A stretch of DNA of 64,000 bases, from the NCBI GenBank assembly GCA_020054475.1, contig JAHWGJ010000006.1, forward strand, positions 1 to 64,000, given 5' to 3'. Below, one piece after another: positions 1-64,000 of the stretch (within the stretch, counting starts at the first letter, position 1; the number at the start of each line of letters is the position of its first letter). The stretch is from Thermoplasmata archaeon (GTDB lineage: Archaea > Thermoplasmatota > E2 > DHVEG-1). The position numbers and the translations under genes are program-made. The notes beneath the pieces are model-generated. The model worked only from the letters and a program-made list of their open reading frames with translations. It was not told where the DNA came from and made no database searches.

Positions 1-143
1 TCCATTCCCTTTGGACCCAATGTTGATTTTACAGCATCCGATATTGCCATTGCTGCCATTATATTATTTGATCTAGCGTCCTTACCTTTTTCCCTTGTTG
101 TTCCTTCGCTTAAAATTATTATTGGTTGTTTTCCATTCATCAT
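1..143 (-). CDS. Thermosome subunit (group II chaperonin), N-terminal part; 3' end lies outside the window
   Basis: Reverse translation [47 protein letters not shown], the classic thermosome N-terminus (TLGPKGM). Confidence 0.93.
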
Positions 144-146
144 TTT

Positions 147-224
147 TTAATCTCTCCAATCATCTTCTTCATCTTCATAGTCTTCTTCGTCTTCCTCTTC
201 TTCAGGTCCAAATTTTTTTATCAT
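147..224 (-). CDS. Acidic 25-aa microprotein MIKKFGPEEEEDEEDYEDEEDDWRD, immediately upstream of the thermosome
   Basis: In-frame ATG (or GTG at 233) with GAGGTG upstream; stop ends 3 nt before the thermosome ATG; extreme D/E bias. Confidence 0.5.
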   Translation of the reverse strand: MIKKFGPEEEEDEEDYEDEEDDWRD

Positions 225-533
225 TATTTTCACCTCATTTTTAAGTTTAAATAAAATCTATGTTTATTATCATATTAATAAACTGATATATCAAATTTAA
301 TCTTGCTTTACAAAGAAAAACACTCTAAAAAAACTGAAAAGCAAAGGTAATATTGAATAATCTTGGTTTATTATCAAAGTATAAGGGAAGGAATATTATA
401 AGAGTCCATTTATTTGTCTCCAGACAGGTATGGCCTATCTCCTCCATTTCACCAATAATTATATTTTTTAATCCTTCCCTTTCTCCTTAATAAAATAAAT
501 TTATAATTATTAGTTGCCGCTATATCTTATTAT

Positions 534-629
534 TTAAAATTGTCCGCTACCACAATAGTGACATATACTGTCAATTTCTTCAATATAATCAATTTTATTT
601 CTACAATTTATACAGATATATCTGCTCAT
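534..629 (-). CDS. 31-aa zinc-ribbon microprotein (RNA polymerase subunit P/Rpo12-like)
   Basis: MSRYICINCRNKIDYIEEIDSICHYCGSGQF; CxxC-x15-CxxC with CHYCGS resembling Rpo12. Confidence 0.5.
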   Translation of the reverse strand: MSRYICINCRNKIDYIEEIDSICHYCGSGQF

Positions 630-651
630 CGTTTGTTATACTCTTTATGTG

Positions 652-798
652 CTACCAAGCAATATCAAATATCTCATCAAATTTTCTCCTATGATGATTG
701 AAATATTTGGTGCAATATTGTTTATATACAATTTTTTCCTTTTTTCTCTTTAATACCAGTTTATGAAGTTTTCTTGTTATTTTAGACATTTCATTCAT
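652..798 (-). CDS. 48-aa basic small ORF, unknown function
   Basis: Intact ATG-to-TAG ORF MNEMSKITRKLHKLVLKRKKEKIVYKQYCTKYFNHHRRKFDEIFDIAW upstream of the zinc-ribbon ORF; coding status uncertain. Confidence 0.25.
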   Translation of the reverse strand: MNEMSKITRKLHKLVLKRKKEKIVYKQYCTKYFNHHRRKFDEIFDIAW

Positions 799-961
799 AA
801 TATTATTATAAATATACATTTTACAGATTTATAACAATAATTCTTAATTTCTGGATATTTTTCATTAAAAAAATTGATAATCAAAGGATAATGGTTATAT
901 ACTTGAGAATTTTATTAAAACTTAATAAGACTATCAAAAGATTGAATAAGTTGAAAAAATA

Positions 962-1081
962 ATGTCAATTTTTTGGTATTGTAATAAGTGTGACTCCGAA
1001 TTTAGGGTTCCAAGAGTAGATACAAAAACCGATGAGTTATATTGTCTTTATTGCGGAAGTAAACAAATTGAAAAAAGATGA
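962..1081 (+). CDS. 39-aa zinc-ribbon microprotein
   Basis: MSIFWYCNKCDSEFRVPRVDTKTDELYCLYCGSKQIEKR; paired CxxC knuckles. Confidence 0.55.
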   Translation: MSIFWYCNKCDSEFRVPRVDTKTDELYCLYCGSKQIEKR

Positions 1082-1248
1082 TGGAAATGAATGCAGATCA
1101 AATGGAAAAAATGATTTGTAAAATATGTGGAGATGCGATGAAACAGCATGAAAGAGTCAATTATATCTATTATTGCATTAATATCTTTTGTAAATATTAT
1201 AAGTTATTCATTACAAAAAAATATACAAAAAATAAATCCATTTTTTAA
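1078..1248 (+). CDS. 56-aa Cys-rich small protein, second zinc-binding microprotein
   Basis: ATGA overlap with the preceding ORF; MMEMNADQMEKMICKICGDAMKQHERVNYIYYCINIFCKYYKLF... Confidence 0.45.
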   Translation: MMEMNADQMEKMICKICGDAMKQHERVNYIYYCINIFCKYYKLFITKKYTKNKSIF

Positions 1249-1274
1249 ATTCTTTTTTAAAATAAACAATGAAA

Positions 1275-1694
1275 TTATAGAAATTCATCATCGATTATTT
1301 TATACTTGTCCTTTCTTGCTTCACTAATAATACCATAAAGTAATAATCTATCTATTGATTTTTCAGTTTTATTTAGATCTACTCCTTCACTCTCAGCAAG
1401 CTTCAATATATCATTACGTGGGGCTAAACCTTTAGGGTTTCCATCTGAAATCCCGCGGATTATCTCCTTAATTGATATAATCTCCCCAAATCTTGTTTTA
1501 ATTTCATCACCTGAAATCTGGTCAAGTTCCTCCTTGAGCGTATTCCTAGTATCAATTACATTTTCTATGTATTTCCGAAATCTAACATTTAAAAAATTCT
1601 CAAGACTGATATTATATTTCTCTGCTTTTTCAATCAAATCTCTCCTGATTCCCAATTTCATTTCTATTTTTTCAGTTTTCTCCATATTAATCAC
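1275..1694 (-). CDS. Hypothetical protein: CcdA/RHH-like N-terminus plus MCM-C-terminal-like winged helix
   Basis: N-terminal MKLGIRRDLIEKAEKYNISLENFL (antitoxin-like); C-terminal IKEIIRGISDGNPKGLAPRNDILKLAESEGVDLNKTEKSIDRLLLYGIISEARKDKYKII. Confidence 0.5.
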   Translation of the reverse strand: MINMEKTEKIEMKLGIRRDLIEKAEKYNISLENFLNVRFRKYIENVIDTRNTLKEELDQISGDEIKTRFGEIISIKEIIRGISDGNPKGLAPRNDILKLAESEGVDLNKTEKSIDRLLLYGIISEARKDKYKIIDDEFL

Positions 1695-1706
1695 TTAAAT
1701 TAAATT

Positions 1707-2132
1707 TTATCTTACAATCATGACAGAGCATTTTGCATGTCTTAATACTTTCTCAGAAACGCTTCCTATCATTATTCTTTCAATATTAGAATGACCTTTA
1801 CTACCTAAAATAATCAAATCATTCTGATTAGCTGATTTGATAATTTCATCATAAGGTGTACCTCCATCAATTAATTTTGTTGTACATTTTATATTCATAG
1901 ATTTTCCAATTTGGTCAATTTCATATAGATATTCTTCAGCTTGTTCTCTTCTAATTTTTGTAAACGAATGAAAAAAATCATGATCTTTAGAATAACGGAA
2001 AGGATCTAAAACGCAGATAATAATAACTTCTACATCAATTTTTTTAGCGATAAAAAATGCTTTTTTTGCAGTGATTTTAGCAAAATCAGATCCATCTATT
2101 GGAAGTATTATCCGTTCAAATTCTTTTTCCAT
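1707..2132 (-). CDS. Universal stress protein (UspA family)
   Basis: ILPIDGSDFAKITAKKAF and DLIILGSKGHSNIERIMIGSVSEKVLRHAKCSVMIVR. Confidence 0.93.
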   Translation of the reverse strand: MEKEFERIILPIDGSDFAKITAKKAFFIAKKIDVEVIIICVLDPFRYSKDHDFFHSFTKIRREQAEEYLYEIDQIGKSMNIKCTTKLIDGGTPYDEIIKSANQNDLIILGSKGHSNIERIMIGSVSEKVLRHAKCSVMIVR

Positions 2133-2565
2133 GTTTTTAAGATATTTCTAATAACTATTTATATTTATTTTTAATCAACCAAAGCTTATTATAAAATCAA
2201 AATTTTTTAGTTTATTATTGATGACTATCGATCCAGGGGGTTAGTGTAGTATGATATACCAATCAGCCCTTTTACTAAATATTTAAATCACCTAGATTAC
2301 ATTATGGATATTGATGATGCATAGACGAAAATACCAGCAAAATGCGCTCTAATTCTCCACATTTTTCATATTAAATCAACAATTTTTAGTAATATTACAT
2401 GTTATAAATGTCAAAAATCTTATTTCAAAAGTTACATTCGGAACTACTGCATTAATAGAAACATTTTTATAGTAGTGCAAATATAGTGTAAGATGTCTTT
2501 GTAGAAAAATTTATATGATTTATTTAAATCATATGGTTGGAATTAAATAATTTGGTGAGATTTAT

Positions 2566-4770
2566 ATGATAAAAAGAGAAGTTTTATTAAAGGTTTCTGA
2601 AGCATTTCAACAAGATGTAGGTTACGGAAGAGCTCGAATTGATTCTCAATCAAGAATGGAACTTGATTTGTCTGTTGGAGAAGTTATTGAAATTGAAGGT
2701 GACAAAATAACTGCAGCAGTAGTCTGGAGAGCTCACCCATCAGATGAAGGTAAAAAAATAATTCGAATTGATAATCTTACAAGAAAAAATGCAGGAGTAG
2801 GCCTAGGCGATACAGCAAAAATAAGGATTGCAGAATTAAATGAAGCAAAACAAGTAGTTCTAGCTCCATTATTACCAGAGGGACAAAGACTTCATGTGGG
2901 AACAGGTATTGAAGCTTTAATAAAGAAAGGATTGTTAAAAAGACCTATAGCTAAAGGAGATCGGATAATTGTACCACATTCTGCTTTGTTTTCATTACCT
3001 TTTGCAATAATTAATACCTCGCCAGGAGGAATTGTTTTAATTAGCGAAGGTACAGAAATTAAAGTTAAAGAAGAAGCTGCAAAAACTCTCGAACCAGAAG
3101 GACCTAGAGTAAGTTATGAAGATATTGGAGGGCTAAAGGAAGAATTAGAAAGAGTAAAAGAAATGATCCAGCTCCCAATAAAACATCCAAAAATATTTCA
3201 TAGATTAGGGATAGAACCTCCTAAAGGTGTATTACTACATGGCCCCCCTGGAACTGGAAAAACTTTAATTGCAAAAGCAGTTGCTAATGAATCTGGTGCA
3301 AGTTTCTATACAATAAATGGCCCTGAAATTATGAGTAAATTCTATGGTCAAAGTGAAGAAAATTTGAGGAAAATATTTGAAGATGCTGAAAAAAACGCTC
3401 CTTCAATAATATTTATTGACGAAATAGATGCCATTGCACCAAAGAGAAGTGAAGTACATGGAGAAGTTGAAAGAAGAGTTGTATCTCAGTTATTAACTCT
3501 TATGGATGGATTGAAAGGAAGAGGTAAATTAATTGTTATTGGTGCAACAAATATTCCTGATTCAATGGACCCTGCATTAAGAAGACCGGGGAGATTTGAT
3601 AGAGAAATAAGAATTGATGCGCCAGATAGAGATGGTAGAAATGAGATTCTTCAAATACATACAAGGGAGATGCCAATAAGTAAAGATTGTGATTTGGAAA
3701 AATTATCGGATGTAACCTATGGATTTGTTGGTGCAGATTTAGCCGCATTGGCTCGAGAAGCCGCTATGAATGCAATGAGAAGATATCTACCTGAAATAGA
3801 TTTAGATAAGCCAATACCGGTTGATTTGCTCGAAAAAATGGAAGTATCAATGGATGATTTTAAAAATGCACAAAGAGGAATTGAACCTTCTGCTATGAGA
3901 GAATTTTTTGTTGAATTACCAAAAGTAAAATGGACTGATGTTGGAGGTTTAGATCAAGTAAAACAAAATCTTAAAGAATCTGTAGAATGGCCTCTATCGC
4001 AGCCTGAAATATTTGAAAGAATGGGCATTACACCGCCAACAGGAATATTACTTTATGGTCCACCAGGTACTGGTAAAACACTCCTAGCAAAAGCAATTGC
4101 GAATGAATCAAAAGCTAATTTTATATCGATTAAAGGACCTGAAGTGATGAGTAAATGGGTGGGTGAAAGTGAAAAGGCTGTTAGAGAATTATTTAAAAAA
4201 GCTAAGCAAGTTTCCCCGACAATTGTATTTTTAGATGAAATTGATGCAATAGCGCCAAGAAGAGGGGCTTATTCTGGATCTCATGTTACTGAAAGTGTTG
4301 TTAATCAGATTTTAACAAGCATTGACGGTTTGGAAAGTATGGAAGGTGTAATAATTATTGGTGCTACTAATAGACCAGATATATTAGATACAAGTTTACT
4401 AAGACCCGGTAGATTTGACAGATTATTATTAGTTCCTGCTCCAGATTTTGAAGCAAGAAAAGAAATATTTGAAATTCATACAAAAAATATGCCACTTGAT
4501 AAAGATATATCATTAAGTGAATTATCTGACAAAACAGAAGGTTTTACTGGTGCGGATATTGAAGGTTTATGCAGAGAGGCTGCAATGTTATCTTTAAGAA
4601 AAAATATTAAATCTAAAAAGGTTGTAATGGATAATTTTGAAAAAGCCATGTATTCTATAAGACCTAGTATAACTGAAAGTGTTATTAATTATTATAAAGA
4701 AATTTCAAAAGATTTGGGAGCTGGAGTATCCAAAAAAGATAAAAGCGAAAAAGATATTCAATATACATAG
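2566..4770 (+). CDS. CDC48/VAT-type AAA ATPase
   Basis: Two AAA modules ([37 protein letters not shown]) and CDC48 N-domain. Confidence 0.97.
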
Positions 4771-4798
4771 ATTAAAAGTTAACATAGGATGGAGAAAA

Positions 4799-5035
4799 AT
4801 GAAGATAACTGAAGATGAATTGAGAGGGAAAACTGTAATGAGTGAGGAAGGTTTATACTTAGGTATTTTAAGAAATTCCACCGTTGATGAAAAAACAGGT
4901 GAATTAATCAATTTACTAATTGAACCTTCAGACGATGTTGATCCTAGATTATATCATTTGGATAAAAAAGGACACCTAATTTTTCCTTTCAGCTCAATAA
5001 AATCCGTAAAAGATGTAATTATTATTGGCGCATAG
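4799..5035 (+). CDS. PRC-barrel domain protein
   Basis: MKITEDELRGKTVMSEEGLYLGILRNSTVDEKTGELINLLIEP; in-frame ATG inside the longer ORF 4679..5035. Confidence 0.85.
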   Translation: MKITEDELRGKTVMSEEGLYLGILRNSTVDEKTGELINLLIEPSDDVDPRLYHLDKKGHLIFPFSSIKSVKDVIIIGA

Positions 5036-5116
5036 CCAATATTTCTTTAATTAAAACATTAAAAATTTTTTAAATATTTATTTAGTTTTTTATATGTTAA
5101 TGAATTTAGGGGGAGA

Positions 5117-5137
5117 CCCCTATGTTTCCACTGGAAC
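5117..5137 (-). promoter_or_regulatory. Origin recognition box (ORB)
   Basis: Reverse complement GTTCCAGTGGAAACATAGGGG matches the archaeal ORB consensus (TTCCAGTGGAAAC...GGGG). Confidence 0.8.
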
Positions 5138-5284
5138 TTAATATTAATTTCAGTATAAAAAAACAAAAAAAAGCTTAACGTTAGTATTGATAATTACGTA
5201 TTAAATTTTTAATATTTGAATGTAACGTTATTTTAAAATATATAATTATAAAGATTTAATTAAGAGTTTACCAAAAATTTATTA

Positions 5285-5310
5285 TCTCCAAACGAAATAA
5301 GGGGTCTTCC
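5285..5310 (+). promoter_or_regulatory. Degenerate ORB-like element in opposite orientation
   Basis: TCTCCAAACGAAATAAGGGGTCTTCC resembles the G-rich half of the ORB at 5117. Confidence 0.45.
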
Positions 5311-5356
5311 TTATCATAATGAATTTAATAATTATATTGGGGAGTTCTAAAAAAAA

Positions 5357-6628
5357 TTGGAGGTGGTTTATTTTCCTAAAAAAATAGTTGAAAGTGATAT
5401 ATTCGGTAGATTATTAAAATCTGATGGCCTTTTTATAGATAGAGAAGCAATGAGGCATACATATATACCTTCAGAATTACCCCATAGATTAAAAGAAATT
5501 AATGATATTGCATCAGTTATGGTACCGGCGTTACGGGGGGAAACACCATCAAATATTTTTATTTACGGTAAAACTGGAACAGGTAAAACCGCTGTCACTA
5601 AATTTGTCGGCCAACAATTAATTAATAAAGGAAAAGAAACAGGGAAATCAGTAAATTTTATTTACATCAACTGCGAAATAGTAGACACACAATATAGGCT
5701 ACTTCAAAACATAACAAATCATTTTATCAGTGAATGGTCAGAAAGAGTTCCGTTTACTGGTTGGCCAACAGATGAAGTATATTCAAAATTAATAAAGCTA
5801 ATAGATAAAAACGGCGGCGTTACTGTAATAATATTAGACGAAGTTGATAAACTAAAAGGAGATGAAGCTCTTTATAATCTATCTAGAATAAACAGTAGTT
5901 TAAAAAATTCTAAAGTATCCATTATTGGTATTTCAAATGATTTAAGATTTACTGAGATATTAGACCCAAGAGTAAGATCTAGTTTAGGGGAGGAGAATAT
6001 GATATTTCCACCATATGATGCTGGTGAAATTAAGGATATTTTGGAACAAAGAGCAATTATTGCACTAAAACCAAATTCATTAGATGACGATGTTATACCT
6101 CTATGCTCTGCACTTGCTGCACAAGAACACGGTGATGCTAGGAGGGCATTGGATCTTTTAAGAATTTCAGCAGAACTTGCAGAAAGAAAGAATTCCAAAA
6201 AAATTTCAAGAAAATTTGTTAAATCAGCTCAAAATAAAATTGAAGTAGACAGAATATTGGAGGTAGTAAGAACGCTTCCCTCACAATCAAAAACAATTTT
6301 ATTATCGGTAATATTACAAGAAAAACACAATAAAAATTCAGGCATACGCGGAGCAATAACGACTGGCGAGGTTTATGAAATTTATAAAGAATTATGTAAA
6401 AAAATTAGAACAGATTCATTAACTCAAAGGAGAGTTGCTGATCTAATATCTGAATTGGATATGTTAGGTATCATTACTGCACGTGTTATTTCAAAAGGTA
6501 GATATGGCAGAACAAGGGAAATAAATGTTTCATCTTCATCAGAAGAAATACTTAAAATTTTAAAGGAAGATGATTTTTTTAAAAGTTTAACTGAATATAA
6601 ATTCAGTGGGCAAACACGTTTAATATAA
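5357..6628 (+). CDS. Orc1/Cdc6 replication initiator
   Basis: AAA+ IYGKTGTGKTAVTKFV, IILDEVDKL, GISNDLRF, C-terminal winged helix; exact start uncertain (TTG/GTG). Confidence 0.95.
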   Translation: MEVVYFPKKIVESDIFGRLLKSDGLFIDREAMRHTYIPSELPHRLKEINDIASVMVPALRGETPSNIFIYGKTGTGKTAVTKFVGQQLINKGKETGKSVNFIYINCEIVDTQYRLLQNITNHFISEWSERVPFTGWPTDEVYSKLIKLIDKNGGVTVIILDEVDKLKGDEALYNLSRINSSLKNSKVSIIGISNDLRFTEILDPRVRSSLGEENMIFPPYDAGEIKDILEQRAIIALKPNSLDDDVIPLCSALAAQEHGDARRALDLLRISAELAERKNSKKISRKFVKSAQNKIEVDRILEVVRTLPSQSKTILLSVILQEKHNKNSGIRGAITTGEVYEIYKELCKKIRTDSLTQRRVADLISELDMLGIITARVISKGRYGRTREINVSSSSEEILKILKEDDFFKSLTEYKFSGQTRLI

Positions 6629-6672
6629 TATTAAAATAACTCATTTAGTAAGTTAACAGTTAAATAAAGCTA

Positions 6673-6811
6673 GGGGGAAACTGGGCATTTAGTTTTTTAT
6701 ATGTGATCTGCATTTGAACCCCTCAACTTTCAAATGCAATAAATGTCACCTTTTAGGAATCGGGTAATAAATTGAAAGCCCATAACAAATATTGTTTCAA
6801 TTTTCCCCCCC
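6673..6811. other. Nested inverted-repeat element downstream of orc1/cdc6 (possible structured RNA)
   Basis: GGGGGAAA/TTTCCCCC, TGGGC/GCCCA, and perfect 10-bp TGCATTTGAA/TTCAAATGCA nested in order. Confidence 0.45.
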
Positions 6812-6854
6812 GCAATATAGTTAATTAGTTTATAGTAAATAAATTTTTCATTAA

Positions 6855-7139
6855 TTATCCAACATAATGAGGCATCTCTTTTTCGCCGTTATTATCATTA
6901 TTTGGTTTAGCATCTATTATATCAATTGCAAGTATTACATGTAATGGGATGATTCGAATTTTATTTTCCATATCACCATGTTTCTCAGATAATTTCAATA
7001 AAAGTCCTATTTCATCTAATCCAATATTCATATAACCTTCAAAATAACCTTCACTTTCTAAAATATTTTCTTTTCCACCTAATGAAAAGATATTATATTT
7101 AGACCCATTTGTTAATTCTAGATTTGTTTTTTCTGTCAT
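6855..7139 (-). CDS. Conserved hypothetical protein
   Basis: 94-aa ORF closely coupled to the upstream HTH gene. Confidence 0.6.
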   Translation of the reverse strand: MTEKTNLELTNGSKYNIFSLGGKENILESEGYFEGYMNIGLDEIGLLLKLSEKHGDMENKIRIIPLHVILAIDIIDAKPNNDNNGEKEMPHYVG

Positions 7140-7141
7140 TA

Positions 7142-7582
7142 TTATACCTTCTTTGAATTATCCATTATTTTTTGTAAATGTTCAACTGTCTTACCATAAT
7201 TTTCAACAGCTACTTTAATATGTGCTTCGACAAAATTCCAAGCTTTTTCAAGATTTCCATATCTCAATCTATACGCTTTCTTATTTTGTTTTGATATTTC
7301 ATCAAATATTTGCATTTCCTCTAAAATATCAAAACCTTTTAATTTGTTTAAGTGTCTATATATTGTTGGTTTAGAGGTTTTTAATTTATTTGAAATCTCT
7401 TCTACAAACCAAGCTTTAGAAGGATTTTTTATAAAAAAATCTGCAAAAATTTTATACGGGATTTTCGGGTCTGCCCCCTTTGAAATATAGCCAATCTGCT
7501 CAAAGAAAATTTTCGCTACAATTTCAGGATTCATTTCACCATTTAAAGGTGTATTACTTACAACCTGAATTTCAAAACCCAT
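7142..7582 (-). CDS. Winged-helix transcriptional regulator (ArsR/TrmB-like)
   Basis: WFVEEISNKLKTSKPTIYRHLNKLKGFDILEE. Confidence 0.75.
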   Translation of the reverse strand: MGFEIQVVSNTPLNGEMNPEIVAKIFFEQIGYISKGADPKIPYKIFADFFIKNPSKAWFVEEISNKLKTSKPTIYRHLNKLKGFDILEEMQIFDEISKQNKKAYRLRYGNLEKAWNFVEAHIKVAVENYGKTVEHLQKIMDNSKKV

Positions 7583-7812
7583 GATTAAACCTATAGTGTA
7601 ATAATAATACCTTTTTATAAGATTTGTTAAATGATGTAAACAATATATATGGCGGATAATTTAAACATTAATTAGATATCATGAGTTTTTAAAATTGTAT
7701 ATTAAGTATCTCTTTTAATATTAATTTTTTTTAAAATTTTTATAACTTCATATCAATAAAGTTTTAATATTAAATATATGTTCGGGAATCACCTAATTAT
7801 TGGAGGAATGTT

Positions 7813-9150
7813 ATGAATAAGAACGTTGAATCATTCATGGAAGATATAATATTTAAAAACCCTGGGGAGAAGGAATTTCACCAAGCAGTTAGAGAAGTTG
7901 CTGAAAGCGTAATGCCATATATTGAAAAGAATCCAAGATATAAAAAGTATAAAATTTTAGAGAGAATTGCTGAACCGGAAAGAGTAATAATGTTTAGAGT
8001 TCCCTGGTTAGATGATACTGGCGAAATCCAAATTAATAGAGGATATCGTATTCAAATGAATAGTGCTATTGGTCCGTATAAAGGTGGATTAAGATTACAT
8101 CCAAGTGTTAATTTAGGAATTTTAAAATTTTTAGCTTTTGAACAGGTTTTTAAAAATAGTTTAACTACACTTCCAATGGGTGGTGCAAAAGGAGGATCAA
8201 ATTTTGATCCTAAAGGAAAATCAGATAACGAAGTAATGAGATTTTGCCAAAGTTTTATGACTGAACTTCAAAGACATATTGGACCAAATACTGATGTTCC
8301 TGCTGGAGATATAGGAGTTGGAGGAAGAGAAATTGGTTTTTTATTTGGGCAATATAGAAAAATTAAAAATGAATTTTCAGGAATTTTAACAGGGAAAGCT
8401 CTTAACTGGGGTGGAAGTTTGATTAGACCTGAAGCAACAGGTTATGGTGCTGTATATTTTGCTCAAGAAATGTTGAAGACTAAAAAAGAAGAAATTAAGA
8501 ATAAAATTTGTACAGTATCAGGATCTGGAAATGTTGCTCAATATGCAGTAGAAAAACTTAATCATTTAGGCGGTAAAGCTGTAGCACTTTCAGATTCATC
8601 TGGAATGATATATGATCCAGATGGTATTGATGAAAAAAAGTTACAGTTTGTGATGGAACTTAAGAATATTAAACGGGGTAGGATAAAAGAATATGCGGAT
8701 AAATATGGTGTGAAATATTTTGCTGATAAAAGACCTTGGGGGATTCCTTGTGACATTGCATTTCCATCTGCAACACAAAATGAAATCAGCAAAAATGATG
8801 CAAAGAAACTGATTGATAATGGGTGTTATTGTGTATCTGAAGGAGCTAATATGCCAACTGTACCTGAAGGAGTGGACGTATTTATGAATGCAAAGATACT
8901 TTATGGGTCAGGAAAAGCAGCAAATGCTGGTGGAGTTGCTACAAGCGGTTTGGAAATGTCTCAAAATAGTTTAAGATTAGCTTGGTCTAGAGAAGAAGTG
9001 GATGAAAAATTACATAATATAATGGTAAATATTCATAAATCCTGTATAAAATATGGAAAAGATGGAAATTTTATAAATTATGTAAATGGAGCAAATATTG
9101 CTGGATTTGTGAAAGTTGCGGATGCAATGATTGATCAAGGGCTTGTATAA
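7813..9150 (+). CDS. gdhA: Glutamate dehydrogenase
   Basis: YKGGLRLHPSVNLGILKFLAFEQVFKNSLTTLPMGGAKGG, FDPKGKSDNEVMRF, GSGNVAQYAVEKL. Confidence 0.97.
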   Translation: MNKNVESFMEDIIFKNPGEKEFHQAVREVAESVMPYIEKNPRYKKYKILERIAEPERVIMFRVPWLDDTGEIQINRGYRIQMNSAIGPYKGGLRLHPSVNLGILKFLAFEQVFKNSLTTLPMGGAKGGSNFDPKGKSDNEVMRFCQSFMTELQRHIGPNTDVPAGDIGVGGREIGFLFGQYRKIKNEFSGILTGKALNWGGSLIRPEATGYGAVYFAQEMLKTKKEEIKNKICTVSGSGNVAQYAVEKLNHLGGKAVALSDSSGMIYDPDGIDEKKLQFVMELKNIKRGRIKEYADKYGVKYFADKRPWGIPCDIAFPSATQNEISKNDAKKLIDNGCYCVSEGANMPTVPEGVDVFMNAKILYGSGKAANAGGVATSGLEMSQNSLRLAWSREEVDEKLHNIMVNIHKSCIKYGKDGNFINYVNGANIAGFVKVADAMIDQGLV

Positions 9151-9208
9151 GCCTTTTCTCAATTTTTTTTATACAAAAATACGTATTAACTTCAATTATT
9201 GTTTATTA

Positions 9209-9499
9209 ATGAAAATGGAAATAGATGGATCCTGTTTGAATTTTAATATTTCTAAAAAAAATAAACGCCCTAAAGACAAATATGAGCTGCCAACTCATAT
9301 TTTTCATGATTTAATGCCATTTAAGGTTCGTGAAATTCTACTAGTATCGAGTGTATATGATGCATTTATTGTTGAAGAAGATGAGAAATCTGGAATTATT
9401 TCTGGAAATTTTGGTGAAAATTTTAATGTCTGTTCGCCTCCAACAACGGTATATCCTAAGCCAACAGCCATACTAACTAAACCATCCTCTCTCTTTTGA
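9209..9499 (+). pseudogene. N-terminal fragment of a response-regulator-fused PEP-synthase-like protein (overlaps antisense fragment)
   Basis: HIFHDLMPFKVREILLVSSVYDAFIVEEDE resembles the N-terminus of long PEP/pyruvate-binding proteins; homology appears to end near 9400. Confidence 0.5.
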
Positions 9500-10509
9500 T
9501 AGGATATTGGATAAAAATTATACGATTGAGCAACACCAGAAATTGTTGGAAAAAACCACCCAATATATTCATTTCCAATTAATTCTTGAATTATTACAGC
9601 CATTTTTTCTTCATCAATTTTTGCTGATGTTGATTGAATATAGGCTTTTGCTTCTTTATAGAAAACGGATGCATATACTAATTTAATCGCTTGACAAAGT
9701 TGTTCCAATCTTAGTTTATTATCAGTATTATTATTTGGTAACATATATATTGAATACAAACCAGCAAATGGATGGTTTTGTGAATCTTCCAGAAGACTAG
9801 AAGATCTTACAGCTATTGGTTTTTTAAAATGAATTAACACTTTTGTAAGTTTTTGCTTTAATTTTTTAGGAATTTTTGAATATATAAATATTTTAGCTAT
9901 TTCTTTATCTGAGATATTTTTTTTATTGTTTGCTAAATATTGAAGTTCGTTTTCTAAGATAAATTCATCAAATAAATCTGTTCCAATAGCTACAGTACTT
10001 GGAACAGTAATTTTAACATTTTTATATTTTATATCAATTCCAGAACGATATAAAAGCGTTCTAATAAAAGCAATTCCTCTTCCCTTTCCACCAAGAGAAT
10101 CGCCCCCAATTTTAGTATATGATGAATCGAATTCGAATTTTTGTTTTGAAAAATCAGTCATTATCCCGAGTTGTTTTTCTCTTCTATTATCATTAAAAAC
10201 CTTGATTAAGAATTTTCTCATTAAATCTAATGTTTTAAAATCTGATACCTTTTGAGGCCGTAATTTATAAGCTAATTTAAATTCAGATCGAGCCATTAGC
10301 CAATTTGAAAAATCATTTCTATCTGAATGATAGAGGATTGAGCTAATAGGTGCTTTTTTTAACATTAATTCAAATTCTTTTAGACCTGATGCTCTTTTTA
10401 TTTCCAATTTTTCATCTATCTTTCCTTTTATTGGTTTATAAAAAACAAAGTCGCCAAACCCCAAAAATTTTAATAAAAAATCGTGAATATCTATACTAAA
10501 ATTTTTCAT
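9304..10509 (-). pseudogene. PEP synthase/PPDK ATP-binding domain protein, apparently truncated
   Basis: FLGFGDFVFYKP, SNWLMARSEF, IGGDSLGGKGRGIAFI, PIAVRSSSLLEDSQNHPFAGLYS; ends shortly after GGEQTLKFSPKFPEIIPDFS. Start MKNFSIDIHDF at 10509. Confidence 0.6.
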
Positions 10510-10523
10510 CGAGAGTGAACAAA

Positions 10524-11351
10524 ATGTATCCAATAGTTGAAAAAAAAAAATTATCAGAAACAGTAAAATTAATGAAAGTAAAAGCACCATTAGTTGCGAA
10601 AAAAGCAAAGGCAGGTCAATTTATTATTCTAAGAATAGATGAAAAAGGAGAGAGAATACCATTAACAATTGCCGATTACAACAGAAATGAAGGCACAGTC
10701 ACAATAATTTTTATGGAAGTTGGTAAAACCACTAAACAACTTGGAACAATGATTGAAGGAGACAATATATTAAATTTTGCAGGACCTCTCGGCAAATCAT
10801 CAGAAATTGAAAATTATGGAACAGTGGTTTGTATTGGTGGTGGAGTAGGAATTGCTCCTTTATATCCTATAATTAAAGCTTTAAAAGAGGCTGGAAATTA
10901 TGTAATTTGCATTTTAGGAGCTCGAGATAAGAGTTTATTAATGCTAGAAGAAGAAATATCTAAAAATTGTGATGAACTCCATATTGCCACAGATGATGGA
11001 TCAAAGGGATTAAAAGGTTTTGTAAGTGATGTACTTCAAAAATTGATTGACAATGATAAAAAAATTGATATTGTTTGGGCTATTGGGCCAGTAATTATGA
11101 TGAAGGTTGTAGCAAATTTAACTAAAAAATATGATATTAAAACTATAGTAAGTTTAAATCCAATAATGGTCGATGGAACAGGGATGTGTGGAGGTTGTAG
11201 AGTTGAGGTAGGTGGAAAAACAAAATTTGCATGTGTCGATGGTCCAGAATTTGATGGACATAAAGTAGATTTTAATAATTTAATGCTGAGAAATAGAAGA
11301 TTTTTACGCGATGAAGAAGAAGCATGTAAAATGCATGAGGAGACAAGTTAA
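10524..11351 (+). CDS. Sulfide/dihydroorotate dehydrogenase-like FAD/NAD-binding subunit (NfnA/SudB type)
   Basis: MYPIVEKKKLSETVKLMKVKAPLVAKKAKAGQFIIL; C-terminal MVDGTGMCGGCRVEVGGKTKFACVDGPEFDGH. Confidence 0.9.
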   Translation: MYPIVEKKKLSETVKLMKVKAPLVAKKAKAGQFIILRIDEKGERIPLTIADYNRNEGTVTIIFMEVGKTTKQLGTMIEGDNILNFAGPLGKSSEIENYGTVVCIGGGVGIAPLYPIIKALKEAGNYVICILGARDKSLLMLEEEISKNCDELHIATDDGSKGLKGFVSDVLQKLIDNDKKIDIVWAIGPVIMMKVVANLTKKYDIKTIVSLNPIMVDGTGMCGGCRVEVGGKTKFACVDGPEFDGHKVDFNNLMLRNRRFLRDEEEACKMHEETS

Positions 11352-11353
11352 AA

Positions 11354-12754
11354 ATGGCGGTAAGAAAAAATAAATATGAAATGCCTGAACAAAAACCGAA
11401 AAATCGAATTAACAATTTTAATGAAGTACCTTACGGTTATGATGAACAGACAGCTATTGATGAGGCAAAAAGATGTTTACAATGTAAAAACAAACCATGC
11501 ATGCAAGGATGTCCAGTAGAAATTGATATTCCTGGTTTTATCAAATGTATAGCTGATGGCGATTTTGATAAAGCTGCGGATGTAATAAAATCGAAGAACA
11601 GTCTGCCAGCGGTATCTGGAAGAGTTTGTCCATATGAAGAACAATGTGAAGGATTATGTACTATTAAAAAAATTGGAGAACCTGTAGGAATAGGCAGACT
11701 TGAGAGATTTATTGCGGATTATGAAAGAAAAAAAGGAGTTAAAAAACCAATTAAAAAAAAATCTACTGGTAAAAAAACAGCAATAATCGGCTCAGGTCCT
11801 GCAGGGTTAACCTGTGCGGGAGATTTAGCTAAAATGGGTCATGAGGTAACAGTTTTTGAAGCTTTTCATGCACCTGGAGGAGTGCTTATGTACGGAATTC
11901 CAGAATTTAGACTTCCTAAAGAGATTGTTAATGCTGAAGTAGATTATATAAAAAAATTGGGAGTTGAAATAAAATACGATGTTGTTGTAGGAAAAACAAT
12001 TTCAACAGAAGAATTACTTGATGAATATGATTCAGTATTTATTGCTACAGGTGCAGGACTACCTCGCTTCTTAAATATTCCCGGAGAAAATCTTGACGGC
12101 GTATATTCTGCAAATGAGTTTTTAACTCGTATTAATATGATGAAGGCATATAAATTTCCTGAATATGATACCCCTGTAAAAATTGGAGAGGTGGTAGCAA
12201 CATTTGGAGCAGGTAACGTTGCGATGGATTCAGCTAGAACTGCATTAAGACTTGGAGCAAAAAAATCATATATTATCTATCGAAGATCTGATGTAGAAAT
12301 GCCCGCTCGTAATGAAGAGATTCAACATGCAAAGGAAGAAGGAATTATTTTCAAACTTTTAACAAACCCTATTGAATTTAAAGGTAATGACAAAGGATAT
12401 CTTACTCAGGTAAAATGTATAAAAATGAAACTAGGAGACCCTGATGAATCTGGAAGAAGAAGACCAATACCTATACCCGATTCAGAAGAAATTATAAACA
12501 TTGATACTGCAATAATTGCAATTGGTCAAAGCCCCAACCCATTAATTCCTCAAACAATGAAAAAGCTCAAAATTCAAAAATGGGGAAATATTGAAACGGA
12601 TGAGGATGGACGCACAAATATACCTGGAGTATTTGCTGGAGGAGATATAGCAACAGGTGCTGCAACAGTTATTCTTGCAATGGGTGCAGGAAAACGTTCA
12701 GCTAGAGCAATGGATGAATATATGAAAACAAAGATATGGCCGATAAAGAAATGA
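11354..12754 (+). CDS. gltA: NADPH-dependent glutamate synthase-like / NfnB-SudA oxidoreductase
   Basis: CLQCKNKPCMQGCPVEIDIPGFI, IIGSGPAGLTCAGDLAKMGHEVTVFE, FGAGNVAMDSARTALRLGA. Confidence 0.9.
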   Translation: MAVRKNKYEMPEQKPKNRINNFNEVPYGYDEQTAIDEAKRCLQCKNKPCMQGCPVEIDIPGFIKCIADGDFDKAADVIKSKNSLPAVSGRVCPYEEQCEGLCTIKKIGEPVGIGRLERFIADYERKKGVKKPIKKKSTGKKTAIIGSGPAGLTCAGDLAKMGHEVTVFEAFHAPGGVLMYGIPEFRLPKEIVNAEVDYIKKLGVEIKYDVVVGKTISTEELLDEYDSVFIATGAGLPRFLNIPGENLDGVYSANEFLTRINMMKAYKFPEYDTPVKIGEVVATFGAGNVAMDSARTALRLGAKKSYIIYRRSDVEMPARNEEIQHAKEEGIIFKLLTNPIEFKGNDKGYLTQVKCIKMKLGDPDESGRRRPIPIPDSEEIINIDTAIIAIGQSPNPLIPQTMKKLKIQKWGNIETDEDGRTNIPGVFAGGDIATGAATVILAMGAGKRSARAMDEYMKTKIWPIKK

Positions 12755-12789
12755 ATATTTAACTTTATTAGATTTGTTTTATAAGTGTG

Positions 12790-14436
12790 TTATATAGAAG
12801 TTTCAAGTTTATAAGTAATTTTCTTCTTTTTTATAGAATAAATAAGTCCATTAAATAGAGGAGATGGTTTCATAGGACGTGATTTAAATTCTGGATGTGC
12901 CTGAGTACCCACGAAATAAGGATGAGTATCTATTTCCATAAATTCCATTAATATTTTATCAGGAGAACATCCTGAAAAAGTTAATCCATTTTTTTCCAAA
13001 ATATTTACATACTCAGGATTTACTTCATATCTATGTCTATGTCTTTCAAAAATTTTATTTTTATCATACAATTTTTGTACGATAGATCCTTTCTTAAGTA
13101 ATGCAGGATATGCTCCCAGCCTCATTGAAGCACCATATCTAGAATCCCTAATAATGTTGATTTGTTCAGGAATATAATCTATGACCGGGTGAGGAGTATT
13201 TTTATCTACCTCTGAAGAATGCGCTTCTTTGAGATTACATACATTTCTTGCATATTCAACAACTGCAAGTTGCATTCCTAAGCATAAGCCTAAAAAAGGA
13301 ATATTATTTTTTCTTGCATATTCTATTGTTTTAATTTTTCCCTCTATGCCAGATAATCCAAAACCACCTGGTACAATAATTCCATCTACTGAATTAAGAC
13401 TAGTTATTTTTTCAGGTTTTTTCTCAAAAATTTTCGAATCAATCCATTTAATATTTGGATTTATATTATTATTCCAAGCAGCATGTTTTACTGCTTCAAT
13501 TACCGAGATATATGAATCTGATAATTGGGATGATCCAATATCAAAATATTTACCTACTATGCCAATATTTATACTGTTATCTAGGTTTCCAATATTTAAA
13601 ATGTAATCTTTCCAAATTTTTAATTCATTGTGATCTTTTCTAAGTCTTAATTTTCGTAAGATTTTTTTACTTAGGAATTGTTCTTCAAATAATAAGGGTA
13701 CCGCATAGACATTGTCAATATCTGAATCAGATATTACATCTTCTTCATGAACATTGCAAAACAAAGCAATTTTCTCTCTTCTTACTTCATCAAGAGGTTT
13801 CTCAGAACGAGTAACAATAAAATCTGGTTGAATACCTATTCCTCTTAGTAATTTTACTGAATGCTGAGTTGGTTTTGTTTTTGCTTCACCTAACGAATCA
13901 AGTACAGGCACATAGGTCACATGAACGTATAGAACCTTATCTCCTTCATGTTTCATTTGTCTAACAGCTTCTAAAAAAAGGACATTTTCATAATCTCCTA
14001 CAGTTCCACCTATTTCAACTATAATAAAATCTAATTTTTGATTTTGAGAGGTTTCTCGAATTCTCCTCTTAATCTCATCTGTTACATGAGGTATTGGTTG
14101 AACGGTTTTGCCAAGATACTTACCCTTTCGTTCTTTTTCAATTACTGCACTATAAACTTGACCAGTTGTAATATTTTGACATTTAGGTATATTAATATCT
14201 AAAAATCTTTCATAATGCCCTAAATCTTGATCAATTTCACCACCATCTTCAGTTACCCAAACTTCACCATGTTCAGTCGGACGCAAAGTACCAGCATCAC
14301 AGTTCATATATGGGTCTATCTTTATTGCAGTGACATCATATCCATGTAATTTTAAAATTTTTCCAATGGAGGCAGTTGTTATCCCTTTTCCCAATCCAGA
14401 AACAACACCTCCCGTAACAATAATATAATTTACCAT
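12790..14436 (-). CDS. pyrG: CTP synthase
   Basis: MVNYIIVTGGVVSGLGKGITTASIG, FLGLCLGMQLAVVEYARN. Confidence 0.97.
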   Translation of the reverse strand: MVNYIIVTGGVVSGLGKGITTASIGKILKLHGYDVTAIKIDPYMNCDAGTLRPTEHGEVWVTEDGGEIDQDLGHYERFLDINIPKCQNITTGQVYSAVIEKERKGKYLGKTVQPIPHVTDEIKRRIRETSQNQKLDFIIVEIGGTVGDYENVLFLEAVRQMKHEGDKVLYVHVTYVPVLDSLGEAKTKPTQHSVKLLRGIGIQPDFIVTRSEKPLDEVRREKIALFCNVHEEDVISDSDIDNVYAVPLLFEEQFLSKKILRKLRLRKDHNELKIWKDYILNIGNLDNSINIGIVGKYFDIGSSQLSDSYISVIEAVKHAAWNNNINPNIKWIDSKIFEKKPEKITSLNSVDGIIVPGGFGLSGIEGKIKTIEYARKNNIPFLGLCLGMQLAVVEYARNVCNLKEAHSSEVDKNTPHPVIDYIPEQINIIRDSRYGASMRLGAYPALLKKGSIVQKLYDKNKIFERHRHRYEVNPEYVNILEKNGLTFSGCSPDKILMEFMEIDTHPYFVGTQAHPEFKSRPMKPSPLFNGLIYSIKKKKITYKLETSI

Positions 14437-14612
14437 GTAGATCAATGGGGACAGTAAATGTGTTTTCTTGTTTAAAATACTTTTGTATATACTAATTTTT
14501 ATAAAAAAATAATTTTATATAGATAATTATGAATAAAAATAAATAGGATTGATAAACAATCCAAGCACTGAATTAAGTGCGTTTTTTAGTGATTCCGCTA
14601 TTTCAAATTTGT

Positions 14613-14903
14613 TTATTTTGTAGATAGGGTTATTTCAATTGATGACACGTTGGAATTTCTACCTTCTTCATTAGTAATGATTTCAGTATCGATTTTAATA
14701 TCTTTTACTTTAGCATCTTGTACAAATCTATTTCGTACAATCTCTGCAGTATCCACTGCCCTACTTATTGCTCTGCCTCTAGCTTTTATCTGTACCGTAT
14801 CTGATCCGCCATTGAACTGTGTAACTACAGCTAATACATAGCTCATTGGGGGCTTATTTCCAACAAATATTGTGTTTTCATCTGCCGATTTTTTTTCTGT
14901 CAT
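14613..14903 (-). CDS. albA: Alba family DNA/RNA-binding protein
   Basis: [47 protein letters not shown]. Confidence 0.95.
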
Positions 14904-15247
14904 AAACTATTTCCTCCATGTTATAACTTGTTTTATATATGCTCAATAAATTTTGCTGATATTTATATAGTTTTCGATATTTAGGGCTTTGCACCTTTAA
15001 TACCTTTTTTCGACTATTTTGGATGCAGAACTAGGAATTTGGGTGCAGAATACTTTTTTTGGTGCAAAAATGAATAAAGGTGGAAAGCTAATATTTAGAA
15101 ATTTAAAAAAATTATACGATTATTAATTATATTAAATATATTTTGTCATTTCTCAAAGGAAGTGTGTTTCTATAATAAATAATTGATTTCTATTAATTAG
15201 GGGAAAATTATAGAGAAAAACTAGAAATGCTTTTTTAATTGGAGAGA

Positions 15248-15287
15248 GTGAGAGAGAGCGACAATTAAAAAAAAGTTTCTCTCTCAC
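15248..15287. other. Perfect 10-bp inverted repeat (hairpin) in a 720-bp intergenic region
   Basis: GTGAGAGAGA (15248-15257) / TCTCTCTCAC (15278-15287). Confidence 0.7.
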
Positions 15288-15627
15288 ATTTGAATTATTA
15301 AAGTTTTAACGTTGTTCAAAAACCCTGATTATTTATAACAAGTATAATTTTCGCCTCAAGAACAATGGTCTTTTTTATCATAGCTCTCAAGACCAATTTT
15401 ACTAATGTTATAATTCCTCAATGTCTGATCAGCCTTGAATATGGTATTGAATTTAATTGAGGAATCTTGAGAAATCATTGAGGTTTCTTGAAATAATATT
15501 GAAACAATGTTATAACTTAAATGGATATTAAATATATAATGTACGGGTAGTTAGATTTATAATATATCCTCATTTACACTGTTTTCGGGAACATAAAAAA
15601 TATTCTCTTTTATGGGGAAGATATAAA

Positions 15628-17499
15628 ATGGAAATAATAGAAAACAAGCCTGGAAAAAATATTTTATTATTAGGAAACGAAGCAATAACTCGAGGAGCTA
15701 TTGAAGCAGGAGTTTCAGTGGCGACAACTTATCCTGGAACTCCATCGTCAGAAATTGCTGATTCATTTTCAAAAATTGCAAAATATAAAACTAAGAAAAA
15801 TAAAGAGCCAGGTTTTTATTTTGAATACTCTACTAATGAAAAAGTCGCACTAGAAATTGCTGCTGCAGCAGCAATTACAGGATTGCGTTCTTTAACTTGT
15901 ATGAAGCATGTTGGGTTAAATGTTGCTAGTGATACTTTCATGACATACCTATATATTGGATGTAGAGGGGGTCATGTAATAGTATCTGCTGATGATCCAT
16001 CATGCCATTCCTCTCAAAATGAGCAAGATAATAGATATTATGCAATTTTTGGAGGAGCCCCAATGTTTGAACCAGCAACTCCTCAAGAAGCAAAAGAAAT
16101 GACCAGAATGGCTTTTGAAATATCAGAAGAATTAAATTCACCTGTTTTACTAAGGACAACAACAAGACTTAATCATGCAAGAGGTCCTATCACATTTAAT
16201 AAAATTGAAAAATCAAAAGAAAAAGGCAACTTTGAAAGAAATCCAATGTGGGTTACAACACCTGAAATAGCACGTGCACGTCATCCTGTACTTATTAAAA
16301 TGCTTGAAAAAGCTGAAAAAATATCAGAATCTTATCCATATAATGAAATTATTAATATTGGAAAACAAAGCGAGTGGGGCATTATTACTTCCGGTGTTTC
16401 TTATAATTATGTTAGGGAAATATCAGAAGAATTAAATCTAAATGTAAAAATTTTAAAATTGGGCATGACGCATCCCATTCCAAAAAATATATGTAAAAAA
16501 TTTATAAGATCCTGTAAAAAGATTATCATTGTTGAAGAACTTGAACCAATTCTTGAAAATCAAATTAAACAAATTATATATGATATTGGAGTTAGTGTAA
16601 GAATATTCGGTAAAACTACGGGGCACTTCTCTCGGTTATATGAATATAATCCGGATATAGTTGAAGAAGTTTTTTTGAAAATATTTAAAATTAATAAAGA
16701 AATAAAAAAACCTAATAAGAGTAAACTAGAATTGCCGAAAAGACCACCTGCATTATGCCCTGGTTGTCCGCATAGAGCAACTTATTATGCAGCAAAAAAG
16801 GCTCAACCTAAAGGTGTAATTTACCCAACGGATATTGGATGTTATACGTTAGGAAAAGAAAAACCATTAGAAATGGCAGATCTTCTTCTCTGTATGGGGA
16901 GTAATGCTGGAACTGCTTGCGGTTTAGCAGTTGCAACAGATGAAAAAATAATTTCATTTATGGGAGATTCAACTTTTTTCCATTCAGGGATACCTCCAAT
17001 AATTGATGCGGTTCATCATAATCATAATGTGGTAATTACAATTTTAGATAATAGAACTACAGCTATGACAGGACATCAGCCTCACCCTGGAACTGATTTT
17101 GATGGTATGGGTCGACCAGCAAAAAAAATTTTAGTCGAAAATGTGGTAAAAGGATGTGGGGTTGAGAATATTGAAATTATTAATCCAAACAATATAGAAA
17201 AATCAACTGAAGCATATAAAAGAGCACTTAAGTATAGTGGAACATCTGTTGTTATTAGTAAATCACCTTGCATAATTCTTGAAAATAGAAATAAAAGAAA
17301 GAGAAATGAAATCATTCACGTATATCAAATAGATCAAGAAAAATGTAAAAAATGCAAGACTTGTATTGGCAAATTTGGATGCCCTGCAATTTATTTTGAA
17401 GAAGATAAAAGTATTCATATTGACATGAATCAATGTAATGGTTGTGGAAACTGTGCAACAATATGTCCTTTCAATGCTATTTTTAAAAAGGAGAATTGA
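15628..17499 (+). CDS. iorA: Indolepyruvate ferredoxin oxidoreductase subunit alpha
   Basis: TYPGTPSSEIADSF, CPGCPHRATYYAAKKA, C-terminal ferredoxin CNGCGNCATICPFNAI. Confidence 0.96.
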   Translation: MEIIENKPGKNILLLGNEAITRGAIEAGVSVATTYPGTPSSEIADSFSKIAKYKTKKNKEPGFYFEYSTNEKVALEIAAAAAITGLRSLTCMKHVGLNVASDTFMTYLYIGCRGGHVIVSADDPSCHSSQNEQDNRYYAIFGGAPMFEPATPQEAKEMTRMAFEISEELNSPVLLRTTTRLNHARGPITFNKIEKSKEKGNFERNPMWVTTPEIARARHPVLIKMLEKAEKISESYPYNEIINIGKQSEWGIITSGVSYNYVREISEELNLNVKILKLGMTHPIPKNICKKFIRSCKKIIIVEELEPILENQIKQIIYDIGVSVRIFGKTTGHFSRLYEYNPDIVEEVFLKIFKINKEIKKPNKSKLELPKRPPALCPGCPHRATYYAAKKAQPKGVIYPTDIGCYTLGKEKPLEMADLLLCMGSNAGTACGLAVATDEKIISFMGDSTFFHSGIPPIIDAVHHNHNVVITILDNRTTAMTGHQPHPGTDFDGMGRPAKKILVENVVKGCGVENIEIINPNNIEKSTEAYKRALKYSGTSVVISKSPCIILENRNKRKRNEIIHVYQIDQEKCKKCKTCIGKFGCPAIYFEEDKSIHIDMNQCNGCGNCATICPFNAIFKKEN

Positions 17500-17501
17500 A
17501 A

Positions 17502-18086
17502 ATGAAAAATAATATTGTACTAACTGGCGTTGGAGGTCAGGGAGTAATAACCGCTGCAAATATTCTAGGAAAGGCAGCGTTAAAAGCAGAATTAAATGTT
17601 TATGTCTCAGAAGTGCATGGAATGGCACAACGAGGAGGATCAGTGAATTGTGCTGTTAGAATCGGAGATGTTTATGGCCCACTTGTAGCAAATGGTACAG
17701 CAGATGCAATAGTTAGTACTGAACCAATTGAAGCTTTAAGATATATAAATTTTTCAAATAATAAAACGAAAATAATAACAGATATTAATCCAGTAATACC
17801 ATTTACCGTTTCAGTTGGAAACGATAAATATCCAAGTCTTGATAAGGTATTTAGTGAACTTAGAAAAAATGGAGATTTATATAAAATAGATGCAAATAAA
17901 ATTGCAATTGATGTTGGAAATATCATTACTAAAAATACTGTCCTTTTAGGCGCATTAGCAGCATCAGATGTTTTACTATTTAAATCAGATTTATTATTAT
18001 CAACAATTCTTGAAAATGTTCCTTCAAGGTTTAAAGAAATAAATAGAAAAGCATTCCAAAAAGGATATAAAGCTATTAAAAAATGA
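17502..18086 (+). CDS. iorB: Indolepyruvate ferredoxin oxidoreductase subunit beta
   Basis: NNIVLTGVGGQGVITAANILGKAA, EVHGMAQRGGSVNCAVRIG. Confidence 0.95.
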   Translation: MKNNIVLTGVGGQGVITAANILGKAALKAELNVYVSEVHGMAQRGGSVNCAVRIGDVYGPLVANGTADAIVSTEPIEALRYINFSNNKTKIITDINPVIPFTVSVGNDKYPSLDKVFSELRKNGDLYKIDANKIAIDVGNIITKNTVLLGALAASDVLLFKSDLLLSTILENVPSRFKEINRKAFQKGYKAIKK

Positions 18087-18967
18087 ATAAAAATAATTTT
18101 AATTATAATTCATTTCTACTAATAATTATAGCTTTGGTATGGGCCGGATCTTTTATTGTTGTAGATGCCACTATAAAACAAATTCAACCTATTACAATTG
18201 CATTTTTAAGGTTTTTAATTGCAACGCCATTTATGATTATCTCAATATTTATATTTAAAAAAAATCAATTAATTAAATTAAGAGATTTGCATTATTTTAT
18301 AATTTTAGGATTAACTGGTGTAACCTTTTTATATATATTTCAGTACCTTGGAATTGAAAGAACCACTCCATCAACATCTGCAGTTCTAATAAATACCAAT
18401 GTAATTTTTATATTATTCCTATCAGTTATTTTCCTTAAAGAAAATATTACAAAAAAAAGAATAATTGGCATAATATTGTCGTTTATTGGCGTAATATTTG
18501 TCTTATTAGCTCAGATGATTAATGAAAATGTTGTTTTTGATAATATCTTTCTTACAGGTTGTATATTTATTATCATTTCAGCGTTATGTTGGGCTATTTA
18601 TTCGATTATTGGAAAAAAAATAATGAAAAAATACAATCCATTATTAGTCATTACATATATTTTTATCATGGGAACTTTGTTTTTTTTACCTTTTATTAGC
18701 ACTGATATAATTGCTGAGATTGGCAATGTCAATTTAAATGGCTGGTTATATATAATATACCTCTCAATTATCTGCTCAGTTTTTGGTTATATTGGATGGT
18801 ATTTTATCTTAGAAAAAACTGAAGCAAGCAAATCAGCGGTTTATCTCAATTTAATACCATTATTTGGAATTATTTTATCATTTTTCTATGGGGAAAAAAT
18901 AACAATTTTCTTTATTCTTGGAGCAATCTTAATAATATATGGTGTTTATTTAACTCAAAAAAATTAA
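18083..18967 (+). CDS. EamA/DMT family transporter
   Basis: Ten-TM hydrophobic pattern, two EamA repeats. Confidence 0.9.
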   Translation: MNKNNFNYNSFLLIIIALVWAGSFIVVDATIKQIQPITIAFLRFLIATPFMIISIFIFKKNQLIKLRDLHYFIILGLTGVTFLYIFQYLGIERTTPSTSAVLINTNVIFILFLSVIFLKENITKKRIIGIILSFIGVIFVLLAQMINENVVFDNIFLTGCIFIIISALCWAIYSIIGKKIMKKYNPLLVITYIFIMGTLFFLPFISTDIIAEIGNVNLNGWLYIIYLSIICSVFGYIGWYFILEKTEASKSAVYLNLIPLFGIILSFFYGEKITIFFILGAILIIYGVYLTQKN

Positions 18968-18985
18968 TCTATTTAGGTATTTAAA

Positions 18986-20023
18986 ATGATATGCGTTGAA
19001 TGTGGAAAGGAATCTGAAATAATTAATAATGGATTATGCTTAGATTGTTATATTAAATCAAATAGATTTACCAAAGGACCAGATTTTTTTAATATAATTA
19101 AATGTTCAAATTGTAATTCATATAAATTTAAAAATAAATGGGAAACAGAATCATTAAATGAAATAATTAATAAAGTTATATTACAGAATTTTAAAATAAG
19201 TGATGAATTAAAAAAACCAGAAATCAAGACTCATATTATTGATGATAATCAATATAAAAAACAATTGGAATTAAAAATAACAGGTTTAATTTCCAATTTA
19301 AAAATTATTGAAAAAAAAGTAATTCAAATTAATATAAAAAAAGAAATTTGTGATACCTGCTCTAAACAATTTGGAGGATATCATGAGGCAATCATTCAGA
19401 TTAGAGCAGATAAAAGAAATCTTAAATTGGAAGAAATTGAGGGAATTTATACATTTGTACTAGATTATATTAAAAATTTACAAAATAAGGGAAATAAAAA
19501 AATATTCATTGCTGATTTTGAAAAAAAAGAGAGCGGGATAACCTTTTTTTTAAGTGACAATAGTATATCACTTTCAATTATTAAAAAAATACAAGAGATA
19601 TATGCTGGTGATATCAAAAGATCATCAAAAAATATTGGAATGAAAGATAGTAAACAAATATATAGAATGACGTATCTGCTAAGATTATATCCTTTTACAG
19701 AAGGAGAGATACTTTCAAATAAAGAAAAATATTTTTATATAAAAAAAATTTCAAAAAATAAAATACATTTAGTTGATCTTGCGCAATGGAATGAAAATAT
19801 TTTTGATGTAAAAGAATTAAATAATTTTGTAATCAAAGGTGGAAATGAATTTGTAAAGAACATGATATTTGTAAGTCAAACAAATGATGAAGTACAAATA
19901 ATGGATCAAAATAACTACAATATCCATGTGTTAAAAAAACCAAAAAAGATATTATTTGATAATGATACGATTAAAATAATTCAAATTCAAGATAAAATAT
20001 TTTTATTTCCAATTTCATTATAA
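18986..20023 (+). CDS. NMD3 family protein
   Basis: CVECGKESEIINNGLCLDCY, KCSNCNSYKFKNKW, CDTCSKQFGGYHEAIIQIR. Confidence 0.9.
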   Translation: MICVECGKESEIINNGLCLDCYIKSNRFTKGPDFFNIIKCSNCNSYKFKNKWETESLNEIINKVILQNFKISDELKKPEIKTHIIDDNQYKKQLELKITGLISNLKIIEKKVIQINIKKEICDTCSKQFGGYHEAIIQIRADKRNLKLEEIEGIYTFVLDYIKNLQNKGNKKIFIADFEKKESGITFFLSDNSISLSIIKKIQEIYAGDIKRSSKNIGMKDSKQIYRMTYLLRLYPFTEGEILSNKEKYFYIKKISKNKIHLVDLAQWNENIFDVKELNNFVIKGGNEFVKNMIFVSQTNDEVQIMDQNNYNIHVLKKPKKILFDNDTIKIIQIQDKIFLFPISL

Positions 20024-20133
20024 CCATTAACTAATTACAGAAAATTACTTTTTTTATCAGTTATTTCTGTAATTAATATGTACAAATTCTTTATAATATA
20101 CTTTTTTAAATAAATCAACAATCCTAGATTCTA

Positions 20134-20901
20134 ATGAGAATAGCAATAAAATTTGCTTACAATGGGATGAATTACCATGGTTTAGCTCGCCAGCCCAATG
20201 TCATAACAATTGAAAAGAAAATAATTGATTTTTTATCTAAAAAAGGTTTAATTAATGATATTAAAACATCAAATTTTCGTTATGCTAGTAGAACGGATAA
20301 AGGAGTATCAGCAATTGGCAATGTAATGGCATTTGATACAGAATATAATAATGATGTTTTAAAAGAAATATATGATGAGTTTGAGGACATAGTATTTTAT
20401 GGCATTAAAATTGTAAATCCTATATTTAATCCAAGATATGCTAAACAGAGAATTTATAGATATTATTTTAAAAAGGATAAAAAGAACATAAATAAATTAA
20501 AAAAAATAATTGAAATATTTAAGGGTGAACATGATTTCAGTAACTTTGCAAGAATCGAATCATCGAAGAAACCTATCAAAGTTATTGATGATATTTTAAT
20601 TAGAGAGAGTGACAATTTCGTTTATATTGATTTTTATGCTCAGTCATATCTATGGCATCAAATAAGAAAAATAATTTCTGCATTAAATAAGGTTGAAAAG
20701 TGTACAATCGGCGTTGAAGATTTGATACAAGCTTTAAATTATCCAAATAAAAAGGTAGATTACGGATTATCGCCGCCTGAACCATTATTATTAATTGATG
20801 TTGTTTATGATTTTGATTTCATATATTATGATAAGGCTTTAGATAAGCTAATGAAATTTAAAAATCATTTATTAAATATTATTAAATATCACGTTTATTA
20901 A
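20134..20901 (+). CDS. truA: tRNA pseudouridine synthase A
   Basis: MRIAIKFAYNGMNYHGLARQPN, RYASRTDKGVSAIGNVMAF. Confidence 0.93.
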   Translation: MRIAIKFAYNGMNYHGLARQPNVITIEKKIIDFLSKKGLINDIKTSNFRYASRTDKGVSAIGNVMAFDTEYNNDVLKEIYDEFEDIVFYGIKIVNPIFNPRYAKQRIYRYYFKKDKKNINKLKKIIEIFKGEHDFSNFARIESSKKPIKVIDDILIRESDNFVYIDFYAQSYLWHQIRKIISALNKVEKCTIGVEDLIQALNYPNKKVDYGLSPPEPLLLIDVVYDFDFIYYDKALDKLMKFKNHLLNIIKYHVY

Positions 20902-21709
20902 ATCTCCAATAAGATAAAATCATAAAACATATAATCCAAAATAAAAGTATAATTGTCATTAAAATATTTGAATAATATTCCGGATAGGCTATTGAAAGAT
21001 TATCCAACGATAATGCTGCGCCTACATTTAAAGTAACAAGAAAGGAATATACTTGTAAAGGATTGAACAAATTCAAAATATGATACCAATCAGGGGCATT
21101 ATTAACAATATTTATTATATCTGAACTTGCTGCTAATATTCCAACAAAAACTATTGGCAAAATAATATTAAAGAAAAACCAAAGAAAAATTGCTCCACCC
21201 ATAGCAGTAGAACGCTTATTAAATAATGTAGACAAAAATAATGCAAGTACTAAAAAAACTAAACCTATCAAAATAGTGGCAAATATAAAAATAATATAAC
21301 CTGCATAATCAACATCGGAAACATTAAAGCCAATTACAATACCAGCTAGACCAAATCCAATTATTATTGTTATTGCTAATAAGCTTCCTAAACCAATAAA
21401 TTTCCCTAAAAGAATTTCAAGCCTTGTTACAGGCAATGACAATAATGAATTCATAGAACCTTTTTCAATTTCCCCAATTATAGCTGAATAACCTAGCATA
21501 AGTGCAATTATTGGAATTAATAATTGCACAAGGCTCATCATTCCCTGAATTGTGATTCCTAAATCTTGCCAACCCTCTGTAAATATTGAGCCAAAATAAG
21601 ATACAACCAAAGTCAAAGATGCAAAAATTATAGTTAGAATTATTATCCATTTATTCCTAACATTATCTAATAATTCCTTTTTAGAAATTGTAAAAATTGA
21701 ATTCAACAA
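20882..21709 (-). CDS. ABC-2 type transporter permease
   Basis: Multi-TM with EIEKGSMNSLLSLPVTRLEILLGKFIG. Confidence 0.9.
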   Translation of the reverse strand: MLNSIFTISKKELLDNVRNKWIIILTIIFASLTLVVSYFGSIFTEGWQDLGITIQGMMSLVQLLIPIIALMLGYSAIIGEIEKGSMNSLLSLPVTRLEILLGKFIGLGSLLAITIIIGFGLAGIVIGFNVSDVDYAGYIIFIFATILIGLVFLVLALFLSTLFNKRSTAMGGAIFLWFFFNIILPIVFVGILAASSDIINIVNNAPDWYHILNLFNPLQVYSFLVTLNVGAALSLDNLSIAYPEYYSNILMTIILLFWIICFMILSYWRFNKRDI

Positions 21710-21711
21710 AG

Positions 21712-22776
21712 CTAATCACCTTCTGTAAACTTCATGAATACTTCTTCAAGTGAAGGATCTTTTGTATGAATATTAATTATTTTTCCACCAGTTTTTTCAA
21801 TTGTTATTATAACCCTAGCTTTAATTCTCGAATCACAAATAACATCAATATTATTATCTCTAATGTCTATTTTTTCAATACCTTTTACCTCTTTTACAGA
21901 TTTTATTATATTTTCAGATAATTTTTCTAATTCTATTGTAATTTTAGGTTTAATATTAAGTGTTTTTCTTAATCCATCAACTGTGTCCTGTGCAACGATT
22001 TCACCTTTATTAATTATGCAAACACGATCGCATATTTCTTGAACTTCACTTAAAATATGGGAGGAAACCAAAATCGTAGAACCCATTTTTTTCATTTCTC
22101 TTATTTTACTTCTAATTAAAACGACTCCTCTCGGATCTAAACCACCTGATGGTTCATCAAGAATTAATATCGGTGGATTTCCAATTAAAGATCTAGCCAT
22201 ACCAAGACGTTGAACCATACCTTTAGAAAAAGCTCCAACTTTTTTATTAATAGCATTCGAAAGACCAAATTCTTTAATCAATATTTTACATTCATCCTTA
22301 GAAGTTTTTTTCATTTCTGCTATAAAACACAAATTTTGGAAAGCTGATAAATTTTCATAAAATGCCACACGTTCAGGTAAATATCCAATAAATTTTTTTG
22401 CGTTTTTTCCACTATCTGCTACATCAAAATCATTAATTTTAATTAATCCAGAATCTACATTAACTAATCCAAGTATTGACTTAATAGTTGTGGTTTTTCC
22501 AGCCCCGTTTGGACCTAAAAAACCAAATATCTCTCCCTTTCTAACCTTAAAAGAAATATTATTAACTGCATTAGTTCCATTATAATTTTTTATAAGATTT
22601 TTAACTAAAATTGCTATAGCTTTTTTTTCTCCATCATCTATATTATCTGAACTTGGAAAAATATATTTACCTTTTTGATTGCATTTTGAACATAAAAGGA
22701 GTTTTTTTTCACCAGGGTCGCCATTTATTTTTATTATATTTCTACAGTTTGGGCATTGAATCGTCTTAGAGATCAT
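21712..22776 (-). CDS. ABC transporter ATP-binding protein with N-terminal zinc ribbon
   Basis: CPNCRNIIKINGDPGEKKLLLCSKCNQKG then FLGPNGAGKTTTIKSILGL, LDEPSGGLDPRG. Confidence 0.93.
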   Translation of the reverse strand: MISKTIQCPNCRNIIKINGDPGEKKLLLCSKCNQKGKYIFPSSDNIDDGEKKAIAILVKNLIKNYNGTNAVNNISFKVRKGEIFGFLGPNGAGKTTTIKSILGLVNVDSGLIKINDFDVADSGKNAKKFIGYLPERVAFYENLSAFQNLCFIAEMKKTSKDECKILIKEFGLSNAINKKVGAFSKGMVQRLGMARSLIGNPPILILDEPSGGLDPRGVVLIRSKIREMKKMGSTILVSSHILSEVQEICDRVCIINKGEIVAQDTVDGLRKTLNIKPKITIELEKLSENIIKSVKEVKGIEKIDIRDNNIDVICDSRIKARVIITIEKTGGKIINIHTKDPSLEEVFMKFTEGD

Positions 22777-22912
22777 ATATTTACCTTTATTACAAATATA
22801 ATATGCGAGATATTTATTTTTATTGTATAAAAAAGTTATATTATCATCAATAATATAAATTTAAAATAATGTGAACTGAAAATATTTATGCTTCATTTAT
22901 ATTAACAAGCGG

Positions 22913-23875
22913 GTGAAGGGAACCAAAAAATCAATTCATAAAAAAACCATATTTAATGTAATAAACATTCAAAATAATAAAATAAAAAAATATTATTTTT
23001 TGATAATTGGTCTTCCAATTGTATTTTGGGCTTTTGCATTTCCACTTATTAAAATCGGTCTTAATGAATTACATCCAATAAATCTAACTATTTTAAGAAT
23101 GTTTATAGCATGCCTCTCTTTTTTATTAATAATAATTTTTAAACCTATTAAAATTACAAAATTAAATATCAAAGACATTCCTAATTTGTTTTTTTTAGGA
23201 TTTTTTGGAGTAATATGTTATCATTTTGCTTTGAATTATGGTGAACAGTATATATCTGCAGGTGTAGCAAGTTTAATTATTACAACTATTCCGATTTTTA
23301 TTGTTGTTTTAGCTTTTATATTTCTTTCTGAAAAAATTACATTTAACCTCTTTTTAGGTATATTGTTGTCATTAATTGGTATTATCATCATTTCATTATT
23401 TGGAAACACCGACATTAATTTAGAAATTAGATACATATTAGCAGCAGGAGCTGTTCTATTTGCAGCCTTTTTTGGAGCTTTTTATACTGTAGTTGGTAAA
23501 AAATTACTTAAAAAATATTCACCTTTATCACTTACTATATATGCAATATTATTAGGATCTTTAGGGATGATACCGTTTATTAATACTTCTCTTTTTGAAG
23601 AAATAACAAAATTATCTTGGATTGGTTGGCTAGCTGTTATATTTCTAGCAATATTTCCAACGGTTATCAGTTATGTTTTATGGTATGTAGCTTTAGATTT
23701 CAAACCTGCATCAGAACTAGGTATATATCTTTATTTAATGCCAATTTTATCCACAATTCTATCATTTTTCTTATTAAGTGAAAAGATTACAATATTATTT
23801 ATTTTTGGAGGTTTCTTAATAATTCTAGGTCTAGTAATTGTCAACAAAAAACCGATAAAAATAAGAAAAAAATGA
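22913..23875 (+). CDS. EamA/DMT family transporter
   Basis: Two EamA repeats, about 10 TM segments. Confidence 0.88.
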   Translation: MKGTKKSIHKKTIFNVINIQNNKIKKYYFLIIGLPIVFWAFAFPLIKIGLNELHPINLTILRMFIACLSFLLIIIFKPIKITKLNIKDIPNLFFLGFFGVICYHFALNYGEQYISAGVASLIITTIPIFIVVLAFIFLSEKITFNLFLGILLSLIGIIIISLFGNTDINLEIRYILAAGAVLFAAFFGAFYTVVGKKLLKKYSPLSLTIYAILLGSLGMIPFINTSLFEEITKLSWIGWLAVIFLAIFPTVISYVLWYVALDFKPASELGIYLYLMPILSTILSFFLLSEKITILFIFGGFLIILGLVIVNKKPIKIRKK

Positions 23876-23940
23876 AATATTACTTGTCATCTTAATGATA
23901 AAATAACATAAATAATAAATCATTACAGATAAATCATTAT

Positions 23941-24025
23941 GCAGGGGTAGCCAAGCCAGGTCAACGGCGACAGACTCAAGATCTGTTCCTGCAGAGGTTC
24001 AGGAGTTCGAATCTCCTCCCCTGCA
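23941..24025 (+). tRNA. tRNA-Leu (anticodon CAA)
   Basis: GCAGGGG/CCCCTGC acceptor, ACAGA-CTCAAGA-TCTGT anticodon arm, extended variable arm, AGGAG-TTCGAAT-CTCCT T-arm; no encoded CCA. Confidence 0.95.
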
Positions 24026-24358
24026 TATCTAAGTTTTCAACAGGAGAAAAACCATGAATTTTTTTCATTTCACATTGTTGTGGTTAAAATAAGTGATTTA
24101 AACCATAAAACTTTGTAAATCGACGTTGGAATCCTAAATCAGCGTTCAAAAAAGGTTAATAAAAAATTGAATTTTTTACGGTATTTTTAATCAACGAGAC
24201 TATCAGTCAGCAGGTTAAAAACAACTACATTCCATCATAATCAGCAAGTAATAATGCTACTACGAACATTTTGAATTATATAAAAAAATATTTGCATGAG
24301 AACATTTAATAAATAAATAAACATTTTAATTATCTAATCCAAAAGGGAGGATAAAATT

Positions 24359-26617
24359 ATGGAGGGCGAAAATCAGTTAATAACCGAGCTTAAATCAAAA
24401 ATAAAAGAATTGAAACAAAGGAATAATAATTTGGAATCGTCAATACTAAATAATAATACTCTTATCGATAATTTACCAAGCCTGCTCATTTTGATTGATA
24501 CAGAAGGTAAAATATATGCCATTAACAAAACAATGGCAAAAAGTTTAAAAGGAGAAAAAGAAAATCTTATAGGTAAAAATATTTTAGAATATTTTCCCTC
24601 AGAAGTAGCCAAATATAGAACAAAAATGGCTAACAAAGTCATTAATTCTAAGAAACCGATTTTTTTTGAAGATAAGCGCGATGATAGGTGGTTTAAAACA
24701 AGCATTTTTCCAGTCTTTGACCCCAAAGGTAATGTAACCAAAATAACAAATATGGTAGAGGAAATTACCAAACAAAAAGAAAAATTAAATGAAAGTGAAG
24801 AAAAATTTCAGATGCTTTCAGACCAATCCTTAATGGGTTTAGGAATCATTCAAACGGGACAAATCAAATACGCAAATGATGCAATTATTCAGATAACAGG
24901 ATATTCAAAAGATGATATGTTTAAGGAGGGGGGCAAAATTTTAACAAAAATAATTCATCCTGAGTATTTATCATTTGCTCAGGAACAATTGCAGAAAAAA
25001 CTAGCTGGAGATAAAGATGCTATTGCCAGATATTCTTGTAAGATAATATCCAAAACTGGTGAGATAAAGTGGGTTGAAGTCTTTTCAAAAACAATACATT
25101 ATGAAGGGAAAAATGCAGATTTTATTACCTTTGTAGACATTACTGATACAAAAAAAGCAGAGGAAATTGTTAGGATAAATGAAGAAAAATGGCGGTCACT
25201 AGTAGAAAATGCACCTGACATAATAACCCATATTGATTCTAAAGGTATAGTCACATATGTTAACCATCTTCCAAAAGACAAAAAATTAAAAAATTTTAAC
25301 CCTATTGGAAAAAAATTTATTAATTTAATACCGAAAGAGCACCATACTCTGGTTGAAAACACATATAGGCGTGTTTTGAAAACTGGAAAATCAGAAAGCT
25401 TTGAAGTTCAGGGTTTAATTTCAGATAGATGGTTAAATACAAATGTTGGTGCAATATTTGATAATGGAACTCCAATTGGTTTAACAACAATCACCCGTGA
25501 TATTACTATTCAGAAAAATGCAGAGTTAAATATCCAAAGAGGAAAAAATCACTTACAAAATATTATTGACAGTACATCTGAGATCATATTTACAATAGGA
25601 AATGATAACAAGATAAAAACCTGGAATAAAACAGCAGAGCAAATAACAGGGTATAAAAAAAAGCATGTTGTTGGTAAATCTATTAAAAAAGTAGAATTAT
25701 TTGAATATCCAAGTGAAATTGAAGAACATATAACAGCTATTCAGAACGAAAAAACTACAATTCTTAATGAAATCTCAATAAATACAATATATGGAATAAC
25801 AAGAATATTTTCTGTATCACCCTCATATATAACTGACGAATCAAACAATATCATAGAAATTCTATTTGTCTGCAGGGATATTACTAAAGAAAAAGAAACA
25901 TTTGGTAAAATACAATCAGGTAATAGTTATCTCATCCTAGAATCGGATAATAACGCAGTAATTGAAATATTCAATTTCCTGCTCAAATCTAAAAAACTGG
26001 GGTTATATATAGGTAGAATACCAAACAAAGAACTACAAACTAGTTTCAAAAAGAACATTCCTTCGATCATAAAATTAACCGAGGAAAAAGATGATCAATA
26101 CCCAACTTCTAATAATATAGAAGAAGTATATAAAAAAATAAAGGATTTCATAAAAAATAAGAATAACACCGTGATAATAATTGACCGTATGGATTATCTT
26201 ATAACAAACTATTCATTTGAATCAGTAATGAAGACTCTTTATAAAATTAATGATCTGATACAAAAACAAGATTCTATATTATTACTACGTGTGAATCCTT
26301 CAATCATAAATCAAAGTCAAATAGCGATACTAAATGAGGATTTTAAAAAACTTCCATCACAAAAAATCTCAGACATCCAAATAAGTCAAGAACAATATGA
26401 GATACTAATCCACATTCAAAATGAAATCAATAATAATATTTTGGTAACATATGGAAATATTGGAAAAACATTTTCAATATCTAAAGTTACAGCTAAAAAA
26501 AGATTAGAATCATTAAAATATAGTGGATTGATTTATTCAAGAAAACAGGGAAAATCAAAAATACTTAATATTACTGAAAAAGGGAAAAATCTACTTAAAC
26601 ATAAAAAAATAATCTAA
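24359..26617 (+). CDS. Multi-PAS sensor protein with DUF835 and C-terminal winged helix
   Basis: Several PAS modules (IDTEGKIYAINKTMAKSLKGE; IGNDNKIKTWNKTAEQITGY), DUF835-like NTVIIIDRMDYLITNYSFESVMKTLYKINDLIQKQDSILLLRVNP, wHTH end. Confidence 0.85.
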   Translation: MEGENQLITELKSKIKELKQRNNNLESSILNNNTLIDNLPSLLILIDTEGKIYAINKTMAKSLKGEKENLIGKNILEYFPSEVAKYRTKMANKVINSKKPIFFEDKRDDRWFKTSIFPVFDPKGNVTKITNMVEEITKQKEKLNESEEKFQMLSDQSLMGLGIIQTGQIKYANDAIIQITGYSKDDMFKEGGKILTKIIHPEYLSFAQEQLQKKLAGDKDAIARYSCKIISKTGEIKWVEVFSKTIHYEGKNADFITFVDITDTKKAEEIVRINEEKWRSLVENAPDIITHIDSKGIVTYVNHLPKDKKLKNFNPIGKKFINLIPKEHHTLVENTYRRVLKTGKSESFEVQGLISDRWLNTNVGAIFDNGTPIGLTTITRDITIQKNAELNIQRGKNHLQNIIDSTSEIIFTIGNDNKIKTWNKTAEQITGYKKKHVVGKSIKKVELFEYPSEIEEHITAIQNEKTTILNEISINTIYGITRIFSVSPSYITDESNNIIEILFVCRDITKEKETFGKIQSGNSYLILESDNNAVIEIFNFLLKSKKLGLYIGRIPNKELQTSFKKNIPSIIKLTEEKDDQYPTSNNIEEVYKKIKDFIKNKNNTVIIIDRMDYLITNYSFESVMKTLYKINDLIQKQDSILLLRVNPSIINQSQIAILNEDFKKLPSQKISDIQISQEQYEILIHIQNEINNNILVTYGNIGKTFSISKVTAKKRLESLKYSGLIYSRKQGKSKILNITEKGKNLLKHKKII

Positions 26618-26734
26618 TTATAATACTGTCTTTTCCTTTTTGTCTCTCAGGAGGCTTTAAAACAAAGTTTTTTGTTATGAATGATGAAAATTAAAAAACC
26701 TAAATTGAAAATTTTGTTAAATCCCATATCTCAG

Positions 26735-26747
26735 CCTGTTCAACAGG
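26735..26747. repeat. Palindrome CCTGTTCAACAGG near the right end of the tRNA-associated insertion
   Basis: Perfect 6-bp arms around a single C. Confidence 0.6.
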
Positions 26748-26879
26748 TATAAATTTAACAAAAAATTAAATTGTAATTTAAACTTTATTACCAGTAAATC
26801 CGTGTTAATATCTCCTCCCCTGCACCTTTTAATGAAAGAACAATCCTATTTAATTTTTTAAAAAAAGCATATAAATTAT

Positions 26880-28658
26880 TTAATTAACAATTAGTTTTTC
26901 AACTATTTTATAGGCGTTTATTAAATGATTAAAACCAATTTCATATTCAGAATTATTAATATATTCCTCTGCAATATAGTATTCTTGCATTCCTTCTTCA
27001 CTGTATATCCCCAAAATATTTGCTAAGTCAAATCTTGATTCACAAACATTAAAAGCTATTTCAATTATATTATTGATAATCGAAATAGTATTATTTAATT
27101 CTAATAGATTTAAAACTGTATCTTTCATATTTTTTAATGAATTAGAATAATTCGAATCCCAATTTTTTTCAACTAAATTAATACACAATTCTTTTTCATT
27201 TTGATGAATTTGATTATCAAGCTGAAACCAGATTTTCTCAGTTAAATAAGCTTGTTTTTGAGCATTTATATCAAAAATCGTTAAAAAATTTGATAGTATT
27301 TCTTTTTCTTTAATTAGATTTATAGCAATGTTTTCAATAATTTCATTTTCATATAAAAAAACATTCTCAATTTTATTAAAACAATAAAGATTATTATAAC
27401 CATATATTTTGAAGAGATTCTGACAAAGTTGAGCAGCTTCACCATTTTCGAAAGGATCAAATATATCATTGTCACTAATATGAAAGGGTATAAAAATTGA
27501 AGAACATGCGAAGCTGGGGGAAAACCAACCCATACTAAGTAGCTCATAATTGTTATTTGGTATTTTATAAATTGCTACTGCCTCATTTTCGTAGTTTCCC
27601 TCACACATACCTCTTAAACCATCTAAATCCGTAGATTGAAGTCTTGACCAGTTAATCATATCTCTAACATTTATCTTTCCATATCTAGAGTTTATATTCT
27701 CTAGCATTTTATCTTCCCATGCTTTAAATTTGTTGGTTAATTCAACGGATACAGTATTATTATTGATATCGAGCACTTTTAAACTGAAATCTCCAACATT
27801 TTTTCTTTCACTCATATTTATTTCAATTTTTTCTCCAACATATAAAAAAGTCCAAAAATTTATTTTAAAAACCGGTATTTGTCTTGCTACGATTGAAGAT
27901 TCCTTAATATCTAAAATTTTTACGCCATATAAGGAATTTAATCGAATAATATCTCCAACTTTATAATTATCAGTTATGGTTAAGTTAAATGATTTTGAAA
28001 TAGGAAGTTTTTTTTGTATTTGTGACTCCCAAAGTTCCTTTGGATAATTGGACATTACTCCAACATCATTTTTTAACTCCTTGATTTTATAATTAAAAGC
28101 ATCAGCTTCAATTATATACCCCTTATCTGGTCCAAGAATGAATAGATTCTCAGATACTCCTGTAGCATGATACTTATTTATAACATCTTCAGTTAATAAT
28201 AAAACTGCTTCATCAATATTATCTGCTTTTTCACATGAGTATCTAATCCAATCAAAATCATCCCATGCATATCTACTTGGATTTATCCAATTTGAATTTG
28301 TATCCGCATCCCCAAAAGCCAATCCTTTATCAGTAAGCGTCATTCCAGCTTTTACAATGTTGGGGATAACATCGTCTTTTGAGGCAACACCAATATATTT
28401 ATTCTCAACCTTAAAATAAATTTTTTCACCGGTCCAGGGATGATAAAATTCATATTGATAATTCTGAGGCACAATGTTCAAGACTTGAAGCCCCGGTCTA
28501 CTTGGATCCCTAACTTTTAAGAGTAGATTATAATCTCCGGATGTTGAATCACCACAGGCTATAATATCTTTACATCCTAAAACTGGAGTAGATATAAAAA
28601 TAGGTAAACAAAAAATTATAATTATTATTATTATAATATTTTTTCTACAAATTTTCAT
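26880..28658 (-). CDS. Secreted Ntn-hydrolase, C45/C69 peptidase-like
   Basis: Signal peptide followed by CKDIIACGDSTSGDYNLLLKVRD; NLFILGPDKGYIIEA. Confidence 0.65.
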   Translation of the reverse strand: MKICRKNIIIIIIIIFCLPIFISTPVLGCKDIIACGDSTSGDYNLLLKVRDPSRPGLQVLNIVPQNYQYEFYHPWTGEKIYFKVENKYIGVASKDDVIPNIVKAGMTLTDKGLAFGDADTNSNWINPSRYAWDDFDWIRYSCEKADNIDEAVLLLTEDVINKYHATGVSENLFILGPDKGYIIEADAFNYKIKELKNDVGVMSNYPKELWESQIQKKLPISKSFNLTITDNYKVGDIIRLNSLYGVKILDIKESSIVARQIPVFKINFWTFLYVGEKIEINMSERKNVGDFSLKVLDINNNTVSVELTNKFKAWEDKMLENINSRYGKINVRDMINWSRLQSTDLDGLRGMCEGNYENEAVAIYKIPNNNYELLSMGWFSPSFACSSIFIPFHISDNDIFDPFENGEAAQLCQNLFKIYGYNNLYCFNKIENVFLYENEIIENIAINLIKEKEILSNFLTIFDINAQKQAYLTEKIWFQLDNQIHQNEKELCINLVEKNWDSNYSNSLKNMKDTVLNLLELNNTISIINNIIEIAFNVCESRFDLANILGIYSEEGMQEYYIAEEYINNSEYEIGFNHLINAYKIVEKLIVN

Positions 28659-28772
28659 ATTAACTATTGTATACTCTTCAAAATATAAAAATATTATCTG
28701 GCAACATTAAAATTTATTAATTTAAGAATTTTTACAAAATATTAATGTAATTTAAATTATTAAAGGTTAATT

Positions 28773-29675
28773 GTGGAATACAAATTATTAATAATAAGAT
28801 ATGGTGAAATAGCACTAAAAGCTAAGTACACTAGAAAATATTTTGAAAATATATTAATAAAAAATATTAGAAAAAATTTAAATGAATCAAAAATAAAAAA
28901 TAATTTAACGAGAGAATGGGGGAGAATTTATCTAAATACTGATAATATTATTGATAGTATTAAAATATTGCAGAAAATTTTTGGAATAGTATCAATGAGT
29001 CCCTCAATACGAATCAAAACTGATGTTAGAATAATTTCAGACAAAGTTATAACGTTAACAAAAAATAAATTATCAAAAAATAATAGTTTTGCCTTGAGAG
29101 TAAAAAGGGTTGGTAAACATAATTTTACAAGTCAAGATATCGCAAGAAAAATTGGAAGCGAAATTGTATCAAAAACAAGATCTAATGTAAATTTGACTTC
29201 CCCAGATTATGAGATATTTATTGATATTAGAAATGAATATACTTATATTTTTTTGGAAAAAATCTTTGGAAGTGGTGGGATGCCTGTAGGCACGCAGGGA
29301 AATATTCTGGCAATTATTGATAAAAAAATATCAATATTAGCAGCATGGTTTTTGATAAGAAGAGGATGTAAACCAATTTTTTATCTAAAAAACACACTAC
29401 AACATAATAATTTAAGAACATTCATGAAAAAATGGTTTATTGATGATAAAATATATATAAAAAATAAAGAAAAGGACGAAAATTTTGAAATATTAGAAAT
29501 AATAAAAAAGGAAAAATGTCAAGCAATAATTACAGGTCATACAATAGGCAATGATTACAAAAATTTTAACGATCTAAGGGAAATAAAAAATAAGTATAAT
29601 TTGCCAGTTTTATGTCCTCTTATAATAATGGATGATGATATTATTGATGAAAAATTGATAGAAATTGGATTATGA
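28773..29675 (+). CDS. ThiI-like THUMP-domain protein with degenerate PP-loop region
   Basis: LLIIRYGEIALKAKYTRKYFE, FALRVKRVGKHNFTSQDIARKIG, GGMPVGTQGNILAIIDKKISILAAWFLIRRG (no SGGxDS). Confidence 0.85.
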   Translation: MEYKLLIIRYGEIALKAKYTRKYFENILIKNIRKNLNESKIKNNLTREWGRIYLNTDNIIDSIKILQKIFGIVSMSPSIRIKTDVRIISDKVITLTKNKLSKNNSFALRVKRVGKHNFTSQDIARKIGSEIVSKTRSNVNLTSPDYEIFIDIRNEYTYIFLEKIFGSGGMPVGTQGNILAIIDKKISILAAWFLIRRGCKPIFYLKNTLQHNNLRTFMKKWFIDDKIYIKNKEKDENFEILEIIKKEKCQAIITGHTIGNDYKNFNDLREIKNKYNLPVLCPLIIMDDDIIDEKLIEIGL

Positions 29676-30565
29676 ATATTGTTATATTTGGTTCAGGAGC
29701 AATAGGCTCATTATTCGGAGCTTTACTTTCAAATAATAATAATGTAGTACTATATGGTAGAAAATCTCATATTGATATTATAAACAAAGAAGGATTAGAA
29801 ATAAATGGGAAAACATTTTTTCATAAAAAAATACCTGCCTTTTGTAATATCAAAGAAATAAAAATGGATATAGATCTATTAATTTTATCTGTAAAATCAT
29901 ATGATACAGATATATCTTTAAACTTAATTAAAAATATCATTGATAGTGAAACTACTTTATTAACTATACAAAATGGTTTAGATAATATTGATAAAATAAG
30001 GAAAATATTTAATCATAAACAAATTTTGGGGGGAGTTACAACTCAAGGATCGATATTTGTTAAACCTGGTTTAATAAGTCATACGGGATTTGGTGAAACA
30101 ATTTTAGGTGAATTAGATGGCACAATTAGCGATAGGTTAAAAAAAATTGTTAAGATATTTAATAATTCGGGGATTATTACAAAATATTCAAATGATATTA
30201 ATAAAGAGATATGGATCAAAACCATTATTAATTCTAGTATAAATCCATTAACAACAATTTTTAAGTGTAAAAATGAATATCTATTAAAAAATCCAATTTT
30301 ATCAAATATTGTTAAATTAGTCTGTAATGAATCAGTAAGAATTGCAAATGCTGAAGGATTTGATTTTAATTATGATGATATTTTAAATAAAACAAAGAAA
30401 GTTATTAACTATACTTGTGATAATTATTCTTCAATGTTACAAAGCTATGAAAAATATAAAAAAACTGAAATAAAGTCTATTAATGGAAAATTAATTGAGA
30501 TTGGGAAAAAGCAAAATACTGATACAATTCTAAATGAATTATTAGTTTTATTAATCGAATCTTAA
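29672..30565 (+). CDS. 2-dehydropantoate 2-reductase
   Basis: MNIVIFGSGAIGSLFGALLS, GGVTTQGSIFVKPG, NEIWIKTIINSSINPLT-type motif. Confidence 0.9.
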   Translation: MNIVIFGSGAIGSLFGALLSNNNNVVLYGRKSHIDIINKEGLEINGKTFFHKKIPAFCNIKEIKMDIDLLILSVKSYDTDISLNLIKNIIDSETTLLTIQNGLDNIDKIRKIFNHKQILGGVTTQGSIFVKPGLISHTGFGETILGELDGTISDRLKKIVKIFNNSGIITKYSNDINKEIWIKTIINSSINPLTTIFKCKNEYLLKNPILSNIVKLVCNESVRIANAEGFDFNYDDILNKTKKVINYTCDNYSSMLQSYEKYKKTEIKSINGKLIEIGKKQNTDTILNELLVLLIES

Positions 30566-30685
30566 ATCAACAATTTTGGGATTGGAAATTATAATAACAA
30601 TACTATATATAATAAATAATAAATTGACCGACATTTTTATATAAATAGTAAACTATATTAATTTATAAATTAAGGGAAATTTATT

Positions 30686-32320
30686 ATGAGACAATTAAAT
30701 AAAAATAATAAATTAATTGTTGGTTTGGCAGCAATTATCTTTTCAATAATTATTTTATTAGCTATTTATTATATATTTTTTAGCGAAACAGAAGAAGTTT
30801 TAGATGAACCTGAAATAATTGTTCAAACAGATGATAGAATTAGTCCAAATGAAAATCAGGCGTTAATCTTGGAAATATTACGTATTCGTAATAGAGATCT
30901 AATTGATATAATTATGAATTCTGGTAAAGGTTGGGAAAACAAACCGAATATGTATTTTATAACTGAAATGGATGAATTAGAATATATTAGTAAGAACGTC
31001 GGATCTGCTAGTAGGGGAATTACTGAAACTTTTATAAAAGAATGGGATTCAATTTTTAAAGAAAATAAAATTGTTAGAGATGCAGAAGAAGAACAAGAAA
31101 TTTCATATGTTACACTAAAAATTATGCAGAGAAAAAATTCAGGTTTATTTGGAAGACAAACTAATGATATTGAATTGGCTAATATTTATTTAATTTATGA
31201 TTATAAAACGGGAAGATGGAGTGGAGATGATTATTTCAATGATACAGATGGTTATGGTCATTATATTAACAATAAGGTTGAGGTGTGGTTCAATTTATAT
31301 CAAACAGATTTTGATCATGATGGCATCCCATATTGGACAGAAGTAAATATCTTGCACACTAACCCAGAAGTTGATGATACTCAAAATGATCCTGATGGAG
31401 ATGGTATACCTACAGATTGGGAATGGAAATGGGGATATGATCCTTTTGTTTATGATAATCATACTACTCTTGATCCAGATCAAGATGGCATAGAAAACAT
31501 TGAAGAATATTTTATGCAAAAATGGTTTTCAAATCCTTATTGTCAAGATATATATTTAGAAGTTGATGGTATGGACTCAGGGGGATTTTTAGATCCACCT
31601 CATATTCTTTATAAGGAATCTCAGCAAATAATCATCGAACGTTTTGCTGAACATGGTATTAATGTATATATTGATGATGGATGGCCAGAAGGTCCAGTAA
31701 ACAAAGGAGGGGAATTATTAACCCATTATGAAAGAATGTCCCAAGATTCTGGAATGATGTTACAATACTATAGAAATCATTTTGCTGATGAGAGAAAAGG
31801 AATTTTTAGATATGTAGTAATGTGTCATAGAGGAGGTTTTTGCCATCCTGCCACTTTTAATAACTATGATCAAATGGCAGTAGGAATAAGCAATCAACAA
31901 ATGATAACAGCCAAAGGAGCTTTTACACCTAGAACATATAGATTAATGGCTGCGGTATCAGTTATGCATGAGCTAGGACATTCACTAGGAATAGGGCCAT
32001 GGAATGTAGGTGGAAATGATAATTTTACTTTTGCTGAGGGAAGAGCAGCAAAACAAGAATTTCTTGATGAGTGGGGTAATTACAAAAGCGTAATGAACTA
32101 CTATTATATCTATGATAAGACCATTGTAGATTATTCAGATGGATCACATGGAACTGGTGATTTTAATGATTGGGAGTTTTTTGATTTAACTAATTTCCAA
32201 TATGAATCGAAAGTAGTTGAAGATCCTGGATTTGAATTACCAGGCGTTGAAGAGATTAGTTTTATGGAAACAGTTTACGAACATCTTCCATTATATACAG
32301 GTTTTAGACTAGGTTTATAA
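30686..32320 (+). CDS. Membrane-anchored/secreted zinc metalloprotease-like protein with Ca-binding (TSP3-like) repeats
   Basis: N-terminal TM; DFDHDGIPYWTE, DPDGDGIPTDWEW, DPDQDGIENIEEY; HELGHSLGI. Confidence 0.75.
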   Translation: MRQLNKNNKLIVGLAAIIFSIIILLAIYYIFFSETEEVLDEPEIIVQTDDRISPNENQALILEILRIRNRDLIDIIMNSGKGWENKPNMYFITEMDELEYISKNVGSASRGITETFIKEWDSIFKENKIVRDAEEEQEISYVTLKIMQRKNSGLFGRQTNDIELANIYLIYDYKTGRWSGDDYFNDTDGYGHYINNKVEVWFNLYQTDFDHDGIPYWTEVNILHTNPEVDDTQNDPDGDGIPTDWEWKWGYDPFVYDNHTTLDPDQDGIENIEEYFMQKWFSNPYCQDIYLEVDGMDSGGFLDPPHILYKESQQIIIERFAEHGINVYIDDGWPEGPVNKGGELLTHYERMSQDSGMMLQYYRNHFADERKGIFRYVVMCHRGGFCHPATFNNYDQMAVGISNQQMITAKGAFTPRTYRLMAAVSVMHELGHSLGIGPWNVGGNDNFTFAEGRAAKQEFLDEWGNYKSVMNYYYIYDKTIVDYSDGSHGTGDFNDWEFFDLTNFQYESKVVEDPGFELPGVEEISFMETVYEHLPLYTGFRLGL

Positions 32321-32392
32321 TGATTTATCAAAAAATCTCATAAAAAAATACTTTAAACTTTTTCTATTAATAATGTATATCTTATAATTAAT

Positions 32393-33361
32393 ATGAAAAT
32401 ATTAATTACGAGAAAAATCCCTAAATCTGGAATAGAATTATTGCTAAAAAAAGGATATGAACTAGAAATAAACCAACAAGATCGGATTTTATCAAAGAAT
32501 GAAATAATAGATGGACTAAAGGAAAAGGATGGATTAATTTCACTATTAACAGACAACATAAATAAAGAAGTAATTAACTCAGAACCAAAGCTGAAGATGA
32601 TAGCTAATTATGCTGTAGGATATAATAATATTGATATTAATGCAGCTACCCAAAAAAAAATACCAGTTAGTAACACTCCAGATGTTTTAACAGATACTAC
32701 TGCAGAAATGGCATGGGCTTTACTATTCTCAGTTTCTCGCAGAATAGTAGAGGGAGATAATTTTACACGAAAAGGTAAATATAAAGGATGGGGCCCAATG
32801 TTAATGCTTGGACAAGATATCTCAAATAAAACCTTAGGAATCGTTGGTACGGGTAGAATCGGATCTGCTTTTGGATTAAAAAGCAAAGGATTCAAAATGA
32901 ATGTTTTATATTTTGATGAAAAAATAAATGAAACACTTGAAAAAGAATTAAATGCAAAAAAGGTAGAAAAATCTGAATTAATAAAACAATCAGATTTTAT
33001 TTCAATACATTTACCTTTAAATAAATCCACGTTTCATTTTATTGGAACTAATGAACTGAAAAATATGAAAAATAATGCAATATTAATAAATACATCAAGA
33101 GGGCCAATCATTGACGAAATTGCACTTACAAAAGCGTTAAAAGATAAATGGATTTTTGGAGCAGGATTGGATGTATATGAAAATGAACCTAATATCAATC
33201 CAAAATTATTAAATTTAAATAATGTAGTAATTCAACCGCATTCAGCATCTGCAACATTTCAAACACGATCAAATATGGCAATTATTGCTGCTAAAAACAT
33301 GATTGAGGGATTAACTGGTAAAATTCCAACTAATTGCGTTAATAAAAACATTTATAAATAA
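32393..33361 (+). CDS. D-2-hydroxyacid dehydrogenase (glyoxylate reductase-like)
   Basis: LGIVGTGRIGSAFGLKSKGF, INTSRGPIIDEIALTKAL. Confidence 0.92.
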   Translation: MKILITRKIPKSGIELLLKKGYELEINQQDRILSKNEIIDGLKEKDGLISLLTDNINKEVINSEPKLKMIANYAVGYNNIDINAATQKKIPVSNTPDVLTDTTAEMAWALLFSVSRRIVEGDNFTRKGKYKGWGPMLMLGQDISNKTLGIVGTGRIGSAFGLKSKGFKMNVLYFDEKINETLEKELNAKKVEKSELIKQSDFISIHLPLNKSTFHFIGTNELKNMKNNAILINTSRGPIIDEIALTKALKDKWIFGAGLDVYENEPNINPKLLNLNNVVIQPHSASATFQTRSNMAIIAAKNMIEGLTGKIPTNCVNKNIYK

Positions 33362-33376
33362 ATAAATTTAAAAAAA

Positions 33377-34015
33377 TTATAGAGTGAAAGTCCATATTTC
33401 TGTTTCTTTAGGGATATCCGTTTTATCAAAATCGATTTCATTTCCAACTTTTAATATTTTATAAACTGATTTTTCTAGAAATGTATCTAGATTGTCAATT
33501 GGTAAAGATAAACCACCGATTTTATAATGCATAGGAATAATAATTGAAGGTTTAATTGATTTAATAATTTCCCATGCAATATCTGCATCAATAGTAAAAT
33601 TTCCACCAACAGGAACAAATAAAATATCAACACTACCAATTTTCTCAACAATACTTTCTTCTACCATATGTCCTAGATCGCCTAAATGGCAGAAAATAAT
33701 ATCATCAATTAAAAATTTGAAAATAATATTTTCGCCTCTAATATCCCCAGATTTTTCATCATGATATGTTTTTATACCTTTTATATCAACATTAAAAATT
33801 TTTCTCTTTCTTTCATCTTTTACTACTTTAGATCCAATTTTTTCAACAGATTTTACACTATTATGATCATAATGGTCATGAGATACTAAAATAATATCTC
33901 CCTCCACTGTAGGTGCAGGGATTCCTATCGATTTTCCATCATGAGGATCTGTAACTAAGGTTATATCATCTTTAATTTCAAAGCATGAATGACCATGCCA
34001 TCTTATTTGAAGCAA
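33377..34015 (-). CDS. MBL-fold metal-dependent hydrolase (UPF0173-like)
   Basis: MLQIRWHGHSCFEI, LVSHDHYDHNSV, FCHLGDLGH, IPMHY. Confidence 0.9.
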   Translation of the reverse strand: MLQIRWHGHSCFEIKDDITLVTDPHDGKSIGIPAPTVEGDIILVSHDHYDHNSVKSVEKIGSKVVKDERKRKIFNVDIKGIKTYHDEKSGDIRGENIIFKFLIDDIIFCHLGDLGHMVEESIVEKIGSVDILFVPVGGNFTIDADIAWEIIKSIKPSIIIPMHYKIGGLSLPIDNLDTFLEKSVYKILKVGNEIDFDKTDIPKETEIWTFTL

Positions 34016-34066
34016 TTTAACAATCTCCTGAAATCAAAAGAATATTAAACAATAATTATAAATAAA

Positions 34067-35137
34067 TTATGGGCGTAATCTACCAAGTTTAATATATACA
34101 ATTTTTTTATTGCTATAATGAACAGCAAAAATAATTTCTTTATTAACTGAGTGAGCTAAACGAATAGCCCTACTAAAATTTGACCATATACTTGTATAAT
34201 TTTTTGTTATTACATGAACAAGATATTCAGCATGAGTTAAATCGGGTTTTTTTGAATAAGCACGAAAATGAGTACCAAATTTAAATCCAGTTTTTACAAT
34301 TAGTCCACGGATTTTCAAATCGTTATATACATCAAATCTTAAATCTATATCTGGTTGCTTAAGTTTAACATATTTTTTAAATGATTTAAAATCAGTATTC
34401 TTTTCATTATTAATTATCTGTATTTTTAAAAAATTCTTTTTTAATAAATATAATGCTTCAACCATAGAAATTTGTAAGCCTTTTCCAAAAGGTTTACCAT
34501 AAAATTCTTCTTCAAATAATTTTTTACTTGTTTTTTCATCTAATATTAAAACTCGATTTTCCATTAAAATCGAATCAGTTTTGACATATTTTTTTTCAAA
34601 ATTTTCACCTATTATATTATCAATAGATATTTCATAATATGTTATATCGCCTTCTTCATCTACTATTGAAATCCATAGAATTCCATTTTTTATTTTTGCT
34701 TGGTCAATAAATAATTTGATTTTATTAATATCAAGGGTGTCTTTTTCGGAAAATATTGATACAAAATATTTATTATTTTCTTCATTCAAATTGTTTTTAT
34801 TTTTGTATATTATAAAATCAAAATTCTTATTATCATTATTAATCTGAATTGAATATCCCTTTTTCCTAAGATCTCTAAATACTATATATTTTATTTCAAA
34901 ATTTGGAATTGTTAATATTGACCTTTTTAATAAATATCCAAAATCAATCTCTTTTTCTTTTTCAAATATTTTAATTTTTTCTTCTTCTAAAAGAAAAACC
35001 GCTTCTATTAAATTTAGTATTAAATTATTATTTTTAACAGTTTCTCCAAAACGACTTTTACTATATAATCTCCCAACATCCTTTGGTTTATTTACAATTA
35101 TCCTATTGTTAATTATTTCTCCAAATGCTTTTTGCAT
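34067..35137 (-). CDS. endA: tRNA-splicing endonuclease (fused two-unit form)
   Basis: VYNDLKIRGLIVKTGFKFGTHFRAYSK...HAEYLVHV, preceded by a related, catalytically degenerate unit (EAVFLLEEEKIKI). Confidence 0.88.
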   Translation of the reverse strand: MQKAFGEIINNRIIVNKPKDVGRLYSKSRFGETVKNNNLILNLIEAVFLLEEEKIKIFEKEKEIDFGYLLKRSILTIPNFEIKYIVFRDLRKKGYSIQINNDNKNFDFIIYKNKNNLNEENNKYFVSIFSEKDTLDINKIKLFIDQAKIKNGILWISIVDEEGDITYYEISIDNIIGENFEKKYVKTDSILMENRVLILDEKTSKKLFEEEFYGKPFGKGLQISMVEALYLLKKNFLKIQIINNEKNTDFKSFKKYVKLKQPDIDLRFDVYNDLKIRGLIVKTGFKFGTHFRAYSKKPDLTHAEYLVHVITKNYTSIWSNFSRAIRLAHSVNKEIIFAVHYSNKKIVYIKLGRLRP

Positions 35138-35315
35138 AATATTGGTAATTAGATTTATTATTTGGTTTTTTGTATTAAGAGGAGTAATTAATATAGATGT
35201 CTATTAGACTTAATTCAAATTTTTTTTATTATTTATTAATTATTTAAAAATATTAATCCCGATATTCTTAAGTATAATAATTAGATACCATTCACCGCTT
35301 GAAAGCAATTTAACT

Positions 35316-37145
35316 TTGGAGGCTAAAAATTTGGTAAAATTACATGAAATGATATTAAGAGATGCTCATCAATCAATGCTTGCAACCAGAATGAGAACAG
35401 AGGATATGCTACCCATTGCAGATAAATTAGATCAAGTAGGATTTTTTGCACTAGAGGTATGGGGTGGAGCAACATTTGATGTATCAATTAGATATTTAAA
35501 TCAAGATCCATGGGAACGTATTAGATTATTAAAAAAAGCATTACCAAATACTCCAACACAAATGCTAGAAAGAGCAATGAATATCGTTGCTTATCGTAAT
35601 TTTCCAGATGATGCTGTTAAGAAATTTATATTTCTTTCAAAAAAAAATGGTGTGGATAACTTTAGAATTTTTGATGCGCTTAATGATCTTAGAAATATGG
35701 AAATACCTATGAAAGCTGTTAAAGAAAATGGAGGACATGTTCAAGCCTGCTTAAGTTATACAATATCACCTGTTCATACTGTTGATTATTTTGTAAATAG
35801 GTTTATAAAACTATCAAAAATGGGAGCTGATTCTCTTTGTATAAAAGATATGGCCGGGATGATAACTCCTCAAAGAGCATATGATATCGTTAATGGATGT
35901 AAAAATGCTGGTATAAAACTTGAAATTGATTTGCATTCACATTGTACAAGTGGTATGACGGGCATGGCATATCAAAGAGCTGTTGAGGCGGGAATAGATA
36001 TTTTAGATACGGCAATGTCTCCAATTTCTGGCGGGACAGCGGCTCCACCAACTGAGAGTATAGTAGCTGCATTAAAAAATACTGAATGGGATACCCATTA
36101 TGATTTAGAACTTTTAATTGAAATTAGGAAATATTTCCTTAAAATTTGGGAAAAATATAGACATTTACATAGATTTAATGCTTTAAAAGTAGATCCAAGC
36201 GTAACTTTACATCAAGTTCCAGGCGGAATGCTTTCAAATCTTATTTTTCAACTAGAAGAGCAGGGGGCTAATGATAAATATAGAGAAATCTTGGCTGAAA
36301 CTGAAAGAGTAAGAGGGGAGCTAGGATATCCTCCATTAGTCACTCCAACAAGTCAAGTAGTTGGAGTTCAATCGGTAATGAATGTTTTGCATGGTAGATA
36401 TAAAGTTATTACCAAAGAAACAAAAGAGTATTGTAGGGGTATGTATGGTAAATCACCTGCACCAATAAAACCAGAAATAATGAAAAAAGTTCTTGGACCT
36501 AAATGGAAAGAAGAGATTATTGATTGTAGACCGTCTGATTTATTAAAACCAATGTGGGATAAATGCAAATCTGAATTAAAAGAACAAGAAGATATTGAAA
36601 TTACTGATGAAAATGTTATGACATATCTCTTATACCCTCAAGTTGGACTTAAATTCTTAAATAAGAAAGCGAAATCAGAGTTCAAATCTGATGAACTACC
36701 TCTTTCAATTAACCATCCATTAACTAGAGGAATGGTCAAACAATCTTTCCCTGAATATAAACAAATTTGGCTTGAAGATAAACCCCCTGAACAAAGATCG
36801 GGTCCAGCTGAAATACCTACTGAATTTGAGGTTGAAGTTGATGGAGAACCCTTTGAGGTAAAAGTAAAACCGACTGGCGGCTTTTTAGTAGCTGGAAAAA
36901 ATGAAAATTCAAATGAAAAAACTAAGAATATTGAGGGTGGAATTAAATCTAATATGCAAGGTACAATATTAAAAATAAAAACCAAATTAGGAGAAAAGAT
37001 TTCTCAAGGGGATGTTATTGCCACAATTGAAGCAATGAAAATGGAACAAGAGATAAAGGCAGATAAAGCAGGTACAATCAAAGAAATTTTTGTGAAAGAG
37101 GGAGATTCGGTTTCAACCGGAGATATTCTAATGCAAGTTTTATAA
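35316..37145 (+). CDS. Pyruvate carboxylase subunit B / oxaloacetate decarboxylase alpha with biotinyl domain
   Basis: EMILRDAHQSMLATRMRTEDM, IDLHSHCTSGM, biotinylation EAMKMEQEI; real start probably TTG near 35331 after GGAGG. Confidence 0.93.
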   Translation: MEAKNLVKLHEMILRDAHQSMLATRMRTEDMLPIADKLDQVGFFALEVWGGATFDVSIRYLNQDPWERIRLLKKALPNTPTQMLERAMNIVAYRNFPDDAVKKFIFLSKKNGVDNFRIFDALNDLRNMEIPMKAVKENGGHVQACLSYTISPVHTVDYFVNRFIKLSKMGADSLCIKDMAGMITPQRAYDIVNGCKNAGIKLEIDLHSHCTSGMTGMAYQRAVEAGIDILDTAMSPISGGTAAPPTESIVAALKNTEWDTHYDLELLIEIRKYFLKIWEKYRHLHRFNALKVDPSVTLHQVPGGMLSNLIFQLEEQGANDKYREILAETERVRGELGYPPLVTPTSQVVGVQSVMNVLHGRYKVITKETKEYCRGMYGKSPAPIKPEIMKKVLGPKWKEEIIDCRPSDLLKPMWDKCKSELKEQEDIEITDENVMTYLLYPQVGLKFLNKKAKSEFKSDELPLSINHPLTRGMVKQSFPEYKQIWLEDKPPEQRSGPAEIPTEFEVEVDGEPFEVKVKPTGGFLVAGKNENSNEKTKNIEGGIKSNMQGTILKIKTKLGEKISQGDVIATIEAMKMEQEIKADKAGTIKEIFVKEGDSVSTGDILMQVL

Positions 37146-37165
37146 TAATTTAAATGGTGAAAAAA

Positions 37166-38611
37166 ATGCTTAACAAAGTTCTTATAGCCAATCGTGGAGA
37201 AATTGCAGTTAGAATTATGAGGGCATGCAAAGAATTAGGAATTTCTACAATTGCAGTTTTTTCTGATGCAGATAAAAATGCTTTATTTGTTAAATACTCT
37301 GATGAAAAATATAATATTGGACCAGGACCCGCGAGTCAGAGTTATTTAAATAAGGATAAGATAATTGATGTTGCATTAAAAACCAAAGCGGAAGGCATTC
37401 ACCCTGGTTATGGTTTTATGGCAGAAAATTCGGAATTTGCAGAAATGTGTCATAAAAATGGAATTGAATTTATTGGCCCACCTGTAAATTCAATGAAATT
37501 AATGGGCTCGAAAATCGATTCAAAAAAATCTATGATTAATGCGGGTATACATGTAGTACCTGGAATAACAGAGTCAATTGCTGATCATGAAAAAGCAAAA
37601 GATATTGCAAACGAGATCGGTTATCCAATAATGTTAAAAGCCTCAGCAGGTGGGGGCGGCATTGGAATTCAAATGGTTGAAAATGATAGTAAAATGGAAA
37701 AAACATTAGATTCTATCCGTCAATTAGCTAAAAATTCATTTGGAGATGATTCTGTTTTCATTGAGAAGTTTATAAAAGATCCTCGCCACATTGAATATCA
37801 AATAATAGGGGATAAAAAAAACCATATTATCCATTGTTATGAGAGAGAATGTAGCGTTCAAAGAAGGAATCAGAAATTAATTGAAGAAACACCATCATGT
37901 GCTTTATCTCAAGAACTTAGAGAAGAAATGGGTGGACAAGCAGTTAAAGTAGCTAAAACAGCTAAATATTATAATGCTGGAACCTGTGAATTTATGTTTA
38001 AAGATGGAAAATATTATTTTTTAGAAATGAACACTAGACTTCAAGTTGAACATCCAATTACAGAAGTTACTACAGGAATAGATCTCGCAAGGGAACAATT
38101 AAGAATCGCATCTGGACTTGATCTTGAATATGATCAGAAAGACATAATCCCTAGAGGACATGCAATTGAATGTCGGATAAACGCTGAAGATCCATTAAAC
38201 AATTTTTCTCCATCGCCAAGTAAAATTATTAGATATGCTGAACCAAGTGGTCCAGGTGTTAGAGTAGATTCAGGAGTATATCAAGGTTTTACAATTCCTC
38301 CATTTTATGATTCTATGTTGGCTAAGCTTATAATCCTAGCAGAAGATAGAAAAAGTTGTATTGCAAGAACAAAAAGAGCTTTATGGGAATTTCAAATCGG
38401 AGGAGTAAGGAATAATATACCTTTTCATGAGATAGTTATGAATAATGAAAAATGGATTAAGGGGGAATATGATACAAGTTTTATATCAAGGTATAAAATA
38501 CTTGATCAAGTAATAGATTATGTCAAAGAAAGAAAAACTCAATCATCAACAATAAAAACAGCAGCAGCAATGGCAGCAGTTCAAACAGTTATAGTAGCTT
38601 CAAAAAAATAA
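37166..38611 (+). CDS. Pyruvate/acetyl-CoA carboxylase biotin carboxylase subunit
   Basis: MLNKVLIANRGEIAVRIMRACKELGI, ASAGGGGIGIQMV, EMNTRLQVEHPITE. Confidence 0.95.
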   Translation: MLNKVLIANRGEIAVRIMRACKELGISTIAVFSDADKNALFVKYSDEKYNIGPGPASQSYLNKDKIIDVALKTKAEGIHPGYGFMAENSEFAEMCHKNGIEFIGPPVNSMKLMGSKIDSKKSMINAGIHVVPGITESIADHEKAKDIANEIGYPIMLKASAGGGGIGIQMVENDSKMEKTLDSIRQLAKNSFGDDSVFIEKFIKDPRHIEYQIIGDKKNHIIHCYERECSVQRRNQKLIEETPSCALSQELREEMGGQAVKVAKTAKYYNAGTCEFMFKDGKYYFLEMNTRLQVEHPITEVTTGIDLAREQLRIASGLDLEYDQKDIIPRGHAIECRINAEDPLNNFSPSPSKIIRYAEPSGPGVRVDSGVYQGFTIPPFYDSMLAKLIILAEDRKSCIARTKRALWEFQIGGVRNNIPFHEIVMNNEKWIKGEYDTSFISRYKILDQVIDYVKERKTQSSTIKTAAAMAAVQTVIVASKK

Positions 38612-38637
38612 ATAAGATTATACTTTTAATTTATAAT

Positions 38638-38918
38638 TTAACTTCTAATTAAATCTAAGGAAGATAATTCAATTGAAATTTTTTCAACATCAATAGATAT
38701 ATAATCAGTTTTTCTTGCACCAGTACATACAATTTTCCAAGAGCCAAATAACAACATAGATACTTTAAGTTCTTCAATGCGATATACAAAAACTGGAAAT
38801 TACTCGGGTTAATATTCATATTTTCTAAACCAAGATCCATTGCAGCTTCATTTAAATATAGTTCAGTTTATAAATCAGAAATTGCCACAATATTTTGAAA
38901 AACTATTTTCCACTCTTC
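38638..38918 (-). pseudogene. Degenerate TBP paralog (single repeat remnant)
   Basis: IVFQNIVAISDL*TELYLNEAAMDLGLENMNINPSNFQFLYIALKNL then frameshift to VSMLLFGSWKIVCTGARKTDYISIDVEKISIELSSLDLIRS*. Confidence 0.8.
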
Positions 38919-38922
38919 ATTT

Positions 38923-39468
38923 TTATAAAATTCCAATATTGACAAGACTTTCTTTGAGAATTTTTAATGCTTTTTTAATATATTCCAATTCATTAGCACC
39001 TGTAAAAACAATTTTTCCTGATTTAAATATGATGACATTTATCTTAAAATTAGGCATATTCAATGTTAAGCCTGGAAATTCATTTTCATTATAAGCTATA
39101 TTTTCAAATTCAATGTTACCTTTAATATAATCTAAATCAAGGTTTTTTTCTAAATCTGAAGATGCAACGATATTTTCAATATCAATATGTATATCATCAA
39201 AAAGCGTTATTTCATATTTTTCAATATCATTTATAATTCTATTTATTATAATTTCAATATCATCAATTTTTTTAATACCGGTACATATGATTTTTCCATT
39301 AGTAAATAAAAAAACAGCACATTTAGGATTATCAAAATCTAAAATAAGTCCAGAAAATTCATCAAGATTATATTTTGAATTAATAAATTGTTTTGATAAA
39401 TATTTTACATCAAATTTTTCCGTTAAATTTGCCGAAAATACAATATTTTCAATTTTTAATTCTTCCAT
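38923..39468 (-). CDS. tbp: TATA-box-binding protein
   Basis: Two TBP repeats: FSGLILDFDNPKCAVFLFTNGKIICTGIKK and FPGLTLNMPNFKINVIIFKSGKIVFTGANE. Confidence 0.92.
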   Translation of the reverse strand: MEELKIENIVFSANLTEKFDVKYLSKQFINSKYNLDEFSGLILDFDNPKCAVFLFTNGKIICTGIKKIDDIEIIINRIINDIEKYEITLFDDIHIDIENIVASSDLEKNLDLDYIKGNIEFENIAYNENEFPGLTLNMPNFKINVIIFKSGKIVFTGANELEYIKKALKILKESLVNIGIL

Positions 39469-39566
39469 AATTCGATTTACCGTCCCTCCTTAAAGCATGT
39501 AATGATTTTTTATAAACATTTCGTTAAAAGATGAGCACACAAATTTAAAATAATTTATAAAAAAAT

Positions 39567-40265
39567 CTACCAAACTCTATCGATATTTAAATCATTTTTT
39601 GGATTTTTTCTTTTTTCTTTTTTTTGACTGGTACTAATTTCATCCAATATGCCGCGGAATTCATCAGTTCTATATTCAATTCTTCTCTCGCAACTTGCTA
39701 CAGCTAATTCACCTCTAGTTTTTTCAATTATCCCTCTAACCATATCTTGTTTTCTTTTTATTGGTATTAGTGCAGATGGATAATCAAATCTGATTATTGA
39801 GTCATATATTTCTCCCATTAGTTTTAGGTAACGATTGGCTTTTTCAGGTTTTCCATCTAGGATGGAGTCTAAGGATTTTCTTCTTAACTCTCCAACAACG
39901 TCACATAAACCCTGTAAATATGAACTATATGTAACTTGTAGTTTGTCAGGATCAGGCAACTCCTTCTCTTGCATTATATTAAAAAGACAACTCGCTTCAA
40001 CAAATTCTTGAGCAGCATTTTCGACAAATCCTGCATGAGATAGTTCACCATGATTTTTTGTAAAATCATATAATTCCAATAATTTCGATGAAGCATCTTT
40101 TATCAAATCTTTTGATTTTTTCATTGAATTTTGATGTATTAATTGAATAGCTTTTCTACAGCTAATAATTATTTCCCTCGAAAATCGAAGAGAGTTTTCT
40201 CTTACTCTGTCTTTGTCATCAATATTTTTTTCAATTTTATTTATTATTTTTTCTAAATTTTTCAT
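39567..40265 (-). CDS. Translin family protein
   Basis: REIIISCRKAIQLIH, FVENAAQEFVEASCLF, YLQGLCDVVGELRRKSLD, YPSALIPIKRKQDMVRGIIEKTRGEL. Confidence 0.88.
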   Translation of the reverse strand: MKNLEKIINKIEKNIDDKDRVRENSLRFSREIIISCRKAIQLIHQNSMKKSKDLIKDASSKLLELYDFTKNHGELSHAGFVENAAQEFVEASCLFNIMQEKELPDPDKLQVTYSSYLQGLCDVVGELRRKSLDSILDGKPEKANRYLKLMGEIYDSIIRFDYPSALIPIKRKQDMVRGIIEKTRGELAVASCERRIEYRTDEFRGILDEISTSQKKEKRKNPKNDLNIDRVW

Positions 40266-40319
40266 TTTAGAATCCTATCCAAATAAATTCAATATGATTT
40301 AATTTTTTTCTTTAAATAA

Positions 40320-41291
40320 TCACATAAATTTTTTATTAACCCAAAAATCAGGTTTTTCTCCGTTTAATACTTTAATAATTTGTTCTGAGCAGACAGTACC
40401 CGCTCTTATCTGTCCTTCTTTTGTATTAGCACCTATGTGTGGAGATAAAATAACATTCTCTAGTTTTAATAAAGGATTATCAGTTGGAGGTTCATTTTCA
40501 AAAACATCTATACCCGCACCAGATATCTTCTCGTTTTTTAATACGTTAAATAATGCTTTTTCATCAACAGTACCTCCTCTTGAACAATTAATGAGAAAAG
40601 CAGTTTTTTTCATTTTTGAAAGCATTTCCTGATTTACAATATGGTGAGTAGATTTTAAATGAGGAAGATGTAATGATATATAATCAGATTTTGACATAAG
40701 ATCTTCTAATTTTTCAATTTTTATAATTCCATCCTTATGCATATCATCTTTGGATATAAATGGATCATATCCTATTACTGACATGTTAAATGACTTTGCA
40801 TATTTTGCTGTAATTTTACCAATATTTCCACATCCAATAAGACCAAGAGTTTTTCCAAATATTTCAGTTCCCATCAATTTTTTCTTAATCCATTTATCTT
40901 TTTTCATCGATCGGTCTGCTTTTGAAATATTTCTGGATAGACTTAACATAAATGTAATAGCAAGTTCTGCTACACTTTGAGTTGCACCAGTAGGTGCGTT
41001 AACTACTTTTATATTATGCTCTGCACAGGATTGAATATCAATATTATCTACTCCAATTCCTGCTCTACCAATAACCTTTAAATTTCCTTCAGATCCAGCT
41101 TTTATTACATCTTCAAATACCTTAGTCCTACCTCTAATCATTAAAGCATCATATTTATGAATCTCTTTAATCAGGTCTGATTTATCAAATTCTTCAAATG
41201 TTACATCATGATCAGCTTTTTTTAATAACTCTATTGCTTCTAATGCCATTTTATCTGTAATAAGTATTTTCATATTCGATCCCTCTTTCAT
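40320..41291 (-). CDS. serA: D-3-phosphoglycerate dehydrogenase-like
   Basis: MKILITDKMALEAIELLKKA, GLIGCGNIGKITAKYAKSF, INCSRGGTVDEKAL; ACT-less short form. Confidence 0.85.
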   Translation of the reverse strand: MKEGSNMKILITDKMALEAIELLKKADHDVTFEEFDKSDLIKEIHKYDALMIRGRTKVFEDVIKAGSEGNLKVIGRAGIGVDNIDIQSCAEHNIKVVNAPTGATQSVAELAITFMLSLSRNISKADRSMKKDKWIKKKLMGTEIFGKTLGLIGCGNIGKITAKYAKSFNMSVIGYDPFISKDDMHKDGIIKIEKLEDLMSKSDYISLHLPHLKSTHHIVNQEMLSKMKKTAFLINCSRGGTVDEKALFNVLKNEKISGAGIDVFENEPPTDNPLLKLENVILSPHIGANTKEGQIRAGTVCSEQIIKVLNGEKPDFWVNKKFM

Positions 41292-41315
41292 TATAAAATA
41301 AAAATAAATTATTTT

Positions 41316-42584
41316 TTAGAGAATAATCCTAAAATCAATTCCAGGATATTCAGCTTCTTTACCTAATTCCTCCTCAATTCTAAGCAATTGATTATATTTG
41401 GAAGTTCTATCACTTCTTGAAGGAGCACCTGTTTTTATTTGACCAGCACTTGTTCCAACAACTAAATCTGCAATAAAAGTATCTTCAGTTTCCCCGCTTC
41501 TATGACTTATAATTGAAGTCCATCCTACATCATTTGCCATTTTAATGGCATTTAATGTTTCTGTAACAGTCCCTATCTGATTTAGTTTAATTAGAACGGA
41601 GTTAGCAGCATTTAATTCAATACCTTTCTTAATTCTTTTTGTATTTGTTACGAATAAATCATCACCGACAATTTGGACTTTGGATCCTATTTTTTTTGTT
41701 ATTTCAACCCATGAATCCCAATCATCTTCTGCAAGTCCATCCTCTATACTTACTATTGGATATTTATTACATAAATCTATGTATAGATCAACCATTTCTC
41801 CACCGGAATATGATTTATTTCCAATTTTATAAGTTTCATTATAAAAGAACTCGCTAGAAGCAGGATCTATCGCAATTTTTATCATTTCATTATACCCTGC
41901 GTTTTCAATAGCCTGTAATATAAAATCAAATCTTTCATAAATATTAGACAATCCTGATGGTGCAAACCCACCTTCATCACCAATTAATGTTCCAGATGAT
42001 CCAAATTTATTATACAATATTTTGGAGAGATGATGATATATTTCTGAAACATGGCGGATGCCCTCTGAAAAAGATTTTGCACTTGTTGGCATTATCATAT
42101 GTTCTTGAAATGAATTTTTCTGACCCGCATGTTTTCCTCCATTAATTATATTACACATTGGAACTGGCATTTTATGAGAAATAATACCAAACATTTCTGA
42201 TATGTATGAATATAATGGAAGATTTTTATCAAATGCTCCTGCTTTAGTAACAGCCATTGAAACCGGAAGAATTGAGTTAGCACCAAGTTTCCCCTTATTA
42301 TCAGTTCCATCTAGCTCAATCATTAATGAATCAATAGTGTTTTGATGTCTGCAATTTAATCCAATTATTTTTGGAGCAATAATGTCATTTATGTTTTTTA
42401 CAACCTTTAAAGTTCCTTTACCAAAATATCTAGATTTATCATTATCTCTGAGCTCTATAGCCTCGTGCTTTCCTGCACTTGCGCCGCTAGGAGTCATAGA
42501 TCTAAAAACACCTTTCGATGTTTTTATATCAACTTCAACGGTAGGATCACCTCTTGAGTCTAATATTTCTCTAGCTTTTATCAT
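41316..42584 (-). CDS. eno: Enolase
   Basis: [55 protein letters not shown]. Confidence 0.97.
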
Positions 42585-42736
42585 TAAAATTTCAGATATT
42601 TATATTACCCCCAATTTTTAGACATTATGTTTTTTTATGTAATAAAATTATTGATTCTAATATCGATTTTTTTTTGTTTTAGTTTTAGAAAGACTTAATA
42701 ATACCAATTAGTTTGTAATAATGGAGGCAGGAAAGA

Positions 42737-43498
42737 ATGTATGAATACATAATATTGGTTATAGTCATATTTCTAATTTTATTGCTTTCATCCGCAATAA
42801 AGATTATGGCAGAGTATCAAAGAATTGTTATATTTAGACTAGGTAGATTACAGGGCATAAAGGGCCCGGGTCTTGTTTTTATAATTCCAATTATAGATAA
42901 TATAATCAAACTTGATTTAAGAACTCGTGTAATTGATGTACCCAAACAGAGGGTGATAACAGAAGATAATGTAACAGTTGATGTTGATGCAGTTGTCTAT
43001 TACAGAATTGTAGACCCACAAAAAGCAGTTGTTGAGGTTCAAAGATATGATGTTGCAACAAGTTTGATTGCACAAACAACACTAAGAGATGTTCTTGGTC
43101 AGCAGAATTTAGATGAATTATTATCAAAGAGGGATGAACTAAATAAAAGCCTTCAAACAATTATTGATCAAGCTACTGATCCATGGGGTGTTAAAGTATC
43201 TGCAGTTACTATAAGAGATGTTTCATTACCAGAAGAAATGATGAGGGCTATTGCAAAACAAGCTGAAGCTGAAAGAGAAAAAAGATCAAGGATTATTATT
43301 GCAGAAGGAGAATTTCAAGCGTCTGCGAGAATGACAGATGCCGCAAAATTATATGAAAAAACTCCAATGGCAATGAGACTTAGAGAACTTCAAACACTTA
43401 CTGATATATCAAAAGAAGGGAACCTAATAATTGTTCCTGGAGGAGAGTTAGGACAGGTTGCTGGTATTGCAAAAGCAGTTAATCAAAAAGTAAAATGA
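42737..43498 (+). CDS. SPFH/stomatin-like (slipin) protein
   Basis: IMAEYQRIVIFRLGRLQGIKGPGLVFIIPIID, DVPKQRVITEDNVTVDVDAVVYYRI. Confidence 0.95.
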   Translation: MYEYIILVIVIFLILLLSSAIKIMAEYQRIVIFRLGRLQGIKGPGLVFIIPIIDNIIKLDLRTRVIDVPKQRVITEDNVTVDVDAVVYYRIVDPQKAVVEVQRYDVATSLIAQTTLRDVLGQQNLDELLSKRDELNKSLQTIIDQATDPWGVKVSAVTIRDVSLPEEMMRAIAKQAEAEREKRSRIIIAEGEFQASARMTDAAKLYEKTPMAMRLRELQTLTDISKEGNLIIVPGGELGQVAGIAKAVNQKVK

Positions 43499-44808
43499 AA
43501 AAAAATAAATTAATTATCATATCTTTAATTTTCTTTTTTTCTCTTTTTTTATCATTTAATGCAAATGCTCAGATTTCAAATGTGCTAATTGTTGAAATAA
43601 ATGATACAATAAATCAATCAACAGTTGAATTGTTATATGAAGCTATTCAAGAAGCTGATTATCAAAAATCACAAGCGATTATACTTTTATTGAATACCCC
43701 GGGGGGGGGATTACAACAAACTTTTGAAATTGCTGAAATTATTAAAAATAGTGAAATCCCAGTAGTTGGTTATGTTTATCCAAGTGGTTCAACTGCTTGG
43801 TCTGCTGGGACATTCATATTAATTAGTACCCATATTGCTTCAATGGCTAATAATACAATAATTGGATCTTGTCAACCTGTTGAAATAACGTTAGAAGGAA
43901 CGAGAACCATTAATGATTCAAAGACAATAAATGCATTAGTTCAGTGGATTCAAGAAAGAGCAGATATTTATAGTAGAAATAAAACACTTGTTAAAGAATT
44001 TATAATAGATAATAGAAATATTAATGCTTCAATAGCAGAAAAATTTGGAGTAATTGAATATGTTTCGGATTCTATTGAAATTTTATTGAAAAAAATTGAT
44101 GGAGATATTGTTGAAACATTAAATGGAAATTTAACGATAAACACCAAATATGCAGAACAAATATATTATTCGCCATCTATTAAAATTATATTTTTAAAAA
44201 TTTTATCAAATCCAATACTTCAATCATTATTATTAATGCTTGGAGTTTTTGCATTGATTTTTGGAATATCATCACCCGGATTTGGTGCTGAGGTTTTCGG
44301 CGTTATAGCTATATTATTATCCTTAATTGGGTCAGGATTTAGCATTCCTGAATTTAGCATAATATTTATAATACTTGGTTTTCTATTATTAATAATTGAA
44401 ATATTTGCTACGCCCGGCTTTGGCATAATAGGGCTAGGTGGAATTATAAGTTTGAGTTTAGGGTCAATATTTATTATTCCTACATATTCAACAAGGAATT
44501 GGATGATATCAATGGATTGGATAAATGATATAATATTAATATTAATTGTTACAGCTGTTCTTATTTCAATATTTTTTGGATTTTTACTTTATAAAATTAT
44601 CCAAATAAGAAAAAAGAAAAAAGCTGTCGGAGTATTTGAAGGTGAATTTGCAACAACAATTGAAAGAATATCTCCAGATAAACCTGGTTATATAAAATTT
44701 AAAGGTGAATTATGGAAAGCTAAATCTAAAGATTTTATTGAACTAGGAACTAAGGTTGTTATAATTAAAAAAGATGATGTTTATTTAATTGTTGAACCAG
44801 AAAAATAA
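43495..44808 (+). CDS. NfeD family protein with ClpP-like serine protease domain
   Basis: LLLNTPGGGLQQTFEIAEIIKNSEIPVVGYVYPSGSTAWSAGTFILIS. Confidence 0.95.
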   Translation: MKKNKLIIISLIFFFSLFLSFNANAQISNVLIVEINDTINQSTVELLYEAIQEADYQKSQAIILLLNTPGGGLQQTFEIAEIIKNSEIPVVGYVYPSGSTAWSAGTFILISTHIASMANNTIIGSCQPVEITLEGTRTINDSKTINALVQWIQERADIYSRNKTLVKEFIIDNRNINASIAEKFGVIEYVSDSIEILLKKIDGDIVETLNGNLTINTKYAEQIYYSPSIKIIFLKILSNPILQSLLLMLGVFALIFGISSPGFGAEVFGVIAILLSLIGSGFSIPEFSIIFIILGFLLLIIEIFATPGFGIIGLGGIISLSLGSIFIIPTYSTRNWMISMDWINDIILILIVTAVLISIFFGFLLYKIIQIRKKKKAVGVFEGEFATTIERISPDKPGYIKFKGELWKAKSKDFIELGTKVVIIKKDDVYLIVEPEK

Positions 44809-44847
44809 CGACCAAACATTAATCAACCATTATCCTTTTTCCCAGAG

Positions 44848-46101
44848 ATGTTTAAAATGCAAAATGACATAAGATTACAGTTTCTTGGCGGTAGTAATAA
44901 AGTTGGTAGCTTATCGCTTATGCTAGATACAAATGGAACAAGAGTATTATTTGATTATGGGATGACTCCAAGTAAACCACCAACATTTCCAATGCAACCT
45001 CCACCTGTAGATCATATGTTTTTAAGCCATTCTCATTTGGATCATTCAGGAATGACACCTTATATCTGTTCGAGAGACAATCAAAAAATTCATTCAACAA
45101 AACTTACATCTGAAATATCATATTTACTTCATAAGGATTCTATTAAAATTGCGAAAATGGAAGGTTACGCCCCATTATATAATATGAATGATGTTAAACA
45201 AACAAAAACAAATGTTATTCCTGTTGAACCAACTAAAAAAAAATTTTTAAATAACGACCATGAAATTCGCTTTCATTCTGCAGGACATATTCCCGGGTCT
45301 CTCATGTTTGAAATGGTGGGATCAAGAAATTTTTTATTTACAGGGGATTTCAATATTCAAGATACCAACTTAGTTAAAGCCACTAAACCAATCAAATGTG
45401 ATATTTTATGTATGGAGGGTACTTATGCTGGGAGAGATCATCCAAAAAAAAGAGAAGAATTGGAAAAAGAGCTGATAGACAAAATTGAAGAAGTTATTAT
45501 GCGAGGGGGATTAGCAATTTTACCTGCTTTTGCAGTTTCCAGGTCACAAGAGCTCGTTCTAATTTTAAAAAATTCAGGATTCAATATTTGGTATGATGGA
45601 ATGGGTAGAAAAGTATCAGAAATTTTTTTAAAATACCCAAAATATCTGCGATCTGAAAAAAATCTTAGAGATGCACTAAACAGAATTCATTTCGTGCATT
45701 CAGAAAAAGGACGGAAAACAGCCTTAAAATCTGATGTAATTATAACATCTAGCGGAATGATGGATGGCGGACCAGTTTTAAGTTATATGAATAAATTAAA
45801 AAATGATGTAAAAAGTTCAGTGATTTTAACAGGATATCAGATAAAAGGTACTAATAGTAGATTATTAATAGAAAAGAAAAAATTAGATTTTTATGGAGTT
45901 ATTGAAAAAGTTGCATGTGATGTAGAATATTTTGATTTTTCAGGGCATGCTGGACATTCGGAATTAATTGAATTTGCAAAGAATTGCAATCCAGAAAAAA
46001 TTGTATTAATGCATAGTGATAATAGAGAAGCTCTTATAAAACCATTAAGGGAATTTGCTGATGTTTTTACACCTAATGATGGTGAGATTTTAGATTTATA
46101 A
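44848..46101 (+). CDS. MBL-fold beta-CASP ribonuclease
   Basis: FLSHSHLDHSGMTPYI, LPAFAVSRSQELVLIL, SSGMMDGGPVLSY. Confidence 0.93.
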   Translation: MFKMQNDIRLQFLGGSNKVGSLSLMLDTNGTRVLFDYGMTPSKPPTFPMQPPPVDHMFLSHSHLDHSGMTPYICSRDNQKIHSTKLTSEISYLLHKDSIKIAKMEGYAPLYNMNDVKQTKTNVIPVEPTKKKFLNNDHEIRFHSAGHIPGSLMFEMVGSRNFLFTGDFNIQDTNLVKATKPIKCDILCMEGTYAGRDHPKKREELEKELIDKIEEVIMRGGLAILPAFAVSRSQELVLILKNSGFNIWYDGMGRKVSEIFLKYPKYLRSEKNLRDALNRIHFVHSEKGRKTALKSDVIITSSGMMDGGPVLSYMNKLKNDVKSSVILTGYQIKGTNSRLLIEKKKLDFYGVIEKVACDVEYFDFSGHAGHSELIEFAKNCNPEKIVLMHSDNREALIKPLREFADVFTPNDGEILDL

Positions 46102-46155
46102 TAAAATTTCTTTTATAATTTGATTTTATCATATAATCAAAAGGAGACCATTGAA

Positions 46156-47403
46156 ATGTCAGAAATATCAAGGAGACAAAAATACGATCTCAAAAGAAAA
46201 ATAGAAGATTTAGGCGAATGTCGAGGAAAACATACAGAATTAATCTCGCTTTATGTACCATCAACCAAGCAAATATTTGATGTCGCATCTTATCTTAAAA
46301 ACGAATTGTCCGAATCACAGAATATTAAATCAAAAACAACTAGAAAAAATGTTTTATCTGCAATCGAATCTATTTTAAGTAGGTTAAAAAATTATAAAAC
46401 TCCACCTGAAAATGGAGTTGTTTTTTTTGTTGGTCATAAGAGCATCGGTAGCGATCAAACGTCAATGGTAGCTTTTGTTGTTGAACCTCCTATGCCATTT
46501 AAAACATTTCTTTATCGGTGTGACTCTCTTTTTTATCTTAAACCTTTGGAGGAAATGCTTACTGAAAAGGAAGTGTATGGCTTAATATTAATTGATAGGA
46601 GAGAATGTACTGTTGGAATTTTAAGGGGAAGTAGAATTGATTTACTAAAGTATATGACTTCTCAAGTTCCTGGAAAACATGGGAGAGGCGGGCAATCTCA
46701 AAGAAGATTTGAGAGATTAACAGAGATAGCAGCGCATGAATGGTTTGTAAAATGTGGGGATAAAATTAGTGAGATATTTCTTAGCGAGGAGAATATAAAA
46801 GGTATATTTGCTGGAGGGCCTGGGCCAACAAAAAAATATTTTTTTGAGGAAAAATATTTACATTATTCTATTCAGGATAAAATTATTGATATGTTTGATA
46901 CGGGTTATACAGATGAATATGGTTTAAGAGAACTTGTATCAAAAGCTTCAGAAACAATGGAGAATCTTGAAGTTGCTAAAGAGAAATCAGTAATGAAGCA
47001 ATTTCTAAAGGAAATAACTAAAAACGAAAAAAGCCTAGCAATTTATGGTGAAGATCAAATTAGAAAGGCATTGGAAATGGGCGCGGTTGATATCATATTA
47101 TTTTCAGATAATCTTAGAAAATATAGAATTTATTTGAAATGCCAAAATTGTAACTTTAATAAAGAAATTACAATCAATCAGGATTTACTTGAAGAATATA
47201 TGCCGCCAAAATGTTCAAAATGTGATACATCTTCCACAATGGAAATTGTAGAAAAAAAAGATATTATTGACGAATTATCCGAAAAAGCTGAAAAAATTGG
47301 ATGTAAAATATTTCTTATTTCTAGAAATAGTGAAGAGGGTGATTCATTATATTCTGCTTTTAATGGAATTGCAGGAATTTCAAGATATCATTTAGATATA
47401 TAA
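46156..47403 (+). CDS. prf1: Peptide chain release factor aRF1
   Basis: ELISLYVPSTKQI, NIKSKTTRKNVLSAIESIL, GKHGRGGQSQRRFERL. Confidence 0.97.
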   Translation: MSEISRRQKYDLKRKIEDLGECRGKHTELISLYVPSTKQIFDVASYLKNELSESQNIKSKTTRKNVLSAIESILSRLKNYKTPPENGVVFFVGHKSIGSDQTSMVAFVVEPPMPFKTFLYRCDSLFYLKPLEEMLTEKEVYGLILIDRRECTVGILRGSRIDLLKYMTSQVPGKHGRGGQSQRRFERLTEIAAHEWFVKCGDKISEIFLSEENIKGIFAGGPGPTKKYFFEEKYLHYSIQDKIIDMFDTGYTDEYGLRELVSKASETMENLEVAKEKSVMKQFLKEITKNEKSLAIYGEDQIRKALEMGAVDIILFSDNLRKYRIYLKCQNCNFNKEITINQDLLEEYMPPKCSKCDTSSTMEIVEKKDIIDELSEKAEKIGCKIFLISRNSEEGDSLYSAFNGIAGISRYHLDI

Positions 47404-47552
47404 ATATATCATAATAAAAATAAATTATTTTTTTTTAAGTAAATAAATAGTATCTTATAATTTATTTATATTTTTTTTTTATTTTAATTATTATAATCTG
47501 TACCGATGGTTTTATAAATAAAGAAATATATTATTTAATTTGGTTATGAACG

Positions 47553-49601
47553 ATGTCGTCTCGAGATAATTTCAAGTCTTTTATTCCTCCTAATAAAATA
47601 ATTCCTGAACTTACAATAAAAGCTGTTTTAGTTGGAGCATTATTGGCAATCATCTTAGGTTCTGCTAATGCTTATCTTGGTCTTTATGCAGGATTGACGG
47701 TTTCAGCTGTAATTCCTGGTGCTGTAATGGCTTTCGCTTTATTGAAACCATTTAAAGGTACTATTCTTGAAGTTAATATTGGTATGATGGGTGCTGCAGC
47801 AGGTGAAGCACTTGCGGCGGGAGTTATATTTACAATACCGGCATTAGTATTACTTGGGACATGGACAGAAATTCAATATCTAGAAACGACTCTTATAGCT
47901 TTACTGGGTGGAATTCTAGGTGTTTTATGGATGATTCCGTTAAGAAGAGCTTTGATTATAAAAACAGATTTACCTTTTCCAGAAGGTGTTGCAGTTGCTG
48001 CTGTTCTAACTACAACAGTGGGTGATGGAGAAAATTCCTCAAAGGTAAAAAGCAAATCTTCTGGAGTAAGCGGTATATGGTTAATAGTAGGTGTTCTATT
48101 AGCAGGAATATTCAAATTTGGTCAGGTTGCATTAAAAACCTTTAGCGGTGCAATTCATAGTATTATAGATATTGGAAAATTTAGTATCGGGGGAAGAGAA
48201 GGAAATGGCGTTTTTTATGGCGGAGTAGCTTCATCTCCTGCATTACTTGGAGTAGGTTGGATTATAGGGCCGAAAATAGCCTCTTTTGTTTTTGTGGGGG
48301 GATTATTAGGTTGGGTAATCCTTGCTCCATTAATAGCATTAGCCACTGGCTTACCAACACCAACTACACCCTCTCAAATTACAGATGCACTTTCTTTTGG
48401 TTCTGGTAATTTTGAAACAGGAAAATTAATATGGGGTTTCTATGAGATTTGGGGGAATTATATCAGGTATATTGGCGTAGGGGCCATGGTAGTTGGTGGA
48501 TTATATACTATATTCAAATTAAGATCAAATCTAAGCCAAGGATTAAAAGAAGCTATAGCAGGAATTACAGGAGGACAGATAGAAGCGAAAAAAAGAACGG
48601 ATCAAGATTTGAATTTTAAATTTGTATTTTTATTAATTGGAGCTCTTACAATTCCTGTATTTATACTATACGGATATGTTTCAAATGAATGGGCTATATC
48701 TGGAATTATGGCAGTTTTTGCAATTTTATTTGCCTTTATTGCAAGTGCAATAGCAGGATATATGGCAGGATTATTAGGATCATCAAATAATCCTATATCT
48801 GGCGTAACTGTATCCGTTCTTCTTATTACATCTTTGATATTATTAGGATTTGGTCTTTCAGGTAATGTTGGAGCATATGGTGTTGCGATATTAATTGCAG
48901 CAGTAATATGTTGTGCAGCAGCAATTTCTGGAGATGTTCTTCAGTCGATGACTTGTGGTCAAATGATTGGAGCGACGCCGAAAAATCAACAAATAGCGGA
49001 AATTATTGGAGTTTTGGCAGCGGCTCCTGTATTAGCATTAGTGGTTTCGGCTCTTGATCAAGCATATAGAATTGGTAGCACTAATTTACCTGCACCCCAA
49101 GCATTTCTTATGGCTGGAATAGTAAAGGGCGTGTTAGGTGGAGAAATGGTATGGCCTTTCGTTCTTGCAGGTGCAGTACTTGCATTTGTACTTATTTTAA
49201 TTGATTTACCTGTTTTACCAGTTGCAATTGGTATCTATTTACCATTTACTTTAGCTGTCCCTATTTTTGGAGGGGGAGTTGTAAGACATATAACAAATAT
49301 CTTTATTACTAGGAAATATGGATCAAGTGATGAAGAACAAATAAGTGAATGGGAGCTAGCAATTAAACAAACCGATGTAAAACCAAAGGAAAAAATTATA
49401 AGGACAGGTCTACTCTTAACCGCTGGATTAATTGCAGGAGAAGCATTAATGGGGGTAATAGTAGCATTTCTAATTATCGGTGGTATAAATCTATCAATTT
49501 TTGAATATCCTCCAATATGGCCCGGTTTAATATTATGGATCTTTGTTGCAATACTTCTTGCATACATCCCGCTGAGGGAAATATTTGCAAATGAAAAATA
49601 A
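47553..49601 (+). CDS. OPT family oligopeptide transporter
   Basis: LTIKAVLVGALLAIILGSANAYLGLYAGLTVSAVIPGAVMAFALL. Confidence 0.95.
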   Translation: MSSRDNFKSFIPPNKIIPELTIKAVLVGALLAIILGSANAYLGLYAGLTVSAVIPGAVMAFALLKPFKGTILEVNIGMMGAAAGEALAAGVIFTIPALVLLGTWTEIQYLETTLIALLGGILGVLWMIPLRRALIIKTDLPFPEGVAVAAVLTTTVGDGENSSKVKSKSSGVSGIWLIVGVLLAGIFKFGQVALKTFSGAIHSIIDIGKFSIGGREGNGVFYGGVASSPALLGVGWIIGPKIASFVFVGGLLGWVILAPLIALATGLPTPTTPSQITDALSFGSGNFETGKLIWGFYEIWGNYIRYIGVGAMVVGGLYTIFKLRSNLSQGLKEAIAGITGGQIEAKKRTDQDLNFKFVFLLIGALTIPVFILYGYVSNEWAISGIMAVFAILFAFIASAIAGYMAGLLGSSNNPISGVTVSVLLITSLILLGFGLSGNVGAYGVAILIAAVICCAAAISGDVLQSMTCGQMIGATPKNQQIAEIIGVLAAAPVLALVVSALDQAYRIGSTNLPAPQAFLMAGIVKGVLGGEMVWPFVLAGAVLAFVLILIDLPVLPVAIGIYLPFTLAVPIFGGGVVRHITNIFITRKYGSSDEEQISEWELAIKQTDVKPKEKIIRTGLLLTAGLIAGEALMGVIVAFLIIGGINLSIFEYPPIWPGLILWIFVAILLAYIPLREIFANEK

Positions 49602-49944
49602 GAAAAATACCAAAATTCCAACAATTGAAGAATTTAACATATATAAACCAATAAGATTAGATTTTACATGGGAAATAAAAGATGATGGTATAGTAGTTAT
49701 AAAAGTACCAAAGTTTAATAGTAAATATGGTAAATCTTTTTGCAAAATAATAAAAAAAGAAAATTCTTTTTCAGCAAATTTAGATAGATTAGGGTCTAGT
49801 GTTTGGAAGTATTGTGATGGTACAAATTCAGTAAAAAAAATTCTTGATAATCTGTTAAAAGAATTTCCAGATGAAAAAAATATTGACCAAAGATTATACT
49901 TGTTTCTTCAACAAATGAAAAATTTACATTATATATATTTTTAG
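49591..49944 (+). CDS. PqqD-like peptide chaperone protein
   Basis: FTWEIKDDGIVVIKVPKF... LDRLGSSVWKYCDGTNSVKKILDNLLKEFP; overlaps the OPT gene end. Confidence 0.75.
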   Translation: MKNKKNTKIPTIEEFNIYKPIRLDFTWEIKDDGIVVIKVPKFNSKYGKSFCKIIKKENSFSANLDRLGSSVWKYCDGTNSVKKILDNLLKEFPDEKNIDQRLYLFLQQMKNLHYIYF

Positions 49945-49946
49945 TT

Positions 49947-50612
49947 TCATTCAAGATGTGATTCTTCAATATTTAAAAAACCACTATCTCTTCTCCATTT
50001 AATAGAATAAGTATCAATAATAAGTTTTTTTTTAAAAATTGGACCATCTAATGTTATAGTTTCATATTCCCCGCCTTCTCCTGCAATATTTATTTTATAT
50101 TTTTTCGATAATTTTCCTATATCATTTATGAATTTTTTATCCAAATATTTGCCAAGCCATTTTTCATCTAATCCAAATGCAGAAACTCCTACTATCATAT
50201 TTTTAAATCCTGCTTTTATTTGTTCATCAATAATCTTCATTTGGTCTTTATGCCATAATGGTGTAAATGATTTGATTTTCAAATCATGACAAATTTTTTC
50301 TATTCTAGTTCTTTGATATTCCGAATCAATAGCACCGCTTATTATTCCATCTATTTCAAGATCTCTAAGAATATCTTTCAAATCTTCAACTTCTTCCTCC
50401 TTATTCCCCTCTGAAATTTTATTAATATATTGAATATCTAAAGCTTGTGCAATTTTTTTTGTTTGATCAATGTTTAAACTATGAAACATCCAAGAATTTT
50501 TTTTTTTAGGTATTATTGTCACTAAATGAGTAATGTTCCATCCCCATTGTTTTGCAATATAAATAGAAAAAACTGAATCCTTTCCGCCAGAAAATAAAGA
50601 AGCCACATTCAT
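49947..50612 (-). CDS. Diphthine-ammonia ligase (Dph6-like N-type ATP pyrophosphatase)
   Basis: MNVASLFSGGKDSVFSIYIAKQWG, GEGGEYETITLDGPIF. Confidence 0.92.
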   Translation of the reverse strand: MNVASLFSGGKDSVFSIYIAKQWGWNITHLVTIIPKKKNSWMFHSLNIDQTKKIAQALDIQYINKISEGNKEEEVEDLKDILRDLEIDGIISGAIDSEYQRTRIEKICHDLKIKSFTPLWHKDQMKIIDEQIKAGFKNMIVGVSAFGLDEKWLGKYLDKKFINDIGKLSKKYKINIAGEGGEYETITLDGPIFKKKLIIDTYSIKWRRDSGFLNIEESHLE

Positions 50613-50645
50613 AATAATGAATGCAACAACTAATTTATAATAATA

Positions 50646-51896
50646 TTATTTTAATATTCCTTTGAGAAAACTATACAACTTTGGATAACTATCAAATATA
50701 TTTGATATAAAATTTAAATTACTTTTTGGCATACTAATTTCCAAAGTTGCCCAATCACTTTCTGCCCCCGTCTCATCTTTTGCCTTTACAAATAATGTAT
50801 AATTCCCTTCATTTTCCCATGAAAAACTTTTTGTAATTTCTTCACCTGAATTATAAGGGCCATCCCAAGAGACACCGGGACATCCATCATACCAAAGAAT
50901 CCAATAATAAACATCATCACCATCAGGATCAATTGTTGAAAATGTATATTCATAATTTTTTCCATTTTTACCGCTACTAGGTCCAATAATAGTTGGAATT
51001 TCTGGAGGATCATTTTGTATTTCTAAATTATTTACAATTGTTACATCAATTTCAATTTCACCTTCAGATAACAAATTGACACTTAAGCTCAAATTTAAAT
51101 CATGCACATCTCTATTTCCACTTGATTCTATTTTATTTCTATAATATGATTCCTCTTCATATCCCCCTACTAAAACCTGATAACCACCATCAAAAAATGA
51201 TGTTGGATATCCATAAATATTATATTCAAAAGCAAGTCTATTTCCAGCATCAACATTTTCATCTCCTACTAATGCAACGAAATAAAAAGGATAATCACCG
51301 GATTCATATATGCTGCTCAAAGCTTCTGCCATTACAGGGCAATAAGGACACCAAGTTGCTGTGCCTTCTTCTACAAAAACAGTATGAGAAAATTCTGAAT
51401 TTATTGTATTATATCCAATATTACCAGGTTCAGCGCCAGCAGCAGCATCGACATAATATGCATCGAATTTATTTCTTGTTGGAGGATATGCAAACCCATC
51501 GTGAGCCTCTGAGTTAAAAACAGCGGCGATAACCATTAAATTATCTTCCTGTATATTACTATAACCTGCATCTTGCCCATTCCAAATAATTTTATTATTA
51601 TAGGTTTCCAAATAAGATATATCAATTGTTTCATCAAAAGCATAATCTAAAAAAGCATAGTGATAAGGATCTCTATCATAATTATCCCATCGAGACTGTG
51701 GCTCAACTACATAAATCTTTAATAGCCCGCTATAACCATTCTCAAAATTTGCGCTATTGTCAGGATTATTGATTTTCTCCTCGATTAAATTTGAATCAAT
51801 ATTCATTGCCCCTACATAAGAACTTGTAATAAAAAATATTACAATACCGAAAACTAATATCATATTTTTCTTCATATTATTACCCCATTTTAACAA
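50646..51896 (-). CDS. Secreted thioredoxin-fold protein with Ig/PKD-like C-terminus
   Basis: Signal peptide; EEGTATWCPYCPVMAEALSSI; DPDGDDVYYWILWYDG. Confidence 0.75.
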   Translation of the reverse strand: MLKWGNNMKKNMILVFGIVIFFITSSYVGAMNIDSNLIEEKINNPDNSANFENGYSGLLKIYVVEPQSRWDNYDRDPYHYAFLDYAFDETIDISYLETYNNKIIWNGQDAGYSNIQEDNLMVIAAVFNSEAHDGFAYPPTRNKFDAYYVDAAAGAEPGNIGYNTINSEFSHTVFVEEGTATWCPYCPVMAEALSSIYESGDYPFYFVALVGDENVDAGNRLAFEYNIYGYPTSFFDGGYQVLVGGYEEESYYRNKIESSGNRDVHDLNLSLSVNLLSEGEIEIDVTIVNNLEIQNDPPEIPTIIGPSSGKNGKNYEYTFSTIDPDGDDVYYWILWYDGCPGVSWDGPYNSGEEITKSFSWENEGNYTLFVKAKDETGAESDWATLEISMPKSNLNFISNIFDSYPKLYSFLKGILK

Positions 51897-52075
51897 TTGT
51901 TAATAAATATATTATTCAATATAAATAGATTTCCCTATATTATATAAAATTTAGATAAAGGTAACATCAATTAGAAAACAACTGTACAACAAATCTTAAT
52001 ATATAATAAAAGAAAAATTAACTTATAAAAAAATCCTTGAAATAATAAAAAATTGTTTATAAATGGAGAAAAAAC

Positions 52076-53122
52076 ATGAATATAATTAAAATAATAACAT
52101 CATTTTTTTGCCTTCTAATTTTATTAAACTCATTAATAACAGTTGCAGATTCAAATAATAATCTTTTTTCAAATGAATACAATTATGATCCTCCCGTTAT
52201 TCAATTAATATATCCAAAAGGCGGAGAAAAATTAAATGAAACAATAACAATTAAATGGATTGCGTATCATAGCGACAACACATATGAACATCTAAACATA
52301 AACATATATTATCAAACAAAAAACTCAGAAAATTGGATAGAAATTATAAAATTTTTACCAAACACTGGAGAATATAATTGGAGCACTCATAATTTATTAG
52401 ATAATAATTATATAATAAGAATTTTAACAATAGATGAAGATAATAATATTGCAATTGCCACAAGTGAAGAATTTACAGTTAATAATGGTAATAAAGAGCT
52501 AGAAATTACTAATATTATAATTAAAGATAATACAATAAATAAATCAACATGGGTTAAAGACTGCGATAATATTACAATAAATGCAATTATAACTGGTTTT
52601 GGGGCCGATCAACTTTCAATAAATAATATAACAGCAGATTTAACCGGATTTAATTTAGGAAAAAAAGTAAATCCTAATAGTTATGATGGTAAAAACGCCA
52701 TATGGAAATTATATTATGTAAAATGTATTGAATATAATAATCAGATATATGTAAAAATTGATGTTAATGATTATATAAATAAAATTTGCACAATTAATGT
52801 AGATAATGAATGTCCAAAATTAACATTAAATAAACCTACCAATGGAATATATTTATACAACAAGAAGTTATTTATCCCTATTGAAAAAACAATTATTTTT
52901 GGTAATATTGAATTTGAACTTGATATTAGTGATAATTCAGTTATTGATCGATTAGAATTTTATATTGATGAAAAATTATCATTTACTTTAAATGATAATT
53001 TTGATAAGTTCAAATTTAACAACAGGCTACTAGGAAGACATTTTATTGAGTTTCGTTTATATGATTTAGCTGGAAATATGATTTCAAAAACAATGATAAT
53101 AAATATTTATAATTTGATATAA
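52076..53122 (+). CDS. Secreted protein with Ig-like domains
   Basis: Signal peptide; IQLIYPKGGEKLNETITIKWIAYHSD; NGIYLYNKKLF...GNIEFELDISDNSVIDRLEFYIDEK. Confidence 0.7.
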   Translation: MNIIKIITSFFCLLILLNSLITVADSNNNLFSNEYNYDPPVIQLIYPKGGEKLNETITIKWIAYHSDNTYEHLNINIYYQTKNSENWIEIIKFLPNTGEYNWSTHNLLDNNYIIRILTIDEDNNIAIATSEEFTVNNGNKELEITNIIIKDNTINKSTWVKDCDNITINAIITGFGADQLSINNITADLTGFNLGKKVNPNSYDGKNAIWKLYYVKCIEYNNQIYVKIDVNDYINKICTINVDNECPKLTLNKPTNGIYLYNKKLFIPIEKTIIFGNIEFELDISDNSVIDRLEFYIDEKLSFTLNDNFDKFKFNNRLLGRHFIEFRLYDLAGNMISKTMIINIYNLI

Positions 53123-53262
53123 TAAATTTTTTCAAAATATTTCAAAATTTGAATACTTAGTTTTTTTAAAAAATCAGATTATTATTAAAAAATTTACATA
53201 GAACATATATATCTAAATAAACATGTATTGTTAAAATTAAAAAAACTCATTTATAAAATACT

Positions 53263-54021
53263 ATGGTTTATATTATGAAAATAGGTATAATATGTGGATA
53301 TGAAATTAATGAATTGACTAATAATTCAGAGAAAATAATTGTTGAAACAATTTATGGAAATGTACCAATCAAATTTGTAAAATATAAAAAAAATGAAATT
53401 TATTTCATAAATCGACATGGAGAAAATAAAAATATTCCCCCTCATAAAATCAATTATCGCGCTAATATTCAAGCTTTAAAATCTTGTAAAATCGATAACA
53501 TAATTTCAATACTTACTGTAGGGTCAATGAAAAAAAAAATTAAAGCAGGAGATTTTGTAATTCCAGATGATTTTATTGATTTTACTAAATCAAGGTGTTT
53601 ATCGTATTTTGATGAAGATAGGATACACATAGATATGAATAATCCTTTTTGTCCATCTTTAAGAAAATTATTGATTGAAAGTTGCGAGAAAATTGAAAAA
53701 ATTAATATTCATACTAAAGGAATATATATTACAACGGAAGGCCCTAGATTAGAAACAGCATCAGAAATCAAATGTTTTTCAAATTATTCTGATATTGTTG
53801 GCATGACATTAGTTCCTGAAATTAGTTTGGCTAGAGAAAAAGGAATCTGCTATGTATCTATTTGTATAGTATGTAATATGGCTGCAGGTTTACAAAAAGA
53901 ACTATCAATAGATGAAATATCAAATACTTTTATAGAGCGAAAACCACAATTATTTAATGTAATACAAAACTTTTTACAAAATATTGAAAATAAAAATATA
54001 TGCAAATGCATTAATAAATAA
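53263..54021 (+). CDS. MTA phosphorylase / purine nucleoside phosphorylase family
   Basis: FINRHGENKNIPPHKINYRANIQALKS, ITTEGPRLETASEIK, GMTLVPEISLAREKGICYVSI. Confidence 0.93.
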   Translation: MVYIMKIGIICGYEINELTNNSEKIIVETIYGNVPIKFVKYKKNEIYFINRHGENKNIPPHKINYRANIQALKSCKIDNIISILTVGSMKKKIKAGDFVIPDDFIDFTKSRCLSYFDEDRIHIDMNNPFCPSLRKLLIESCEKIEKINIHTKGIYITTEGPRLETASEIKCFSNYSDIVGMTLVPEISLAREKGICYVSICIVCNMAAGLQKELSIDEISNTFIERKPQLFNVIQNFLQNIENKNICKCINK

Positions 54022-54035
54022 TTGATGGAAGGGAT

Positions 54036-54452
54036 ATGAAAAAATATGAAATAATTGAACATACAGCAGATGTTGGAATCAAAGCTTTTGGAGAAAATCT
54101 AGCGGAAAGTTTTGAAAATGCAGCAAAGGCAATGTTTGATATAATAACTGATAATTCAAAAATTGACAATGCTGGACAATATAATATTAAATTGAAATCA
54201 ACTGATTTAGAACAGCTATTAGTTGACTGGCTATCAGAATTATTATTTTTAAATAGTGCAAATAATTTAGTTTTTGGGTTTTTTGAAATTCAAATTGATG
54301 AAGAACATAATAGTATAAATGCAAGAATATTCGGTGAAAAATTCAATCAATCAAAACATAATATCGGTGTAGAAATTAAAGCAGTAACATATCATATGTT
54401 AAAAGTTAATAATAGCTATCCATTTTCAGCTCAAGTTCTCTTTGATATTTAA
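54036..54452 (+). CDS. Archease
   Basis: MKKYEIIEHTADVGIKAFGENLAESFENAAKAMFDII, EIKAVTYHML. Confidence 0.95.
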   Translation: MKKYEIIEHTADVGIKAFGENLAESFENAAKAMFDIITDNSKIDNAGQYNIKLKSTDLEQLLVDWLSELLFLNSANNLVFGFFEIQIDEEHNSINARIFGEKFNQSKHNIGVEIKAVTYHMLKVNNSYPFSAQVLFDI

Positions 54453-54544
54453 ATAAATAATAAATATATTATACAATTAGCAAAAAATTAGCAAAATTTT
54501 TAATCATTTCATCAATTGCAGTTAATGTTTAAAGGGGAATAATC

Positions 54545-54751
54545 ATGACAACAGAAAAAATTACGGAAAAGATGAATATAAGGGAAGTTATTGAAAAATA
54601 TCCTGAGGTAATACCCGTTTTTCAAAAATATAATATGGGTTGTATTGGCTGCATTGCAGCATCATTTGAAAAACTAAGTGATATTGCATCTGTACATGGG
54701 ATTGACGTTAAAACTTTTGTAGATGATTTAAATAATGCAATAATAAAATGA
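54545..54751 (+). CDS. DUF1858-like disulfide/hybrid-cluster-associated small protein
   Basis: MNIREVIEKYPEVIPVFQKYNMGCIGCIAASFEKL. Confidence 0.85.
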   Translation: MTTEKITEKMNIREVIEKYPEVIPVFQKYNMGCIGCIAASFEKLSDIASVHGIDVKTFVDDLNNAIIK

Positions 54752-54766
54752 TAGAAAATAATTCTA

Positions 54767-55177
54767 TTAAATATCACTATTTGTTATAACTAACTCTCCA
54801 TGTTTTATACCTTTTAATGCTTTTATTTTATTAGCTAATTCTTTTATATTTATTGTTAAGCCTTTCAAAACTATTACTTCAAGACAATTATTATGATCAA
54901 TATGAACATGACTTGAGACTAAAATTTCACTTGTATGATTATGTTGTAATTCAAGTAATCTATCAGTAACATTTCCTAAGTGATGATCATATAATATTGT
55001 TAAAGTAGCGATTGATTTTACTTTCAAATCAAGATTTATTTCATTTATTAAATTACTTCTAATAAGATCTCTAATTGCTTCTGATCTATTTCTATATCCC
55101 TTTTTTTGAATTGATTTATCAAATTTCTTTAAAAGATTATTTTCAATCGAAACTCCAAACCTAGTTATTTCACTCAT
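54767..55177 (-). CDS. nikR: Nickel-responsive regulator NikR
   Basis: MSEITRFGVSIENNLLKKFDKSIQKKGYRNRSEAIRDLIR (RHH); VSSHVHIDHNNCLEVIVLKG (Ni site). Confidence 0.93.
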   Translation of the reverse strand: MSEITRFGVSIENNLLKKFDKSIQKKGYRNRSEAIRDLIRSNLINEINLDLKVKSIATLTILYDHHLGNVTDRLLELQHNHTSEILVSSHVHIDHNNCLEVIVLKGLTINIKELANKIKALKGIKHGELVITNSDI

Positions 55178-55290
55178 TGTAACACAACTATATGATAATG
55201 GTAGCACGAATTTAAAATTTTTGTTACTAAAGATTTATTAATGTCTCCCTCATTATATTGTGTTACAAAATTAAAAATAATGTTACTATA
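55177..55290. promoter_or_regulatory. Candidate NikR operator cluster in the divergent promoter region
   Basis: TTGTAACACAA (55177-55187) / TTGTGTTACAA (55258-55268) exact 11-bp inverted repeat; further TGTTAC copies at 55222 and 55281. Confidence 0.55.
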
Positions 55291-55302
55291 AGGTGAAAAT
55301 TC

Positions 55303-56283
55303 ATGAAAAAATTAAGAAGATATATAATTTTATTAATTTTAATATTAGTTTCAACTTTATTTATTAATCCAATACAATCACAATCAGATAAATCAGAAAT
55401 ATCAATTATTTGCACAAATTCAATACTTGCTGATTTTACAAAAAATATTTTAAAGAATAATGCAGAAATCGATTATATAATGCCACCAGGCGCTTGCCCA
55501 ACTCACTTTGATACGTCTCCAAATGATATTTCAAAAATTTCATCTGCTAATATTCTAATTTCACTCGGTTGGGAACCTTGGTTAAATGATTTAATAGAAA
55601 ATTCTGGAAATAAAAATTATTCATTAATAAAATGTTTGGATTTAGGAGAATGGAATATTCCAACCGCTGCAATAAAATATATTGAATTTTTAGAAAAAGA
55701 ATTATCATTAGTTATTCCAAATTTAAAAAATTCAATACATAAAAATTCTAAAGAATATAGGGATTTAATTAATTCAACCTCAATTAATTTGAAGAATCAA
55801 ATAATTAATAATAATTATCTCAATAAAAAAATAATTTGCATGCAATGGTATAAGGATTTTCTAGAATGGTTTGGTTTTGATGTAGTTTATTCATATGGGC
55901 CTCCTGAGAGTCTTTCAACTCAGGATATAATAAATATATCTAAAGCCGCTTCAAATAATGAAGTTACTTCAATTGTTGATAATCTACAAAGTGGAACAGA
56001 TTTGGGTGCTCGAATATCTTCAGAATCTGGTTCGATACATATTATTTTTACAAATTTTCCAGGTGCAATTCCTAATACAGATAGCTATTTAGATATGATA
56101 GAATATAATATTCAAAAGTTGATAAATGGTATTTCAACCTATGAATTTAAACAAGGAGAAATTTTAAATTTAGAAAATGAAATAAATCATATAGAATTAC
56201 AAAGAAATGCATTATTTGTTGGATTTCTCTTATTAACATTAATATCGTTGATTTTAATAATCATATATAAAAAAAATAAATGA
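55303..56283 (+). CDS. Metal ABC transporter substrate-binding protein (ZnuA-like, probably nickel)
   Basis: Signal peptide; SILADFTKNILKNNAEIDYIMPPGACPTHFDTSPNDISKISSANILISLGWEPWL. Confidence 0.8.
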   Translation: MKKLRRYIILLILILVSTLFINPIQSQSDKSEISIICTNSILADFTKNILKNNAEIDYIMPPGACPTHFDTSPNDISKISSANILISLGWEPWLNDLIENSGNKNYSLIKCLDLGEWNIPTAAIKYIEFLEKELSLVIPNLKNSIHKNSKEYRDLINSTSINLKNQIINNNYLNKKIICMQWYKDFLEWFGFDVVYSYGPPESLSTQDIINISKAASNNEVTSIVDNLQSGTDLGARISSESGSIHIIFTNFPGAIPNTDSYLDMIEYNIQKLINGISTYEFKQGEILNLENEINHIELQRNALFVGFLLLTLISLILIIIYKKNK

Positions 56284-56293
56284 GAAATGATTC

Positions 56294-56692
56294 ATGCAAG
56301 AAATACTTAATAAAATTGAAGATTTTCATGGTCACATTGGACCTTATGTTATTATAGGATATAAAATGGGTGAAATTTCAAAAAGTAAGTTAGGTGAAGA
56401 TCCATTTTCAAAAAAAGCTATTGTTTGGACTGGGAATGAAACACCATTATCTTGTATTATTGATGGAATACAACTTAGCTCTGGATGTACATTAGGAAAA
56501 GGCAACATTATAGTAAGAAATGATAAAATTCCAAAAGTTCAATTTATAACAAAAGATGGAAAAACTTTAGATATAATTTTAAAAAAAAATATCCATGATG
56601 AAATTGAAATTAATGTAAATATGAAAAATATGAAAAATTATTCTAAAACTATCTATAAAAAAACAAACCATGAACTTTTTGAAATAATTTAG
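56294..56692 (+). CDS. FmdE family protein
   Basis: IEDFHGHIGPYVIIGYKMGEIS; CIIDGIQLSSGCTLGKGNI. Confidence 0.85.
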   Translation: MQEILNKIEDFHGHIGPYVIIGYKMGEISKSKLGEDPFSKKAIVWTGNETPLSCIIDGIQLSSGCTLGKGNIIVRNDKIPKVQFITKDGKTLDIILKKNIHDEIEINVNMKNMKNYSKTIYKKTNHELFEII

Positions 56693-56698
56693 ATCATT

Positions 56699-57448
56699 AT
56701 GGCTAAAAATAATTATATAATTTCTCTAGAAAATATTGATACGACATATCAAGGCGATAAAATACCTGTAATTAATAATATTAACTTGAAAATTGAATAT
56801 GGTGAATTTGTTTCCATTATTGGTTCAAATGGAGCAGGTAAAACAACATTACTTGAGACAATAAATGGATTACTTACATATTCCAAGGGTTTAGGGTTAA
56901 TATTTAATAAAGAAATTATGGAAAATAAATATGAAATAAGAAAGAAAATAGGTTATGTTATTCAAAACTTTGATATTGATTCCAATGCACCATTTTTGTG
57001 TAAAGATGTTGTAATGTCTGGCAAAACTGGTAAAATCGGATCATTCCGTTTTTATAGTAAAGAAGATTGGGATAATATTTGGTATTCAATGAGTCTAGTT
57101 GGAATGATTGATTTTGCAAATAGACCTATTGGGAAGTTATCCGGAGGAGAATTTCAAAAAATATTAATTTCAAGAGCATTAGCACAAAAACCTGATTTAT
57201 TGTTATTAGACGAACCTCTCTCAAATCTTGATTTTTCTTCAAGAAAACAAATTGAAAAATTATTGAATAGACTCAATAAAAAAGATCATATAACAATCTT
57301 GATGGTTTCTCATGATTTATCCTTTATTCCATCAGGATGTAAAAGAATTATTGTTATGCATAAAGGAAAAATAATATCAGATGGTAATAAAAATGAAATA
57401 ATAAACTCAAAATTTATTGAAAATTTTTTTAAAAATGAGATGAAATAA
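56699..57448 (+). CDS. Metal ABC transporter ATP-binding protein
   Basis: IIGSNGAGKTTLLETINGLL, LSGGEFQKILISRALAQKPDLLLLDEPLSNLD. Confidence 0.95.
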   Translation: MAKNNYIISLENIDTTYQGDKIPVINNINLKIEYGEFVSIIGSNGAGKTTLLETINGLLTYSKGLGLIFNKEIMENKYEIRKKIGYVIQNFDIDSNAPFLCKDVVMSGKTGKIGSFRFYSKEDWDNIWYSMSLVGMIDFANRPIGKLSGGEFQKILISRALAQKPDLLLLDEPLSNLDFSSRKQIEKLLNRLNKKDHITILMVSHDLSFIPSGCKRIIVMHKGKIISDGNKNEIINSKFIENFFKNEMK

Positions 57449-57450
57449 AC

Positions 57451-58266
57451 ATGATCGAATTACAAATTTCTCTACTAATAACCTCAATTATAGGTGCGAT
57501 TTTAGCAGGATATGTATGTTCGACCATTGGAGTATTTGTTGTAAGAATGAATCTTTCATCGATTGGATTTTGTATGTCTCATGCAGCTTTTGCAGGAGCA
57601 GCTTTTGGTTTAATGTTATCGATTGATCCCCTTGTGAGTTCCTTAATTTTTTCCTTTTTTACAGCAGTTATTCTTGGGCCAATAACAGAAAAAGCAAAAC
57701 TAGAAAGTAATGTAATAATTGGTTTTCTTTTTTCAATAATGATTGCTTTAGCTTTTATATTTATTAATTTGATACCAGGTCAAGCTGCAAGCGGCGTATC
57801 ATTAAGGATTCTTTGGGGAAGTATTTTTTCAGTTGGATACAATGATATTTTGATGTTAATATTCCTCTCCTCTATTTTAACAATTTTTATTTTAATATTT
57901 TATAAAGAATTAATGGCAATAATGTTTAATAGAAAACTTGCCGAATCCAGTGGAATAAATACAAAATTATTTTATTTTGCTGTCCTCTTTCTAACAGCTT
58001 TTGCAGTATCTTTATCAATAAGAATTGTTGGCGGATTATTAGTATTTGCATTGATTATAAATCCAACTTCAACCGCATATCAATTTTTCTACGACTTTAA
58101 AAAAATCATAATTTTTTCACCATTAATTGGAATTATTTCTTGCTCAATTGGTTTTTTAATATCTTTATACACTGATTTTCCAATTGGGGCGTCAATAGTA
58201 ATAATTTCAGCAATATTTTTTGCGTTAGCAATCTTTTTCTCTCCAAAAAGAAAAAAAATAAAATAA
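57451..58266 (+). CDS. Metal ABC transporter permease (ZnuB family)
   Basis: GIFVVRMNLSSIGFCMSHAAFAGAAFG-type ABC-3 family signature, 7-8 TM. Confidence 0.92.
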   Translation: MIELQISLLITSIIGAILAGYVCSTIGVFVVRMNLSSIGFCMSHAAFAGAAFGLMLSIDPLVSSLIFSFFTAVILGPITEKAKLESNVIIGFLFSIMIALAFIFINLIPGQAASGVSLRILWGSIFSVGYNDILMLIFLSSILTIFILIFYKELMAIMFNRKLAESSGINTKLFYFAVLFLTAFAVSLSIRIVGGLLVFALIINPTSTAYQFFYDFKKIIIFSPLIGIISCSIGFLISLYTDFPIGASIVIISAIFFALAIFFSPKRKKIK

Positions 58267-58337
58267 TTTTTTCTAAACATTATAATATAATAAATATTAG
58301 CAAAATTTAAACCATTAATCTACATCCATCTTTATAT

Positions 58338-58751
58338 ATGCACGAATGGGCTTTAGCTGAATCAATAATATTAACAGCTCTCAATGAATCAAAAAAGAAA
58401 AAATTAAAAGCTATAAATGAAATTAATATAAAAATTGGAGAATTACAACAGATTGAGATTGATATATTTGATTTTGCCATAAAAGAAATATTAAAAAATT
58501 ATAATAATAAATTGAAAGATACTAAAATTAATATTAAAATTGATGAAAGCAGATTAAGATGTAAAATTTGTGGAAATATATGGAAATTTAGTGATATAAG
58601 TAGTGAGTTAAATACTGATGAATCAGAAGCCATACATTTCATACCTGAAGTAGCTTTTGTTCATTCAAGATGTACTAAATGTAAAAGCCCTGATTTTGAA
58701 ATAATATCTGGACGTGGCGTAACAATATCTTCTATTAAAGGTATAAGGTAG
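58338..58751 (+). CDS. hypA: Hydrogenase nickel incorporation protein HypA
   Basis: MHEWALAESIILTAL; zinc site CKICGNIW ... CTKCKSPDFEIISGRGVTI. Confidence 0.93.
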   Translation: MHEWALAESIILTALNESKKKKLKAINEINIKIGELQQIEIDIFDFAIKEILKNYNNKLKDTKINIKIDESRLRCKICGNIWKFSDISSELNTDESEAIHFIPEVAFVHSRCTKCKSPDFEIISGRGVTISSIKGIR

Positions 58752-58756
58752 AAATT

Positions 58757-59482
58757 ATGGAAGTAAGAGAAAGTGTAATAGAAAAAAGATTAAGTAACAT
58801 CAATAGAATAATTTGTGTAGCTAGTGGAAAAGGCGGAGTAGGAAAAAGCCTCATCGCCTCAACTTTAGCATTAAAATTAGAAAAAAGGGGACATAAAGTC
58901 GGTTTATTGGATTTAGATTTATACGGGCCATCATCTCACATCATTCTTGGTTTTAATAGAAAAGGATTTCCTGATGAAAATAAAGGAATCATTCCCTCAA
59001 AAGTGGATAATATAAAATTTATGTCAATTATTTATTTTTCAGATGATAAACCATCTCCCTTTAGAGGAATAGATATATCAAATATCATTGTTGAATTATT
59101 GGCAATTACACAGTGGGGTTCATTAGATTATTTAATAATTGATATGCCACCAGGTATTGGAGATGAAACACTTGACATAATTAGATTAGTAAAAAATTGT
59201 GAATTTATTGTTGTGACCACACCCTCAAAAGTAGCAATGGGGGCAGTTAAAAAACTATTGTTAATTTTATCTGAATTAAAAATACCTATTATTGGGTTAA
59301 TTGAAAATATGGTTATAGAAAATTCAAATTTAATTAAAAATCAAATTAAAATTATGAATGTGCATTATTTAGGATCAATACTTTTTGATAAAAATCTTGA
59401 AATTTCAATCGGAAAACCAAAAGAAATCTTAAAAACAGATATGATCAATGATTTAGATAAATTTTTAAATAAAATAGAATAA
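58757..59482 (+). CDS. Mrp/MinD-family ATPase, HypA partner (HypB_AL-like)
   Basis: IICVASGKGGVGKSLIASTLALKL, GLLDLDLYGPSSHIILG, LIIDMPPGIGDETLDI; adjacent to hypA. Confidence 0.85.
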   Translation: MEVRESVIEKRLSNINRIICVASGKGGVGKSLIASTLALKLEKRGHKVGLLDLDLYGPSSHIILGFNRKGFPDENKGIIPSKVDNIKFMSIIYFSDDKPSPFRGIDISNIIVELLAITQWGSLDYLIIDMPPGIGDETLDIIRLVKNCEFIVVTTPSKVAMGAVKKLLLILSELKIPIIGLIENMVIENSNLIKNQIKIMNVHYLGSILFDKNLEISIGKPKEILKTDMINDLDKFLNKIE

Positions 59483-59498
59483 CGATTAATTATATTAT

Positions 59499-59906
59499 AT
59501 GAAAGGAAGCTATCTTTTATTAATCAAATTGAACGATGATAGATATATAAAATATGGAATTAGAAAGAATTGTTTTTTTAAAAAAGGATTTTACATTTAT
59601 GTAGGATCTGCATTGAATAATTTAGAAAAAAGAATGGAATGACATCTTAGAATTAATAAAAAAAATTATTGGCATATTGATTTTTTATTAAATTTCGGCA
59701 ATATAACAAATATCTTTTATAGAGAGAGCGATTTTAAAGAAGAATGCTTTATAGCTAATTTATTAAAAGAAATATTTTTACCAATATCTGACTTTGGATC
59801 AAGTGATTGTAAATGTAAAACCCATCTTTTTTACGGGTCAAAAAATAAATTATTCAAATTTATTATCAAAAATAATATGAATGAATATTTTAAACAAAAG
59901 ACTTAA
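59499..59906 (+). pseudogene. GIY-YIG/DUF123-like protein pseudogene
   Basis: MKGSYLLLIKLNDDRYIKYG... [frameshift near 59580] GFYIYVGSALNNLEKRME*HLRINKKNYWHIDFLLNF [frameshift near 59700] NITNIFYRESDFKEECFIANLLKE...DFGSSDCKCKTHLFYGSK. Confidence 0.85.
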
Positions 59907-59939
59907 ATTTTGATATTTATTTAAATTATTGGATTAACC

Positions 59940-60251
59940 ATGATATCTATTATTTATACAACTATAGATAACGAACAGGATGCAAGAAAAATTGCTAATG
60001 TTCTAATAGAAGAACAAATTGTTGCGTGTGTTAATATAATACCAAATGTACATTCAATATATAGATGGAAAGGTAAAATTGAAGAAGAAAAAGAACTTAT
60101 TTTAATTGCAAAAACAGTCGATGAAAATGTATTAAAAGCAATAAATAGAATTAAAAAATTACATAATAATGAATTACCTGATATTATTGCAATACCCGTA
60201 AATAACGGTTATTCTGACTATTTAGAATATATTAAAAGAGAGACTGAATGA
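59940..60251 (+). CDS. cutA: Divalent cation tolerance protein CutA
   Basis: IYTTIDNEQDARKIANVLIEEQIVACVNIIPNVHSIYRWKGKIEEEKE. Confidence 0.95.
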   Translation: MISIIYTTIDNEQDARKIANVLIEEQIVACVNIIPNVHSIYRWKGKIEEEKELILIAKTVDENVLKAINRIKKLHNNELPDIIAIPVNNGYSDYLEYIKRETE

Positions 60252-60877
60252 AATTTGTATCATTAATATCAAGTGGAATAGATTCACCAGTTGCAACATA
60301 TTTATTTTCAAAAAAATCAACTGAATTGATACTGATCCATGCAGATGGAAGACCTTACAACGATAATAGAGAAGTTAATAATTTTATGTCAATAGCAAAA
60401 TCTTTAAAAAAACAAACAAAAATTAAAATGAAATTTTTTTTGATTCCGCATGGAAAAAATCTAAATATTTATCAGAAAAATTGCAATAAAAAATATACTT
60501 GTATTTTTTGTAAAAGAATGCTTCTTAAATACGCAGAAAGTATCCTAATTGAAAATGAAGCTAGCGCGATAATAATGGGCGATTCCCTTGGACAAGTTGC
60601 ATCTCAAACATTATATAATATTAAGGTTATTGATCAAGCAATTAACACACCAATTTTGAGACCTTTAATAGGTTTGGATAAAGATAATATAATAAAAATC
60701 GCTAGAAAAATTGGAACTTATGATATTTCGATTTTACCCAAAGATGGTTGCAATGCAGTTCCATCAAAACCATCTACTAAATGTAAATTAGAAAATATAT
60801 TAATTGAAGAGGAGAAAATTAAAGTTGAGAAATTAGTTAATGATTCCATTAAACAAAAAGAAGAATTATTTATTTAA
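60248..60877 (+). CDS. ThiI-like PP-loop sulfurtransferase domain without THUMP
   Basis: MKFVSLISSGIDSPVATYLFSKK, CIFCKRMLLKYAESI, IIMGDSLGQVASQTL, ILRPLIGLDKDNIIKIARKIGTYD. Confidence 0.9.
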   Translation: MKFVSLISSGIDSPVATYLFSKKSTELILIHADGRPYNDNREVNNFMSIAKSLKKQTKIKMKFFLIPHGKNLNIYQKNCNKKYTCIFCKRMLLKYAESILIENEASAIIMGDSLGQVASQTLYNIKVIDQAINTPILRPLIGLDKDNIIKIARKIGTYDISILPKDGCNAVPSKPSTKCKLENILIEEEKIKVEKLVNDSIKQKEELFI

Positions 60878-60955
60878 ATTTATTTTAAACCTGTTTTATT
60901 AAATTTTTTAACAATTATTTTTTGTAAAATAGAAAAATTTAAAAACTAACAAAAC

Positions 60956-60971
60956 ATACTATATGATGTAT
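60956..60971. promoter_or_regulatory. NrdR box 1
   Basis: ATACTATATGATGTAT, close to acaCwAtATaTwGtgt. Confidence 0.6.
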
Positions 60972-60987
60972 ATAATTGAAAAATTAT

Positions 60988-61003
60988 ATACAATATATTG
61001 TAT
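60988..61003. promoter_or_regulatory. NrdR box 2
   Basis: ATACAATATATTGTAT, perfect palindrome with exact CwATATATwG core, 32 bp after box 1. Confidence 0.75.
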
Positions 61004-61027
61004 TATAAATTATTTGGAGAGGATGGA

Positions 61028-61495
61028 GTGGAATGCCCATATTGTAATCATATAGAAACAAAAGTTACTGATTCCAGAGATACAGGTAGTTATACTATTC
61101 GTAGAAGAAGAGAGTGTTTGAAATGCAATAAACGTTTTACAACATATGAGCATGTAGAAATGAATCCTGTTTTAATAATTAAAAAGGATGATAGGCGAGA
61201 AAAATTTGATAGAAATAAAATTAAAAAAGGAATAATGAAAGCATTAGAAAAACGCCCCGTATCACATGAAAAAATTGAGGAAATAATTGATAAGATTCAA
61301 GAAAAAGTTCGAAAATCTGGAAAAGAAGAGATTGAGAGCAATGTTATTGGTGAATATGTAATGAATGAATTGAAAGAAACAGATCAGGTTGCTTATATAC
61401 GATTTGCATCGGTGTATAGATCCTTTGCTGACATTACATTTTTTCAAAAAGAAATAAAAAATCTTACCAGGGAAAAAATTATTGAGGAGAGATAA
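61028..61495 (+). CDS. nrdR: Transcriptional repressor NrdR
   Basis: CPYCNHIETKVTDSRDTGSYTIRRRRECLKCNKRFTTYEHVE; likely GTG start at 61028 (track ORF starts at TTG 60998). Confidence 0.95.
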   Translation: MECPYCNHIETKVTDSRDTGSYTIRRRRECLKCNKRFTTYEHVEMNPVLIIKKDDRREKFDRNKIKKGIMKALEKRPVSHEKIEEIIDKIQEKVRKSGKEEIESNVIGEYVMNELKETDQVAYIRFASVYRSFADITFFQKEIKNLTREKIIEER

Positions 61496-61499
61496 GAAA

Positions 61500-63644
61500 A
61501 TGATAAGAAAAATTAGAAAAAGAGATGGAAAAGTTGTTGATTTTAATCCAATAAAAATTACAAATGCTGTTTGGAAAGCTGCTCAAGCTGTTGGCGGAAA
61601 AGATCATAGGAAAGCAGCATATCTAACAGATAAGACAATTGAAAATCTAGAAAAAGAATTAAAACGGGGTGAAATACCAACTGTAGAACAGGTTCAAGAT
61701 TTTGTTGAAAAAGCAATAATTGAAGAAGGGCACGCTAAAACTGCAAAAGCTTATATTTTATATAGAAAACAACACGAAGATATACGAAAAGTTGGAGGAT
61801 TACTACAAGATATTGATGTGGTTGATGGATATTTAAGTATGATGGATTGGAAAGTAAATGAAAACAGCAATATGAGCTACTCTTTACAAGGTTTGAATGT
61901 ATATGCAACTGAAAATATTGTTTCTAATTATTGGCTTAATAAAATATATCCTCCAGAGATAGGAGATTCTCATGTAAATGGTGATTTTCATATACATGAC
62001 CTTGGTACACTTGGAGCATATTGTGTGGGTTGGGATCTTAAAGATATATTATTATTGGGTTTTAGGGGGGTTTCAGGTAAAATCGAAAGCAAACCTGCAA
62101 AGCACTTTGGAACAGCTCTTATGCAAATAGTGAATTATTTATACACTCTACAAGGAGAAGCAGCAGGAGCGCAAGCTTTGTCTAATTTTGATACTCTTTT
62201 AGCACCATTTATTAGAAGTGATAAATTAAAATATAAAGACGTAAAACAAGAAATGCAAAAATTCTTATTCAATATGAATGTACCAACAAGAGTAGGATTT
62301 CAAAGTCCTTTTACAAATATTACAATGGATCTTACAATACCTGGTTATATGTACGAAGAACCCGTAATAATAGGGGGAGATTTAAGAGATGATAATTATA
62401 GTGATTATTTAGATGAAATGGATACTGTAAACAATGCCTTCGCAGAGATAATGAATGAGGGGGATGCAAAAGGCAGACCATTTACATTTCCAATTCCTAC
62501 ATATAATATCACGAAAGATTTCAATTGGAATAATGAGAATCTAGATCCGATTTGGAATATGACTGCAAAATATGGAATACCATATTTTTCAAATTTTATT
62601 AACAGCGATATGAAACCAGATGATTCAAGAAGTATGTGTTGTAGATTACGTTTAGATAATAGAGAATTAAGAAAAAGAGGGGGAGGTCTTTTTGGTGCAA
62701 ATCCAAAAACGGGATCTGTTGGAGTAGTAACAATTAACATGGCACGATTAGGTTATTTAGCAAAAAATGAAAATGAATTTTTTGATAGCCTTGATAAATT
62801 AATGAATATAGCAAAGGATAGCTTAGAGATAAAAAGAGAAGTAATTGAAAATTTGACATATAGTGGGCTACACCCATACTCAAGATTTTATTTAGCTGAT
62901 GTGAAAAAAACATTTGGAGAATATTGGAAAAATCATTTCTCAACAATAGGTCTTATTGGTATGAATGATGCACTACTAAACTTCATGAATAAAAGTATAG
63001 GGGAAAAAGAAGGAAAACAATTTGCAGAGAAAGTTTTGGACTATATGAGAAAAAGAATTGCAGATTTTCAGGAGGAAACTGGTAATATATTTAATCTTGA
63101 AGCAACACCTGCAGAAGGAGCTAGTTATAGATTAGCAAAAAACGATCATAATAAATATCCCGAAATTAGAACCTACAATCAAGAAGTATATTCAAATAAT
63201 GGAAATGGCGCTATCGAACCATATTATACAAACTCCACTCAACTTCCTGTAGGATATACTGACGATGTATTTGAAGCACTTGATTTGCAAGATTCATTAC
63301 AATCAAAATATACTGGAGGAACAGTATTACATATCTTTCTAGGTGAGAATGATCCATCCCCAAAATCAACTAAAAATCTCATAAGAAAAGTAGCTGAAAA
63401 TTATTCATTACCATATTATACAATAACACCAACTTTCAGTATATGTTCAGACCATGGATATCTATCAGGGGAACATAAATACTGCCCCACCTGCAAAAAG
63501 AATAAAAAAACAAACGAATGTGAAATATATTCAAGAGTAGTGGGTTATCTAAGGCCTGTAAGACAATGGAACAGAGGAAAACAACAAGAATTTAGTGATC
63601 GTAAAACTTTTAAAATAAAAGAAAAAAAATTAATGGTTGCTTAA
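61500..63644 (+). CDS. nrdD: Anaerobic ribonucleoside-triphosphate reductase
   Basis: ATP-cone N-terminus; C-terminal zinc site CPTCKKN and glycyl-radical loop RVVGYLRPVRQWNRGKQQEF. Confidence 0.96.
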   Translation: MIRKIRKRDGKVVDFNPIKITNAVWKAAQAVGGKDHRKAAYLTDKTIENLEKELKRGEIPTVEQVQDFVEKAIIEEGHAKTAKAYILYRKQHEDIRKVGGLLQDIDVVDGYLSMMDWKVNENSNMSYSLQGLNVYATENIVSNYWLNKIYPPEIGDSHVNGDFHIHDLGTLGAYCVGWDLKDILLLGFRGVSGKIESKPAKHFGTALMQIVNYLYTLQGEAAGAQALSNFDTLLAPFIRSDKLKYKDVKQEMQKFLFNMNVPTRVGFQSPFTNITMDLTIPGYMYEEPVIIGGDLRDDNYSDYLDEMDTVNNAFAEIMNEGDAKGRPFTFPIPTYNITKDFNWNNENLDPIWNMTAKYGIPYFSNFINSDMKPDDSRSMCCRLRLDNRELRKRGGGLFGANPKTGSVGVVTINMARLGYLAKNENEFFDSLDKLMNIAKDSLEIKREVIENLTYSGLHPYSRFYLADVKKTFGEYWKNHFSTIGLIGMNDALLNFMNKSIGEKEGKQFAEKVLDYMRKRIADFQEETGNIFNLEATPAEGASYRLAKNDHNKYPEIRTYNQEVYSNNGNGAIEPYYTNSTQLPVGYTDDVFEALDLQDSLQSKYTGGTVLHIFLGENDPSPKSTKNLIRKVAENYSLPYYTITPTFSICSDHGYLSGEHKYCPTCKKNKKTNECEIYSRVVGYLRPVRQWNRGKQQEFSDRKTFKIKEKKLMVA

Positions 63645-64000
63645 TGAAAATAGGCGGATTACAAAAAATATCATTATTGGATTATCCCAATAAATTAAGT
63701 GCAATAATTTGGACAGTTGGATGTAATTTACAATGTCCATATTGTTATAATAAGCAACTTTTAGATAAAAATACTATAAAAATCATTAATGAAGAAGATG
63801 TTCTTTTATTTCTAAAAAAACGAAAAGGGAAATTAGAAGCGTTATCTATTTCAGGAGGGGAACCTTTATTACACGAGGATATTTTTAATTTTTGTAATAA
63901 AGTTAAGAAAATAGGATATTTAATAAAAATTGATACAAATGGAACATTTCCAGATAAATTAAAAAAATTAATTGATGAACAACTTGTAGATTATATCTCA
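63644..64000 (+). CDS. nrdG: Anaerobic RNR activating enzyme (radical SAM), partial at the window edge
   Basis: MKIGGLQKISLLDYPNKLSAIIWTVGCNLQCPYCYNKQL; LEALSISGGEPLL. Confidence 0.92.
   Translation, partial: MKIGGLQKISLLDYPNKLSAIIWTVGCNLQCPYCYNKQLLDKNTIKIINEEDVLLFLKKRKGKLEALSISGGEPLLHEDIFNFCNKVKKIGYLIKIDTNGTFPDKLKKLIDEQLVDYIS

Follow-up and report, generated by a model that had tools for sequence, protein, structure and literature searches.

A probable one-gene integrative cassette at the 3' end of tRNA-Leu(CAA) in a Thermoplasmata archaeon

The stretch of DNA analyzed here (the window; 64,000 nt of a Thermoplasmata archaeon, contig JAHWGJ010000006.1 of assembly GCA_020054475.1) carries an insertion directly behind an intact tRNA-Leu gene. 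This segment is probably a 2.8-kb integrative cassette with a single gene, which entered the 3' end of tRNA-Leu(CAA) by site-specific integration. Two-ended units of the same format recur in other genera of the family, and the best reading of these units is that they are small, recombinase-less cassettes which mimic the tRNA-Leu 3' end and rely for their mobilization on a tyrosine recombinase acting in trans.

An occupied tRNA-Leu site and its cargo

The target tRNA-Leu(CAA) gene lies on the forward strand at 23941..24025 (ARAGORN 23940-24026; mature bounds from the acceptor stem), and its final 15 nt (ATCTCCTCCCCTGCA; 24011..24025, +) form the left, or attL, core. Sequence comparison places an exact second copy, the right or attR core, at 26810..26824 (+), where CCTTTT comes next, just as it does behind the tRNA in relatives with an uninterrupted flank; identity between the two copies spans these 15 nt and extends no further in either direction. 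The unit measures 2,799 bp from repeat to repeat. Under a first-order Markov model the 15-mer is expected by chance 4e-7 times per 3 kb and 5e-4 times in the whole metagenome-assembled genome (MAG; G000, 1.68 Mb in 46 contigs, 72% complete). Within the 1,676,491 bp of this genome the two copies are the only exact ones, and the only two copies with one mismatch are another tRNA-Leu on contig C42 and a non-tRNA site on C44. A first-pass annotation of the window had taken the recurrence of the last 15 nt of the tRNA as the footprint of tRNA-targeted integration, to be checked by counting further copies of the 15-mer; the recurrence is exact, the 15-mer is not frequent, and the footprint is borne out by the duplicated core, the intact tRNA and an empty site in a syntenic relative. 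A tRNA 3' end that is duplicated at the far end while the tRNA itself is kept intact is characteristic of the tRNA-targeted integrative elements and genomic islands known in archaea and bacteria (Islander, PMC4383910; archaeal tyrosine recombinases, PMC8371274).

The genes on either side allow the locus to be followed through related genomes. On the left, an EamA gene (22913..23875, +) is syntenic in G001, G016, G013, G022 and G031; on the right, a gene for a 592-aa protein with no Pfam match (26880..28658, -) is syntenic in G001, G016 and G031. The empty site that the first-pass annotation had suggested seeking in sister genomes is found in G016, where synteny is uninterrupted and EamA, tRNA-Leu, ~154 nt, the 592-aa gene, ThiI and ApbA follow one another cleanly, with the tRNA ending at 321 and the 592-aa gene at ~475. 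G001 (JAJISJ01, Ca. Thermoplasmatota), a sister species whose flanking-gene product is 83% identical, also has an occupied tRNA-Leu site, with other cargo bounded by the same terminal sequences: the left end (C24) carries the P' arm and A site described below, and the right end (C81, L163) carries the core and B repeat beside a gene whose C-terminus is NPWIFRLIQRFPILEYLL followed by the stop, with no PAS gene there; both G001 contigs break within the insert, and the comparison covers its ends only. The window segment is thus shown to be an insertion behind tRNA-Leu.

The cargo gene (24359..26617, +) encodes a 752-aa sensor-regulator in which a domain search identified several PAS domains, DUF835 and, at the C-terminus, a winged helix (wHTH). 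The first-pass annotation had named this as the only sizeable gene of the insert and had seen no recombinase there; both statements hold, with 0 of the 13 tyrosine-recombinase matches of the MAG falling within the insert. No second copy of the PAS gene was found in the 0.4 Mb of its genome examined. A defense role for the PAS protein was considered and rejected, as its PADLOC matches (CARF3, Csa3) are weak and confined to the wHTH region. Three further repeats within the insert are dispersed through the genome: repeat C (TATTTTTAATCAACGAGACTATCAGTCAGCAGGTTAAAAACAAC; 24156..24227, +), which also occurs on C44, C25, C6 and C31 of the same MAG; repeat A (ATCATAATCAGCAAGTAATAATGCTAC; 24231..24263, +), a dispersed, unidirectional intergenic site; and repeat B (TTTTGTCTCTCAGGAGGCTTTAAAACAAAGTTTTTTGTTATGAATGAT; 26638..26685, +), with ~20 copies in the MAG and a further occurrence at the right insert end of sister species G001.

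The attachment site and its recurrence across the family

The 15-bp att-like duplication of the first-pass annotation is real, and is merely the core of an attachment site of ~130 bp in total, composed of a P arm, the 15-nt core and a P' arm. The P' arm (24026..24114, +) stands directly 3' of the tRNA, contains CAACAGGAGAAAAACC and GGTTAAAATAAGTGATTTAAACC motifs, and is matched at 24018-24114 with 102 bits by model R1, which was built from the core end and P' arm. The P arm (TTTATTACCAGTAAATCCGTGTTAAT; 26784..26809, +) precedes the right core. Across the family this second arm is of two types: TTTTTACCGGTAAAA..GTTCAAATC, seen before the right core in G032, G029, G004 and G006, of which the window sequence is a drifted variant (ACCAGT vs ACCGGT), or TTTRAACTTGAAGTCNAANTC, which together with the core gave 27 matches in 10 of 44 genomes (reversed control pattern, 0). 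When the 204 nt 3' of the tRNA were used as a query without any tRNA sequence, the first ~95 nt were recovered in other genera, and nearly all of the best matches to this arm directly follow a tRNA-Leu-like 3' end, which in some cases is a real tRNA-Leu gene. The aligned P' arm reads CTCATATGGTTYCAACAGGAGAAAAACCAT.ATTTTT...TTGTGGTTAAAAAAAGAGATTTAAACC and shows no compensatory base pairing, for which reason we read it as putative protein-binding DNA. The last part of the arm (GAGATTTRAACC) is the reverse complement of a tRNA-Leu T-arm (GGTTYAAATCTC), and the site may accordingly be read as carrying inverted T-arm motifs. Elsewhere in the MAG, TGCAGGGGAAGGGATTT at L041:1210-1260 (C25) is the reverse complement of a tRNA-Leu 3' end of other genera; a C repeat and an ACCGGT palindrome lie nearby. 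An uninterrupted series of B, core, arm, C and A is present between two genes on C44 of the same genome (44994-45533; L035:14994-15533), not in a tRNA, with the arm-core-arm site at 45240-45410; this is the arrangement predicted if the two ends of the window unit were joined.

That the arm adjoins tRNA in several genera would also be expected if the sequence behind the tRNA were nothing more than a conserved trailer of tRNA-Leu or a small RNA, the second 15-mer then being an incidental tRNA fragment. However, most relatives have no arm, and in most insert-free genomes CTTTTT, CCTTTT or similar stands directly behind the tRNA; copies of the arm also stand at a distance from any tRNA, 3' of a tRNA-Leu-like core; and the empty site of G016, with the 592-aa gene directly downstream, contradicts a trailer. 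We consider this explanation extremely improbable, and a conserved trailer or RNA structure was rejected on the flanks of the relatives and the lack of compensatory pairing.

Model R1 returned 38 matches in 16 of the 45 family genomes and none in seven genomes of two other families of the order. Its sites abut tRNA-Leu of three isoacceptors: CAA in the window, G012, G068, G002 and G001; CAG in G032; and GAG in G012, G068 and G067. The cores follow the target, with CTCGTCCCCTGCA or CACGTCCCCTGCA at GAG sites and CCCTTCCCCTGCA at the CAA and CAG sites of other genera. Since ~8 nt of tRNA-like core are part of the model, and its 19 strongest matches include 11 training sequences, the association with tRNAs is partly built in; among strong matches outside the training set, three of eight abut tRNA-Leu. 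Ten of the 19 strongest sites have no tRNA-Leu overlapping them or immediately upstream (e.g. C44, G002, G012:C56), and the tRNA is therefore not the sole home of the arm.

Besides the 2.8-kb window unit with its PAS/DUF835/wHTH sensor, two-ended units comprise one of 2.3 kb in G032 with a single PKD-domain gene, one of 1.75 kb in G012 (C92) with a single PF02458 acyltransferase, and tandem units in G029, where 1.2 kb with a methyltransferase is followed by 4.6 kb with two genes. A similar unit in G002, away from tRNAs, holds an HTH_10 regulator and a large transporter-like protein, and G006 has cargo-free ends (L197:5652-5733) in which tRNA-Leu(CAA) and both arms are present and the second core lies 73 bp away. 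Each two-ended unit seen with cargo contains one intact gene or two, and the genes differ in kind from unit to unit; none of these units includes a fragment of an integrase, replication or capsid gene, nor any packaging or other helper-dependence gene.

Several cargo proteins, some of them PKD-bearing, share a C-terminal motif (e.g. NPWxxRLxxRFPILxxLL followed by the stop; L089:14648-15172, the right end of L163, L191:958-2904 and L190:5441-6856), which is perhaps a sorting signal. A related 131-aa protein (MKTVGYLEGTD...) stands beside a tRNA-Leu-mimic core at L285:5237-5632 (G005) and L295:5211-5606 (G068).

Each unit could instead be the deletion remnant of a larger tRNA-Leu-targeting plasmid, virus or island with its own integrase, of which the ends and one gene are left. 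Tandem integration and integrase loss after integration are documented for archaeal elements (PMC8371274), the arms have the length and conservation of a genuine attP, G006 retains just the two ends, and drift is seen in the right arm of the window's unit. Such an origin is nevertheless unlikely in our judgment: the two-ended units carry intact, unrelated genes and none of the fragments that a parent would leave, the tandem units have intact inner junctions, and no parent element was found among the 45 family genomes, although these MAGs are incomplete (72% for G000), such that a helper or an intact parent may be absent from them. The one-gene format, the intact unrelated cargo and the intact tandem junctions appear to favor cassettes over relics. 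The first-pass annotation had offered a minimal element, a decayed one and a satellite mobilized in trans side by side; the minimal or trans reading gains support, and decay becomes less likely because the one- or two-gene format, with conserved arms and intact unrelated cargo, is repeated in tandem, in other genera and at other isoacceptors.

Dispersed repeats and the integron question

Repeats of the A and B types stand 3' of many small genes across the MAG. Repeat A (ATCATAATCAGCAAGTAATAATGCTACAAA) has 58 copies with ≤3 mismatches in the 374 kb examined and 0 in shuffled sequence, with one orientation per locus; at 35 of 55 assessable sites, the first gene boundary met upstream belongs to a same-strand gene and is its 3' end. 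The 64-kb window holds one A site, inside the insert. Same-orientation sites separated by single genes were found for the A repeats only, an arrangement that is not proof of an integron by itself; it looks like a cassette array, and we do not file it as an integron.

The ~33-bp repeat forms unidirectional intergenic series on C34, C44, C38, C26, C31, C2 and C25 of the MAG (L089, L035, L090-L097), frequently placed immediately 3' of a gene for a small secreted or membrane protein, directly behind its stop codon, and close copies are also present in G004, G006, G001 and G019. The same gene for a ~100-aa membrane protein is accompanied by an A site at L123:1188-1505 (G006) and L089:6242-6585 (C34 of the MAG), in two genera and among different neighbors.

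These repeats raise the possibility of an integron-like cassette system, in which a gene lies between an upstream A site and a downstream B site and the tRNA-Leu core arrived within a composite cassette site. The number and uniform orientation of the A sites accord with such a system, as do the order gene, B, core, arm, C, A, gene on C44 and the presence of one gene (..VGIASIILGILGLILYFIG..SVETGYY followed by the stop) with an A site in both G006 and C34 of the MAG, next to different genes. We nonetheless give it a low probability. No integron integrase was found, the best of the six recombinases tested (of 13 in the 72%-complete MAG) reaching 73 bits vs the TIGR02249 cut-off of 265; the A sites fold weakly (z ~ -0.6), lack GTTRRRY-type ends and match no Rfam family; and close A copies occur in just 4 of 60 relatives' genera, in contrast to the family-wide distribution of the tRNA-Leu arm. 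A canonical integron was rejected on these grounds, namely IntI scores below the cut-off in the six tested, missing attC ends and strong hairpins, no covariation in the arm, and no Rfam match.

Recombination in trans and relation to known systems

For the cassettes that we prefer to these alternatives, a tyrosine recombinase would carry out recombination between the tRNA-Leu 3' end and the 15-nt core of the arm-core-arm site, and the exchange of cores would restore the tRNA. The donor would presumably be a circle with one joined site, and tandem units would arise by repeated insertion at the same tRNA. The enzyme would act in trans, given that none is encoded in any unit examined, whether in the window or in relatives. 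The genome-wide search for a tyrosine recombinase that the first-pass annotation had proposed gave matches in all 13 genomes searched (the MAG and 12 relatives); those of the 12 relatives also lie outside the units, the nearest (G032:C101:11418) being ~8 kb away on the opposite side of the tRNA. Model R1 found nothing above noise in the flanks of all 13 PF00589 matches of the MAG. Action in trans is thus reached by exclusion, because no recombinase is linked to the sites. Several tyrosine recombinases of the MAG (L110-L115) have a C-terminal zinc-ribbon-like CxxC..CxxC motif and are candidates for the trans-acting enzyme. Three exact-pattern scans of IMG/VR viral contigs gave no match to the site.

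The units share with tRNA-targeted elements (PMC4383910, PMC8371274) the duplicated tRNA 3'-end core, the restored tRNA, the empty site and tandem occupation. They differ in having one or two genes, in lacking an integrase within the element in the window and in every relative's unit seen, and in long conserved arms that are common to three tRNA-Leu isoacceptors. Integrons and CALINs are known in Archaea (PMC9668308) and likewise have integrase-less single-gene units, tandem arrangement and cargo exchange, and the A repeats are similarly unidirectional and usually 3' of a gene. Unlike integrons and CALINs, the units land at the 3' end of tRNA-Leu, their arm has no conserved hairpin, and neither IntI nor an attC consensus was found. 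Tycheposons use tRNA genes. As small cargo units presumably dependent on helpers, the cassettes would resemble tycheposons and other integrase-less hitcher or satellite elements (PMC11389934), but they occur in another host group, are much smaller, and no helper phage, capsid, replication or integrase genes were found in them.

Searches of the open-access literature turned up no account of one-gene units in Thermoplasmatota that share a tRNA-Leu-mimicking site, and the evidence suggests that these small gene cassettes, which have no integration enzyme of their own, form a family not described before. More tentatively, they may form a tRNA-anchored gene-cassette system, in which single genes with a ~130-bp tRNA-Leu-mimic site insert, are exchanged and stack at several anticodons by means of a recombinase encoded elsewhere, filling the role of an integron without integron integrase or attC. 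Such a system is open to testing, given its clear attachment arms, the empty site and the swap of cargo between the sister species. If true, archaea would have an integron-like route for gaining and swapping genes through single-gene units that stack behind a tRNA, and, as the cargo includes secreted PKD proteins, sensors and enzymes, this route would bring niche-specific genes to uncultured Thermoplasmatota.
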